Source: an uncultured Candidatus Melainabacteria bacterium
GTDB lineage: Bacteria; Cyanobacteriota; Vampirovibrionia; Gastranaerophilales; Gastranaerophilaceae
Assembly (NCBI GenBank): GCA_947090755.1
Contig: CAMUPF010000016.1
Span: 1 to 40,076 of the forward strand
DNA length: 40,076 bases
Direction of reading: 5' to 3'
The notes beneath the pieces are model-generated. The model was not told where the DNA came from, ran no database searches, and saw nothing but the letters and a program-made list of their open reading frames with translations. This document shows, piece after piece, positions 1 to 40,076 of the stretch; the first letter of the stretch is position 1; every line of letters begins with the position of its first letter. The position numbers were made by a program, and so were the translations under genes.

Positions 1-51
1 AGTAAGATGAAGGCCTTTGTGCGCAAGGCCGTTGATTGTTGCATTGAGTAG
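1..51 (+). CDS. C-terminal end of an unidentified host gene (partial)
   Basis: An open frame enters the window at base 1 and stops with TAG at 49-51. It encodes 16 residues rich in Lys, Val and Cys. A rho-independent terminator follows 12 bases later, which is what the end of a plus-strand gene looks like. There is too little sequence to name a product. The frame could be chance; the terminator is the main support. Confidence 0.35.
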   Translation, partial: SKMKAFVRKAVDCCIE

Positions 52-63
52 AACGATTAATAT

Positions 64-90
64 AAGCGGCGATAAAGCCGCTTTTTTATT
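64..90 (+). terminator. Rho-independent terminator after the partial gene
   Basis: A perfect 7-bp stem (AAGCGGC / GCCGCTT) with loop GATAAA is followed directly by TTTTATT. It would end transcripts coming from the left edge of the window. Confidence 0.8.
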
Positions 91-96
91 GTATTG

Positions 97-130
97 AAAA
101 AACCCCGCGTCTAAAAAGATGCAGGGTTTT
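97..130 (-). terminator. Terminator of the lipoprotein gene
   Basis: On the minus strand, arms AAAACCCTGC and GCGGGGTTTT pair with one G.T wobble across a short inner stem and a TTTTTA loop, and the 3' arm runs into TTTTTTC. It lies 24 bases past the stop of the minus-strand lipoprotein gene. Confidence 0.65.
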
Positions 131-153
131 GATTTGAGTTTCGAGCGGGAGAG

Positions 154-663
154 CTATTTGCGATATTTTATCTCTCCGGCAGGAAGGTTTCTGTACGAAT
201 TCGGTTTAATCTTGGTGCCGTTATGTTTCGGATCACCGTAAAACACGAATTCGTGGAACTTGCCGTTTTTCTCCTGTCCCTGAATCCATACCGTGCATTT
301 GTTGTCTGAAATGACGCGGAACTTACCAGCCTGATTTTTCCAGAGACCGAAGCTGGCGGGAATGGTGTAGGTGAACGTGTCGCCGTTAGCATAGCTGAAC
401 TTCACTTGGATGGGCGCGGCATAGGGCGTTTTCTCGTTGTAGTTCACTACTACTGAAGCTGCCGGCGAGGCGGTCGGGGCGTTGAAGTAATGATACTTCT
501 TGGCAGTTTTGAGGTCAACAGCCTGAGCGTTGTGCTGCGGCTGGTAGACTTCTTTTTTGACGGGAGCCGGTGCGGGAGCTTCTGCGACTTTCTTCTCTTC
601 GTTACACGAAGCGCACATACTTGCGATTGCTACAATTGCAAGCATTCCGAAAAACTTTTTCAT
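154..663 (-). CDS. Small predicted lipoprotein, function unknown
   Basis: The 169-residue protein starts with a classic export signal: MKK, then a hydrophobic stretch to about residue 19, then Cys20 in the context CASC. This is an acceptable but not ideal lipobox, so lipid anchoring in the envelope is an inference. Residues 21-45 are a Glu/Ala/Pro/Lys-rich linker, and a compact domain rich in Tyr, Phe and Gly follows. I do not recognise a named family. The gene stands alone, with a good promoter upstream (714-742) and a terminator downstream (97-130), so it is probably monocistronic. Confidence 0.8.
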   Translation of the reverse strand: MKKFFGMLAIVAIASMCASCNEEKKVAEAPAPAPVKKEVYQPQHNAQAVDLKTAKKYHYFNAPTASPAASVVVNYNEKTPYAAPIQVKFSYANGDTFTYTIPASFGLWKNQAGKFRVISDNKCTVWIQGQEKNGKFHEFVFYGDPKHNGTKIKPNSYRNLPAGEIKYRK

Positions 664-713
664 ACTTGTAGAGATTTAGAATAGTTAGACATAAAGTTAG
701 TTAATGTAACTCT

Positions 714-742
714 CGTATAACATAGAAAAAGTTTTTTGTCAA
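714..742 (-). promoter_or_regulatory. Sigma70-type promoter of the lipoprotein gene
   Basis: On the minus strand TTGACA (742-737) is separated by exactly 17 bases from TATACG (719-714). The gene start is about 50 bases downstream. No other minus-strand gene begins here. Confidence 0.6.
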
Positions 743-837
743 ATGTTTTTGACAGATTATTTTCATCCTCTCCCTGTCCCCTCCCCTCAAGGGTGGTGAA
801 ACGCAGACATCAGGGGAGAAGATCAGGCTGAAAATAA

Positions 838-1440
838 CTAGCGGATAGAATGTACGAGGACTGCAACGTTCGTGATGAAGAGTTTAACCGACATTGCCAG
901 CAACACCATACCGAAAAACTTTTTCAAGACATAAATTGTCGCATTACTCAAGTGCTTTTTCAAAAAGCGTGAGAGACGGATGGTTGCATAGATGCACAGA
1001 CAGACGCAGCAAACGGCTAGCAATACATTAACATCAGAATATTGCGAGCGGATGGATAATAGAGTTGTCAATGCCCCAGCACCTACAAACAGCGGAAATA
1101 CAACCGGCACGAACGTTGCATCGCAAGAAATATCGGCTCCTTCACGAAACAGACTGACATCCAAAATCATCTCAATACTGAACAAAAACAATATGAGCGA
1201 ACCGGCAATCGCAAACGATGAGATATCTAGCCCGAACAGACGCAAAAACGCTTCGCCGGCATAAAAGAACGATACCAGCAAAATCAGCGAATATATTGAA
1301 GCACGTGTGGCTCCGATTTTCACACCTTTGTTTTGCATATTCAAGATAATCGGCAAATTGCCGGGGACATCTGTTATTGCAAACAATACTACAAATGCAC
1401 TTAAGAACTCACGCAAGCTAAAATCTGCAAAAAAACTCAT
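838..1440 (-). CDS. MarC-family integral membrane protein
   Basis: This 200-residue protein has about six hydrophobic segments and the MarC/UPF0056 signature. There is an N-terminal helix with the VPGNLPI pattern, and a central VPVVFPLFVGAGALTTL stretch near residues 111-127 that matches the family's conserved Pro/Gly-rich loop. Length is usual for the family. It should sit in the inner membrane; transport substrate is unknown, and the old link of MarC to multiple antibiotic resistance has not held up for the family. It starts 21 bases after the nrdB stop, with a GAGG Shine-Dalgarno, so it is probably the last gene of the nrdA-nrdB operon. Confidence 0.9.
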   Translation of the reverse strand: MSFFADFSLREFLSAFVVLFAITDVPGNLPIILNMQNKGVKIGATRASIYSLILLVSFFYAGEAFLRLFGLDISSFAIAGSLILFLFSIEMILDVSLFREGADISCDATFVPVVFPLFVGAGALTTLLSIRSQYSDVNVLLAVCCVCLCIYATIRLSRFLKKHLSNATIYVLKKFFGMVLLAMSVKLFITNVAVLVHSIR

Positions 1441-1461
1441 TTTTTCCTCTTATTTTCTTAA

Positions 1462-2496
1462 TTAAATTTCATCCCAGCCTTCGACTGCCGTGCTTTGGTT
1501 GTATGACGACACGTTGGCCTCAAAAAAGTTCCCTTTAACATTGCCCTCACCGTTCGTATCAGCAACTTTTTCAAGCTGCTTATAAGGATTTTGGTCATAG
1601 CCTTTATAGCGCGGTTCAAGACCGATATCTTTTAAGCGCTTATTGGCAATAAATTTCGTATATTCCTCAATCGTCTTTTCGGTGATGCCGATAATATTAT
1701 GCCCGATGATGTGGTTGCTCCACGCAATTTCCTGCTCGACGGCTTTGTCAAACATCGCGTATATCTCGTCTATGTTAAAAAATCCGGAATTTTCTTTCAT
1801 AATATCTTTTATCATATTCGCAAATATCACACAGTGGGTCAGCTCGTCACGGTTGATGTATTTTATTTCGTCGGCCGTTCCTATCATCAGGCTGCGGGAG
1901 GCGAGGTTATAAAAGAAGTTAAAGCCATTATAAAAGTACACCCCCTCAAGCAAGTAGTTTGCAATCAAGACGCGGGCAAAGTTCACATCGCTCTTATTAT
2001 CAATAAAGTTTTGATAAATTTCGGCGATGTATTTATTACGCTCAAGCAAAACCTTATCCTCGCGCCATTTCTCATATATTTCGGCACGTTTGGCAGCCGG
2101 AATAATGCTCTCAATAATATAAGCATAACTTTGCGAATGTACAGCCTCCTGATAGGTTTGGATGGCCAAAATCAAATTTACCTCGGGAGCAGTGATGTAT
2201 TCGCTGATGTTCGGCAGATTGTTCGTCTGGATACTATCTAAAAACACCAAAAACGACAATATGCCATCGTATGCCGTTTTTTCTGAAACGGTCAACTCTT
2301 CATAAGCGCGCTTATCATCAAACAGCGACACTTTTTCGGGAATCCAGAAATTCTCCATCATCAGGCGATAAACCTTATTTGCCCACTGGTATTTGACGTT
2401 ATTTAGGTTAAACAGATTGGTGACATTGCCGCCTATCATCCGGCGGTTAATAATTTCATCATTTCCGTTTATATTAAAAAGCTTTTTTCTCTGCAT
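1462..2496 (-). CDS. nrdB: Ribonucleoside-diphosphate reductase subunit beta (class Ia)
   Basis: The small (R2) subunit of class I ribonucleotide reductase carries the diiron centre and tyrosyl radical used by NrdA to reduce ribonucleotides. Of 344 residues, the expected metal ligands are visible: Asp87, Glu117, His120, Glu184, Glu218 and His221. The radical tyrosine is present at Tyr124 in the EAVHSQSY motif, so this is not the tyrosine-less class Ic form. The gene begins 10 bases after the nrdA stop with an AGGAG Shine-Dalgarno, so the two are co-transcribed. Confidence 0.97.
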   Translation of the reverse strand: MQRKKLFNINGNDEIINRRMIGGNVTNLFNLNNVKYQWANKVYRLMMENFWIPEKVSLFDDKRAYEELTVSEKTAYDGILSFLVFLDSIQTNNLPNISEYITAPEVNLILAIQTYQEAVHSQSYAYIIESIIPAAKRAEIYEKWREDKVLLERNKYIAEIYQNFIDNKSDVNFARVLIANYLLEGVYFYNGFNFFYNLASRSLMIGTADEIKYINRDELTHCVIFANMIKDIMKENSGFFNIDEIYAMFDKAVEQEIAWSNHIIGHNIIGITEKTIEEYTKFIANKRLKDIGLEPRYKGYDQNPYKQLEKVADTNGEGNVKGNFFEANVSSYNQSTAVEGWDEI

Positions 2497-2506
2497 TTTC
2501 TTACTC

Positions 2507-4786
2507 CTATCCGGCGCAGCTGACGCATTCGCTCTTTTCCAAGCTTGAGCCGTCTTTTTGTATGGTTCTGGTGTAATAAAGGGTTTTAATGTCTTTTTTC
2601 CACGCGCTCATAATCGTGTTATAAATATCCAGCGCGCGGATATTACGGTTCAGGTTATACATCAGCTCAATCGAAATACCGGTATCAATCCACTTATTGA
2701 TATGAGACATAACATCAACCACCACTTCCTGATTGATGTTGCGGTTTTCCTGATAAAACCAGAATTTATCACGGATATACGGCGGGCAATTCGGGATAGA
2801 ACCTTTGCCGTGCGTTTCTACAAAAAACTTGCTGTATACCGGCAAAACCGACGCCGAACACCCCTGTATCAGCGAAGAACTGGTGTTAGGCGCAATTGCG
2901 GTTATCTGGCTGTTACGGATACCGTATTTCTGTAAATCGGCAAAAACTGCATTCCATCCGGCAGTTTGCTTGGCGTTTTTGTTAAACCAGATTTGGTCGT
3001 GCCCCAAAATTATCCCCCTGCTCCAGTCCGAACCATCATAAGCGCCGAATGTTCCTTTTGCCTTTGCCAAATCTATTGAGGCGCGGATACAATAAAGCGC
3101 GATTTTCTCAAACAGCTCATCAACATAGTTTGCTGACATAATATACGGGATATTGTTTTTGGCAAGCATATCAGCCAAGCCCATTGCCCCGACGCCGATG
3201 GTGCGGTAACGCTGGTTATGCTGCTGCCCCTCAAGCACCGGTACGCGTGTAAAGTCTATCGCGTTATCCAACAGGCGGACGGAAGTTTCGCAAACGCTTT
3301 GCAGCTCTTCGTCGCTGTCAATATTCGCAAGGTTTATGGACACCAAGTTGCAGACGTGTACAAGCCCTTCTTCAGCCGTACGCACGACTTTGCCGTTTGA
3401 AAGCGTATCTTCGTTAATATGACTCGGGCGGACGTTACTATGCGACTCGGTACAGAGGTTGGTGCCGACAATCACACCGTCGTGCTTGTTCGGATTATAT
3501 TTATTGAGTGTATCCTTAAATGCAATATACGGCATACCGGTTTCTATCTGCGAGCGCATTACTTTTTTTAACAGCTCTTTGGCGGGATAGAATTTATATA
3601 GCTCCAGCTTACCGAACGATGCTTCAAGATATAGCTGATTATAGGCTTTTTCAAACTCTTTGCCCCAGAGGTTTGCAAGCTCGATGCCGTATTTGGAACG
3701 AACTTCGTGCGGGTCTACCATCAGCCAATCTTCATTATGCTCGACTTTTTGCATAAACAAATCCGGCACAATCACCTGTGGAAAGAGGTCATAGGCCTTC
3801 ATCCGCTGGTCACCGTTTTCGGTACGCAGCTCCAAAAAGTCTTCAATATCCAAATGCCACATATCCAAAGAAACAGTCACCGCCCCTTTACGCTTGCCCT
3901 GCTGATTTACCGCTACTGCCGTATCGTTCAAAATGCGTATCCACGGGATAACGCCGCCGGAGGAATTTTTGATGCCTTTAATACGAGCGCCTTTTGCCCG
4001 CACACGCGAGATGTTTACCCCTACCCCGCCGCCAAATTTGGAGATGGCAGACACTTGGTCAATCACATAAAAAATCGACTCGCGACTGTCATCCATCGCC
4101 GTTATAAAACACGAGCTTAGGTTGCCGTTCGGACGGCGCAAATTCATCAGCAAGGGCGTTCCCAACGAGATTTTACGATTGGCAAGTTTCTCATAGGTAT
4201 CTTTAACTTTGGCCATACGGGTCGCTTTGTCTTCGTTTTGCTCAATTAAAAGCGCGATGGAAAGGAACATATCCTGCGGCAACTCGACAATCTTGTCATC
4301 ATATTCGCAAAGGTAGCGTTTCAGCAACAGGTTTGCACCGGCATAGTCATATACAAAATCAAACTCGGGGTTAATAAAACCAGCAGCTTCGGCAATCTCA
4401 CGTTCTGAATATTTTTCTGTTATTACAGAGCTATATACACCATTCTTCACAGCATAGTTTAAGAATTTAGCATAATCATACGGCGGAGTGTTTTTGGGCA
4501 TATTGCGATTAAGTGAGGCTTGTTTATAAAGCGCAAGCATTTTCATCCGGCCGGCAACATTTTTCCACTCCGGCTCCTCGACCGAAGTTAAGCTTAATAC
4601 ATTCATTGTCAGCGCATTAAACAAATCTTTGGTTGTCATATTGTCTTTAAGATAATCATCAAGATTTTCGAGCGGCTTTTGTGCATTCAATGGAAAACCT
4701 TTGCAAACATCGTTTAACAGCTTTTCAAGCTTAAAAATCGAAAATTCCTGCGTTGTAGCATTGCGTTTTATCAGGTTTAGTGCCAT
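2507..4786 (-). CDS. nrdA: Ribonucleoside-diphosphate reductase subunit alpha (class Ia)
   Basis: The 759-residue large (R1) subunit reduces NDPs to dNDPs. It opens with an ATP-cone regulatory domain (about residues 4-90). Catalytic residues are intact: Cys226 in SSCF, Cys445 and Glu447 in NLCTES, and Cys479 in HVCNLVSIN. The C-terminal tail ends CVSCAG, where Cys754 and Cys757 relay electrons from thioredoxin or glutaredoxin. The start has a GGGGG Shine-Dalgarno. It is the first gene of the nrdA-nrdB-(marC) operon. I looked for an NrdR box upstream and found no convincing one. Confidence 0.97.
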   Translation of the reverse strand: MALNLIKRNATTQEFSIFKLEKLLNDVCKGFPLNAQKPLENLDDYLKDNMTTKDLFNALTMNVLSLTSVEEPEWKNVAGRMKMLALYKQASLNRNMPKNTPPYDYAKFLNYAVKNGVYSSVITEKYSEREIAEAAGFINPEFDFVYDYAGANLLLKRYLCEYDDKIVELPQDMFLSIALLIEQNEDKATRMAKVKDTYEKLANRKISLGTPLLMNLRRPNGNLSSCFITAMDDSRESIFYVIDQVSAISKFGGGVGVNISRVRAKGARIKGIKNSSGGVIPWIRILNDTAVAVNQQGKRKGAVTVSLDMWHLDIEDFLELRTENGDQRMKAYDLFPQVIVPDLFMQKVEHNEDWLMVDPHEVRSKYGIELANLWGKEFEKAYNQLYLEASFGKLELYKFYPAKELLKKVMRSQIETGMPYIAFKDTLNKYNPNKHDGVIVGTNLCTESHSNVRPSHINEDTLSNGKVVRTAEEGLVHVCNLVSINLANIDSDEELQSVCETSVRLLDNAIDFTRVPVLEGQQHNQRYRTIGVGAMGLADMLAKNNIPYIMSANYVDELFEKIALYCIRASIDLAKAKGTFGAYDGSDWSRGIILGHDQIWFNKNAKQTAGWNAVFADLQKYGIRNSQITAIAPNTSSSLIQGCSASVLPVYSKFFVETHGKGSIPNCPPYIRDKFWFYQENRNINQEVVVDVMSHINKWIDTGISIELMYNLNRNIRALDIYNTIMSAWKKDIKTLYYTRTIQKDGSSLEKSECVSCAG

Positions 4787-4822
4787 ATTGTCCCCCGTTT
4801 GGTTATCATCATTCTTTCCGGC

Positions 4823-4851
4823 AGTATAAGCAGGGGATTTTTCTGTGTAAA
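4823..4851 (-). promoter_or_regulatory. Promoter of the nrdA-nrdB operon
   Basis: On the minus strand TTTACA (4851-4846) and TATACT (4828-4823) are 17 bases apart, about 37 bases before the nrdA start codon. Confidence 0.6.
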
Positions 4852-4899
4852 GAGGCGGTTTGAGTTATGCTAAAGATTTTTTCTTACTATAGCAAAACA

Positions 4900-4922
4900 C
4901 CCTATATCCATATGATACAGGG
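4900..4922 (-). terminator. Hairpin terminator of the 4931-5350 gene
   Basis: Arms CCCTATATC (4900-4908) and GATACAGGG (4914-4922) pair across a 5-base loop with one mismatch or wobble. On the minus strand the stem is followed by TGTTTTG, a weak T-run. It sits just past the stop of the minus-strand membrane protein gene and upstream of the nrdA promoter. Confidence 0.5.
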
Positions 4923-4930
4923 CGTAAAAA

Positions 4931-5350
4931 TTATTTTTTCTTAAAACCGGAGATTATTCCCGCAAGCGGCTTATAGAGGAAATAATGCACGAAAAAGAAT
5001 AACATAGCCGCGATGAAAGGTATTCCGTATCCCATAAGGATAGAAGAAACGAATATCATATACACAATTGTCCATTTCCAAGAATTCCAACATATCAGCA
5101 AGCCGATAATATAAATGACGATTGTCCAACCGAGAACGCCGCGGGCAATCAGGCTGATTTTGGACGGCACAGGCCTTTTATCCCAATCCCATTCTTTTTT
5201 AACAATCGAATAAATAAAGCTTATGAGCTGAATGATGCCTATCGTCAAACTAGCAGCAAAAAGGATAAACGCTACAACATCGTGCAAACCGATGCTCCAA
5301 GATGTTTCCTGTACAGCAGCTGCGGCTGCGTCAATTTCAGTGTTACACAT
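4931..5350 (-). CDS. Predicted four-helix membrane protein, unknown function
   Basis: A 139-residue protein with about four hydrophobic helices (roughly residues 24-48, 66-86, 89-105 and 108-130) and a basic end, FKKK. Between the first two helices is a charged cytosolic-looking loop with KKEWDWDKRP. I do not recognise a family. It stands alone between the nrd promoter and the tRNA, in the host flank. Confidence 0.65.
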   Translation of the reverse strand: MCNTEIDAAAAAVQETSWSIGLHDVVAFILFAASLTIGIIQLISFIYSIVKKEWDWDKRPVPSKISLIARGVLGWTIVIYIIGLLICWNSWKWTIVYMIFVSSILMGYGIPFIAAMLFFFVHYFLYKPLAGIISGFKKK

Positions 5351-5587
5351 AATTTTTAGATTTTAGTTTATAATAATTTTATTGATATCATAATTTGAAA
5401 GTGAGCTTTTTATATAGGGATAATGTTATATTGTTAAGTTTATATTCGCTCTTAAGATTTTTTTCGGAGCTGTTTTTATTTTTTGAAGAATATTGCCTGT
5501 AAATTTTGCTTTATGTTTAAGTTTTTGGTTCATCCCCCTGCCCTAAACATTTTTTCAAATATTTTTCACAAACATTCAAAAAAATGC

Positions 5588-5616
5588 TTGCATTTATATT
5601 TTTTTTATTTTAGATA
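5588..5616 (+). promoter_or_regulatory. Candidate promoter of tRNA-Gln
   Basis: TTGCAT (5588-5593) and TAGATA (5611-5616) are spaced by 17 T-rich bases, about 43 bases before the tRNA. The 308 bases between the membrane protein gene and the tRNA (5351-5658) are AT-rich and hold nothing else that I can support. Confidence 0.4.
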
Positions 5617-5639
5617 TGTTTTTGTTCGTAAGCGGACAC

Positions 5640-7349
5640 TTACCACAATATACATTGTTGGGGCGTCGCCAAGTGGTAAGGCATCGGCTTTTGGTGCCGA
5701 CATTCGTTGGTTCGAATCCAGCCGCCCCAGCCAGACTGAACAGAGGTTAGATTTTGAGGTCTAACCTCTTGTTTTTTATACATTTTTTGTGGTTCGCAAA
5801 GAGTGTTTTGAGAAGTGCCGAAATTATGGCCGAAATTGCCCTCAAACCCTTGTCCTGCTTGAGGTTCGCAAGATCCGTCATTTTGACCGCCGGTTGTATT
5901 CGAACCCGCGTCGTCGGCTTCCATATAGCAGAAAGGCGCATTTAATGTATAACCGACGTTTCCTTCTTTGAGTTTCAATTCCTTAAACAGAAAACGCAAA
6001 AGAAGTTGTTTATTTTCTATGCTGCGCCCGCCCTTGTATGCGTCGCCCAAGTGCGAAACAAGATCTAACAAGTCAAGGACTGTTTCATTAAATCCGTCGT
6101 CGGCTTCCCCGTGCGCCTTTATTTTGGATTCTATGCGGCTTTTTTTCAACGTTAATTCGTCGCGCTTGTCTTCGTATTGCTCTTTTGTGATTTCATCATC
6201 TAGGCGCATATTAAAGAGTTTTTGCAGGCGTTGTTCGATTTTGGTTAGCTCTGCCCTTAAATGTCCTAATTCCTCATTGCGGAAGTTTATTTCGGCTTCC
6301 TTGGATTGTTTTATATGCTCCCTAAAATCCTTTACCATTGCTTCGGGAATCGTGATCCGGTTTAAGATTGATATTATTTGATTGTCAATTTCTCGTTCCG
6401 GAATATATAAGCGGCCGCCGTTTTCTTTATAACACACAATATAAATGAACTGTTTTTTCTTTACTTCACACGGGCAAATAATGCCGCGGTGATAGTCGGT
6501 AAATATACCTCGATATAGAAACGGTATTTCTCCGTGCTTAAACGGTTTTGCAGATTGTGCAGCCTTTTGTTCTTGACACTTATCCCACAAAGCCTTTGAT
6601 ATTAAAGGTTCGTAAACGTGGTGATGTAGCTTTCCTTTAGCTAACATTTCACCATAATAAAAAGGATTTTGCAGTATATGAAAGATTGAAGTCGCAGTTA
6701 ATTTCTTGCCAGAATATGAGCGAAGCCCCATTGTATCAGCCATTCTTGCGAGTTTATGCGCGGAAGTTCCGCCGATTGAATAGGTTTCAAACAGACGGCG
6801 AACTTTTGTTGCGTCTGGTTCTTTCGGCCGGATTGAGTGTTTACCGGTTTCATCAACAAAATTTTCATAACCACAAGGCGCGACTCCGGATCGCTCTCCG
6901 TTTTTTAATTTATAATCAAGTGAACGACGGACATTTTCCGAGAGTTGCAGGACATAAGCCTTCGCACCCATAACCGAAAAATCCCACCGCATAATGTCCG
7001 TTGAGGTGGATTTTTTACCGATAACCATTCCTTCGCGGAAAAAGTGGAGTTCTATTTTTTCCTGCCGGATCAGGTCGTCAAGCATAACACTTTCTTTGAA
7101 GCTGCGTTGCACGCGATCCACAGCGTCGGCAACAATGGCGATTGTTTCTGTTTGTTCTTTGCAGAAGTCAATCATCTGCAAAAATTCTTTACGTTTGCCG
7201 CGTGTTGAACTCTCTATAATTTGAAAAGTTTTAATAACCTCAAGCTGTTTTCTTTTCGCATAATCTAAAAGGCGCGTATTTTGAGCCGGTAGGCTGTGGC
7301 CTTCCTCTTGCTCCCTCGTTGATACTCTTGTTAATATTACGGCCTTCAT
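5640..7349 (-). CDS. Large serine recombinase (prophage integrase)
   Basis: A 569-residue large serine recombinase, the only integrase in the element. The N-terminal resolvase domain (about 1-140) has the nucleophile Ser10 and Arg8 in the motif TRVSTREQ. A recombinase domain follows (about 155-260), then a zinc-ribbon-like part with Cys292, Cys294 and Cys306, and a coiled coil (about 345-415). It is the last gene of the leftward early operon. The last ~100 residues look unlike protein: low complexity, with the CEPQ motif twice, and the final 31 codons are simply the reverse strand of tRNA-Gln. The phage-encoded C terminus was probably altered when integration joined the gene to host DNA. The Shine-Dalgarno is weak, so translation may be coupled to the overlapping upstream gene. 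Confidence 0.9.
   Translation of the reverse strand: MKAVILTRVSTREQEEGHSLPAQNTRLLDYAKRKQLEVIKTFQIIESSTRGKRKEFLQMIDFCKEQTETIAIVADAVDRVQRSFKESVMLDDLIRQEKIELHFFREGMVIGKKSTSTDIMRWDFSVMGAKAYVLQLSENVRRSLDYKLKNGERSGVAPCGYENFVDETGKHSIRPKEPDATKVRRLFETYSIGGTSAHKLARMADTMGLRSYSGKKLTATSIFHILQNPFYYGEMLAKGKLHHHVYEPLISKALWDKCQEQKAAQSAKPFKHGEIPFLYRGIFTDYHRGIICPCEVKKKQFIYIVCYKENGGRLYIPEREIDNQIISILNRITIPEAMVKDFREHIKQSKEAEINFRNEELGHLRAELTKIEQRLQKLFNMRLDDEITKEQYEDKRDELTLKKSRIESKIKAHGEADDGFNETVLDLLDLVSHLGDAYKGGRSIENKQLLLRFLFKELKLKEGNVGYTLNAPFCYMEADDAGSNTTGGQNDGSCEPQAGQGFEGNFGHNFGTSQNTLCEPQKMYKKQEVRPQNLTSVQSGWGGWIRTNECRHQKPMPYHLATPQQCILW
5659..5733 (+). tRNA. tRNA-Gln (anticodon TTG)
   Basis: The full cloverleaf can be folded. 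Acceptor arms TGGGGCG and CGCCCCA pair perfectly. The anticodon stem TCGGC/GCCGA encloses the loop TTTTGGT, giving anticodon TTG. The T-arm GTTGG-TTCGAAT-CCAGC is canonical and the 3' end GCCA is encoded. The prophage begins immediately beyond its 3' end, so this tRNA is the likely integration locus and remains intact. Confidence 0.97.
5742..5777 (+). terminator. Rho-independent terminator after tRNA-Gln
   Basis: Perfect 10-bp stem (AGAGGTTAGA / TCTAACCTCT) with an 8-base loop, followed by TGTTTTTT. It lies 8 bases past the tRNA 3' end. If it is host DNA, the left attachment core lies to its right. It also lies inside the recombinase reading frame, on the other strand. Confidence 0.8.
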
Positions 7350-7479
7350 TCTTTGCTTCTATTATACAAATTGTTAAACATCTCATTGCGCCAACGAATA
7401 TACGCGACATTTCAGCCAGTTCATCGTTTGCGACTGGTCTTCCTATTAGTTTTTGTATGTTCGTTTCTAGCGCGTTCAT
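7240..7479 (-). CDS. Small phage protein overlapping the recombinase start
   Basis: A 79-residue frame whose first ~50 residues read as a plausible helical protein (MNALETNIQKLIGRPV...), and whose last 36 codons overlap the recombinase gene in another frame. No family recognised. No strong Shine-Dalgarno is seen. The overlap would couple translation of the two genes. It could be spurious at its 3' end, but without it a 140-base gap would open in an otherwise packed operon. Confidence 0.45.
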   Translation of the reverse strand: MNALETNIQKLIGRPVANDELAEMSRIFVGAMRCLTICIIEAKNEGRNINKSINEGARGRPQPTGSKYAPFRLCEKKTA

Positions 7480-7488
7480 TTTTTTATA

Positions 7489-7686
7489 TTACGATTTTCG
7501 CAATTTTTCAAGTTTTATTTGTTGGTTTTGCTTTTCTATCTTGTTAAGTTCAAAATATGAAAGAGTTTTACGCTCTCCGTTTTTATCTTCAACAATCACA
7601 CCGCTATATTTGCTATTTTGGCAAAAGAAACAACTGTCCCAAAAACCGACAACCTTCAATCCAAGTTTTTCAAGATCAATCATCAT
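7489..7686 (-). CDS. Small hypothetical phage protein (65 aa)
   Basis: The 65-residue protein has a short N-terminal segment with a CFFC pair (FWDSCFFCQNSKY), possibly metal-binding, and a basic, Gln/Lys-rich helical C terminus. A GAGG Shine-Dalgarno lies 13 bases before the start. It belongs to the leftward early operon, 5 bases from its upstream neighbour. No family recognised. Confidence 0.55.
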   Translation of the reverse strand: MMIDLEKLGLKVVGFWDSCFFCQNSKYSGVIVEDKNGERKTLSYFELNKIEKQNQQIKLEKLRKS

Positions 7687-7691
7687 CTTTA

Positions 7692-7946
7692 TTATTTTAC
7701 CTCTTTTATTTCTTCAATTCTGATGCCTAAATTTTTGCGCCTGCGCAATTCTTGTTGTAATGTTAAAACCTTGTTAATATCTAAAAACTCTTCACCTCTT
7801 TTAAGTTCTTCTTCTATTATAGTGTCGGGGCAAAGATTGAGAGGAAAACGCCTTAGCATTATTAAAAAGTTTTCTTTATTTTCAATTTTCGCAGCTTCTT
7901 CCAAAATATGGACAGCCGCCCCGATTAACGTTGTTACTTCTTTCAT
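7692..7946 (-). CDS. Small hypothetical phage protein (84 aa)
   Basis: An 84-residue, mostly helical, highly charged protein (many Glu, Lys, Arg; RRRKN near residues 68-72). No recognisable family and no membrane segment. It lies in the tightly packed leftward early operon, 8 bases after the 7955-8164 gene, so it is expected to be expressed early after infection or induction. Confidence 0.6.
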   Translation of the reverse strand: MKEVTTLIGAAVHILEEAAKIENKENFLIMLRRFPLNLCPDTIIEEELKRGEEFLDINKVLTLQQELRRRKNLGIRIEEIKEVK

Positions 7947-7954
7947 TATATCCT

Positions 7955-8164
7955 CTACATAAAAAGTTTTTGATTTTTGGCTATAAAGCCGCGTTCAAAA
8001 TCAAGCACGGCTTGAAGTGTGTTCAAAACGTATTCCATAGCTTCGATTTGATAATTTGCTTCTTGCTGCGTGATTTTTCCGTCCTGCACCCACCGCGGAT
8101 ATAGACGCTTGCGATAATCTATTTCACGCCGAACGCATTTAATTTGTTCCGTGATCGTTACCAT
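7955..8164 (-). CDS. Small conserved-looking phage protein (69 aa)
   Basis: Residues 1-60 form a helical hairpin-like sequence with RRWVQD-type features: YPRWVQDGKITQQEANYQIE followed by a second amphipathic helix (MEYVLNTLQAVLDFE). I recall this general pattern from small hypothetical proteins of alphaproteobacterial phages, with no known function. Its start overlaps the stop of the preceding gene (8158) by 7 bases, so they are translationally linked. Confidence 0.65.
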   Translation of the reverse strand: MVTITEQIKCVRREIDYRKRLYPRWVQDGKITQQEANYQIEAMEYVLNTLQAVLDFERGFIAKNQKLFM

Positions 8165-8352
8165 TTGCCGCCCTTTATAAAAAAGTTAATGATTGATTGA
8201 ATAAAGTTTTCTTCATTAAATTTGCTTTTTACAAGCGGTGTCGGCAAAATCATTTCATAAAGTTGCCTATCACCAAAGACAATGGATATTTTCGTATTGT
8301 GTCCGGCTGTCTTTGTCATAATTTCAATTTTGCAGTCTTCAACTTTTTTCAT
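8158..8352 (-). CDS. Small hypothetical phage protein (64 aa)
   Basis: The start at 8352 (MKKVEDCKIE) is preferred over an ATG 15 bases upstream because it sits at the end of the strong initiation sequence AGGTGGCGAAAAATG, also used by two other genes here. That start overlaps the DUF2786 gene end by 14 bases. The product is a small beta-rich protein with no recognised family. Confidence 0.6.
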   Translation of the reverse strand: MKKVEDCKIEIMTKTAGHNTKISIVFGDRQLYEMILPTPLVKSKFNEENFIQSIINFFIKGGKW

Positions 8353-9040
8353 TTTTCGCCACCTCATTTAATATTCTAAACTCATCACCTTTGATCTCTC
8401 CTGCTGTGAAAGCCTGCAAATCAATGCTGCGCATTTTCCTCGTGCGCCCTGTTTTAAGTTTGAAACCAAAATCATCTTGAAAAGAATTTTCCAGATTTTC
8501 ACTGTTCAAGACAACAAGATTTGCCCCTGTTGCCTTGGCTGTTTGCGCCGCTCTCTGTTCAACAAGATCTTCAAGGCGTGCTGCGATCTTCATGTAGAAC
8601 CCGTCAGAAAAAGACTTTCTCACACTTAAACGTGTGGCTGATCTGCGGTTTTTACGATATTCATCTGAACAAATATAATCAGCATACCCCAAAGAAAATG
8701 CCGCAGATCCTCGTTTTACCATTGTCAAAGCAAGATCTACGTTTTCGGCTGCTCCATAAAAGCTATAAGTTGAAGAAGTCGAAAGTGCAAGAACACTAAA
8801 AAAATCGGCAACAGCACATCTAAATTGTGAAAAACAAAGCGATCCGTCTGTAAGTTTCTCTTGTTTTTTAATGTTCTTGCTTTTAATCGTGCCTTGAAGC
8901 TGAAATTCCTCGATCTGATATTTTGTCATAAGAATATTTGCGCGCTCCATTGCAGCGGCTTCTTCGGCTTCGGTTGCTCCGTTTGCGCGACTGATCTCAA
9001 GCAATTTTTTTATTTTTTCTATAATATCGCTTTTATTCAT
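8339..9040 (-). CDS. DUF2786 domain phage protein
   Basis: The first ~45 residues match the DUF2786 pattern: a lysine-rich helix (IIEKIKKLLEISR), then GATEAEEAAAMERA and LMTKYQIEE. The remaining ~190 residues contain a possible nucleic-acid-binding part rich in Arg and Ser (RKNRRSATRLSVRKS). Function of the family is unknown; it is frequent in phages. In the leftward early operon next to GapR-like and nuclease genes, a role in DNA handling is plausible, but this is inference from position. Confidence 0.75.
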   Translation of the reverse strand: MNKSDIIEKIKKLLEISRANGATEAEEAAAMERANILMTKYQIEEFQLQGTIKSKNIKKQEKLTDGSLCFSQFRCAVADFFSVLALSTSSTYSFYGAAENVDLALTMVKRGSAAFSLGYADYICSDEYRKNRRSATRLSVRKSFSDGFYMKIAARLEDLVEQRAAQTAKATGANLVVLNSENLENSFQDDFGFKLKTGRTRKMRSIDLQAFTAGEIKGDEFRILNEVAKNEKS

Positions 9041-9042
9041 TG

Positions 9043-9327
9043 CTAAATATCCAATGCTTTTCGATATGTTTCTAACAAATATTCTTGTTCTTCTCTGTCG
9101 GCGACGTTCATTTTGCGAAGTTTTATAATCTTTCGCATAATTTTGACGTCAAAGCCTACGGCCTTCGCTTCGGCGAAAATATCGCGTATGTCCGAAGATA
9201 TACCGTTGCGTTCTTCTTCTAAACGTTCTATACGCTCAATCAGGCTTCTTAATCTTTGGCAATCTATGCCGCCGACTTTAATATTTTCGGCTTCTTTAAC
9301 TGTCTTTTCAGATGTTGCAATATCCAT
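9043..9327 (-). CDS. GapR-like (DUF2312) DNA-binding protein
   Basis: Residues 18-94 match the GapR/DUF2312 family: a long coiled-coil helix (LRSLIERIERLEEERNGISS), the conserved DIRDIFAEAKAVGFDVKIMR segment, and the end REEQEYLLETYRKAL. GapR of Caulobacter is a nucleoid-associated protein that clamps overtwisted AT-rich DNA ahead of moving forks and polymerases. Phage copies probably act on phage or host DNA topology. The family is a marker for alphaproteobacterial hosts. It lies 2 bases upstream of the DUF2786 gene. Confidence 0.9.
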   Translation of the reverse strand: MDIATSEKTVKEAENIKVGGIDCQRLRSLIERIERLEEERNGISSDIRDIFAEAKAVGFDVKIMRKIIKLRKMNVADREEQEYLLETYRKALDI

Positions 9328-9342
9328 TTCATTAACCTTTCA

Positions 9343-10326
9343 TTAAAGTTTTTTGATTTTAGAAACCCAAAATGTCGATTTCTTTTCATATTGTTTGCGA
9401 AGATCGTCCGGCATGGCCTTTGCGTCAACGCTTGTCCGGCTGCGCTCTGTGCCGATAATTTCAAAACTTGTTCCAACGAAGGCGTGCGGTATAGATTTGA
9501 ATGTTGCTTTTACTTCCTCGTCGATTTCGTCGTATTCATCTTTTAACGGTTTTAACTCTTCACGCCGTTGCAGTTTTTCTTCTAGCAATTCGTTATTGAT
9601 GAGATCCGCCGGTTTATTTATCACATCGCCAAGACAAAGCGACGCGAACGGGCAGCGATCGCATAAGTGCGGTTGATAGTTGGCTTCCGGATAAATTCCT
9701 TTCTTCTTCATCTCCCAAAGGCGTTCAAGGCGCGATAAAACATATTCGCACTCGCCATAATCAAGCGTAACAAGGATCAATTTTTCAGTTCTAAAGTTTG
9801 AAAGAATAAATAACCCTGCTTCTTGGTTGTTTCCGTAAAGATAAAGCTGCATTTGACGCAAATATTTCCGGTAAAGCGGTTTTTTGTTAAAATCTTCCAA
9901 AGAATTAAGCATATTAAACGAGTTTTCGTTCATTGACTTAATTTCAATCGGGATCGCTTTTCCGTTCCACAGAATTTTGCCGTCAATTTTTCCGCGCGCA
10001 ATAGTTTCTCCGGATCTGTTTTTTATCTCAAACGGTGTTTGCGCTTCCACAAATTCAAGGCCTAATTCATAGCCAAGGCGATTTTTAACGCTTTCTTCCT
10101 CTTTGTTTCCGGCGTCAAATATAGCCTGCAATCCGGTGTCATGAAGTTCGCGTTTGTCCCAATCAAGAAGGGAGTGTATCATATAGCGGTCGCACTCGTT
10201 AATGTCTGAACAGGTAAACGCAGACTTTGGATAACGGTTTATTTTGGCGTTAAGCACATCTTTTCTTTTGGCTACAATGTGATCGGCAAGACTTAAAGCG
10301 TCGTCAATAGTTACTAATCTTGACAT
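9343..10326 (-). CDS. PD-(D/E)XK nuclease, Cas4/RecB-like with probable Fe-S cluster
   Basis: The start MSRLVTIDD at 10326 has a GGAAGGA Shine-Dalgarno; a longer frame upstream would overlap the previous gene. The 327-residue protein shows the nuclease core: Asp115, then Glu128 and Lys130 in IPIEIKS, then the QxxxY motif at 158-162. Cys45 (in SDINECDRY) and Cys222, Cys225 and Cys231 (in LCDRCPFASLC) match the four-cysteine 4Fe-4S arrangement of Cas4/AddB-type nucleases. Probable role: DNA end-processing in phage recombination. It is paired with the 10328-11065 gene, one base apart. No CRISPR genes are near, so it is a phage exonuclease rather than a Cas protein. Confidence 0.85.
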   Translation of the reverse strand: MSRLVTIDDALSLADHIVAKRKDVLNAKINRYPKSAFTCSDINECDRYMIHSLLDWDKRELHDTGLQAIFDAGNKEEESVKNRLGYELGLEFVEAQTPFEIKNRSGETIARGKIDGKILWNGKAIPIEIKSMNENSFNMLNSLEDFNKKPLYRKYLRQMQLYLYGNNQEAGLFILSNFRTEKLILVTLDYGECEYVLSRLERLWEMKKKGIYPEANYQPHLCDRCPFASLCLGDVINKPADLINNELLEEKLQRREELKPLKDEYDEIDEEVKATFKSIPHAFVGTSFEIIGTERSRTSVDAKAMPDDLRKQYEKKSTFWVSKIKKL

Positions 10327-10327
10327 T

Positions 10328-11065
10328 TTATTTTCCTTCCAACCAGTTAATGACTTCATCGTAGTTTTTAACAAGAAGATCGTGCGGATCTTTGATGTTA
10401 AATTTTGATATGAATGCAGAAACATCTTGTTCAGACTTTCCGGACTTCTGATAAATCGCATAAAAGCGGTTGAATTGCGCTTGGCTTATTTTATTTTCTG
10501 ACTGCGACTTTTTGTCGTATGTTACTTTAGGAGCCTTTGATTGGTCTATTCCGGCGGCCTTTACTTGATCCCAAGTTAAATTCCTAATTCCCAAAATGCG
10601 CGTAACACCATTAACAACCATGTTTGAATAAGCGGCTTTACGAATGTTTGTTTCGTCTATTTCAGACAATGGCTTCGTCCCTTCTTTTGACTTTGAAAAG
10701 AACGCGTCTTTCTGGCTGCAAGTGCCGACGGCTGTTATAATATCACGGCCTAATGTAAATTCTCCGGAATATTCATAAAAATAAAATTGCCCTTGTTCGT
10801 CCGATGAAATAATCTTTTCAGACTTAATATTACGCCAATTAACGCCAAATAAACGACCGATTTTTTCCGCTCCTGAAGATGTCAAATAAGGCTTTCCTTG
10901 CTGATCCACCCAATCGTTTTCATTTGTGCGCTTCAAGGCCAACGTTACAATTTGATCTAATTGTGCGACGCGACGGTTTGCTGCGGCCAAAATATCTTCC
11001 GTTAAGTCAAGTTGTGTGTCTTGAGGGTTAAAGGCGATAATTTCATTTTGATTTAAGTCTGTCAT
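10328..11065 (-). CDS. Phage protein, possible ssDNA-annealing partner of the nuclease
   Basis: A 245-residue soluble protein. The N-terminal ~190 residues include QGKPYLTSSGAEKIGRLFGV, a long central region with aromatic residues, and AAYSNMVVNGVTRILGIRNL. A C-terminal helical segment (about 195-240) resembles small helical DNA- or partner-binding tails. I do not assign it to a named family. Its gene lies directly upstream of an exonuclease-like gene, the usual arrangement of phage annealase-exonuclease pairs such as Red beta and Red exo, so a recombination role is an inference from position only. Confidence 0.6.
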   Translation of the reverse strand: MTDLNQNEIIAFNPQDTQLDLTEDILAAANRRVAQLDQIVTLALKRTNENDWVDQQGKPYLTSSGAEKIGRLFGVNWRNIKSEKIISSDEQGQFYFYEYSGEFTLGRDIITAVGTCSQKDAFFSKSKEGTKPLSEIDETNIRKAAYSNMVVNGVTRILGIRNLTWDQVKAAGIDQSKAPKVTYDKKSQSENKISQAQFNRFYAIYQKSGKSEQDVSAFISKFNIKDPHDLLVKNYDEVINWLEGK

Positions 11066-11067
11066 AG

Positions 11068-11277
11068 TTAAAAATCCTCTGATAAATGGGTTTGATACAT
11101 AGAAAAGTGAAGCGTGTCTAACTCTTGACGGTATTCGGCCGACAATTTTTTATTTTCTGCCAACCGTCTTTCCACTCTGTCAAAAGCTGCATTTTTTTCG
11201 TTAATCAAATAAGCGACAAGTATTATTGAAAGAACGACCAAGAAGCTGCTGACGAAATTTATAAAAAACTCTCTCAT
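11068..11277 (-). CDS. Small membrane-anchored coiled-coil protein
   Basis: Start MREFFINF at 11277, with an AGGG Shine-Dalgarno and a 4-base ATGA overlap with the preceding gene's stop. The 69-residue product has one transmembrane helix (about residues 5-27) and then a charged coiled coil (VERRLAENKKLSAEYRQEL). This topology suggests a small inner-membrane protein with its C-terminal half in the cytoplasm or periplasm. Function unknown. Confidence 0.6.
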   Translation of the reverse strand: MREFFINFVSSFLVVLSIILVAYLINEKNAAFDRVERRLAENKKLSAEYRQELDTLHFSMYQTHLSEDF

Positions 11278-11708
11278 TTTGATACCCTGCATAATTCGTT
11301 GATAAAATTCGCCGTTCCCTTATTTATAGCGGCGATTACCTTTTCTTCTGCCGTTAATGGAACGGTGTCGCGTTTTGTTTCTTCAACCGGCTGTTCGCGA
11401 TAAGGATTGCTTTTAGTCATAGGGAAGCCGTAAATTTCGTTAATGACAAATTCAAAGAAATAAACACAACTGTTATGTTCGACATCTTCTCCGGAAGAAA
11501 CAAATTCTTCGGATAATGCTTCGCGTGCGTCGCTTGACCGCGTTGGCGGACAGCGGAAAATACGGTGTCCGTTTTCGTCTTCGTCGTCAAACTCCCAATA
11601 AGGATTGCTGTTCAGCCAATCGGGGATTTTATCTTCGATCTGCTTTTCTACTTCTTTAATGAAGCGTTGCATTGCTTTTGCGTAGAGTTCTTTTTTATCG
11701 CTATTCAT
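11274..11708 (-). CDS. Hypothetical acidic phage protein (144 aa)
   Basis: An acidic protein with a helical N terminus (residues 1-35), a central Trp/Glu/Asp-rich part (YWEFDDEDENGHRIF), and a helical C terminus. No family recognised. It is the second gene from the leftward promoter. The start has a weak TAGGTG Shine-Dalgarno 7 bases after the upstream stop. Confidence 0.6.
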   Translation of the reverse strand: MNSDKKELYAKAMQRFIKEVEKQIEDKIPDWLNSNPYWEFDDEDENGHRIFRCPPTRSSDAREALSEEFVSSGEDVEHNSCVYFFEFVINEIYGFPMTKSNPYREQPVEETKRDTVPLTAEEKVIAAINKGTANFINELCRVSK

Positions 11709-11715
11709 GACGCAC

Positions 11716-11988
11716 CTACCAACTAAAACGAATCATTGTTTGGTTGCGGGAATTTCTTTCAACTATCACAAGCGGCTCGCCGTATTTATCAGTAAATGCG
11801 GCAAATTCCGGAAGATGAATAATGTCGTAAACCTCGTTTCCGTTTTTCTCTTCTTGGAAATTAAGGGTGCAAGTTTTATTTGCGATTTGCTTTTCGGTCA
11901 TACTGCATTGACACCAAGTTTCTTTGTTGCCACGTAAAACCTTTGCTAGTTTTTGAAGATCTTTCTTCATTTGTTTTGTATCTATCAT
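11716..11988 (-). CDS. First gene of the leftward early operon, unknown function
   Basis: The ATG at 11988 (MIDTKQMKK) is preferred because it follows the strong initiation element AAGGTGGCGAAAATG; an in-frame GTG lies 9 bases upstream but overlaps the Shine-Dalgarno. The 90-residue product has a basic N-terminal helix and CQC and TCT cysteine-containing stretches. No family recognised. It is directly downstream of the PL-like promoter and operators, the position of early host-takeover or antirepressor genes. Confidence 0.6.
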   Translation of the reverse strand: MIDTKQMKKDLQKLAKVLRGNKETWCQCSMTEKQIANKTCTLNFQEEKNGNEVYDIIHLPEFAAFTDKYGEPLVIVERNSRNQTMIRFSW

Positions 11989-12030
11989 TTTCGCCACCTT
12001 TAATAAAAGTTAATTTCTGTTTACAATACG

Positions 12031-12059
12031 ATGTTACGATATTCATAACAATAAGTCAA
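12031..12059 (-). promoter_or_regulatory. PL-like leftward early promoter
   Basis: On the minus strand TTGACT (12059-12054), 17 bases, TAACAT (12036-12031). Operator copy 12033-12049 fills the spacer and overlaps the -10, exactly as in the rightward promoter at 13079-13107. It drives the genes from 11988 leftward to the recombinase. Confidence 0.75.
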
Positions 12060-12107
12060 TAGCAAAATTGCACATTTCGTAACATTTTTTATTGCGAAAT
12101 CCATAAC
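12033..12107. promoter_or_regulatory. OL-like operator cluster (three 17-bp sites)
   Basis: Three copies of an imperfect palindrome: GTTACGATATTCATAAC (12033-12049), ATTGCACATTTCGTAAC (12067-12083) and ATTGCGAAATCCATAAC (12091-12107). Consensus with the other cluster is about GTTRYGAWWWTYRTAAC. They surround the leftward promoter and are most likely binding sites for the XRE repressor encoded at 12603-12986 and perhaps the Cro-like protein. Confidence 0.75.
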
Positions 12108-12130
12108 ACTTTGAATTTTCAAAGGAAACC

Positions 12131-12163
12131 AAGCAAAAAAAATATGGCAAAAATGCCATATTT
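12131..12163 (-). terminator. Terminator of the repressor operon
   Basis: Perfect 10-bp stem AAATATGGCA / TGCCATATTT with a 4-base loop. On the minus strand the stem is followed by a run of T (TTTTTTTGC). It is 20 bases past the stop of the 12183-12599 gene and separates the repressor operon from the leftward promoter. Confidence 0.8.
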
Positions 12164-12182
12164 AGAAAAATGATGTGGATTA

Positions 12183-12599
12183 TTATTTTTTACGAACAGA
12201 AAACACAAACAGAGCAGTAAATATCAAGGCCGGAATGATTAATGTTAAATTAGCGGCTGTCTTTCCAGAATTATCAAAAGACAGAAAACCTTTAGTCGAA
12301 AGGCATAGCAAAACCATGATCGCAGCAAATGCAATCACCCCACCAACATATCCCACAACTATTTTCCGGTTAATATTCTTAATTTTTTGATAAGTTTCTT
12401 TGTAATGGTATAAGGAATAGATCAAACAAAATGAGAATCCAATAGCAACAAAAGCCAAAATAAACGTATATATTTTTGAAAAAATAAAAACTAACGCAGC
12501 AAAACCAAAAGAAAAAGTATATTGTATTGCCGCGAGGGCTACCAATATTCCAACAAGATACAACGATCCTTTTATAAGGTCTTTGTTTTCTTGTTTCAT
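12183..12599 (-). CDS. Four-helix membrane protein co-transcribed with the repressor
   Basis: A 138-residue protein with four predicted transmembrane helices (about residues 11-27, 30-65 in two parts, 82-100 and 115-133), separated by a basic loop (HYKETYQKIKNINRK). The gene starts 3 bases after the repressor gene and ends at a strong terminator, so it is expressed in the lysogen. Membrane proteins in this position often act in superinfection exclusion or lysogenic conversion. That role is an inference; no family recognised. Confidence 0.65.
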   Translation of the reverse strand: MKQENKDLIKGSLYLVGILVALAAIQYTFSFGFAALVFIFSKIYTFILAFVAIGFSFCLIYSLYHYKETYQKIKNINRKIVVGYVGGVIAFAAIMVLLCLSTKGFLSFDNSGKTAANLTLIIPALIFTALFVFSVRKK

Positions 12600-12602
12600 T
12601 GG

Positions 12603-12986
12603 CTACTCCCTTTCTCTGTCTGCTCTTGTCGGTATTTTTGCCGATTTAACAGTATTTTGAGAAGTTTCCTCTTGTGCTTCGCGTGAAGCGATAGATTTTA
12701 CTGCTTTTAATAAAGCCATGTCTTCGGCCGAAATTGCCTCTTGTGCTTTATAGCTCCATAATTCTTCTTCGGTTATATCTCCAGAGATAAAATCAAGAAA
12801 GGCTGTGCGATCAAATTCAAGATATGCGGCAGCTGTTTTTATTTGGTGGGTCTGAATACTCCACCGCCCTGTTTTTATCTCAGAAATCCGCGCGCGATCA
12901 ACGCCGATAACTTCAGCTAAACCGGCTTGCGTTTTTCCTAACTCCTTTAATCTTCTTGTTAGCCAAAAATCCTGTTCTTTTTCCAT
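12603..12986 (-). CDS. XRE-family HTH repressor (CI-like)
   Basis: A 127-residue protein whose residues 8-60 form an XRE/Cro-type helix-turn-helix: LKELGKTQAGLAEVIGV, then DRARISEIKTG (recognition helix). The C-terminal 65 residues are helical and end in a charged tail; there is no LexA-like peptidase domain, so induction must work by another route than RecA-stimulated self-cleavage. It is divergent from the Cro-like gene and flanked by six copies of a 17-bp operator. Start has a GAGGG Shine-Dalgarno. Confidence 0.85.
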   Translation of the reverse strand: MEKEQDFWLTRRLKELGKTQAGLAEVIGVDRARISEIKTGRWSIQTHQIKTAAAYLEFDRTAFLDFISGDITEEELWSYKAQEAISAEDMALLKAVKSIASREAQEETSQNTVKSAKIPTRADRERE

Positions 12987-13005
12987 TTTCTACCCTCTTT
13001 AATAT

Positions 13006-13105
13006 CTTGCGAAAATCGTAACATTTTTATTCAAAAAAATCAAGTTTTAAATTGTTATGAAAATTATAACATTTTAGCTTGACAATCTGTTGCGAATATC
13101 ATAAC
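13006..13105. promoter_or_regulatory. OR-like operator cluster (three 17-bp sites)
   Basis: CTTGCGAAAATCGTAAC (13006-13022), GTTATGAAAATTATAAC (13054-13070, near-perfect palindrome) and GTTGCGAATATCATAAC (13089-13105). The first covers the -10 of the repressor promoter, and the third fills the spacer and touches the -10 of the rightward promoter. The middle site lies between the two promoters. This arrangement suits a repressor/Cro switch. Confidence 0.75.
13015..13043 (-). promoter_or_regulatory. Candidate promoter of the repressor gene
   Basis: On the minus strand TTGATT (13043-13038), 17 bases, TACGAT (13020-13015). It is overlapped at the -10 by operator 13006-13022, implying negative autoregulation. 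Confidence 0.5.
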
Positions 13106-13107
13106 TT
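13079..13107 (+). promoter_or_regulatory. PR-like rightward early promoter
   Basis: TTGACA (13079-13084), 17 bases, TAACTT (13102-13107), with operator 13089-13105 inside the spacer. The Cro-like gene starts 23 bases downstream with Shine-Dalgarno GAAAGGA. Confidence 0.75.
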
Positions 13108-13129
13108 TATTTTGAAAGGATATAAAACC

Positions 13130-13321
13130 ATGATAAATTGCAAAAATCTTTTTAAGGTAATGACGCCCTATAAAGTGGCAAAAATACTCAATATTCCTAT
13201 TTCAACGGTTTATTCGTGGAAACGTTTTAACAAAATCCCTGTATGGCGCGAAGGTGCAATCTTAACGGCATGCAGCAGATTAGGCATAGACATTTCTGAT
13301 TGCGAGGTAAAAAATGCGTAA
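13130..13321 (+). CDS. Cro-like HTH protein
   Basis: Start at 13130 follows GAAAGGATATAAAACC. The 63-residue protein has an HTH pattern: TPYKVAKILNIPISTVYSWKR, then a short wing. Gene position (first rightward gene, opposite the repressor) and size make it the Cro-like antagonist that should bind the same 17-bp operators. It could also act as an activator of the CII type; position favours Cro. Its stop overlaps the next start by 8 bases. Confidence 0.75.
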   Translation: MINCKNLFKVMTPYKVAKILNIPISTVYSWKRFNKIPVWREGAILTACSRLGIDISDCEVKNA

Positions 13322-13595
13322 AATTCCGGTTAATTATAACGAACTCAAAGCGACTTGCATCGAATTAAGTAAAAAAAATGACGAGTTAGAAGGCAAATTT
13401 GACAAATCAAATAAAATGCTGATTACGGCAAATAATACCATTTTAGAAATCGCAATATTATCAATAAAGTTAAAAACTATTTCCGACAGAATAATCAATC
13501 ATCACAAACAGGAAGAACTACTTTACAAGATCCTGTTCTGGTGCATTGCGATTGCAAACATCATCAGTTTTGCTTGGATGGTCGTTTATCAATAA
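13314..13595 (+). CDS. Coiled-coil protein with C-terminal membrane anchor
   Basis: A 93-residue protein: charged coiled coil in residues 8-70 and one hydrophobic helix near the C terminus (ILFWCIAIANIISFAWMVV). Tail-anchored architecture. No family recognised. Rightward early operon, overlapping the Cro-like gene. Confidence 0.6.
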   Translation: MRKIPVNYNELKATCIELSKKNDELEGKFDKSNKMLITANNTILEIAILSIKLKTISDRIINHHKQEELLYKILFWCIAIANIISFAWMVVYQ

Positions 13596-13605
13596 GGATT
13601 GAACA

Positions 13606-14148
13606 ATGGCGCGAAAAAATGGTGTTGATATATGGAAACGGATTGTCGCGGCAGAAGCAACGGCAATGCGTGGCGTTAAAAATTTACAATACGCAAACGG
13701 GCGCGCTATAAATTCAGAAGATGATCTTTGCTCCGAAATGGTGCGGTGGTGGGATCTTGTCTTTCCGGACAGGAAACAAGACTTTATTCATATACCCAAT
13801 GAAGGAAGCGGATCGGCAAAACGCGGGCGTGAACTTAAAAAAATAGGTGTTCGCGCCGGTATTCCGGATTATCTCGTTTGTAAATATGGGAAACCTGTTG
13901 GTTGGATAGAGGTTAAATTCGGTAAAAACAAATTACTTCCGGAACAAATAAAGTTCCGAGACGTGTGCATGGCTCACGATGTGAAATGGGTAGAAGTTCG
14001 CAGCTTCGATCAATTCAAGCAGTGCCTGCAAAAGTGGGGGCTTTATAATCCGGAAACGGATAAGCCGAAATTTTTTCAAGAAGTGAAAACGGAGAAGCCC
14101 CTTGATATTAACAAGATATTTAAAAAGGTGGCGAAAAATGAAAAGTAA
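13606..14148 (+). CDS. VRR-NUC family nuclease
   Basis: A 180-residue protein with a VRR-NUC (PD-(D/E)XK) core: Glu43, Gly-rich GSGSAKRGRELKKIGVRAG, then Asp88 in IPDYL and Glu102, Lys104 in GWIEVKFG. Stand-alone VRR-NUC proteins are common in phages and are thought to be structure-specific (Holliday-junction-like) nucleases working in replication or recombination. The C-terminal ~40 residues are a lysine-rich extension ending KVAKNEK. This end overlaps the start of the next gene. Confidence 0.85.
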   Translation: MARKNGVDIWKRIVAAEATAMRGVKNLQYANGRAINSEDDLCSEMVRWWDLVFPDRKQDFIHIPNEGSGSAKRGRELKKIGVRAGIPDYLVCKYGKPVGWIEVKFGKNKLLPEQIKFRDVCMAHDVKWVEVRSFDQFKQCLQKWGLYNPETDKPKFFQEVKTEKPLDINKIFKKVAKNEK

Positions 14149-14854
14149 ATTCATATTTTTTAATAATTTTAAGACAACGGCGGACAAATTGCCTGATGAA
14201 CTACGATTAAAATTTTATGACGCAATGACTGATTATGTTTTTAAGGATATTGAACCGAAAGATCCGGTTATATCTGCCCTTGTTTCTGCAATTAGGCCAA
14301 GTTTGGACAAAGAGGAAAAACGCGGAGGAAACAACAACCCTTTAGGTCAAAATCAATATAAAGACGTCAAAATAGGTCAAAACAGGTCAAAACAGGTCAA
14401 AGAAGAAAATAAAGAGGACAAAAAGAAAAAGCAACCAATCGAAGACGGTCAAACAGCTCAACCCTTTCTTGAAACAGGAAGTAATAAACAGGAAGATATA
14501 TCCCCCGAAGATGATAAATCATCTTCTACCCCCTTTAGGAATGATGACGAAATAATCGACATTGAAGAGTTGATTGCGAAAACACCGAAAAGAAACACAT
14601 TTAAGAAACCTACGCTTGAAGAAGTCAAAAGTTACATTGCGGAAAAAAATCTTTGTGTCGATCCGGAAAAATTTATGTCGTATTTTGAAGCGGGAAACTG
14701 GAAAGACAGCGAAGGAAAACAGGTTAAGAGTTGGAAGCAAAAGTTAATCACTTGGGACGATCAAGGGCGCAAACGCCGGACAATAGACGCGGCGCGTGGT
14801 CTTTTGGCCGGTGCGGTTAAATCTGACACTTATGGAAAGGATACGCCGTTATGA
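14138..14854 (+). CDS. Phage replication initiator-like protein carrying iterons in its gene
   Basis: Start at 14138 (MKSKFIFFNN) follows AGGTGGCGAAAAATG. The 238-residue protein has an N-terminal domain (about 1-65; FFNNFKTTADKLPDELRLKF...) of the DUF6291 kind found in phage replication genes, a low-complexity Lys/Gln/Asp linker (about 70-145), and a C-terminal domain (about 155-235) with NWKDSEGKQVKSWKQKLITW, a pattern seen in phage DnaD/O-like replication proteins. The linker region carries repeated AGGTCAAAAC units, as the lambda O gene carries its origin. Overlaps the DnaC-like gene by 4 bases (ATGA). Confidence 0.75.
   Translation: MKSKFIFFNNFKTTADKLPDELRLKFYDAMTDYVFKDIEPKDPVISALVSAIRPSLDKEEKRGGNNNPLGQNQYKDVKIGQNRSKQVKEENKEDKKKKQPIEDGQTAQPFLETGSNKQEDISPEDDKSSSTPFRNDDEIIDIEELIAKTPKRNTFKKPTLEEVKSYIAEKNLCVDPEKFMSYFEAGNWKDSEGKQVKSWKQKLITWDDQGRKRRTIDAARGLLAGAVKSDTYGKDTPL
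14344..14403 (+). repeat. Iterons: candidate phage replication origin
   Basis: Ten-base units: AGGTCAAAAT (14344-14353), ACGTCAAAAT (14364-14373), AGGTCAAAAC (14374-14383), AGGTCAAAAC (14384-14393), AGGTCAAAGA (14394-14403). The last four are directly abutting, the first is 10 bases further out, so all lie in 10-bp helical phase. A purine-rich, AT-rich stretch (14401-14432) follows, suitable for unwinding. A degenerate sixth copy is at 14445-14454. Confidence 0.65.
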
Positions 14855-15426
14855 TGAAAGTATTTAAACGCTTTGCTTTCTGTTCTCTGGACAACTACAC
14901 AGCCACAACACCAGAACAAAAAGCCCTAGTTCATGAACTCGGCGAAGTTATCGAACGAGGAATGAACGGCAATATTTTAATTATCGGCAGCGTCGGAACA
15001 GGAAAAACACACCTTGCATACGCGATCATGAACGCTTGTGCCGAACGTTGGAAGGCAAGCAGCGGTGAAGAATATTATCGGAGCGACAAGGTTTATTATA
15101 CAACGATTAAAGAGATTATCGACAATATCAAGTCGTCTTGGAAGGATCCGACGGCTTCGGATATGGAAACTTATTGTAAAGTGCCGCTTTTAATCATTGA
15201 TGAAATAGGCGTTCAGTATGGAACGGACAGCGAAAGGACGGAATTATACGAGGTTTTTAACCGTCGTTATAATGATATGCTGCCGATAATTGCCATTTCA
15301 AATCACGATAAAGGCGCGCTTTTGCATATTTTGGGACAAAGAATTTATGATCGCTTAACTGGCGGGGCGTCAATCTTTGAACTATCAGGGAAAAGCTATC
15401 GACAAGGAGTAAATTATGGAAATTAA
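14851..15426 (+). CDS. DnaC-like helicase loader ATPase
   Basis: A 191-residue AAA+ ATPase of the DnaC/IstB type. Walker A GSVGTGKT (46-53), Walker B LLIIDE (113-118), a sensor-1-like PIIAISNHD (near 151) and a terminal Arg-rich part (QRIYDRLTGG). It should load the host DnaB helicase at the phage origin, working with the initiator encoded directly upstream. No phage helicase gene is present, which fits recruitment of the host helicase. Somewhat shorter than E. coli DnaC (245 residues). Confidence 0.88.
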   Translation: MMKVFKRFAFCSLDNYTATTPEQKALVHELGEVIERGMNGNILIIGSVGTGKTHLAYAIMNACAERWKASSGEEYYRSDKVYYTTIKEIIDNIKSSWKDPTASDMETYCKVPLLIIDEIGVQYGTDSERTELYEVFNRRYNDMLPIIAISNHDKGALLHILGQRIYDRLTGGASIFELSGKSYRQGVNYGN

Positions 15427-15850
15427 AGAAACAAAGCAACTTTTAACAATTCAAGACGTTGAAGACCGTATATATCAAGCCTTTACTGTTTATAGATATT
15501 TGCCACCGGTAAAGCCGCAGGGCTATTTTAACATTTTTCTGAATATGAAGCCGGAAATTGGAAAATCTGATATTAAACCGGTTATTTACGGCCACAATTT
15601 CGATCTTGCAATGGAAGTTTGCGATGTTTGGTGGTCTTTTCTTGTTGAGCTAAACGATCCGGAGTTGTTGCAGCTTATAAAATATCGTTGCGGCGCGCCT
15701 ATAATCAAAAACGGAATTGAGGTTTACTCGTGGTCTAAAATAAGGCCTTGGAAGTTAGTTGCGGCGGAATTTAACTATCATAGAAATACTGTTAAGCATA
15801 AATGGGACAATGCGCTTAAATATTTGCTTAAAACGATAAAAACGCAATAA
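15416..15850 (+). CDS. DUF6362-type protein, possible late-gene regulator
   Basis: A 144-residue protein with RYLPPVKPQGYFNIF near residues 23-37 and a C-terminal HTH-like segment (WKLVAAEFNYHRNTVKHKW). It resembles the DUF6362 family of phage proteins, for which no function is established. Strong Shine-Dalgarno AAGGAG; its start overlaps the DnaC-like gene. It is the last early gene, immediately before a promoter, short leader and two terminators, the position of lambda Q. A role in switching on late genes is inferred from this position and the HTH. Confidence 0.7.
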   Translation: MEIKETKQLLTIQDVEDRIYQAFTVYRYLPPVKPQGYFNIFLNMKPEIGKSDIKPVIYGHNFDLAMEVCDVWWSFLVELNDPELLQLIKYRCGAPIIKNGIEVYSWSKIRPWKLVAAEFNYHRNTVKHKWDNALKYLLKTIKTQ

Positions 15851-15861
15851 TAAAGGAAAAC

Positions 15862-15896
15862 TGTGCTTGATTGCGCTTAATTGTGCAAAATAGTGT
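15862..15896 (+). promoter_or_regulatory. Helically phased short repeats upstream of the late promoter
   Basis: TGTGC (15862), TGCGC (15872), TGTGC (15882) and AGTGT (15892) recur at 10-base intervals in the context TGTGCTTGAT / TGCGCTTAAT / TGTGCAAAAT. They end at the -35 of the promoter at 15898, where an activator would bind. Confidence 0.45.
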
Positions 15897-15897
15897 G

Positions 15898-15926
15898 TTG
15901 CATTTTTCGAAACAATAGTGCATAAT
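15898..15926 (+). promoter_or_regulatory. Candidate late promoter (PR'-like)
   Basis: TTGCAT (15898-15903), 17 bases, CATAAT (15921-15926). Transcription would start near 15933, produce a short leader, and meet two terminators before the late genes. Confidence 0.6.
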
Positions 15927-15932
15927 TTTGAT

Positions 15933-16013
15933 AGGATTGAAAGGAGTCTGCGAAAAATTTGCTTCTTTCCTTCCGCCGTCAAGTCGGTTTCGCCACCCTT
16001 GGCGGCTTTTTTA
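15933..16013 (+). ncRNA. Putative ~80-nt leader RNA before the late genes
   Basis: Between the promoter at 15898-15926 and the first terminator lies a non-coding stretch with a hairpin: GAAAGGAG and CTTCTTTC pair (one G.T) around an inner GCGAA/TTTGC stem. With the terminator hairpin this makes a compact two-stem RNA, comparable in layout to the lambda 6S leader RNA. No open frame of note. Confidence 0.5.
15991..16013 (+). terminator. First terminator before the late operon
   Basis: Stem CGCCA (15991-15995) / TGGCG (16000-16004), loop CCCT, followed by GCTTTTTT. Confidence 0.75.
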
Positions 16014-16053
16014 TTTTAATTGTTCTTTTACTCCTAAAAAGACATAAACCCGC

Positions 16054-16081
16054 GCCCCGTTCGAAAGTTCGGGGCTTTTTT
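16054..16081 (+). terminator. Second terminator before the late operon
   Basis: Stem GCCCCG (16054-16059) / CGGGGC (16070-16075) with a 10-base loop, followed directly by six T. Two terminators in tandem, 15 bases before the first late gene, imply that late expression needs read-through or a separate promoter. Confidence 0.8.
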
Positions 16082-16095
16082 ATAAGGTTCACGAA

Positions 16096-16428
16096 ATGTT
16101 AAAAAACGAAAATATGTATAAACTGGTTTATTTCTTGAGTTTTAGAAATAAGACTATTTTAACTGGTCGTATCATTGCGACAGAGATCAGCGACAACGGC
16201 TACATTATGCACACTGTCAAAACAAAAGATAATCTTTACTCTATTGACGACGCGATTGTTTTTGACGATTTGAAGGAAGCCGAGCAATCTCTGGAGAAAT
16301 GGCAACCGATCAATAATGAAATTATCCGCCTTACAAATAGCACGAATGACACTATTGATCGTCTTCGGGAAACAATTAACGGAAAACCACACTTTCCAGA
16401 ATATGCTGTTTCATTAAAAGGAAAATAA
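16096..16428 (+). CDS. Hypothetical protein at the start of the late operon (110 aa)
   Basis: A 110-residue soluble protein with a beta-rich N-terminal half and a helical C-terminal half (NNEIIRLTNSTNDTIDRLRE). Shine-Dalgarno AAGG is 9 bases before the ATG. No family recognised. It lies just before the terminase small subunit, separated by 3 bases. Confidence 0.6.
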   Translation: MLKNENMYKLVYFLSFRNKTILTGRIIATEISDNGYIMHTVKTKDNLYSIDDAIVFDDLKEAEQSLEKWQPINNEIIRLTNSTNDTIDRLRETINGKPHFPEYAVSLKGK

Positions 16429-16431
16429 AAA

Positions 16432-16839
16432 ATGACAAGACCGCTTAAATATAAAACAGTCGAGGAATTGGAAGCGGCTATCAAGGAATACTTCAACTCA
16501 AGACAACTTCAAGTCATGCCGCCAACTATTGCGGGGCTTGCCTTGTGGCTTGGTTTTGAAGATAGGCAGTCAATCTATGATTATAAAGACCGACCGGCTT
16601 TTTCTTGCACAATAAAAAAAGCGATTACGGCAATGGAAGATTACGCCGAACAAAGGCTTCTTGTTGGCGAAGGTTCGTCAACCGGTGCGATCTTCTGGCT
16701 GAAAAACCACGGTTGGAAAGACAAGACAGAAACAGACATCAACGTTCAAAACTATTCTTTATTTGAAGATGATGTCGAAAGAAAGGCGAAAAAGTATGTT
16801 AAAACTAACAAGCGAGGTAAAAAAAAGGTTAAAAAGTGA
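16432..16839 (+). CDS. Terminase small subunit
   Basis: A 135-residue DNA-packaging recognition protein. The N-terminal half is an HTH domain of the phage terminase small subunit type (PPTIAGLALWLGFEDRQSIYDYK), then helices with EGSSTGAIFWLKNHGWKDKTET, a stretch characteristic of this family. The C terminus is very basic (KTNKRGKKKVKK) and overlaps the large subunit start by 44 bases. It should select phage DNA for packaging, with the large subunit as motor. Confidence 0.88.
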   Translation: MTRPLKYKTVEELEAAIKEYFNSRQLQVMPPTIAGLALWLGFEDRQSIYDYKDRPAFSCTIKKAITAMEDYAEQRLLVGEGSSTGAIFWLKNHGWKDKTETDINVQNYSLFEDDVERKAKKYVKTNKRGKKKVKK

Positions 16840-18289
16840 TCTTGTGTGCTTCCGTGATGTTGTGCTTGTCAATGATCCTAAATTCGAAGTTGAAGCCAGT
16901 TCTTTCCATTATGAATTGTCTGACTTGTTGTTGAATGAAACAAGCCACGTTGCTATTGAGATGTTTCGCGAATCCGGTAAAAGTTCTTATGCTTTGCGAA
17001 CATATCCGCTTCATTGCTTGGCCTACCCTTCAAAAGACCGCGATTTTATCGTCATCATTAAGCAAAATCAAACAACGGCGTCGGCAAAATTAAAGGATAT
17101 TATCGACGAATACAAGGCAAATCCCCTTGTCCGGCATAATCTCGTTAAAATAAACGTTGAGAATAACAAGGTTTTTTCTGTCGATGTCAAAGACGAATCC
17201 GGAAATATTATCAACGTTCGCATTGAAGCATACGGAAAAGGAACAGGCATACGCGGCTTGAACAGCCAAGACAGACGGCCGAAAATCATTATTCTTGACG
17301 ACATACAGGATAAAGACGACGCCAGATCCGAAACCGTAACGGCGACGGATTGGGACTGGTTCTTGTCTGATATTGTTTTCTTGGGAGAGAATACACGAAT
17401 TTTCTTTATCGGAAACAATCTCGGCGATCGCTGCTGTATTGAAAAATGTATAAATAACGCAGACAGTCTTAAATTTAAGGTTATCCGTGTCCCGATTATG
17501 GTTGACGGCAAGCCTTCTTGGCCTGCAAGACATACCGTTGAAGGGATATTGACCGAGCGCGCACATTACGCAGAGATTGGAAAACTTGATATTTGGATGG
17601 CGGAAAAGATGTGTCAGGCCGTTGCGGAAGAAAGTCGAACGTTCAGTGAAGACGATTATCGGTATTATTCGCCTTATAGAGAACGCGAACTTGCTAGCTG
17701 TTGCAATGTATATGCTTGTCTTGATCCGGCGTCAAGTATGAATCCGGAAAGTTGTTTTCGCGCAATCACTGTTACCGGTGTTGATGAAAAAAATAACTGG
17801 TTCTTGTTGAATTGCCGTTATGGACGCTGGGACACATTCGGGATCATAAACGAGATCTTTGGCGTTGTCATTAAATATGGATTGCGTGAGTTTTTTATTG
17901 AAAAGGGTTGGTGGGAACAAGTGTCGCGACCATTGATTGAACAGGAAATGCGCCGCCGGAACGTCTTTTTTAACGTGATACCGCTTGAGCATGGCAAAGT
18001 TGGAACGAAACTTGAACGAATAAAAGCCCTTCAACCCAGATTTAAGGCGCACGCGGTATTCTTTCCGGACGAGGCGGATTGGCTCCCAGAGTTCAAGTCT
18101 GAATTGGCCGGAGTTACAAAGGACGCTATCAAGTCGGAGTATATCGACCTTGTGGACGCCTTTGCTATGACGGATCAAGTGGCTGTCGCTCCTGTTAATT
18201 ATAGGTCTTCTGCTCCGCAAAGCCGCTATGATAGAGAGGGCGGAACAAGCTACGAAATTGAAAGTTTGTTTGATATATCGGGGTATTAA
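16796..18289 (+). CDS. Terminase large subunit
   Basis: Start 16796 (MLKLTSEVKK) with Shine-Dalgarno AAAGG. The 497-residue motor-nuclease has a Walker A-like FRESGKSS (57-64), Walker B IIILDD (164-169), and an RNase H-like nuclease domain from about residue 300, with Asp310 in ACLDPASS and a late acidic IDLVDAF near residue 471. It packages DNA into the prohead. Length is normal. The variant Walker A, without the usual leading GxxxxGK glycine spacing, occurs in T7-like and related terminases. Confidence 0.93.
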   Translation: MLKLTSEVKKRLKSDLVCFRDVVLVNDPKFEVEASSFHYELSDLLLNETSHVAIEMFRESGKSSYALRTYPLHCLAYPSKDRDFIVIIKQNQTTASAKLKDIIDEYKANPLVRHNLVKINVENNKVFSVDVKDESGNIINVRIEAYGKGTGIRGLNSQDRRPKIIILDDIQDKDDARSETVTATDWDWFLSDIVFLGENTRIFFIGNNLGDRCCIEKCINNADSLKFKVIRVPIMVDGKPSWPARHTVEGILTERAHYAEIGKLDIWMAEKMCQAVAEESRTFSEDDYRYYSPYRERELASCCNVYACLDPASSMNPESCFRAITVTGVDEKNNWFLLNCRYGRWDTFGIINEIFGVVIKYGLREFFIEKGWWEQVSRPLIEQEMRRRNVFFNVIPLEHGKVGTKLERIKALQPRFKAHAVFFPDEADWLPEFKSELAGVTKDAIKSEYIDLVDAFAMTDQVAVAPVNYRSSAPQSRYDREGGTSYEIESLFDISGY

Positions 18290-18293
18290 GGCA

Positions 18294-18707
18294 ATGCTTA
18301 ATAATATGAATATCTACGGCGGTGTCGAATGTCCTTTTGAATTGATTGACAAATGGATTGAAATTGTAAACGCAGAATTTGGATTGTCGGCAAAAAATAA
18401 CGAATGTCGACAATTTTTTTATTCGATTAAAAATTATAGTTATTGGGCGTTTGCTGATGAAGGTTATGCCGTCATGACGGAAGAAGTGGATATGTGGGGA
18501 AACAAAAGTTTGGTTGTTAAATCATCTTATTTGCACCCTAAACACCGCTCACTTGCGAACTTAAACGATTTGCAACGCTACATTGAAGAAACGGCGCGGC
18601 AATGTGGCGTTAAGGATATTGTGCAAGGGACACACCTTGGAGATCGTTTTTTATCCTATCTAACGCGTCGAGGTTACAAAACTTGTGAAATGAGAAAGGA
18701 AATATAA
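18294..18707 (+). CDS. GNAT-like phage protein (possible T7 gp13-type internal protein)
   Basis: Start at 18294, 4 bases after TerL. The 137-residue protein has a GNAT-like layout: a beta-rich middle (YWAFADEGYAVMTEEVDMW), a central strand ending VVKSSYLHP, and a terminal GDRFLSYLTRRGYKTCEM that resembles the last strand-helix of acetyltransferases. Small GNAT-fold proteins next to podovirus structural genes have been described as internal virion proteins of the T7 gp13 kind. I see no clear acetyl-CoA binding loop (Q/RxxGxG/A), so enzyme activity is doubtful. Confidence 0.55.
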   Translation: MLNNMNIYGGVECPFELIDKWIEIVNAEFGLSAKNNECRQFFYSIKNYSYWAFADEGYAVMTEEVDMWGNKSLVVKSSYLHPKHRSLANLNDLQRYIEETARQCGVKDIVQGTHLGDRFLSYLTRRGYKTCEMRKEI

Positions 18708-19148
18708 ATGGGAAAAGGAAATCCGGTCAAAGAGATAACAAATACAGTAACGAAAGTTGTCGGAAATATAGTTGAAGCACCGTTTAATGTTGCAAGTGGT
18801 ATTGTTAATGGCGATGTGAACAAAGTTTTGAACGGTGCAACTAAAGGTGTTACCGGTGGAACAGTTAGTTACGACAAAAAAGGTGGTGGCTTGTTCAATG
18901 TTACAGATACGGTCGGCTCTGTCGTTGGTGGATTGACCGGAACTACCGCGTTGAAGGAAAGTCTTGAAAAGTCTTCGGCAGCGCAAGCAGCGCAGGAAAA
19001 AGCAGCAGCTGACGCAAAAGCTGCCGCAATATCACGCCGTAGGGCTGATTTGGCCGGAGATACGAAGACGGTTTTCACGACTGCGCTTGGCGATGTTGGT
19101 GGCTCTGCAGCAGGAAAAACAAAGAAAAAAACAGTTTTAGGTGGTTAA
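18708..19148 (+). CDS. Gly/Ala-rich phage structural-region protein
   Basis: A 146-residue protein with a Gly/Val/Thr-rich first half (VASGIVNGDVNKVLNGATKG; VTDTVGSVVGGLTGT) that could insert into membranes, and an Ala/Lys-rich coiled coil (AAQAAQEKAAADAKAAA). Such proteins occur between terminase and portal genes of short-tailed phages. Function unknown. Shine-Dalgarno AAAGGAAATATAA. Confidence 0.6.
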   Translation: MGKGNPVKEITNTVTKVVGNIVEAPFNVASGIVNGDVNKVLNGATKGVTGGTVSYDKKGGGLFNVTDTVGSVVGGLTGTTALKESLEKSSAAQAAQEKAAADAKAAAISRRRADLAGDTKTVFTTALGDVGGSAAGKTKKKTVLGG

Positions 19149-19149
19149 T

Positions 19150-20775
19150 ATGGAATTATCGGCGGAAAAAATAATTAAAAATTATGAAAGATTGAAAAGC
19201 GGTCGGGCTAATTTCGACTCGTTATATCAGTCTTTGCATAATTATTACTATTGCGAAAGCGATAATATAACGGAAAAAAAGGCGCGCGGAAGTGAAGTTA
19301 CAAAACTTCTTGATACAACTTCGCTTGACGCTGCTGACGTTGCAGCCGCCGGATTATCGAATTATTTGACGCCGGAATCCTCAAAGTGGTTATTTTTGGA
19401 ACATCCGAACCCCGCGCTTCGCAATAATAAAGAAGTTCAAAACTGGATGCACGACGTAGCCGATGAATTGCTTTATACGTTCTCACGTTCAAATTTTTAC
19501 AATCAGTTTTCTATTTTTTACAAAAGTTCTCTTGTTTATGGCACGGCTTCGATTGTTACTGAAAAAGATCCGCAGGATAATGTTCGCTTTTACAATATTG
19601 CAATCAATAAGCATTGGTTGACAGAAGACGCAAGGGAGCGTCCTAACTCTTATTATATTCTTTACGAATACACAGCAGAACAAGCATATTCGCGTTTTGG
19701 TGAAGCTGTCGGAAGTGATGTTAAGGAATGTTACCAAAGCGGCGCAAACGAAAACAAGAAATTCAAATATATATGCTATGTTGGACATAGAAACATCTTT
19801 GATCCGGATAAACTGGATAAGCAAAATATGCCTATTCGCGTTTGTTGGGTTGATGTTGCTAATAAAAAAATCGTTAAGGAAGACGGTTTTCGTTCAATGC
19901 CTTGTGTTTCTCATCGTTTTTATAAAGTCGCTCAAGAGGTTTACGGATATTCTCCGGCGATGAAAGCTTTACCACACGCACGGCTTCTTAATGCAATGAC
20001 TGACACCGTTCTTCGTGCCGCCATGAAGCAAACAGATCCGGCTTGGGCTGTTCCTGACAATGCTTTTATTGGCCGTCCTAACTTCAACCCGCGACAAATT
20101 AACTTCTACCGAAGAAGCAATCTTTCGCCTAGGGACGAGATATTTCCGTTAATGAGTGGCGGAAATGTTGCTTTAGGAGAAGCAGAAATCGAAGGACAAC
20201 GGCAGCAAATACGAAAACTATTCTTCAACGATACGTTTCAACAGTTTTCTGAACTAACAAAACAGATGACGGTTCCGGAAGTTATGGAGCGTATTAACGA
20301 AAAGATGTCTTTACTCGGTCCCGCAGTTGGACGTTTTATCCACGATGTTTTGCAGCCTATTTGCGAAAAAAGCGTCTTTTCCCTTTATGAAGACGGACGT
20401 TTGCCGCGTATGCCTGACATTATGCTTGACGATCCTTCTTTTGAGGTGCGCTTCACTTCACGGCTCGTTCAATCACAGCGTCAAGTTGAAGTTCAAAACC
20501 TGTCTGCCGCGCTTGGATATGTTGGACAGATTGCACAAATGAAGCCGGAAATCTTGGATAAAGTGGACGGCGACAAGGCTATTGACAAGGTGTTTAATGT
20601 GATCGGTGTTGATCCGGAAATACTTTTGGACGAACAGCAAGTCAAAGAGCTTCGGCAAGCACGAGAAGAAGCGGCCGCAGCAATGCAGGCACAACAAAAC
20701 GCACTTATGCAGGCACAAACCTATAAAACCGCAGCGGAAGGGGATCGAAATGTCAAAGACGCTGAAACTGAATGA
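19150..20775 (+). CDS. Portal (head-tail connector) protein, T7-like
   Basis: The ATG at 19150 follows AGGTGG; an in-frame GTG 9 bases upstream is less likely. The 541-residue protein matches the podovirus head-to-tail connector family: N terminus ERLKSGRANFDSLYQSLHNY, then TSLDAADVAAAGLSNYLTPES, and C-terminal Gln/Ala-rich helices (AREEAAAAMQAQQNALMQAQ) forming the barrel. It forms the dodecameric ring at one capsid vertex through which DNA is packaged and ejected, and the tail attaches. Confidence 0.92.
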   Translation: MELSAEKIIKNYERLKSGRANFDSLYQSLHNYYYCESDNITEKKARGSEVTKLLDTTSLDAADVAAAGLSNYLTPESSKWLFLEHPNPALRNNKEVQNWMHDVADELLYTFSRSNFYNQFSIFYKSSLVYGTASIVTEKDPQDNVRFYNIAINKHWLTEDARERPNSYYILYEYTAEQAYSRFGEAVGSDVKECYQSGANENKKFKYICYVGHRNIFDPDKLDKQNMPIRVCWVDVANKKIVKEDGFRSMPCVSHRFYKVAQEVYGYSPAMKALPHARLLNAMTDTVLRAAMKQTDPAWAVPDNAFIGRPNFNPRQINFYRRSNLSPRDEIFPLMSGGNVALGEAEIEGQRQQIRKLFFNDTFQQFSELTKQMTVPEVMERINEKMSLLGPAVGRFIHDVLQPICEKSVFSLYEDGRLPRMPDIMLDDPSFEVRFTSRLVQSQRQVEVQNLSAALGYVGQIAQMKPEILDKVDGDKAIDKVFNVIGVDPEILLDEQQVKELRQAREEAAAAMQAQQNALMQAQTYKTAAEGDRNVKDAETE

Positions 20776-21028
20776 TCCAAACACTATCGCCGATATTAGA
20801 ACGGCGATAAAAGATATTGAACGTGATTATCCGGTTTTTATGGATTTTCTTGAGGTATATTGCGGTTTTTATTTTCCGGTGCAATCCTGTGAGCCGAATG
20901 AAATTGTTTATTCAAGCGGTAAACGGGACGTTATTTTAACAATTAAAACAATCAGTCGCGACGATATAGCACCGGAAGACATCGCGGCTTTATTTGGAAA
21001 AGGAAATATAAATGGATCCGATAACTGA
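20750..21028 (+). CDS. Hypothetical protein between portal and scaffold (92 aa)
   Basis: Start at 20750 (MSKTLKLND) with Shine-Dalgarno GAAGGGG, overlapping the portal gene by 26 bases and the scaffold gene by 17. A small protein with helix DIRTAIKDIERDYPVFMDFLE and an acidic end. Unrecognised. The tight overlaps indicate translational coupling, which often sets head protein ratios. Confidence 0.6.
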   Translation: MSKTLKLNDPNTIADIRTAIKDIERDYPVFMDFLEVYCGFYFPVQSCEPNEIVYSSGKRDVILTIKTISRDDIAPEDIAALFGKGNINGSDN

Positions 21029-21893
21029 CAATGCAGGGCAGCCGGACGTAAACAACGGCGGCACTCAATCAATAGAACTCGCCGGAAATAGCGGTTTTGA
21101 TCTTTCAGCGGCTTTGAACGCGGAATTTTCAAGCCACCCGTCAATCCAGAAATTTAACGGCGATGTTAATAACTTGGCTAAAAGTTACTTATCACTTGAA
21201 CAGCTTATGGGGCAAGGTCGCGTTACTATTCCCAAAGACGCAAACGACAATGTCGCATGGGAAGCATACGACAAGGCTTTCAATGTTCCGGCAAAACCGG
21301 AAGATTACAAGCTAACCGCAAAAGACGGTTTCGAATATGACAGTGCAATGTTTACAAAGTTAATGCGCGACAACCATATTGCACCGGCGGCAGCACAAAA
21401 TATTCTTAACGCTTTTGCCGACACCATGGCGGAAATAAAACAAACGGAAGACGCGGCAATCGAAGCGCAGTATAACGAAACAACCAGCGCCTTGAAAAAA
21501 GAATGGGGCGCGGCATATTCGCAAAACCTTAAAATCGCAAGTTCTACACTAGCGAAATTTTGTGAAACAAAAGAAGAATACGCGCATATTGAAGGACTTA
21601 TCGGCAACGATATTTCCGCAATTAAAATTTTACACAAAATAGGATCGTCCATTTCAGAGGGAAATTTGGGCGGCTTTGAAGGACAAGTTTCTGGCTTTTC
21701 CAAAACCCCTTCGGAAGCAAAAGCCGAATTTGATCGGATTATGAACGACCCAGATGACGCATATTGGGCGGGCGCGCGAAACAGACGAAACGATGTAAAA
21801 TATTGTAAAGAACACAATATTGCGTATGTTTCAGAAGATGAGCGCAAAGCTAGGGTGCAATATGTTAATTCTTTATTGAAAATGCAGGGATAA
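21012..21893 (+). CDS. Capsid scaffolding protein
   Basis: A 293-residue acidic protein with a disordered N-terminal region (Asn/Gly/Gln-rich), a central part with NVPAKPEDYKLTAKDGFEYD, and long helices (AAQNILNAFADTMAEIKQTEDAAIEAQYNETT) followed by a basic end. This composition and its place between portal and major capsid genes identify it as the scaffold that templates prohead assembly and is later lost. Shine-Dalgarno AAAAGGAAATATAA. Confidence 0.85.
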   Translation: MDPITDNAGQPDVNNGGTQSIELAGNSGFDLSAALNAEFSSHPSIQKFNGDVNNLAKSYLSLEQLMGQGRVTIPKDANDNVAWEAYDKAFNVPAKPEDYKLTAKDGFEYDSAMFTKLMRDNHIAPAAAQNILNAFADTMAEIKQTEDAAIEAQYNETTSALKKEWGAAYSQNLKIASSTLAKFCETKEEYAHIEGLIGNDISAIKILHKIGSSISEGNLGGFEGQVSGFSKTPSEAKAEFDRIMNDPDDAYWAGARNRRNDVKYCKEHNIAYVSEDERKARVQYVNSLLKMQG

Positions 21894-21999
21894 TCTTTTT
21901 AAGACCTCTAATAATTTTCTGTTTTTAACGCCCCCGAAAGGATAAGGCGGACACTCACTTATTTTAAATTTGATAAATATTAACAGAAAGGAATATAAA

Positions 22000-22926
22000 A
22001 TGGCTGATACTAACACACAGTTAGAAATCCGCGGTCAAGACTATGCGAAGATTATTCTTCCTCTTGCCCGACAGGAACGCTCTATGCTTTACGATAAAGT
22101 ATTCGTAAAGAAAGATTTTACCGGAAAATCTTTTTACCAAGACCAGATCGGCACTTGGGAAATGTCCGAAAAAACAGGCTCTAACGTCAAGACACCGCAG
22201 AATGATCCGAACTTGGCGCGGACAAGAATTGATATTAAAACATACAACGACGCACGAATTTTTGATCGCTCTTTGAATTTACAGTCTTTCAGCGATCCGT
22301 TGAGTGTTGCTTCAATTTCTATGCAGTCCGCCGTTGGCGTGCAGATTGATAAAGTTATTTATAACGCTTTGGGTGCAACCGCACTTCGCGGCGAAACCGG
22401 CGCAAAATCTGTTACTTTACCAACCGGACGCGTAATTAACGCAAATTTCGGCGGCAAAACAACCGGCGAAGGAGCAAGCGCAACAACTGAAAACACGGGT
22501 TTAACACCGGCAAAAATCCGTCGTTCGTCTTCTATGCTTACAGCGAAAGGCGTTCCGTCTTATGACAGAACCTTCGTTGCAAGTGCAACCGGACAGGAAC
22601 AGTTGCTCGGAAACACCGAAGCGACATCTTCGGACTACAACAACGTTAAGGCTCTTGTTTCCGGAGAAATTGACACCTTTGTTGGCTTCAAGTTTGTCTT
22701 CTTGCCTGACGGCATTATCAAAGTTACCGAAAATATTGCGGAATACTACGCCTTCCACAAGACTGGCGTATGCTTCGCAATGCTTGAAGATCTGTTTATG
22801 CGTGTAGATGAGCGCGCAGATCTTTCTTATTCTAAACAGGTTTACTATGAGATCTCTTGTGGTGCCGCACGTTTGGAAGAAGAAAAAGTCGTTAAAATTC
22901 TATGCGATGAAAGCGTAGAAAATTAG
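22000..22926 (+). CDS. Major capsid protein
   Basis: Start MADTNTQLEI at 22000 with a strong GAAAGGAATATAAA leader. The 308-residue protein sits where the capsid gene is expected, after the scaffold, and is followed by its own terminator. Sequence features match podovirus coat proteins: an early helix with the pattern MLYDKVFVKKDFTGKSFYQD, then SEKTGSNVKTPQ, and a C-terminal EEKVVKILCDE. Nearly identical initiation sequence to the variable receptor-binding gene. No introns or frameshift features. Confidence 0.9.
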   Translation: MADTNTQLEIRGQDYAKIILPLARQERSMLYDKVFVKKDFTGKSFYQDQIGTWEMSEKTGSNVKTPQNDPNLARTRIDIKTYNDARIFDRSLNLQSFSDPLSVASISMQSAVGVQIDKVIYNALGATALRGETGAKSVTLPTGRVINANFGGKTTGEGASATTENTGLTPAKIRRSSSMLTAKGVPSYDRTFVASATGQEQLLGNTEATSSDYNNVKALVSGEIDTFVGFKFVFLPDGIIKVTENIAEYYAFHKTGVCFAMLEDLFMRVDERADLSYSKQVYYEISCGAARLEEEKVVKILCDESVEN

Positions 22927-22944
22927 CCGTCTTTCGTGAACCTT

Positions 22945-22974
22945 GGGGCGTGGACTTGTGCTGCGCCCCTTTTT
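22945..22974 (+). terminator. Terminator after the major capsid gene
   Basis: Stem GGGGCG (22945-22950) / CGCCCC (22964-22969), 13-base loop, followed by TTTTT. Likely a partial terminator that lowers transcription of the downstream tail genes relative to the coat protein. Confidence 0.75.
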
Positions 22975-22990
22975 AATATGAGTTTTTAAC

Positions 22991-23557
22991 ATGAGTAAAG
23001 TTAGTATTATAAATAAAGCACTTACACTTTTAGGCGCGAACAGAATAACATCACTTTCCGACAATACGATTGAAGCTAAAACAGCTAACGCCGTATATGA
23101 TCAGTCGTTGAGATCTATTTTATCGGAAACGTGTTGGAGTTTTGCCACGAAACGAACTTTACTTAATAGGCTTGAAGAAACACCGGAAGTTGGCAACGGC
23201 TATTATTTCCAACGCCCGTCTGATTGTATTGAGATTTTTGAAGCAACGGCGAATTGTTGGCGTCCAGAAGGTGAAAAGATTTGGGCGTTAGATCCGGAAC
23301 TTGGCGTCAGATATACATATTTTAACGATGATGACACCTTTTATTCTCCGAAATTCGTTGACGCCTTGGCCTGCCGTTTGGCAGCAGATATGAGTTATGA
23401 TATAACAAACTCGGCAAGCAGAACGCAGGAACTGACATCTTTATACGAAGGAGAATACTTGCCACGCGCACTTCATCACGACGCAAGTCATCAGGGCGAA
23501 ACCGTTGTAAAAGATGATGAATGGATCAACGCAGCATTGGGGCGGTCGACATGGTAA
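22991..23557 (+). CDS. Tail tubular protein A (T7 gp11-like)
   Basis: A 188-residue protein of the gp11/gatekeeper family: SIINKALTLLGANRITSLSD at the start, DQSLRSILSETCWSFATKR, and PKFVDALACRLAADMSYDIT near the end. It binds the portal and starts the short tail. Its stop overlaps the next gene's start by 7 bases, coupling the two tail tube proteins. Confidence 0.92.
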   Translation: MSKVSIINKALTLLGANRITSLSDNTIEAKTANAVYDQSLRSILSETCWSFATKRTLLNRLEETPEVGNGYYFQRPSDCIEIFEATANCWRPEGEKIWALDPELGVRYTYFNDDDTFYSPKFVDALACRLAADMSYDITNSASRTQELTSLYEGEYLPRALHHDASHQGETVVKDDEWINAALGRSTW

Positions 23558-25812
23558 GAGTAGCACCTTTATTGCCTACATACGCACGGGGTGAAGTTAG
23601 CCCCTTGATGTATGGCCGAAACGATATTGAGCCTTATTCTTCTTGCTTAAAGAAATGTAGAAACGCACTTGTTCGCCCTTATGGCCTTGTTTCACGCGTT
23701 GCCGGAACTGAATATATATCTAACGCCAAAAGTAAAGCAAAACTTATGCGCTTCATCTTTAATCCTAAAGACAGCTATATAATTGAGTGCGGCGCAGGAT
23801 ATTTTCGCTTTTTTCACAACGGCGCGCCTATTTACAAAGGCGACAAAGTCTATGAAGTCGCAAATAGTTTTACCGAAGCGGATCTGGAAACGATCCAGTA
23901 TGTGCAGATTGATGATATTATTAAAATCGTCTATTGTCGCGACGGAACAAAAGATAACAGGCCGAAAGAGTTAATCCGGAAGGCTGCTGATAACTGGGAA
24001 TTTAGGGACGTTGATTTTGTTTGCACTCCTTATTTAACCGAAAATTTAACAGACACAACAATAAAAGCATCTGCCAAAACCGGCGATGTTACTTTGACAG
24101 CAAGCAAAGATTTGTTTAATTCAAAGCACGTCGGGGCTTTTTTCTGGATTGGAGAAGCAACAACCGTTGACGGCGTGAAGAAACAAGGTTTTGTTAAAAT
24201 TACAAGCGTTAGCAACGCCAAAAGTGCTGGTGCGAAAGTTAAATGGGAATTATCCACCACCGAAGCAACGAAGGTCTGGGGCGAAGGTGCTTGGAGTGAT
24301 TACAGAGGTTGGCCTTCTGTTGTTGCCCTACTTGACGGACGTATTTATTATATGCGGACACCTACGCAGCCGCGCAATGTTTACGGATCTAAACCTTATA
24401 AATATGAAGATTTTACACCTGCCGTTGCTAACGAAAGCGGTGCAGGTGTTAATTTAGAGCTTGCGACAAACATTGACGGCGACGGATCCGATATTAAATG
24501 GGGCGTCGGAACAAGCTATTTGCTTATTGGAACGTATGGATCTGAATTTATTGTTAAGGGTAGCAGCGACAACGGAATTGATAGCAACACCGCCCCGACA
24601 GCCCGCGCCCGTTCGAACTGGGGATCGGAAGGGACGCAACCGGCAACAATCGGAAGCGCGGTTTATTTTGTGCAGAGAACCGGCCGAAAAGTCCGTCGAT
24701 TTGAATATGACTATTATCTTGACAGTTACAAAGCGGTTGACGTTTCTATCTATTCGGAACATTTGATCGAAAGCCCTATTGTTGACGTATGTTATCAAAA
24801 GAACCCCGACAGCATTATGTGGTGTTTGCGACAGGACGGTAAACTTGCAGCACTAACCGTCGAAGCAGATCAAAGCGTGCAGGCTTGGAGTTTGATAGAT
24901 TACGAAAACGCCACAATCGAAAGCATAGAAACAATCCCTTCATACAATGGGCTTTATGACGAACTTTATTTAATCGTTAAACACTCAATAAACGGCCAAA
25001 CAGTTCGACATATTGAACGAATACAAGATCCGGTTACACCGGAAAACGTGGTTAATTGTTGGTATGTCCGCGACGGATTACGCTTTAATGCGTTTGAAGC
25101 GACAGAGGGGAATAATTTAACACTTTCGGCAACAAGCGGGAACATTACAATTACAGCGTCAAAAGATATTTTTCAATCGAAACACTTTGAAAGAAGAATA
25201 CGAGCCACAAACGGAAACTTTGACGTTTTGGGGCAAGCCGTTATTACGGAAGTTGTAAATTCAAAACAGGTTAAAGCAAAGGTGGTTAAACCTTTCGATA
25301 GAACAACATATACAGGTGGAGCGTGGGGCGTTAGTGTAAACACTATGTCCGGCTTTAATTATTTGGAAGGAAAAACCGTTCAAATACTTGCCGACGGCTG
25401 CGTTCAACCAGAAAAAGTTGTTTTGTCTGGATCTTTTGAATTAGAGCTTGACGCGTGGGTTATTTTGGCCGGACTTGGCTATCAATCATATATGCAGACA
25501 ATGAACATTGAAGAAGGCGCAATGAACGGAACGTCTGTCGGGAAAAAGAAGCGTATCAACGAATTAGCTTTAAGAGTATGGCGAACAATAGGCGCAAGGG
25601 TTGGCAGAGATTTAAACAATTTGCAAGAAATCAGTTATCGCGAACCTTCCGTTCCTATGGGGACGGCTCGGCCATTACAAAGCGGAATTGTGGACAGGAT
25701 TTTATACAATCAAGGTTGGGGAACAGAAGCCGACATCTTGATTGAACAATCCCGCCCGCTGCCGCTTAATATCCTTGCTATTGCGCCGATAGTCAATGAA
25801 GTAGATAAATAA
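23551..25812 (+). CDS. Tail tubular protein B (T7 gp12-like nozzle)
   Basis: The start at 23551 (MVRVAPLLPTYARGEVSP) is the one nearest the upstream stop. A 753-residue protein of the podovirus nozzle family, with the family's N-terminal LPTYARGEVSPLMYGR and RPYGLVSRVAGTEYI segments. It holds two related insertions (about residues 172-205 and 522-560), each with the ITASKD-F-SKH pattern, suggesting an internal domain duplication. It forms the distal tail tube. Confidence 0.9.
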   Translation: MVRVAPLLPTYARGEVSPLMYGRNDIEPYSSCLKKCRNALVRPYGLVSRVAGTEYISNAKSKAKLMRFIFNPKDSYIIECGAGYFRFFHNGAPIYKGDKVYEVANSFTEADLETIQYVQIDDIIKIVYCRDGTKDNRPKELIRKAADNWEFRDVDFVCTPYLTENLTDTTIKASAKTGDVTLTASKDLFNSKHVGAFFWIGEATTVDGVKKQGFVKITSVSNAKSAGAKVKWELSTTEATKVWGEGAWSDYRGWPSVVALLDGRIYYMRTPTQPRNVYGSKPYKYEDFTPAVANESGAGVNLELATNIDGDGSDIKWGVGTSYLLIGTYGSEFIVKGSSDNGIDSNTAPTARARSNWGSEGTQPATIGSAVYFVQRTGRKVRRFEYDYYLDSYKAVDVSIYSEHLIESPIVDVCYQKNPDSIMWCLRQDGKLAALTVEADQSVQAWSLIDYENATIESIETIPSYNGLYDELYLIVKHSINGQTVRHIERIQDPVTPENVVNCWYVRDGLRFNAFEATEGNNLTLSATSGNITITASKDIFQSKHFERRIRATNGNFDVLGQAVITEVVNSKQVKAKVVKPFDRTTYTGGAWGVSVNTMSGFNYLEGKTVQILADGCVQPEKVVLSGSFELELDAWVILAGLGYQSYMQTMNIEEGAMNGTSVGKKKRINELALRVWRTIGARVGRDLNNLQEISYREPSVPMGTARPLQSGIVDRILYNQGWGTEADILIEQSRPLPLNILAIAPIVNEVDK

Positions 25813-25822
25813 GGGGGTTACC

Positions 25823-26293
25823 ATGGTAGGATTTGCAGCAGCGGCCTTTATTGCTTCAAGTGTAATACAGGCCGGATCTTCGCTTTTAGCTGCAAGTGAA
25901 CAAAGATCAGCGGCTAAAAGCGAGATAAAACAGCTTGAAAGGCAGCGGCAGCAAATACAGCTTGAACGGGCAAATATGCGCGATCAGTATGTAAACCAGA
26001 GGACGCAACTAATAGGAAGCGTCAATCAAACGGCCGGACATGCGGGGCTTCGTGTGTTCGGAAGTGTTGCCGAAACGCTTAATGAAAGTCTTACGCAGCT
26101 AAATATTGAAGAAGCGCAAAACGATTATAATAAGCGAATGGAACTTGAAACCAACGCCGCACAAACAAAAAATGCCAAGAGAACAAAGAAGTATGCTTAT
26201 GTAAACGGTTTTCTTAAAGCCGGTTCAACTGCTTTGGGCAGCTTCGGAACGTATGATCACTATTGGGGATCTAATGCAGGAACGAATAAATAA
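25823..26293 (+). CDS. Internal virion protein B (T7 gp14-like)
   Basis: A 156-residue protein: hydrophobic N terminus (residues 2-24, AAAAFIASSVIQAGSSLLAA), then a long coiled coil with QLERQRQQIQLERANMRDQY. The same layout is seen in T7 gp14, which is ejected first and forms a pore in the outer membrane. Shine-Dalgarno GGGGG. Confidence 0.78.
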   Translation: MVGFAAAAFIASSVIQAGSSLLAASEQRSAAKSEIKQLERQRQQIQLERANMRDQYVNQRTQLIGSVNQTAGHAGLRVFGSVAETLNESLTQLNIEEAQNDYNKRMELETNAAQTKNAKRTKKYAYVNGFLKAGSTALGSFGTYDHYWGSNAGTNK

Positions 26294-26302
26294 GGGGGAA
26301 TA

Positions 26303-27820
26303 ATGCCTAAATTACCGGTTTATACAAGAAATAGCCATATAAACGCTTCTCCTATCGTAGAAAGACGGTCAAGCGGACTTACTGAAAGTTTAGGGAAATT
26401 CAGCAGTGCGGCTTCCGATCTTGCTGTTAAGTGGCAGGAAACCAAAAACGCGGCTGAAACTCTGGACGGTAAAAACAAAATGGAAGCCGACGTTCAAGAC
26501 ATCTTAATGGAAGCTAACGATTACAACGATTATACTTCAACAAAAGAACTTGAAGCAAAGGAAGCGGAGTTATTGCAGAAAGCACGCCAAATTCCGCAGA
26601 ATATTGTCGCAGGTTTTGGAACTGATACAAACGCGAGTGATTTTATCCGCCGTTCAGAAATGGACACAGTTCGAACAGAAGCGCAGATAAAAAACATATT
26701 CCGGAGAAAATACATCGACAACAATAACGCAAACCTTATTGTTTCGGAAGATAGAAACCGCGAAAACTTTATTTCAACCGGAAATGCTGCCTTTAGGAAC
26801 TCTTATCTTGCGGACTTGGAAAATTCGTTTAAAGCCGGATTTATTGACAAAGCAGCCTATACACAAGCCAAGCTGAAAACGGAAGACTGGGAAAAGTATA
26901 TGCTTTATAGACAGGCCGAAAGCAATCCGCAGGCTGTTATTGATAACTTAAAATCTGGAAAATACCAAATAAAGCCGGAAGATTACAACGACGTTTTGAA
27001 AAACTTAAATTCAATCAAAACGAACGATGAACTTATGCGGAACTACGAAGAAGCCGTCCGGCAAAACACCGGAGAAAGTAACGCCATGGACTATATTTAC
27101 AGCAACGCTTCTTATGCAGACAAGCTAAAATATATAAATGACGCAGAAATACGGGGGGATATTAGCGGGTCTTTTAGTCAAAAGGCAAGACGTGCAATTA
27201 AGCAATTCAAGCCGGACGGCGGCAAAACCATGTCGCAGGCTCAAAATATTGCAGAAGTATTGCAGCGTGCCTATGATTTGAACGAAGGAAATTTTGATAG
27301 CACAGAATATCTTAACGGTATTCGTGATTTACGTTCTTCTATTACCGAAGCCGTGAATAATGGTGATATTTCCTATAAAGACGGTGTTACTCTTAACAAC
27401 CAGTTGAACCAAGCAACACGAAAGAGGATAAGCCAAGAAACAAACGCGGTTAGTTATCAATTCGGGAAAACGATTGATTTTTTCAAAGAAAGTTTGCCGC
27501 CGGAATTTCAAAACGACGCAATCCGAGAATTATTTTATCAAACGCAAGATATTGATGACAGTCTTTCAGATAAAGAGAAACAAAAGATTTATCGCGAAAA
27601 GGCTGTTTCCGTTGTTGATAAAATAAAAATTGATAATCGCCTAGCTGCCGAAAAGGCATTGGCAGATATGCAAACTCAACTGTCTTCCGACTTTATTCCA
27701 ACGATTGCGACAAAGTTGGGAATTAGTGAAGAAGATTTGAACCGGAAAATCGACCACACAGCAAAACGACACGGAATGACGCGTGAACAAGTGGTGCAGC
27801 AGCTCTCAAAAGGATTATAA
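26303..27820 (+). CDS. Internal virion protein C (T7 gp15-like)
   Basis: A 505-residue, mostly helical, charged protein starting MPKLPVYTRNSHINASPIVE. Long helical segments with Asn/Lys/Glu-rich composition match the gp15-type internal core protein that, with gp16, spans the periplasm during DNA ejection. Function is assigned from gene order (gp14-like, then this, then the giant protein) and general composition, not from a specific motif. Shine-Dalgarno GGGGG. Confidence 0.72.
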   Translation: MPKLPVYTRNSHINASPIVERRSSGLTESLGKFSSAASDLAVKWQETKNAAETLDGKNKMEADVQDILMEANDYNDYTSTKELEAKEAELLQKARQIPQNIVAGFGTDTNASDFIRRSEMDTVRTEAQIKNIFRRKYIDNNNANLIVSEDRNRENFISTGNAAFRNSYLADLENSFKAGFIDKAAYTQAKLKTEDWEKYMLYRQAESNPQAVIDNLKSGKYQIKPEDYNDVLKNLNSIKTNDELMRNYEEAVRQNTGESNAMDYIYSNASYADKLKYINDAEIRGDISGSFSQKARRAIKQFKPDGGKTMSQAQNIAEVLQRAYDLNEGNFDSTEYLNGIRDLRSSITEAVNNGDISYKDGVTLNNQLNQATRKRISQETNAVSYQFGKTIDFFKESLPPEFQNDAIRELFYQTQDIDDSLSDKEKQKIYREKAVSVVDKIKIDNRLAAEKALADMQTQLSSDFIPTIATKLGISEEDLNRKIDHTAKRHGMTREQVVQQLSKGL

Positions 27821-27821
27821 A

Positions 27822-30800
27822 ATGCAGGACAACGACGATTTATTTCAACTTATGGGGATCACTCCAAACGGAACAACGGAAGATCCGGACGATTTGTTCG
27901 GCGGGAAAATTCCAACCGCAGCAGAAACAAATAAAACATTGTTTGAAAGCAATATGATTGACATTGATAGTTTTGTTTCTGAAAAGCGAAAAGAGTGGAA
28001 AGGCAGCTTTTTAAATGCCATATCGGATCTTTCGCGAGATAAAGACGGAAACACAGAATTTCAGTGGTATAATCCGACAAGTTGGATCGGATCGGCGATT
28101 TCTGCATACAGAAAGCCTATTGACGAGCGTCTTGATTTTTTGGAAAAAAACAAAGAAACGGTTAGCAATCTTGTAACTCAAGAACAGTTGCAAGAGTTCG
28201 TCGACAAGGGGGCTATTGGTGTTTTTGAAAGCGCAAAGCGCAATCTTAAATGGGGAAACGCCCCTTTTGTCGGTGCTTTTGTTGAGGGTTATCAAAAAGG
28301 AAAATTGGCCGACATTATGGAAAAAATCAAAAACGACGAGGTTTTGAGCGACGTAGAAGACGAAACCGTCAAAGAATACATTATGGACGGCGTTGAACAA
28401 ACACTTCGCGGCCACTCTATTGGCGGTCGTATTGTTGACGGATTAGCTGCCATGCCTGCTTTTATGATTGAATATGCAGTCGCAAAAGGCCTTGTCGGGG
28501 CTGCCGGAAAGAAAATCGCAGCAACCACCGCAGGAAAAAAAGTTGCAGAAATCGGGGCGAAATTTACAGCAAGCGGAAAAATTGGATCTGCTGCGGCTAA
28601 AACCACAGCAACAATCGGGACAGCCGCGGGACGTGCCTTGTTTATGCCGCAGCAGGTTTATAATAATTACAACGACATTCGCTTAAATTCAGCTTATAGT
28701 TTAGGCGAAAACGGTCAATTTCTTTTTAATGAGGATCAGGATAAACCGGCAACAATGCTGCTAAAGGCCTACGGATTAACCGCAATAACAGCCCTCGCAG
28801 AAGATTCCGGCGAAGCAATAACCGGACTTGTAAAAAAAGGTGTTAGCCCTATTTACAATAAACTTCCGCCAAAAGTTAGAAACGGTATTGTTAAACTTGC
28901 CCGCCAAACAGAAAAATACAAAGATACGCCTATTTCAAAAATGTTTGAAGCGGGCGGATATAGTAACGTTTTAGGGGAAATTGGCGAAGAACGCTTGGAA
29001 GATCTATTGGGTGCGATTACCGGACTGAACCCGCAAGGCGACAATTATTTTGATAGCATAGGCAACGCCTTAATGCCCGACTTCGATCAGTTTCTAGTTG
29101 AAGCCGGAGTTGTTAGCATTGCAGGCGGCGCACGTTCTGGGCTCAACTATCTCTACGCAAAGGGATTTAATCCTTCTTTATTAAAAGGACTTTCCACAAC
29201 TGAACAGGACAAACTTGTTGAACGTGAAGTTAAAAAGGAAGTTGGGGATTTAAATCCTTCTGTTTCAATCTACGAAGTGCCGGTTGATAAAATCACATTG
29301 TCGCCGGACATTCCAAATTTTAAGGAAGGTGCCAACGAAAACGGCGTGGTAACAGGCGAAGAATTGCAGGGAACTTATGATCGTTTAGGAACTGCGCCGA
29401 TTGTTGTCTGGGAAAGAAACGACGGAAGAATGGAAGTTATCACCGGAAGACACCGGCTAGATCTCGCCAAACGCACTGGAGAAATTACCATTCCGGCGCA
29501 GGTTGTGAGAGAAGCGGACGGATTCACTGCTGAACAAGCGCGTATGCTTGATGTCGAACAAAATATCAAAGATGAAAAAGGAACGATCCGCGATTATGTC
29601 CGCTATTTCCGAGAAAAGAAAATGTCTAAAGAAGACGCAGAAAGAAAAGGATTGTTGCAGCGCAAGGGCGGCCACGCCTTTGTTATTGCAAACGACGCGG
29701 CAGAAGGTCTTTATTCTTTGTTTATTAACGGAAAGATAAGCGACGCAAAAGCGGAAGCTATTGCCAAGGGCGCACCAAAAAATGAAGCAGCACAAAATGC
29801 AGCTATAAAATCAGCCGACAAAATGACGGCCGAAGAACTGCAAGCCTACACTTCATTACTTGGACAGATGAAGCCGAAACAAGATGTTTCGGGGGATTTG
29901 TTCGGGTTTGACGATAGCGCAACGAAGGAAGCGGAAGCTATTGCAAAACTTGTTGCCAAAGATAAAAAGGACATTGACGCTAAAATTTCGGCCGTGCGTG
30001 GTGCTTTGAAGAATCCGGAAGTCGCAAAAAAAATGGGGCTTTACTTCAAGGCTACACCCGAAACAATCGGTCAAGAGGTTAAAAAACTGTTATATCAGAA
30101 ACAACAGCTTGATAATTTCTACACCGACGCAAAGTTAATGAAACATTATCGCGCTTTATTGGAAGGCAAGAAAGAAAGTGTTTTTGACTTGCTGCCCGAC
30201 GCCGTTCCGGAAAATTTCTATCCGGAAGAAAGCAGCGACACAAACCAAACGGACGAAGCCACAGACAAACAAAACGGCAAAAAAGAAACTGATCCGGCAG
30301 AAATAAAACTGGACGATAGCGAAACATTTGTCGAAATTGCAAAAAGAAAATGGCTTGATGACGTCGCGCCGTTGGAGAAATTAGCAACTGACGATCGCGT
30401 TAATCTTGAAGACGGACAGCGTCCGGATTTATTGGCTCGTGCTTATCAATATTCTGCACGCATGATTGAAACAAATATTAACGATCAGACGTATTATATT
30501 GACGAACAAGGAAACGAAGTTGTAACAGGCGAGGGATTAAGGCCTATCTTAAAGGACTTTTTCGCCATTTCTCACGATGTGGAGCCAAACGCGGAAGTTG
30601 CCCGTCAAGATCTTAACGACTTTCTTGTTGCAAGGCGTTATTTGCAAGACTTGAACGAGATCGAAGGTGTCGAAGTTACCGACGAGCAAAAACAAAAATC
30701 CGCAGCAGATTTGCTTCGATTAAGCGCAAAATACGGCGATAATATGGAAATGTTTGTTGATTTTTCAAACAGAATCTACAATTTTCAAAAACATATTCTT

Positions 30801-33485
30801 GAAAACCTTGTTCGTTCTGGCAACCTCAGTCAAGAACAGTTTGACGAAATAACGTCAAAACATCAGCATTACGTCCCGTTTAAGCGTGTTCTTGAAGACA
30901 CAGACATAACAGGAATAAGCAATCGTGGCGTATTTGATGAAACAAAAACAAGCAAAGTTGTTAAGCGCATTAAGGGATCGGACAAAGACGTTAAAGATGT
31001 GTTTGTTTCAATCGCAAACAATGCGGCCAAAACGCTTGATCTAGCATATAGAAACAGAATTGCGCGCGCTGTTGCCGACCTTAAAGAATTTATGCCGGAG
31101 TATGTAAAGGCTAAAAGGCCTATTTACGAACACGGAACGGCTAAAACAAAAGTCGCCTACGATCCGCGTTTTCGGCAACAACTTGAAAAGGCTATCGCTT
31201 TTTTTGGTGGAAAGGTTGAATATGTTAAATCCATTGGACGCGGCAAAAGTGAAGGAATGATCTTGGGAGTTTATAACTCAAAAGAAAATTCAATTCGAAA
31301 AAGACTTGGAGCGCAAGACAGAACTTTATCACATGAGTTCGGCCACTTATTAGACTTTGCTTTTGGTATTAGTGAACAAATACAAAGCTCGCCTGTTATT
31401 CTTAAAGAAATAACAGATCTTGCCGAAGATCGTTTTTTTGGCGTTGTTGGTTTAACTACAAACAAAAAAGGAGAAAATACTTATATTGAACAAACAGCAA
31501 AACTTCCGGACGACTACGTCGAATATGTTAAAAGTATTCGAGAATCCGTTGCGAATGCTTTTGATCTCTATTTTTCTTCACGCGACTACATGAAGAAGAA
31601 AGCCCCCGAAACTTATAAACTATTTGAAAAAATGTTTAATGTTCCGGCCGTTCGCTTTTTGAAAGAAATTCGCCCTTCTTCCGCTTCGGCAATGGAAGAA
31701 ATCGAAACCGACGTTTTTATTCCGTCGCGTCAAAAACCTTATGGAAACGTGATCGAGTATTACGAGGACGGCAAAAGAAAGTTTGTCGAGGTATCAAAAC
31801 CGCTTCATGAAGCTATGCACAAATTAAGCCCTATACAGCTTGGTTTTGTTTCAAAGTTTTTGAAAGTGTTTAGTATGCCTGCAACATTACTTCGTTGGGG
31901 TGCTACAAATACGCCCAACTTTATTATAAGGAACTTCATAAAAGATCAGTTCACCGCATTTATTCAAACCGATCAAGGAATGAAGACCACACCGCTTCAA
32001 ACGATTAAGGCCTTATGCACAATCATAGGTAAAGGAAAACTTTATGCTGATTGGGAAAGATCGGGCGGAGCCGGTGGTGGTTATTATGACTGGAGCGAAA
32101 AAGGCGCGCAGAAATATCTTGAGGAAATCCAAAACCCGAAAGGACGTTTTGTTAAGGCTCTTAAAATTATGGAAGACACCGGTTGGACAGATTGGCGAAG
32201 ATATGTAAATATTGCGGCCTCTCCGTTCACGACGTTAGTGCGCGGATATAATAAACTTATCAGCACGCCTTCACAGGCCGTTGAAGAAGCGACGCGTCTT
32301 GGTTCTTACAAAAAAGCCAAAGAAGCCGGTTTATCTGATTTAATGGCTGCACACAAAAGCCGCGAAGCAACTGTCGATTTTGGACGCGGTGGCGAAGTTA
32401 GCCGCATTGTCAACAGGATTGTCCCGTTTTTCAATGTTGGGCTGCAATCCGCAAACAAACTTTACAGGACGGCAAAAAACAATCCGACGGCGTTTTTGTT
32501 CAACTCGCTTGCGACGATCGCGTTTCCTTCGATTGCGATAACAGGTTATTATCTTTACGGCGCGTCTGACGATGAGCGGAAGCGTTGGCTTGAAATACCT
32601 GACTATGTTCGCGACAATAACTGGTGTTTCTTCTACAATGGAGAACTCTTTACATTTCCTAAACCTTTTACAGTTGGTTACATGGGAACAGCCTTTGAGG
32701 ACTTTTTGATTTGGGGATATAAAGGAGAGAAACCGGAAACACGCGAATTTTACGAGTTATTGGCCGGAATGTTCGGATCTCTTTCGCCGGTTCAGACGTT
32801 GGGTTCATTATTATCGCCTGTCGGACAAGTGGCCGTTGAAGCGACGACAAACTATAATTTCTTCATGGGACGTTCAATTTATCCGAAGTGGCTTGAAAGC
32901 CTGCCGCCGGAAGAAAGGAAGAACAAGACAACGTCGCAGCTTGGAACATTTATCGGGGAAAAGTTGGGCGTTTCACCCGCTATCGTCGATAACACAATGT
33001 TCGGTTTAACCTCTACACTCGGGAAGCAGACTGTCGGCATGGCCGAAAATATGCTTGACGACTTCAAACGTTGGAACGGAGAAGAAGTCCCCGAAAATAT
33101 TATTATAAAAAAGGACATTCCGCTTGTCGGCGCGTTGGTTGGTAGACTTCCTGACGGAACTCGGAGCAAGTCTTATCAACACTTTCAAAACGATTATACC
33201 GAATTTATGCAAATAAATTCAGCCTATAATCAAAGACAAGGTTTGGAAAAAACAAAATATAAAAACGAACACGCCTTCGAACTTGCGGCTTTTAAATCTA
33301 TGAAGACAAGTAAAAAGCAGCTTCAAAAGATTTATAAAGAAATCAACCGTCTTTATGATGACCCGCGAATGTCTGCACAAGACAAGACTGACGCAATTAT
33401 GAAACTTGAGAAACAAATAACTGTTGTCGCTCGCGAAGCCAACAAAAGAACGGCTGAAATAAAAAGAAAGTTTGAAGATCAATGA
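27822..33485 (+). CDS. Giant ejected polyvalent protein (ParB-like, HExxH, LPD38-like)
   Basis: Start at 27822 (MQDNDDLFQL), one base after the previous stop. At 1887 residues this is the largest gene. Visible parts: an Ala/Gly-rich hydrophobic stretch (about 217-270); a ParB/Srx-like domain (about 480-640) with VITGRHRLDLAKR; a zinc metallopeptidase motif HEFGH (1171-1175); and, from about 1355, LLRWGATNTPNFIIRNFIKD, resembling the large polyvalent protein domain LPD38. By position it corresponds to T7 gp16, but I see no transglycosylase motif. Polyvalent proteins of this design are thought to enter the host with the DNA and counter defences. Catalysis by the peptidase is inferred from the motif only. 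Confidence 0.82.
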   Translation: MQDNDDLFQLMGITPNGTTEDPDDLFGGKIPTAAETNKTLFESNMIDIDSFVSEKRKEWKGSFLNAISDLSRDKDGNTEFQWYNPTSWIGSAISAYRKPIDERLDFLEKNKETVSNLVTQEQLQEFVDKGAIGVFESAKRNLKWGNAPFVGAFVEGYQKGKLADIMEKIKNDEVLSDVEDETVKEYIMDGVEQTLRGHSIGGRIVDGLAAMPAFMIEYAVAKGLVGAAGKKIAATTAGKKVAEIGAKFTASGKIGSAAAKTTATIGTAAGRALFMPQQVYNNYNDIRLNSAYSLGENGQFLFNEDQDKPATMLLKAYGLTAITALAEDSGEAITGLVKKGVSPIYNKLPPKVRNGIVKLARQTEKYKDTPISKMFEAGGYSNVLGEIGEERLEDLLGAITGLNPQGDNYFDSIGNALMPDFDQFLVEAGVVSIAGGARSGLNYLYAKGFNPSLLKGLSTTEQDKLVEREVKKEVGDLNPSVSIYEVPVDKITLSPDIPNFKEGANENGVVTGEELQGTYDRLGTAPIVVWERNDGRMEVITGRHRLDLAKRTGEITIPAQVVREADGFTAEQARMLDVEQNIKDEKGTIRDYVRYFREKKMSKEDAERKGLLQRKGGHAFVIANDAAEGLYSLFINGKISDAKAEAIAKGAPKNEAAQNAAIKSADKMTAEELQAYTSLLGQMKPKQDVSGDLFGFDDSATKEAEAIAKLVAKDKKDIDAKISAVRGALKNPEVAKKMGLYFKATPETIGQEVKKLLYQKQQLDNFYTDAKLMKHYRALLEGKKESVFDLLPDAVPENFYPEESSDTNQTDEATDKQNGKKETDPAEIKLDDSETFVEIAKRKWLDDVAPLEKLATDDRVNLEDGQRPDLLARAYQYSARMIETNINDQTYYIDEQGNEVVTGEGLRPILKDFFAISHDVEPNAEVARQDLNDFLVARRYLQDLNEIEGVEVTDEQKQKSAADLLRLSAKYGDNMEMFVDFSNRIYNFQKHILENLVRSGNLSQEQFDEITSKHQHYVPFKRVLEDTDITGISNRGVFDETKTSKVVKRIKGSDKDVKDVFVSIANNAAKTLDLAYRNRIARAVADLKEFMPEYVKAKRPIYEHGTAKTKVAYDPRFRQQLEKAIAFFGGKVEYVKSIGRGKSEGMILGVYNSKENSIRKRLGAQDRTLSHEFGHLLDFAFGISEQIQSSPVILKEITDLAEDRFFGVVGLTTNKKGENTYIEQTAKLPDDYVEYVKSIRESVANAFDLYFSSRDYMKKKAPETYKLFEKMFNVPAVRFLKEIRPSSASAMEEIETDVFIPSRQKPYGNVIEYYEDGKRKFVEVSKPLHEAMHKLSPIQLGFVSKFLKVFSMPATLLRWGATNTPNFIIRNFIKDQFTAFIQTDQGMKTTPLQTIKALCTIIGKGKLYADWERSGGAGGGYYDWSEKGAQKYLEEIQNPKGRFVKALKIMEDTGWTDWRRYVNIAASPFTTLVRGYNKLISTPSQAVEEATRLGSYKKAKEAGLSDLMAAHKSREATVDFGRGGEVSRIVNRIVPFFNVGLQSANKLYRTAKNNPTAFLFNSLATIAFPSIAITGYYLYGASDDERKRWLEIPDYVRDNNWCFFYNGELFTFPKPFTVGYMGTAFEDFLIWGYKGEKPETREFYELLAGMFGSLSPVQTLGSLLSPVGQVAVEATTNYNFFMGRSIYPKWLESLPPEERKNKTTSQLGTFIGEKLGVSPAIVDNTMFGLTSTLGKQTVGMAENMLDDFKRWNGEEVPENIIIKKDIPLVGALVGRLPDGTRSKSYQHFQNDYTEFMQINSAYNQRQGLEKTKYKNEHAFELAAFKSMKTSKKQLQKIYKEINRLYDDPRMSAQDKTDAIMKLEKQITVVAREANKRTAEIKRKFEDQ

Positions 33486-33499
33486 AAGGAAAATATTAA

Positions 33500-34672
33500 A
33501 TGACGGTTGAAAATACTATATCAAAAACCGGAAAGCAAGTCATGGGAGCCAAAACCTATGACTTTTCTTTTGACGTGTTGTTAAAGGATTCCACCGAAGA
33601 AGACGCACAAAAGGCGGTTAAATGTTCAATCTTCGACGGAAAAACAGAAAAATCGCTTATTTACGGCAAAGATTACACCGTAACACTTAACCCAAGCAGA
33701 AAAGGCGGAAAAGTTACTGTTACGGATCCCAAAGACGCAAGTTGGAAAATTGTCGTTTACCGTTCATATAGCCCAACGCAAGAAGCAGACTATAACGATT
33801 TTGATAGTTTTCCCGCCGAAACGTTGGAGCAATGCCTTGATAAAGTAACAATGCTTATTCAAGAGATCAAAGAAGAATTAGCGCGTTGCGTCAAGGTTGC
33901 AATCACGGACGATCAAACCCCGCAGGCTTTGCTTGATGAAGTTTATGAAAAACTGGACAGCGCGACGGAAGTGGCTAAACAGGCCATTGCTGCAGCTAAT
34001 ACCGCGACCACCGCCGCAAATAATGCGACGGCCGCGGTGGCTAGTGCCGAAAAGACACTTCAAGAGGTTACAACATACGTTGATACAGCAAAAGAGGACA
34101 TTAACGATACAAAAAATAGTGCGATTGCGTCTGTTAATGCAACGAAAAAAGCCGCTGAAACTTCTGTTAATGCGACAAAAGACGCGGCAGAAGCTAGTAT
34201 CAACCAAACAAAAGATGACGCAATTTCTACAATTAACACTACCGTTTCAAAGGCTAATGCAACGATTGAAAAATATGTTGACGACGCAGAAGCGGAAGTT
34301 CGACAAATTGCAAGAGATGAAGCAAATTCAGCGATTGCAGACGCAGCGGAACAGGCAACACAAACCGCCAAAGATAATCTTAACGAATATGTTGACGGAA
34401 CAGTTAAGCCGTCTTTGCAACAGTATGTTGATGACGCAGAAGCCGCAAAATCTGCCGCGGCCACTTCGGCAACCACAGCAAACGGAGCGGCGCAAGCGGC
34501 TAAAAGTTCGGCAGACAACGCACTTGCTAGCGAGCAAAGAACAAAGACTTCGGAAGATAATGTTGCGAAAGCACTTGAAGAAGCCTTGGAATTAACAGGA
34601 TATGCCGAAATTTTTGGCGGCACTCCAAACGACGGAACTGTTGACGAGATTGTCGGCGGTTACATTCAGTGA
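33500..34672 (+). CDS. Tail fibre with T7-type N-terminal anchor and coiled-coil shaft
   Basis: Residues 1-130 follow the T7 tail-fibre N-terminal pattern (MGAKTYDFSFDVLLK, YGKDYTVTLNPSRKGGKVTV, SYSPTQEADYNDFDSFPAETLEQCLDK), which anchors the fibre to the tail. Residues 145-370 are a long Ala/Thr/Asp-rich coiled coil with the repeats INDTKNSAIASVNATKKAAE. There is no receptor-binding C-terminal domain of its own, so it may act as an adaptor for the variable protein encoded next. Confidence 0.85.
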   Translation: MTVENTISKTGKQVMGAKTYDFSFDVLLKDSTEEDAQKAVKCSIFDGKTEKSLIYGKDYTVTLNPSRKGGKVTVTDPKDASWKIVVYRSYSPTQEADYNDFDSFPAETLEQCLDKVTMLIQEIKEELARCVKVAITDDQTPQALLDEVYEKLDSATEVAKQAIAAANTATTAANNATAAVASAEKTLQEVTTYVDTAKEDINDTKNSAIASVNATKKAAETSVNATKDAAEASINQTKDDAISTINTTVSKANATIEKYVDDAEAEVRQIARDEANSAIADAAEQATQTAKDNLNEYVDGTVKPSLQQYVDDAEAAKSAAATSATTANGAAQAAKSSADNALASEQRTKTSEDNVAKALEEALELTGYAEIFGGTPNDGTVDEIVGGYIQ

Positions 34673-34694
34673 TTTTTTTTGAAAGGAATATAAA

Positions 34695-35753
34695 ATGGCT
34701 GACACTATTACAAAAAGAATACGAATGCGCCAAGGCGATAGCGCAACCGCACGCGCCTACAATGAGGTGCTGCGCCAAGGGGAAGCATTTTTTGAAACTG
34801 ACACCGGAGATATTAAAGTCGGCGACGGTGAAACAAAATATAATTCCCTGTTAGGTATTGTTTCGGAAAGCAAAATTGCGCAAGCAATCGCCAACGGGAC
34901 ATATATGGGGAAGGATTTAGCGGTTAAATTTAAGGCTGAAATTGACTTGCTTTATAAAGGCGATGTCGTTGACTGGCTGCACGCACGCGTCCAGTCTGGA
35001 AATTTTACTGGTATTTATCCGTTTGATTATATCCATATTAACACAAATGCTGGAACGGTTGCCGGTGTTTCAATTCCGGCCAAAAGCAGAAAGTTCATTA
35101 TTGCCGGTATTAACCTTTATAAAGGGACAGGCGAACAGGAAATAACGCAAAACCATATAACCATGTTCGCGCTTGCTGACGAGAAGGTAACATGGAACGA
35201 TGTAAACAATAATAACGGCACAGCCGCGAACGAATACCCGTGGAAGGCGTCAAAACTTTATGCCGTGTTAAATGGTATCAATAACGCTTCTTCAAATAAA
35301 GTCGGGGCGTGCGGCTTTAATGCTGCCGGTGCAGGATATTTGCAGTTATTCCCGACAAAAGTTCAAAACCTTATGCTTAATCAGCAAGTCCACATGGGGA
35401 AACGTTACAGTTCGACTGCGGTTCTGACTGATGACAATTCGCAAGGTTGGACGGAACGCGGCAAACTCTTTGCCCCAAGTGAAATTGAAGCCTATGGCTG
35501 CGCTATTCATGCCTACAAAATCAGCGGTGCAGGAAATAGCGAACAATATGGTCCGTGGTGCCATTGGCCTATTTTCCGAAATGCAGGGAATACCGGACGT
35601 TTGATTTACGCAAACCGTGCGACCTTCTGGCTTTGCTCCGTTCCGTTCGGGGTTTCTACGCTTGCCTGCAACGTCAACGGCTCCGGCACTGCGGACTGCG
35701 ACAACTCGTCCACCACGTGGCTACGCGCGCCGCTCTGCTTCCATTTCGCTTAA
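34695..35753 (+). CDS. DGR target: Mtd-like variable receptor-binding protein
   Basis: The leader GAAAGGAATATAAA gives the start at 34695. A 352-residue protein. The N terminus (1-55) matches the Mtd N-terminal repeat type: RIRMRQGDSATARAYNEVLR then ETDTGDIKVGDGETKYNSL. The C-terminal half (about 170-352) ends in a C-type-lectin-like fold pattern, with RATFWLCSVPFG and TWLRAPLC. The variable repeat covers residues 308-350. Positions encoded by changed template adenines are T310, V320, L323, S330, T332, D334, D336, S338, T340 and C348 (plus a silent change at G319). It should bind the host receptor at the tip of the tail. Confidence 0.92.
   Translation: MADTITKRIRMRQGDSATARAYNEVLRQGEAFFETDTGDIKVGDGETKYNSLLGIVSESKIAQAIANGTYMGKDLAVKFKAEIDLLYKGDVVDWLHARVQSGNFTGIYPFDYIHINTNAGTVAGVSIPAKSRKFIIAGINLYKGTGEQEITQNHITMFALADEKVTWNDVNNNNGTAANEYPWKASKLYAVLNGINNASSNKVGACGFNAAGAGYLQLFPTKVQNLMLNQQVHMGKRYSSTAVLTDDNSQGWTERGKLFAPSEIEAYGCAIHAYKISGAGNSEQYGPWCHWPIFRNAGNTGRLIYANRATFWLCSVPFGVSTLACNVNGSGTADCDNSSTTWLRAPLCFHFA
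35616..35742 (+). repeat. DGR variable repeat (VR)
   Basis: 127 bases at the 3' end of the target gene, aligned without gaps to the template repeat 642 bases downstream. Thirteen positions differ and each corresponds to an A in the template. It ends in the G/C-rich ACGCGCGCCGCTCTG, equivalent to the IMH of Bordetella phage BPP-1. Confidence 0.97.
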
Positions 35754-35763
35754 CTCTTAAACA

Positions 35764-35786
35764 GCGGACGGGTCTATCCCGTCCGC
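35764..35786 (+). other. DNA hairpin downstream of the VR
   Basis: Perfect 9-bp stem GCGGACGGG / CCCGTCCGC with loop TCTAT, 21 bases after the VR end and 10 after the target gene stop. There is no T-run behind it, so it is not a terminator. It matches in place and form the hairpin/cruciform that boosts homing in BPP-1. Confidence 0.82.
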
Positions 35787-35808
35787 AATACTATAAAGGT
35801 TTAATAAA

Positions 35809-36234
35809 ATGCCCGTTTATTCAAAAGATAGAAAAATAACTCAAATTCAATATATTGTTACGGCTCAAAAATTGCAGCACGCAATCATAAGTTTTACAAT
35901 GAACGAAAACCGTTTTCCTAAAAAGTGGCGGTATATGATCGTTCAAGATATAATATTAAAGGCTAGTGAACTTGTGGACAATGCTATCGCGGCAAACAGT
36001 ATTTACCCAAACACCGAAGAACGTTTGCAGCTTCGTAAAAAGTATTTACAACAAGCAGCTATTAACGCCTATCAACTCGTTAATAAGTTTGAAGTGGCCG
36101 AAAAGGTTGTTGTTTCAGACGACGGGAAAAAGAAAGTAAACGCAAATAGTTTAAGCAATATTTCAAGTTTGTTGTTTGATGAAATAAATTTGCTAAAAGG
36201 ATCTTATCAAAACGCAAAAATCATCAAACAGTAA
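35809..36234 (+). CDS. avd: Avd-like accessory protein of the DGR
   Basis: The 141-residue protein is nearly all helix, of the four-helix-bundle Avd type, with the family-typical ENRFPKKWRYMIVQDIILKA segment (residues 32-51) and a basic surface. In BPP-1, Avd forms a pentamer that binds the RT and template RNA and is essential for mutagenic cDNA synthesis. It lies between VR and TR, the standard Avd place. Shine-Dalgarno AAAGG. The name is used in the family sense. Confidence 0.88.
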   Translation: MPVYSKDRKITQIQYIVTAQKLQHAIISFTMNENRFPKKWRYMIVQDIILKASELVDNAIAANSIYPNTEERLQLRKKYLQQAAINAYQLVNKFEVAEKVVVSDDGKKKVNANSLSNISSLLFDEINLLKGSYQNAKIIKQ

Positions 36235-36257
36235 AAGGTTTAATGTTGTTAATCGTG

Positions 36258-36384
36258 CGTGCGAACTTCTGGCTTTGCTCCGTTCCGTTCGGAATTTCTA
36301 CGAATGCCTGCAACGTCAACGGCAACGGCAATGCGAACTGCAACAACACGTCCAACACGTGGCTACGCGCGCCGCTCTGATTCC
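36258..36384 (+). repeat. DGR template repeat (TR)
   Basis: 127 bases in the gap between avd and the RT gene, 24 bases after the avd stop. Twenty-seven adenines, most in AAC/AAT codons of the VR frame. Thirteen of them differ in the VR (to C, G or T) and none of the 100 other positions differ. The following 243 bases (36385-36627) up to the RT hold no open frame and probably form the spacer RNA used for priming. Confidence 0.97.
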
Positions 36385-36627
36385 TAAAGTTTTTATATGC
36401 CCGTCTTATTAAGCCATTGCGGCCGAACACAGCGCATTTAAGAGGAAGGAACGTTAGACCTGTTTCATTTATGAACAAATAAGAACCTTGACGATGAACG
36501 ACGGACGCCCCCAAAAAATGGGAGTGCATAGCAAGAGAACGCGAACGGACGCTTGTTTTATGTCGTGGCTTTATGAGGTATAATTCCGTTCACAGCCTTG
36601 CAGGGTTTATTTTTTTTAGGAGATAAA

Positions 36628-37854
36628 ATGACAAGACGAAGCAAACGCTTCGAACGACGTTTTGCAAAACGTCAAGAAAAGCAAAATAAGTTCTTAAAAC
36701 AATATGATAATTTTGAAAATGTATGTAATCGTTCAAGTTTATACAAAGCCGCCGATCATTCAAAAGTGAATGTATTGTGGAAGGCTAGCGTTCAAAATTG
36801 GAGCATTAACCAGCTTTTAAATACTGAACGGCTTTACCGCGATTTAATTTCCGGCCGTGATGTTAGAAAGGGATTTTCAAAGTTTGTCATATATGAACGC
36901 GGAAAGAAACGTAATATTTCAGCAGTTAGATTTTATGAACGCGTTGTTCAAAAATCTTTATGCGAAAACGTTTTATATCCTATTTATACAAAGTCTTTAA
37001 TTTATGATAACGGCGCAAGCCAGAAAGGCAAAGGCGTTAAGTTCGCGCAGGATCGTTTAATTACGCACTTGCGGCGACATTTTAGAAAATACGGAAAAGA
37101 AGGATATATTCTTTTGATAGATTTTAAGGGATATTTTGACAATATCGATCATGAAGTCCTTAAATCCATTTACCGAAAAAAGATTAAAGACGTTCGATTG
37201 CTTAAACTGATAGATGATTTTGTTGACGCTTACGGTGAAAAAGGTTTAGGGCTTGGCTCTGAAACTTCGCAAATGCACGCGATCGCTTTACCAAACATGA
37301 TCGATCATGCTATTGTTGAAACAATACAAGGCGTTTCGTTTGGCCGATATATGGACGATAGTTATGTAATCGCAAAAGATAAAAGCGTTTTATACAAGGC
37401 GTTAGATATTATCAAACGAATTTGTTTGAAGTTGAAAATCATTTTATCAGAAAAGAAAACAAAAATAATCAGTCTTAAAAACTGTTTTACCTACTTGAAG
37501 ACAGTTTTTCATTTTACAGATACGGGAAAGATTATCAAAAAACCTTGTCGGCGCAATGTTACAAGACAGCGTCGGAAGGTCAAAAGACAAATACGACTTT
37601 TGAAAGAAGGGCGTCTTAACGTCAAGGAATTTCAAAAGTCATTTGAAAGTTGGGCGGGATCAATGCTGCGGCGCAACGCCCGACTGACTGTGTGGAATAT
37701 GCGCCGCCTTATTAGAAAGGAGTTTTTGAAATGCCAGAAGAAAACAAAAAAACAAGGTCGGAAATTGAAGGGCGTATTAACGCGTGCAATCAGGAACTTT
37801 GCACCTATGACTACGCCGCGCGTAAAGTGGCGTTTGAAACTGCAAGAACTTTGA
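36628..37854 (+). CDS. DGR reverse transcriptase
   Basis: Start at 36628 (MTRRSKRFER) behind AGGAG; a longer frame starting 30 bases upstream lacks this site. The 408-residue RT shows the palm motifs: catalytic Asp165 in ILLIDFKGYFDNID, the motif-4 analogue GLGLGSETSQ (206-215) with the SQ pair typical of DGR RTs, and YMDD (241-244). It copies the TR RNA with adenine-specific errors, and the cDNA replaces the VR. The C terminus is very basic and overlaps the next gene by 124 bases. No maturase or endonuclease domain is present, which argues against a group II intron. Confidence 0.95.
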   Translation: MTRRSKRFERRFAKRQEKQNKFLKQYDNFENVCNRSSLYKAADHSKVNVLWKASVQNWSINQLLNTERLYRDLISGRDVRKGFSKFVIYERGKKRNISAVRFYERVVQKSLCENVLYPIYTKSLIYDNGASQKGKGVKFAQDRLITHLRRHFRKYGKEGYILLIDFKGYFDNIDHEVLKSIYRKKIKDVRLLKLIDDFVDAYGEKGLGLGSETSQMHAIALPNMIDHAIVETIQGVSFGRYMDDSYVIAKDKSVLYKALDIIKRICLKLKIILSEKKTKIISLKNCFTYLKTVFHFTDTGKIIKKPCRRNVTRQRRKVKRQIRLLKEGRLNVKEFQKSFESWAGSMLRRNARLTVWNMRRLIRKEFLKCQKKTKKQGRKLKGVLTRAIRNFAPMTTPRVKWRLKLQEL

Positions 37855-37988
37855 AAAAACTTTTTCCGGACGAGGCCTTGCCTATGTTTGAGAAATACAA
37901 GGAAATCGAAGCTAACGCAGAAGAACGGCGCAAAGAAATCCGCGAACTAGAAAAAGAATTGGAAACGGCCAAAGATGAACGCGTTTAA
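37731..37988 (+). CDS. Small coiled-coil protein overlapping the RT gene
   Basis: An 85-residue protein whose first 41 codons overlap the RT gene in another frame. Strong Shine-Dalgarno AAAGGAG. It is helical throughout, with a Glu/Lys coiled coil (AEERRKEIRELEKELETAK) at the end. No family recognised. The overlap with the RT couples their expression, so it could be a further DGR accessory protein or simply the first gene of the lysis operon. Confidence 0.65.
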   Translation: MPEENKKTRSEIEGRINACNQELCTYDYAARKVAFETARTLKKLFPDEALPMFEKYKEIEANAEERRKEIRELEKELETAKDERV

Positions 37989-38160
37989 TTATAATGCAGC
38001 TTATGACATGGCGATTTTAGATGTTATTCGTGGCGAAAGTATTAAGGAAAGTATAAAAAGACTTTATCAAACGGGCGATATTGACGAATCCGAACTCGGC
38101 GAATGTGCCGCCCGCGGTTTGATTGATCTTGCTGATTATAACGAAATTAAAGGTTTTTAG
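37975..38160 (+). CDS. Small hypothetical protein (61 aa)
   Basis: A 61-residue acidic protein with MAILDVIRGESIKESIKRLY and a short C-terminal part. The start overlaps the previous gene by 14 bases and is followed 3 bases after its stop by the holin gene. Unrecognised. Confidence 0.55.
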   Translation: MNAFNYNAAYDMAILDVIRGESIKESIKRLYQTGDIDESELGECAARGLIDLADYNEIKGF

Positions 38161-38163
38161 CTT

Positions 38164-38454
38164 ATGATTGAAGATTTAAAAACGATCGTTCTGTTTGCGC
38201 TGATGGCGATCGCGTCAGCTTATATACATTACAAAGGATTTTTTCAGGCAACTCTTGACGCAGTGCTTGCCTTCTGTATGGGTTACAGTATGTATTTATT
38301 GCTTGACTACGTTTCTCTTTCAATTTCTGGAGCGACAAGAAGCGGCATATCCTGCGTTGTAATTCTCTTTAGCCGCACTTTGTATGATTGGATAAACAAC
38401 TTCATTCAAACAAAGCTGTCTGGTATATTAGAAAAGAAGATAAACAATGACTGA
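38164..38454 (+). CDS. Holin
   Basis: A 96-residue protein with three predicted membrane helices (about residues 7-25, 29-50 and 60-77) and a charged C terminus ending KKINND, directly before an endolysin. Class I holin-like topology. It would open the inner membrane to release the endolysin. The family was not recognised from sequence alone; assignment rests on topology and neighbours. Confidence 0.78.
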   Translation: MIEDLKTIVLFALMAIASAYIHYKGFFQATLDAVLAFCMGYSMYLLLDYVSLSISGATRSGISCVVILFSRTLYDWINNFIQTKLSGILEKKINND

Positions 38455-38935
38455 TTTGATTTTTAATAAGGCCTTTGATTTGCTTATGGTAAATGAAGGC
38501 GGGTATGTCGATGATCCAAACGACAAAGGCGGCCAAACAAAATTCGGTATTTGTAAAGCGTCTTATCCAAACGAAGACATTAGGAACTTAACCATTGATC
38601 GCGCCAAGGAGATTTACAGGCGCGATTTTTGGTTGAAGGCAAAATGCGATCGTTTACCGGACGCGTTGTCTGTTGCCGTTTTTGATTTTGCTGTTAATTC
38701 CGGAATTAAACGCGCGGTTAAAAATCTTCAATCCGTTTTAGGGATTGAGGTTGACGGTGTAATCGGAAATCAAACAATCGGGGCTGCAAACTCTAAACCG
38801 CTTCTTCCTATTATTCAAGCCTACCATGACAAACGGCTTAATTATCTAATGTCATTGAAATCTTGGGAAATATACGGCAGCGGTTGGGGAAAACGCGTCG
38901 TCCGTGTTCAAAAATTTTGTGAGGGTTTAACATGA
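38447..38935 (+). CDS. Endolysin (glycosyl hydrolase family 108)
   Basis: A 162-residue muramidase-type lysin of the GH108 family. The catalytic glutamate is Glu17 in MVNEGGYVDDPNDKGG, followed by the family pattern QTKFGI and a C-terminal peptidoglycan-binding segment (LQSVLGIEVDGVIGNQTIGA). No signal peptide, so it depends on the holin. Overlaps the holin by 8 bases and the i-spanin by 4. Confidence 0.92.
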   Translation: MTDLIFNKAFDLLMVNEGGYVDDPNDKGGQTKFGICKASYPNEDIRNLTIDRAKEIYRRDFWLKAKCDRLPDALSVAVFDFAVNSGIKRAVKNLQSVLGIEVDGVIGNQTIGAANSKPLLPIIQAYHDKRLNYLMSLKSWEIYGSGWGKRVVRVQKFCEGLT

Positions 38936-39228
38936 TCCATAAAATTTATTTAATCATTATTGCTTTTTTGGTCGCTATATGCGGCTTTTTTTATTTTGTG
39001 AGTGATTATCGCGAAAAAAAAATTGACACGCTCATGGACGAAAAAACAAAACTTAACGAAGATTTAACGAGGTGCAAAAATGAAGTGGCAGCAAACACAA
39101 AAGCAGCAGATCGCGCCAACGATACTATTGGCAAGATCAAAACTATTGTTAAAACTGTTAAAAGTCCTTGCGATTGCTATAATTCTGTTATTGATAACTC
39201 TATTATTGCAGGGGTGCGCGGTAAATAA
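38932..39228 (+). CDS. Inner-membrane spanin (Rz-like)
   Basis: A 98-residue protein with an N-terminal membrane anchor (residues 4-22), then a periplasmic coiled coil (REKKIDTLMDEKTKLNEDLT) and a Cys-rich end (SPCDCYNS). Starts at ATGA overlapping the endolysin stop. An o-spanin gene begins inside it in another frame, which is the classical Rz/Rz1 arrangement and confirms the call. It fuses inner and outer membranes in the last step of lysis. Confidence 0.85.
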   Translation: MIHKIYLIIIAFLVAICGFFYFVSDYREKKIDTLMDEKTKLNEDLTRCKNEVAANTKAADRANDTIGKIKTIVKTVKSPCDCYNSVIDNSIIAGVRGK

Positions 39229-39322
39229 TGAACACATCCGGCCGCGTGAAAATTGCCGGAAATATGTTGTTACTTATGGCGACGTCGTCGAATGTATGAT
39301 CCGGCTTGACGAAAGACAATAA
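39080..39322 (+). CDS. Outer-membrane spanin lipoprotein (Rz1-like), embedded in Rz
   Basis: The 80-residue frame starts within the Rz-like gene in another frame and runs 94 bases past it. A hydrophobic segment leads to the lipobox LLLQGC with the lipidated Cys46; the mature lipoprotein would be only 35 residues. The N-terminal part before the signal is long, so a later start is possible (no second ATG, but TTG codons exist near residues 22-30). Partner of the i-spanin. Confidence 0.8.
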   Translation: MKWQQTQKQQIAPTILLARSKLLLKLLKVLAIAIILLLITLLLQGCAVNNEHIRPRENCRKYVVTYGDVVECMIRLDERQ

Positions 39323-39355
39323 AATATCAAAGGGCGGAATCTTGAAGACCCCGCC
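39318..39355 (-). terminator. Terminator of the type I toxin mRNA
   Basis: On the minus strand GGCGGGGTCT (39355-39346) pairs with AGATTCCGCC (39342-39333), 10 bp with two G.U wobbles, loop TCA, then CTTTGATATTTTATT. The plus strand lacks a T-run after the stem, so it serves leftward transcription. Confidence 0.65.
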
Positions 39356-39363
39356 TAGCCATA

Positions 39364-39435
39364 CTATCTTAAAATAATGATGACTATTTTAAGCATTAAA
39401 ATAACAATGCTCAAAACTTTGATTAAGTTTGTCAT
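39364..39435 (-). CDS. Candidate type I toxin peptide (23 aa)
   Basis: ATG at 39435-39433, TAG at 39366-39364. The 23-residue peptide starts MTNLIK, continues with Val/Ile/Leu/Met broken by single lysines at positions 6 and 16, and ends in Ile-Ile-Leu-Arg. This is a short single-pass hydrophobic helix with basic residues at both ends, like Ibs, Ldr or Zor toxins. Shine-Dalgarno AAAGGA lies 5 bases upstream. The SD is held partly in a hairpin: TCTTCG (39469-39464) pairs with CGAAGA (39440-39435) and TTTC with GAAA around it. Too short for ordinary gene finders. It could also be a chance frame, but promoter, SD and terminator argue for a gene. Confidence 0.6.
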   Translation of the reverse strand: MTNLIKVLSIVILMLKIVIIILR

Positions 39436-39490
39436 CTTCGTCCTTTCACCCTTGCGGGAAATGCGAAGAGAGCAAACCCAAAAATAACTA

Positions 39491-39519
39491 TTGACAATCA
39501 ATAATTATTTTGTTATCCT
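39491..39519 (+). promoter_or_regulatory. Promoter of the antisense RNA (antitoxin)
   Basis: TTGACA (39491-39496), 17 bases, TATCCT (39514-39519). A perfect -35 and good -10. Confidence 0.72.
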
Positions 39520-39525
39520 AAACTC

Positions 39526-39600
39526 AAGAAAAGAGGTTTAGTAGAGTTTACTCTCTTCTAAATTTAGAATAGAGCCAAGGGCTGCAACCCTCGGCTTTTT
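39526..39600 (+). ncRNA. Antisense RNA, candidate type I antitoxin (~75 nt)
   Basis: It starts about 7 bases after the promoter -10 and ends at a terminator: GCCAAGGG (39574-39581) and CCCTCGGC (39588-39595), one mismatch, then TTTTT. The RNA contains an AG-rich/CT-rich stem (AAAGAG.../CTCTCTT) in its 5' half. It has no useful open frame. It is fully complementary to the first ~70 nucleotides of the leftward toxin transcript that starts near 39595. Confidence 0.62.
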
Positions 39601-39601
39601 C

Positions 39602-39630
39602 TTTATATAAAAACATTTCCCTAAAGTCAA
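39602..39630 (-). promoter_or_regulatory. Promoter of the toxin mRNA
   Basis: On the minus strand TTGACT (39630-39625), 17 bases, TATAAA (39607-39602). It points left through the antisense RNA gene to the toxin ORF, giving an mRNA of about 275 nucleotides with a ~160-nucleotide 5' leader. Confidence 0.7.
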
Positions 39631-40076
39631 ACAAAAACCGTAACTATGCCGCTAATTTTCCGCGAACAAAATGCAACTGTTCCTTAACTGCTAAAACCTC
39701 GATTCTATGAAGACGCAATCTGTTGTAAATATTGAAGATTCTCGGTTCGAAGATTGTGCAGCGAGGGCAGCCACATTTAACAAACCGTCAGAAATGGCGG
39801 TTTTTTCTTTATTTTTCAAGCATTTGAGTCTGTTCGAATGTTTACCGTTCAAAATGTATAGTTTTTCATCAACATCCGAACAGTTAAATAGCACTATCCT
39901 TATTTTTCAATAGTTTAAGCAATTTCAATAATTTTTAACCCCAAGAAATATATTCGGGATAAATCGGGCACTTTTTAACATAATGACATTGATGACAAGA
40001 GGTGATTTTAGTGATAAAAACTAACATTACTCATTTGACTACTCCTTAGGCTGATACTTCAGAAGCAAGAAACATT
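39631..40076. other. Gene-poor right flank, probably containing the right prophage end
   Basis: No convincing coding region on either strand; short frames at 39691-39913 overlap each other in opposite directions and lack Shine-Dalgarno sites. Apart from one terminator nothing is recognised. The right attachment site and the next host gene should be here or just beyond the window edge. Confidence 0.5.
39783..39806 (+). terminator. Isolated rho-independent terminator
   Basis: Stem AACCGTC (39783-39789) / GGCGGTT (39796-39802) with one G.T pair, loop AGAAAT, followed by a T-run to 39806. No plus-strand gene is seen directly upstream; it may be a host terminator whose gene was separated by the prophage, or may serve read-through from the antisense RNA. 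Confidence 0.65.

Follow-up and report, generated by a model that had tools for sequence, protein, structure and literature searches.

Diversity-generating retroelements (DGRs) are common in gut prophages, where they form a known and widespread type. The closest described systems are those of phage BPP-1 and Roseburia phage Shimadzu, together with the clades of gut viral DGRs in Roux et al. 2021, the text of which mentions neither a hairpin nor IMH (PMC8144416). According to a published rule the DGR target hairpin has a GRNA loop, which BPP-1 needs (PMC3240598), and GRA triloops have been reported for archaeal DGR hairpins (PMC4372165). In BPP-1, RT-Avd is recruited by the spacer RNA, which also primes cDNA synthesis (PMC12875486). 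Here we analyzed a stretch of 40,076 nucleotides (the window), and the results point, with a probability of about 0.96, to a complete DGR, carried by a temperate and probably short-tailed phage of an alphaproteobacterium, that could rewrite the tip of the phage's receptor-binding protein. The first-pass annotation had recognized a complete element of the Mtd-Avd-TR-Brt type in the tail module, and the A-only mismatches, the reverse transcriptase (RT) tree and motif, the Avd fold and the lectin-like target all agree with it. The features are collected in Table 1.

Table 1. Features of the DGR, in window coordinates.
Feature	Position	Strand	Remarks
DGR target (variable protein), 352 aa	34695..35753	+	Mtd_N at aa 10-47, predicted C-type-lectin-like C-terminal part
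Variable repeat (VR), last part of target gene	35616..35742	+	12 positions read as mutagenised, plus one fixed boundary difference
IMH-like zone at VR 3' end	35723..35742	+	A-free run CGCGCGCCGCTCTG, then C at 35738 (TR: A); 122/122 relatives
DNA hairpin	35764..35786	+	9-bp stem GCGGACGGG/CCCGTCCGC, loop TCTAT; 21 nt after VR
Avd-like accessory protein, 141 aa	35809..36234	+	Four-helix bundle; profile and fold
Template repeat (TR)	36258..36384	+	27 A, 26 mutable; ends in IMH*, TGA in target frame
RT-2 structured RNA (Rfam RF03077)	36395..36628	+	Probable DGR spacer RNA; Rfam match, covariation
DGR reverse transcriptase, 408 aa	36628..37854	+	LGSETSQ and YMDD motifs intact

The VR and the TR, which had been placed correctly in the first-pass annotation, are each 127 bp long and start 642 bp apart. 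They differ at 13 positions, all of them TR adenines (6 A>C, 4 A>G and 3 A>T), and the other 100 bases are free of mismatches. The probability that 13 of 13 mismatches fall on A by chance, with 27 A among 127 bases, is P = 1.05e-10. As a control, the same base-biased repeat search was run with each target base over 176 related loci. Repeat pairs were detected at 144 loci when A was the target base, and at 1, 6 and 1 when it was C, G and T, respectively. No second VR was found elsewhere in the same MAG. At three other loci a second VR lies 3-4 kb downstream and matches the same TR, giving two targets per DGR (L154, 6498-6624; L189, 7731-7824; L192, 7976-8069).

The earlier claim that all 13 mismatches lie on TR adenines was correct, but only 12 of them appear to be mutagenic. 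The repeat ends in GAT in the TR and GCT in the VR in 122 of the 144 relatives with a TR/VR pair, and the boundary change was from A (TR) to C (VR) in all 122 scorable relatives. Random misreading is not expected to turn A into C every time, which argues for a fixed IMH/IMH* boundary mark at 35738 and for mutagenesis as the source of the other 12 differences. As expected of a DGR, the IMH at the VR differs from the IMH* at the TR. Adenines within 15 nt upstream of the boundary site are rare and were changed in 2/28 cases; farther upstream about half were changed, as is typical of an IMH set against an IMH*. In the target's frame the TR of the window reads TGA, a stop codon, at the boundary, as it does in 42/115 relatives. 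No stop can arise in the TR codons holding the other 26 adenines. Ten of these codons are AAY and four others can change, so that by arithmetic 15^10 x 4^4 = 1.5e14 proteins are possible.

The YMDD RT noted before has an intact frame and intact motifs. Its best PDB match was 8ub7 (E 2.6e-16), the BPP-1 DGR RT, an entry titled "Diversity-generating retroelement ribonucleoprotein reverse transcriptase". The motif LGSETSQ fits [ILV]GxxxSQ, like the IGSLTSQ of BPP-1 and unlike the QGGxxSP that all four group II intron RTs compared with it have. A tree of 68 RTs, the check proposed in the first-pass annotation, placed all DGR RTs on one side with an SH-aLRT of 100 against group II; the RT of the window was inside a 55-row gut clade (support 100), separate from the side of BPP-1 (91). 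The likely start is the ATG at 36628, which follows a good Shine-Dalgarno sequence, and not the TTG at 36598.

Fold comparison was needed for the Avd-like and target proteins because neither sequence profile had a useful match in the PDB. The Avd-like product matched phrog_3206, "Avd protein of DGR" (E 3.6e-6). Its model (pLDDT 90) matched BPP-1 Avd at Z 14.2 (4dwl) and 14.6 (8ub8), and it also matched S23/IVP-family bundles, higher, at Z 15.8-16.5. Profile and fold thus upheld the Avd-like gene. In the target model, most residues of aa 71-270 and 311-352 had pLDDT values above 90, and those of 271-310 values of about 65-77. Its best match was 9qa6 (Z 13.6). Residues ~90 to 352 matched C-type lectins, TvpA and Mtd at moderate values (Z 3.8-6.7), with a modest Z of 3.8-3.9 for BPP-1 Mtd. 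Of the aligned targets of relatives, 27/33 had DUF6273, a domain whose likeness to C-type lectins has been reported for DGR targets elsewhere (PMC10743442). The VR lies near the 3' end of the target gene, and the model places it inside the predicted C-type-lectin-like domain. With an Mtd N-terminal domain and lectin-like folds predicted for the C-terminus, the VR-carrying gene fits the receptor-binding role assigned to it previously.

The expected DNA hairpin was found downstream of this gene, with a 9-bp stem and a 5-nt loop (z -5.1 as DNA). It has the stem of the BPP-1 type (7-10 bp, GC-rich) but not its 4-nt GRNA loop. The same script returned GAAA for BPP-1, GGTA for VHML and GATA for both ACA1 and phiARM81mr, all of 4 nt and consistent with the GRNA rule. 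A GC-rich hairpin follows the VR in 96 of the 114 non-redundant loci of the clade, compared with 3.0 (sd 1.3) after shuffling. Loops of 5 nt, with the consensus YTTRT, were present in 63 of the 96, and GRNA in none. At L235, with a target 54% identical, the stem is the same as in the window and the loop is CAAGT. No description of a pentaloop DGR hairpin was found in the open-access literature searched.

An element absent from the first-pass annotation, the RT-2 RNA, scored 68.8 bits against a gathering threshold of 40. No match to Phage_DGR (RF03022), the nearest DGR RNA known in Rfam, was found between the TR and the RT of the window; RT-2 is there instead. In the tested relatives of the clade RT-2 was mostly at the same place, and the eight DGRs taken from the opposite side of the RT tree all lacked it; of these, BPP-1 has RF03022 there and BalMu-1 has RT-14. 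In an alignment of 17 RT-2 copies, 25 of the 31 predicted pairs showed two-sided compensatory changes. By analogy with BPP-1, RT-2 is probably the DGR spacer RNA with the same role. The RT-14 RNA of Bacillus phage BalMu-1 (L212, 2813-2956) also lies between TR and RT; despite its neutral name it is, like RT-2, probably the spacer RNA of a DGR. A type II hammerhead ribozyme match lies near another gut DGR (L055, 8020-8084).

Among relatives sharing a TR exactly or almost exactly, VRs differed at 415/907 TR adenines and at 11/2420 positions elsewhere, which argues, from these clade relatives, that the DGR machine is active in the clade. Variation as frequent off adenines, the outcome that the first-pass annotation had set against a DGR, did not occur. 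Several pairs are otherwise identical over 250 bases upstream; examples of their differences at A and elsewhere are 17/0 (L098/L164), 23/0 (L114/L116) and 17/0 (L134/L135). A search for the exact TR stretch in viral contigs gave none, and TR-region DNA compared with 288 genomes of the MAG's family matched the window itself, the rest being short chance matches. This phage may continually rewrite its receptor-binding protein, as proposed before. Three other loci (L012, L013 and L014) share a TR, have three different VRs and come from genomes assigned to three genera, which points either to one phage type having spread recently or to mis-binning. Two pairs of almost identical DGR loci, L114/L116 (Mailhella/Selenomonas) and L090/L091 (Paludibacteraceae/Eubacterium), come from MAGs labelled as different phyla and are probably binning errors of prophage contigs.

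The DGR might nonetheless have decayed, with its anatomy persisting, the element silent and the 12 differences old; searches for a second copy of this phage, which could show a recent VR change, found none. Against this, the RT frame and motifs are intact, the Avd frame is open, the RT-2 RNA scores above threshold, and the 100 non-A positions of VR and TR are still identical, where old neutral copies would differ. We therefore regard decay as improbable. It is similarly unlikely that the pentaloop hairpin is the transcription terminator of the target gene and no retrohoming element. The GC-rich stem directly after the stop codon would suit a terminator, but no T-run follows it in the window, its recurrence in relatives (96/114, compared with 3.0 shuffled) comes with a constrained loop, and the proven hairpin of BPP-1 is at the same place (PMC3240598). 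The possibility that the RT is that of a group II intron or retron beside an unrelated direct repeat is negligible. A group II RT is the best NCBIfam model, but its score of 70 bits is below the cut-off of 300. The tree and the motif refute an intron RT, for which QGxxxSP and a place in the intron clade are expected, and the A-only mismatches and the conservation of TR/VR in 144/176 relatives (controls, 1-6) contradict it as well.

For an active DGR, RNP assembly, priming, retrohoming and receptor switching can be envisaged on the BPP-1 model. The avd-TR-spacer transcript would be bound by RT and Avd via the structured RT-2 RNA, and the RT would copy the TR into cDNA, misreading adenines. This cDNA would replace the VR between the IMH zone and the upstream homology, aided by the hairpin. 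The TR would be left unchanged because its IMH* has A where the VR has C. The receptor-binding protein would thereby acquire altered lectin-like tips, with ~1e14 proteins possible and no stop codon. The TCTAT loop, where BPP-1 needs GRNA, and RT-2 in the place of RF03022 speak against this scheme.

The call of an alphaproteobacterial host stands despite the different lineage of the MAG bin, in whose family most of the named members carry the label Candidatus Gastranaerophilales. The host-side NrdA of the window shares 84-89% identity with that of genomes from the order to which an Alphaproteobacteria MAG belongs; 30/125 genomes of this order have NrdA. The window's NrdA had no match in genomes of its own MAG's genus and only distant ones in the family of that MAG. 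Over 78 bases the tRNA-Gln matches that of the alphaproteobacterium carrying L041 without a difference, and it is 86% identical to the MAG's copy on another contig. Together, these similarities suggest that the contig (1-40076) is mis-binned and best read as alphaproteobacterial. The two closest alphaproteobacterial MAGs were searched for a class I NrdB and had none. A serine recombinase gene (5640-7349) overlaps with its 3' end the tRNA-Gln (5659-5733, opposite strand), and the two are likely a prophage integrase and attachment site. No convincing att direct repeat was found between this region and the contig's right end, the longest being 15 bp. The 1900-aa product of 27783-33485, beside the tail genes, contains LPD38 and a stretch resembling a metallopeptidase (ATLF) below threshold, and may be an ejected protein of the polyvalent type. 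The same MAG has a second, distantly related DGR at the end of a contig (L002, G000:C19; repeats 1-157 and 1096-1252, RT from ~1293), with 15/16 mismatches on A and an RT that groups weakly, on a very long branch, with BalMu-1.

The element is in kind an ordinary, well-formed DGR, one more of a well-populated group. At the level of the clade, we lean slightly towards the view that this large group of gut-phage DGRs has its own landing-site code, consisting of the YTTRT pentaloop, a fixed GATT (TR)/GCTT (VR) and the RT-2 spacer RNA, as a separately evolved recognition system, possibly unreported before. The target hairpin loop, GRNA-bound in BPP-1, is a pyrimidine-rich pentaloop in most hairpins of the clade; Rfam's plainly named "RT-2 RNA" family occupies the place of the BPP-1 DGR RNA; and a single A/C position tells TR from VR in every scored relative. 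These features offer direct tests of landing-site choice by DGRs, and they warn that this clade will be missed or mis-annotated by tools built on the rules of BPP-1.

Compared with the BPP-1 DGR (mtd-avd-TR-brt), the locus shares the gene order, A-only mismatches, Mtd N-terminal domain, Avd fold, YMDD RT, a hairpin after the VR and a structured RNA between TR and RT. It differs in its RT, ~25% identical and on the opposite side of the DGR tree, in its loop (GAAA in BPP-1, TCTAT here), in having RT-2 in place of Phage_DGR RF03022, and in its GATT/GCTT boundary mark, where BPP-1 has its own IMH*/IMH. The DGRs of the gut viral clades in Roux et al. 2021 (PMC8144416) are likewise phage-borne, in gut bacteria, with C-type-lectin tail targets and A bias. 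The nearest relatives, a prophage of Alphaproteobacteria MAG RGIG6619 (L041) and IMG/VR L121, have RTs 63-64%, targets 52-53% and Avd proteins 43-50% identical; however, their TRs differ, and L041 has no detected hairpin after the VR. The DGR of Roseburia phage Shimadzu (LR596903) has a clostridial host and other target and TR sequences, but it shares the tail fibre-Avd-TR-RT-endolysin order, an RT 51% identical, the RT-2 RNA, the CTGATT/CTGCTT boundary and a pentaloop (CTCGT).
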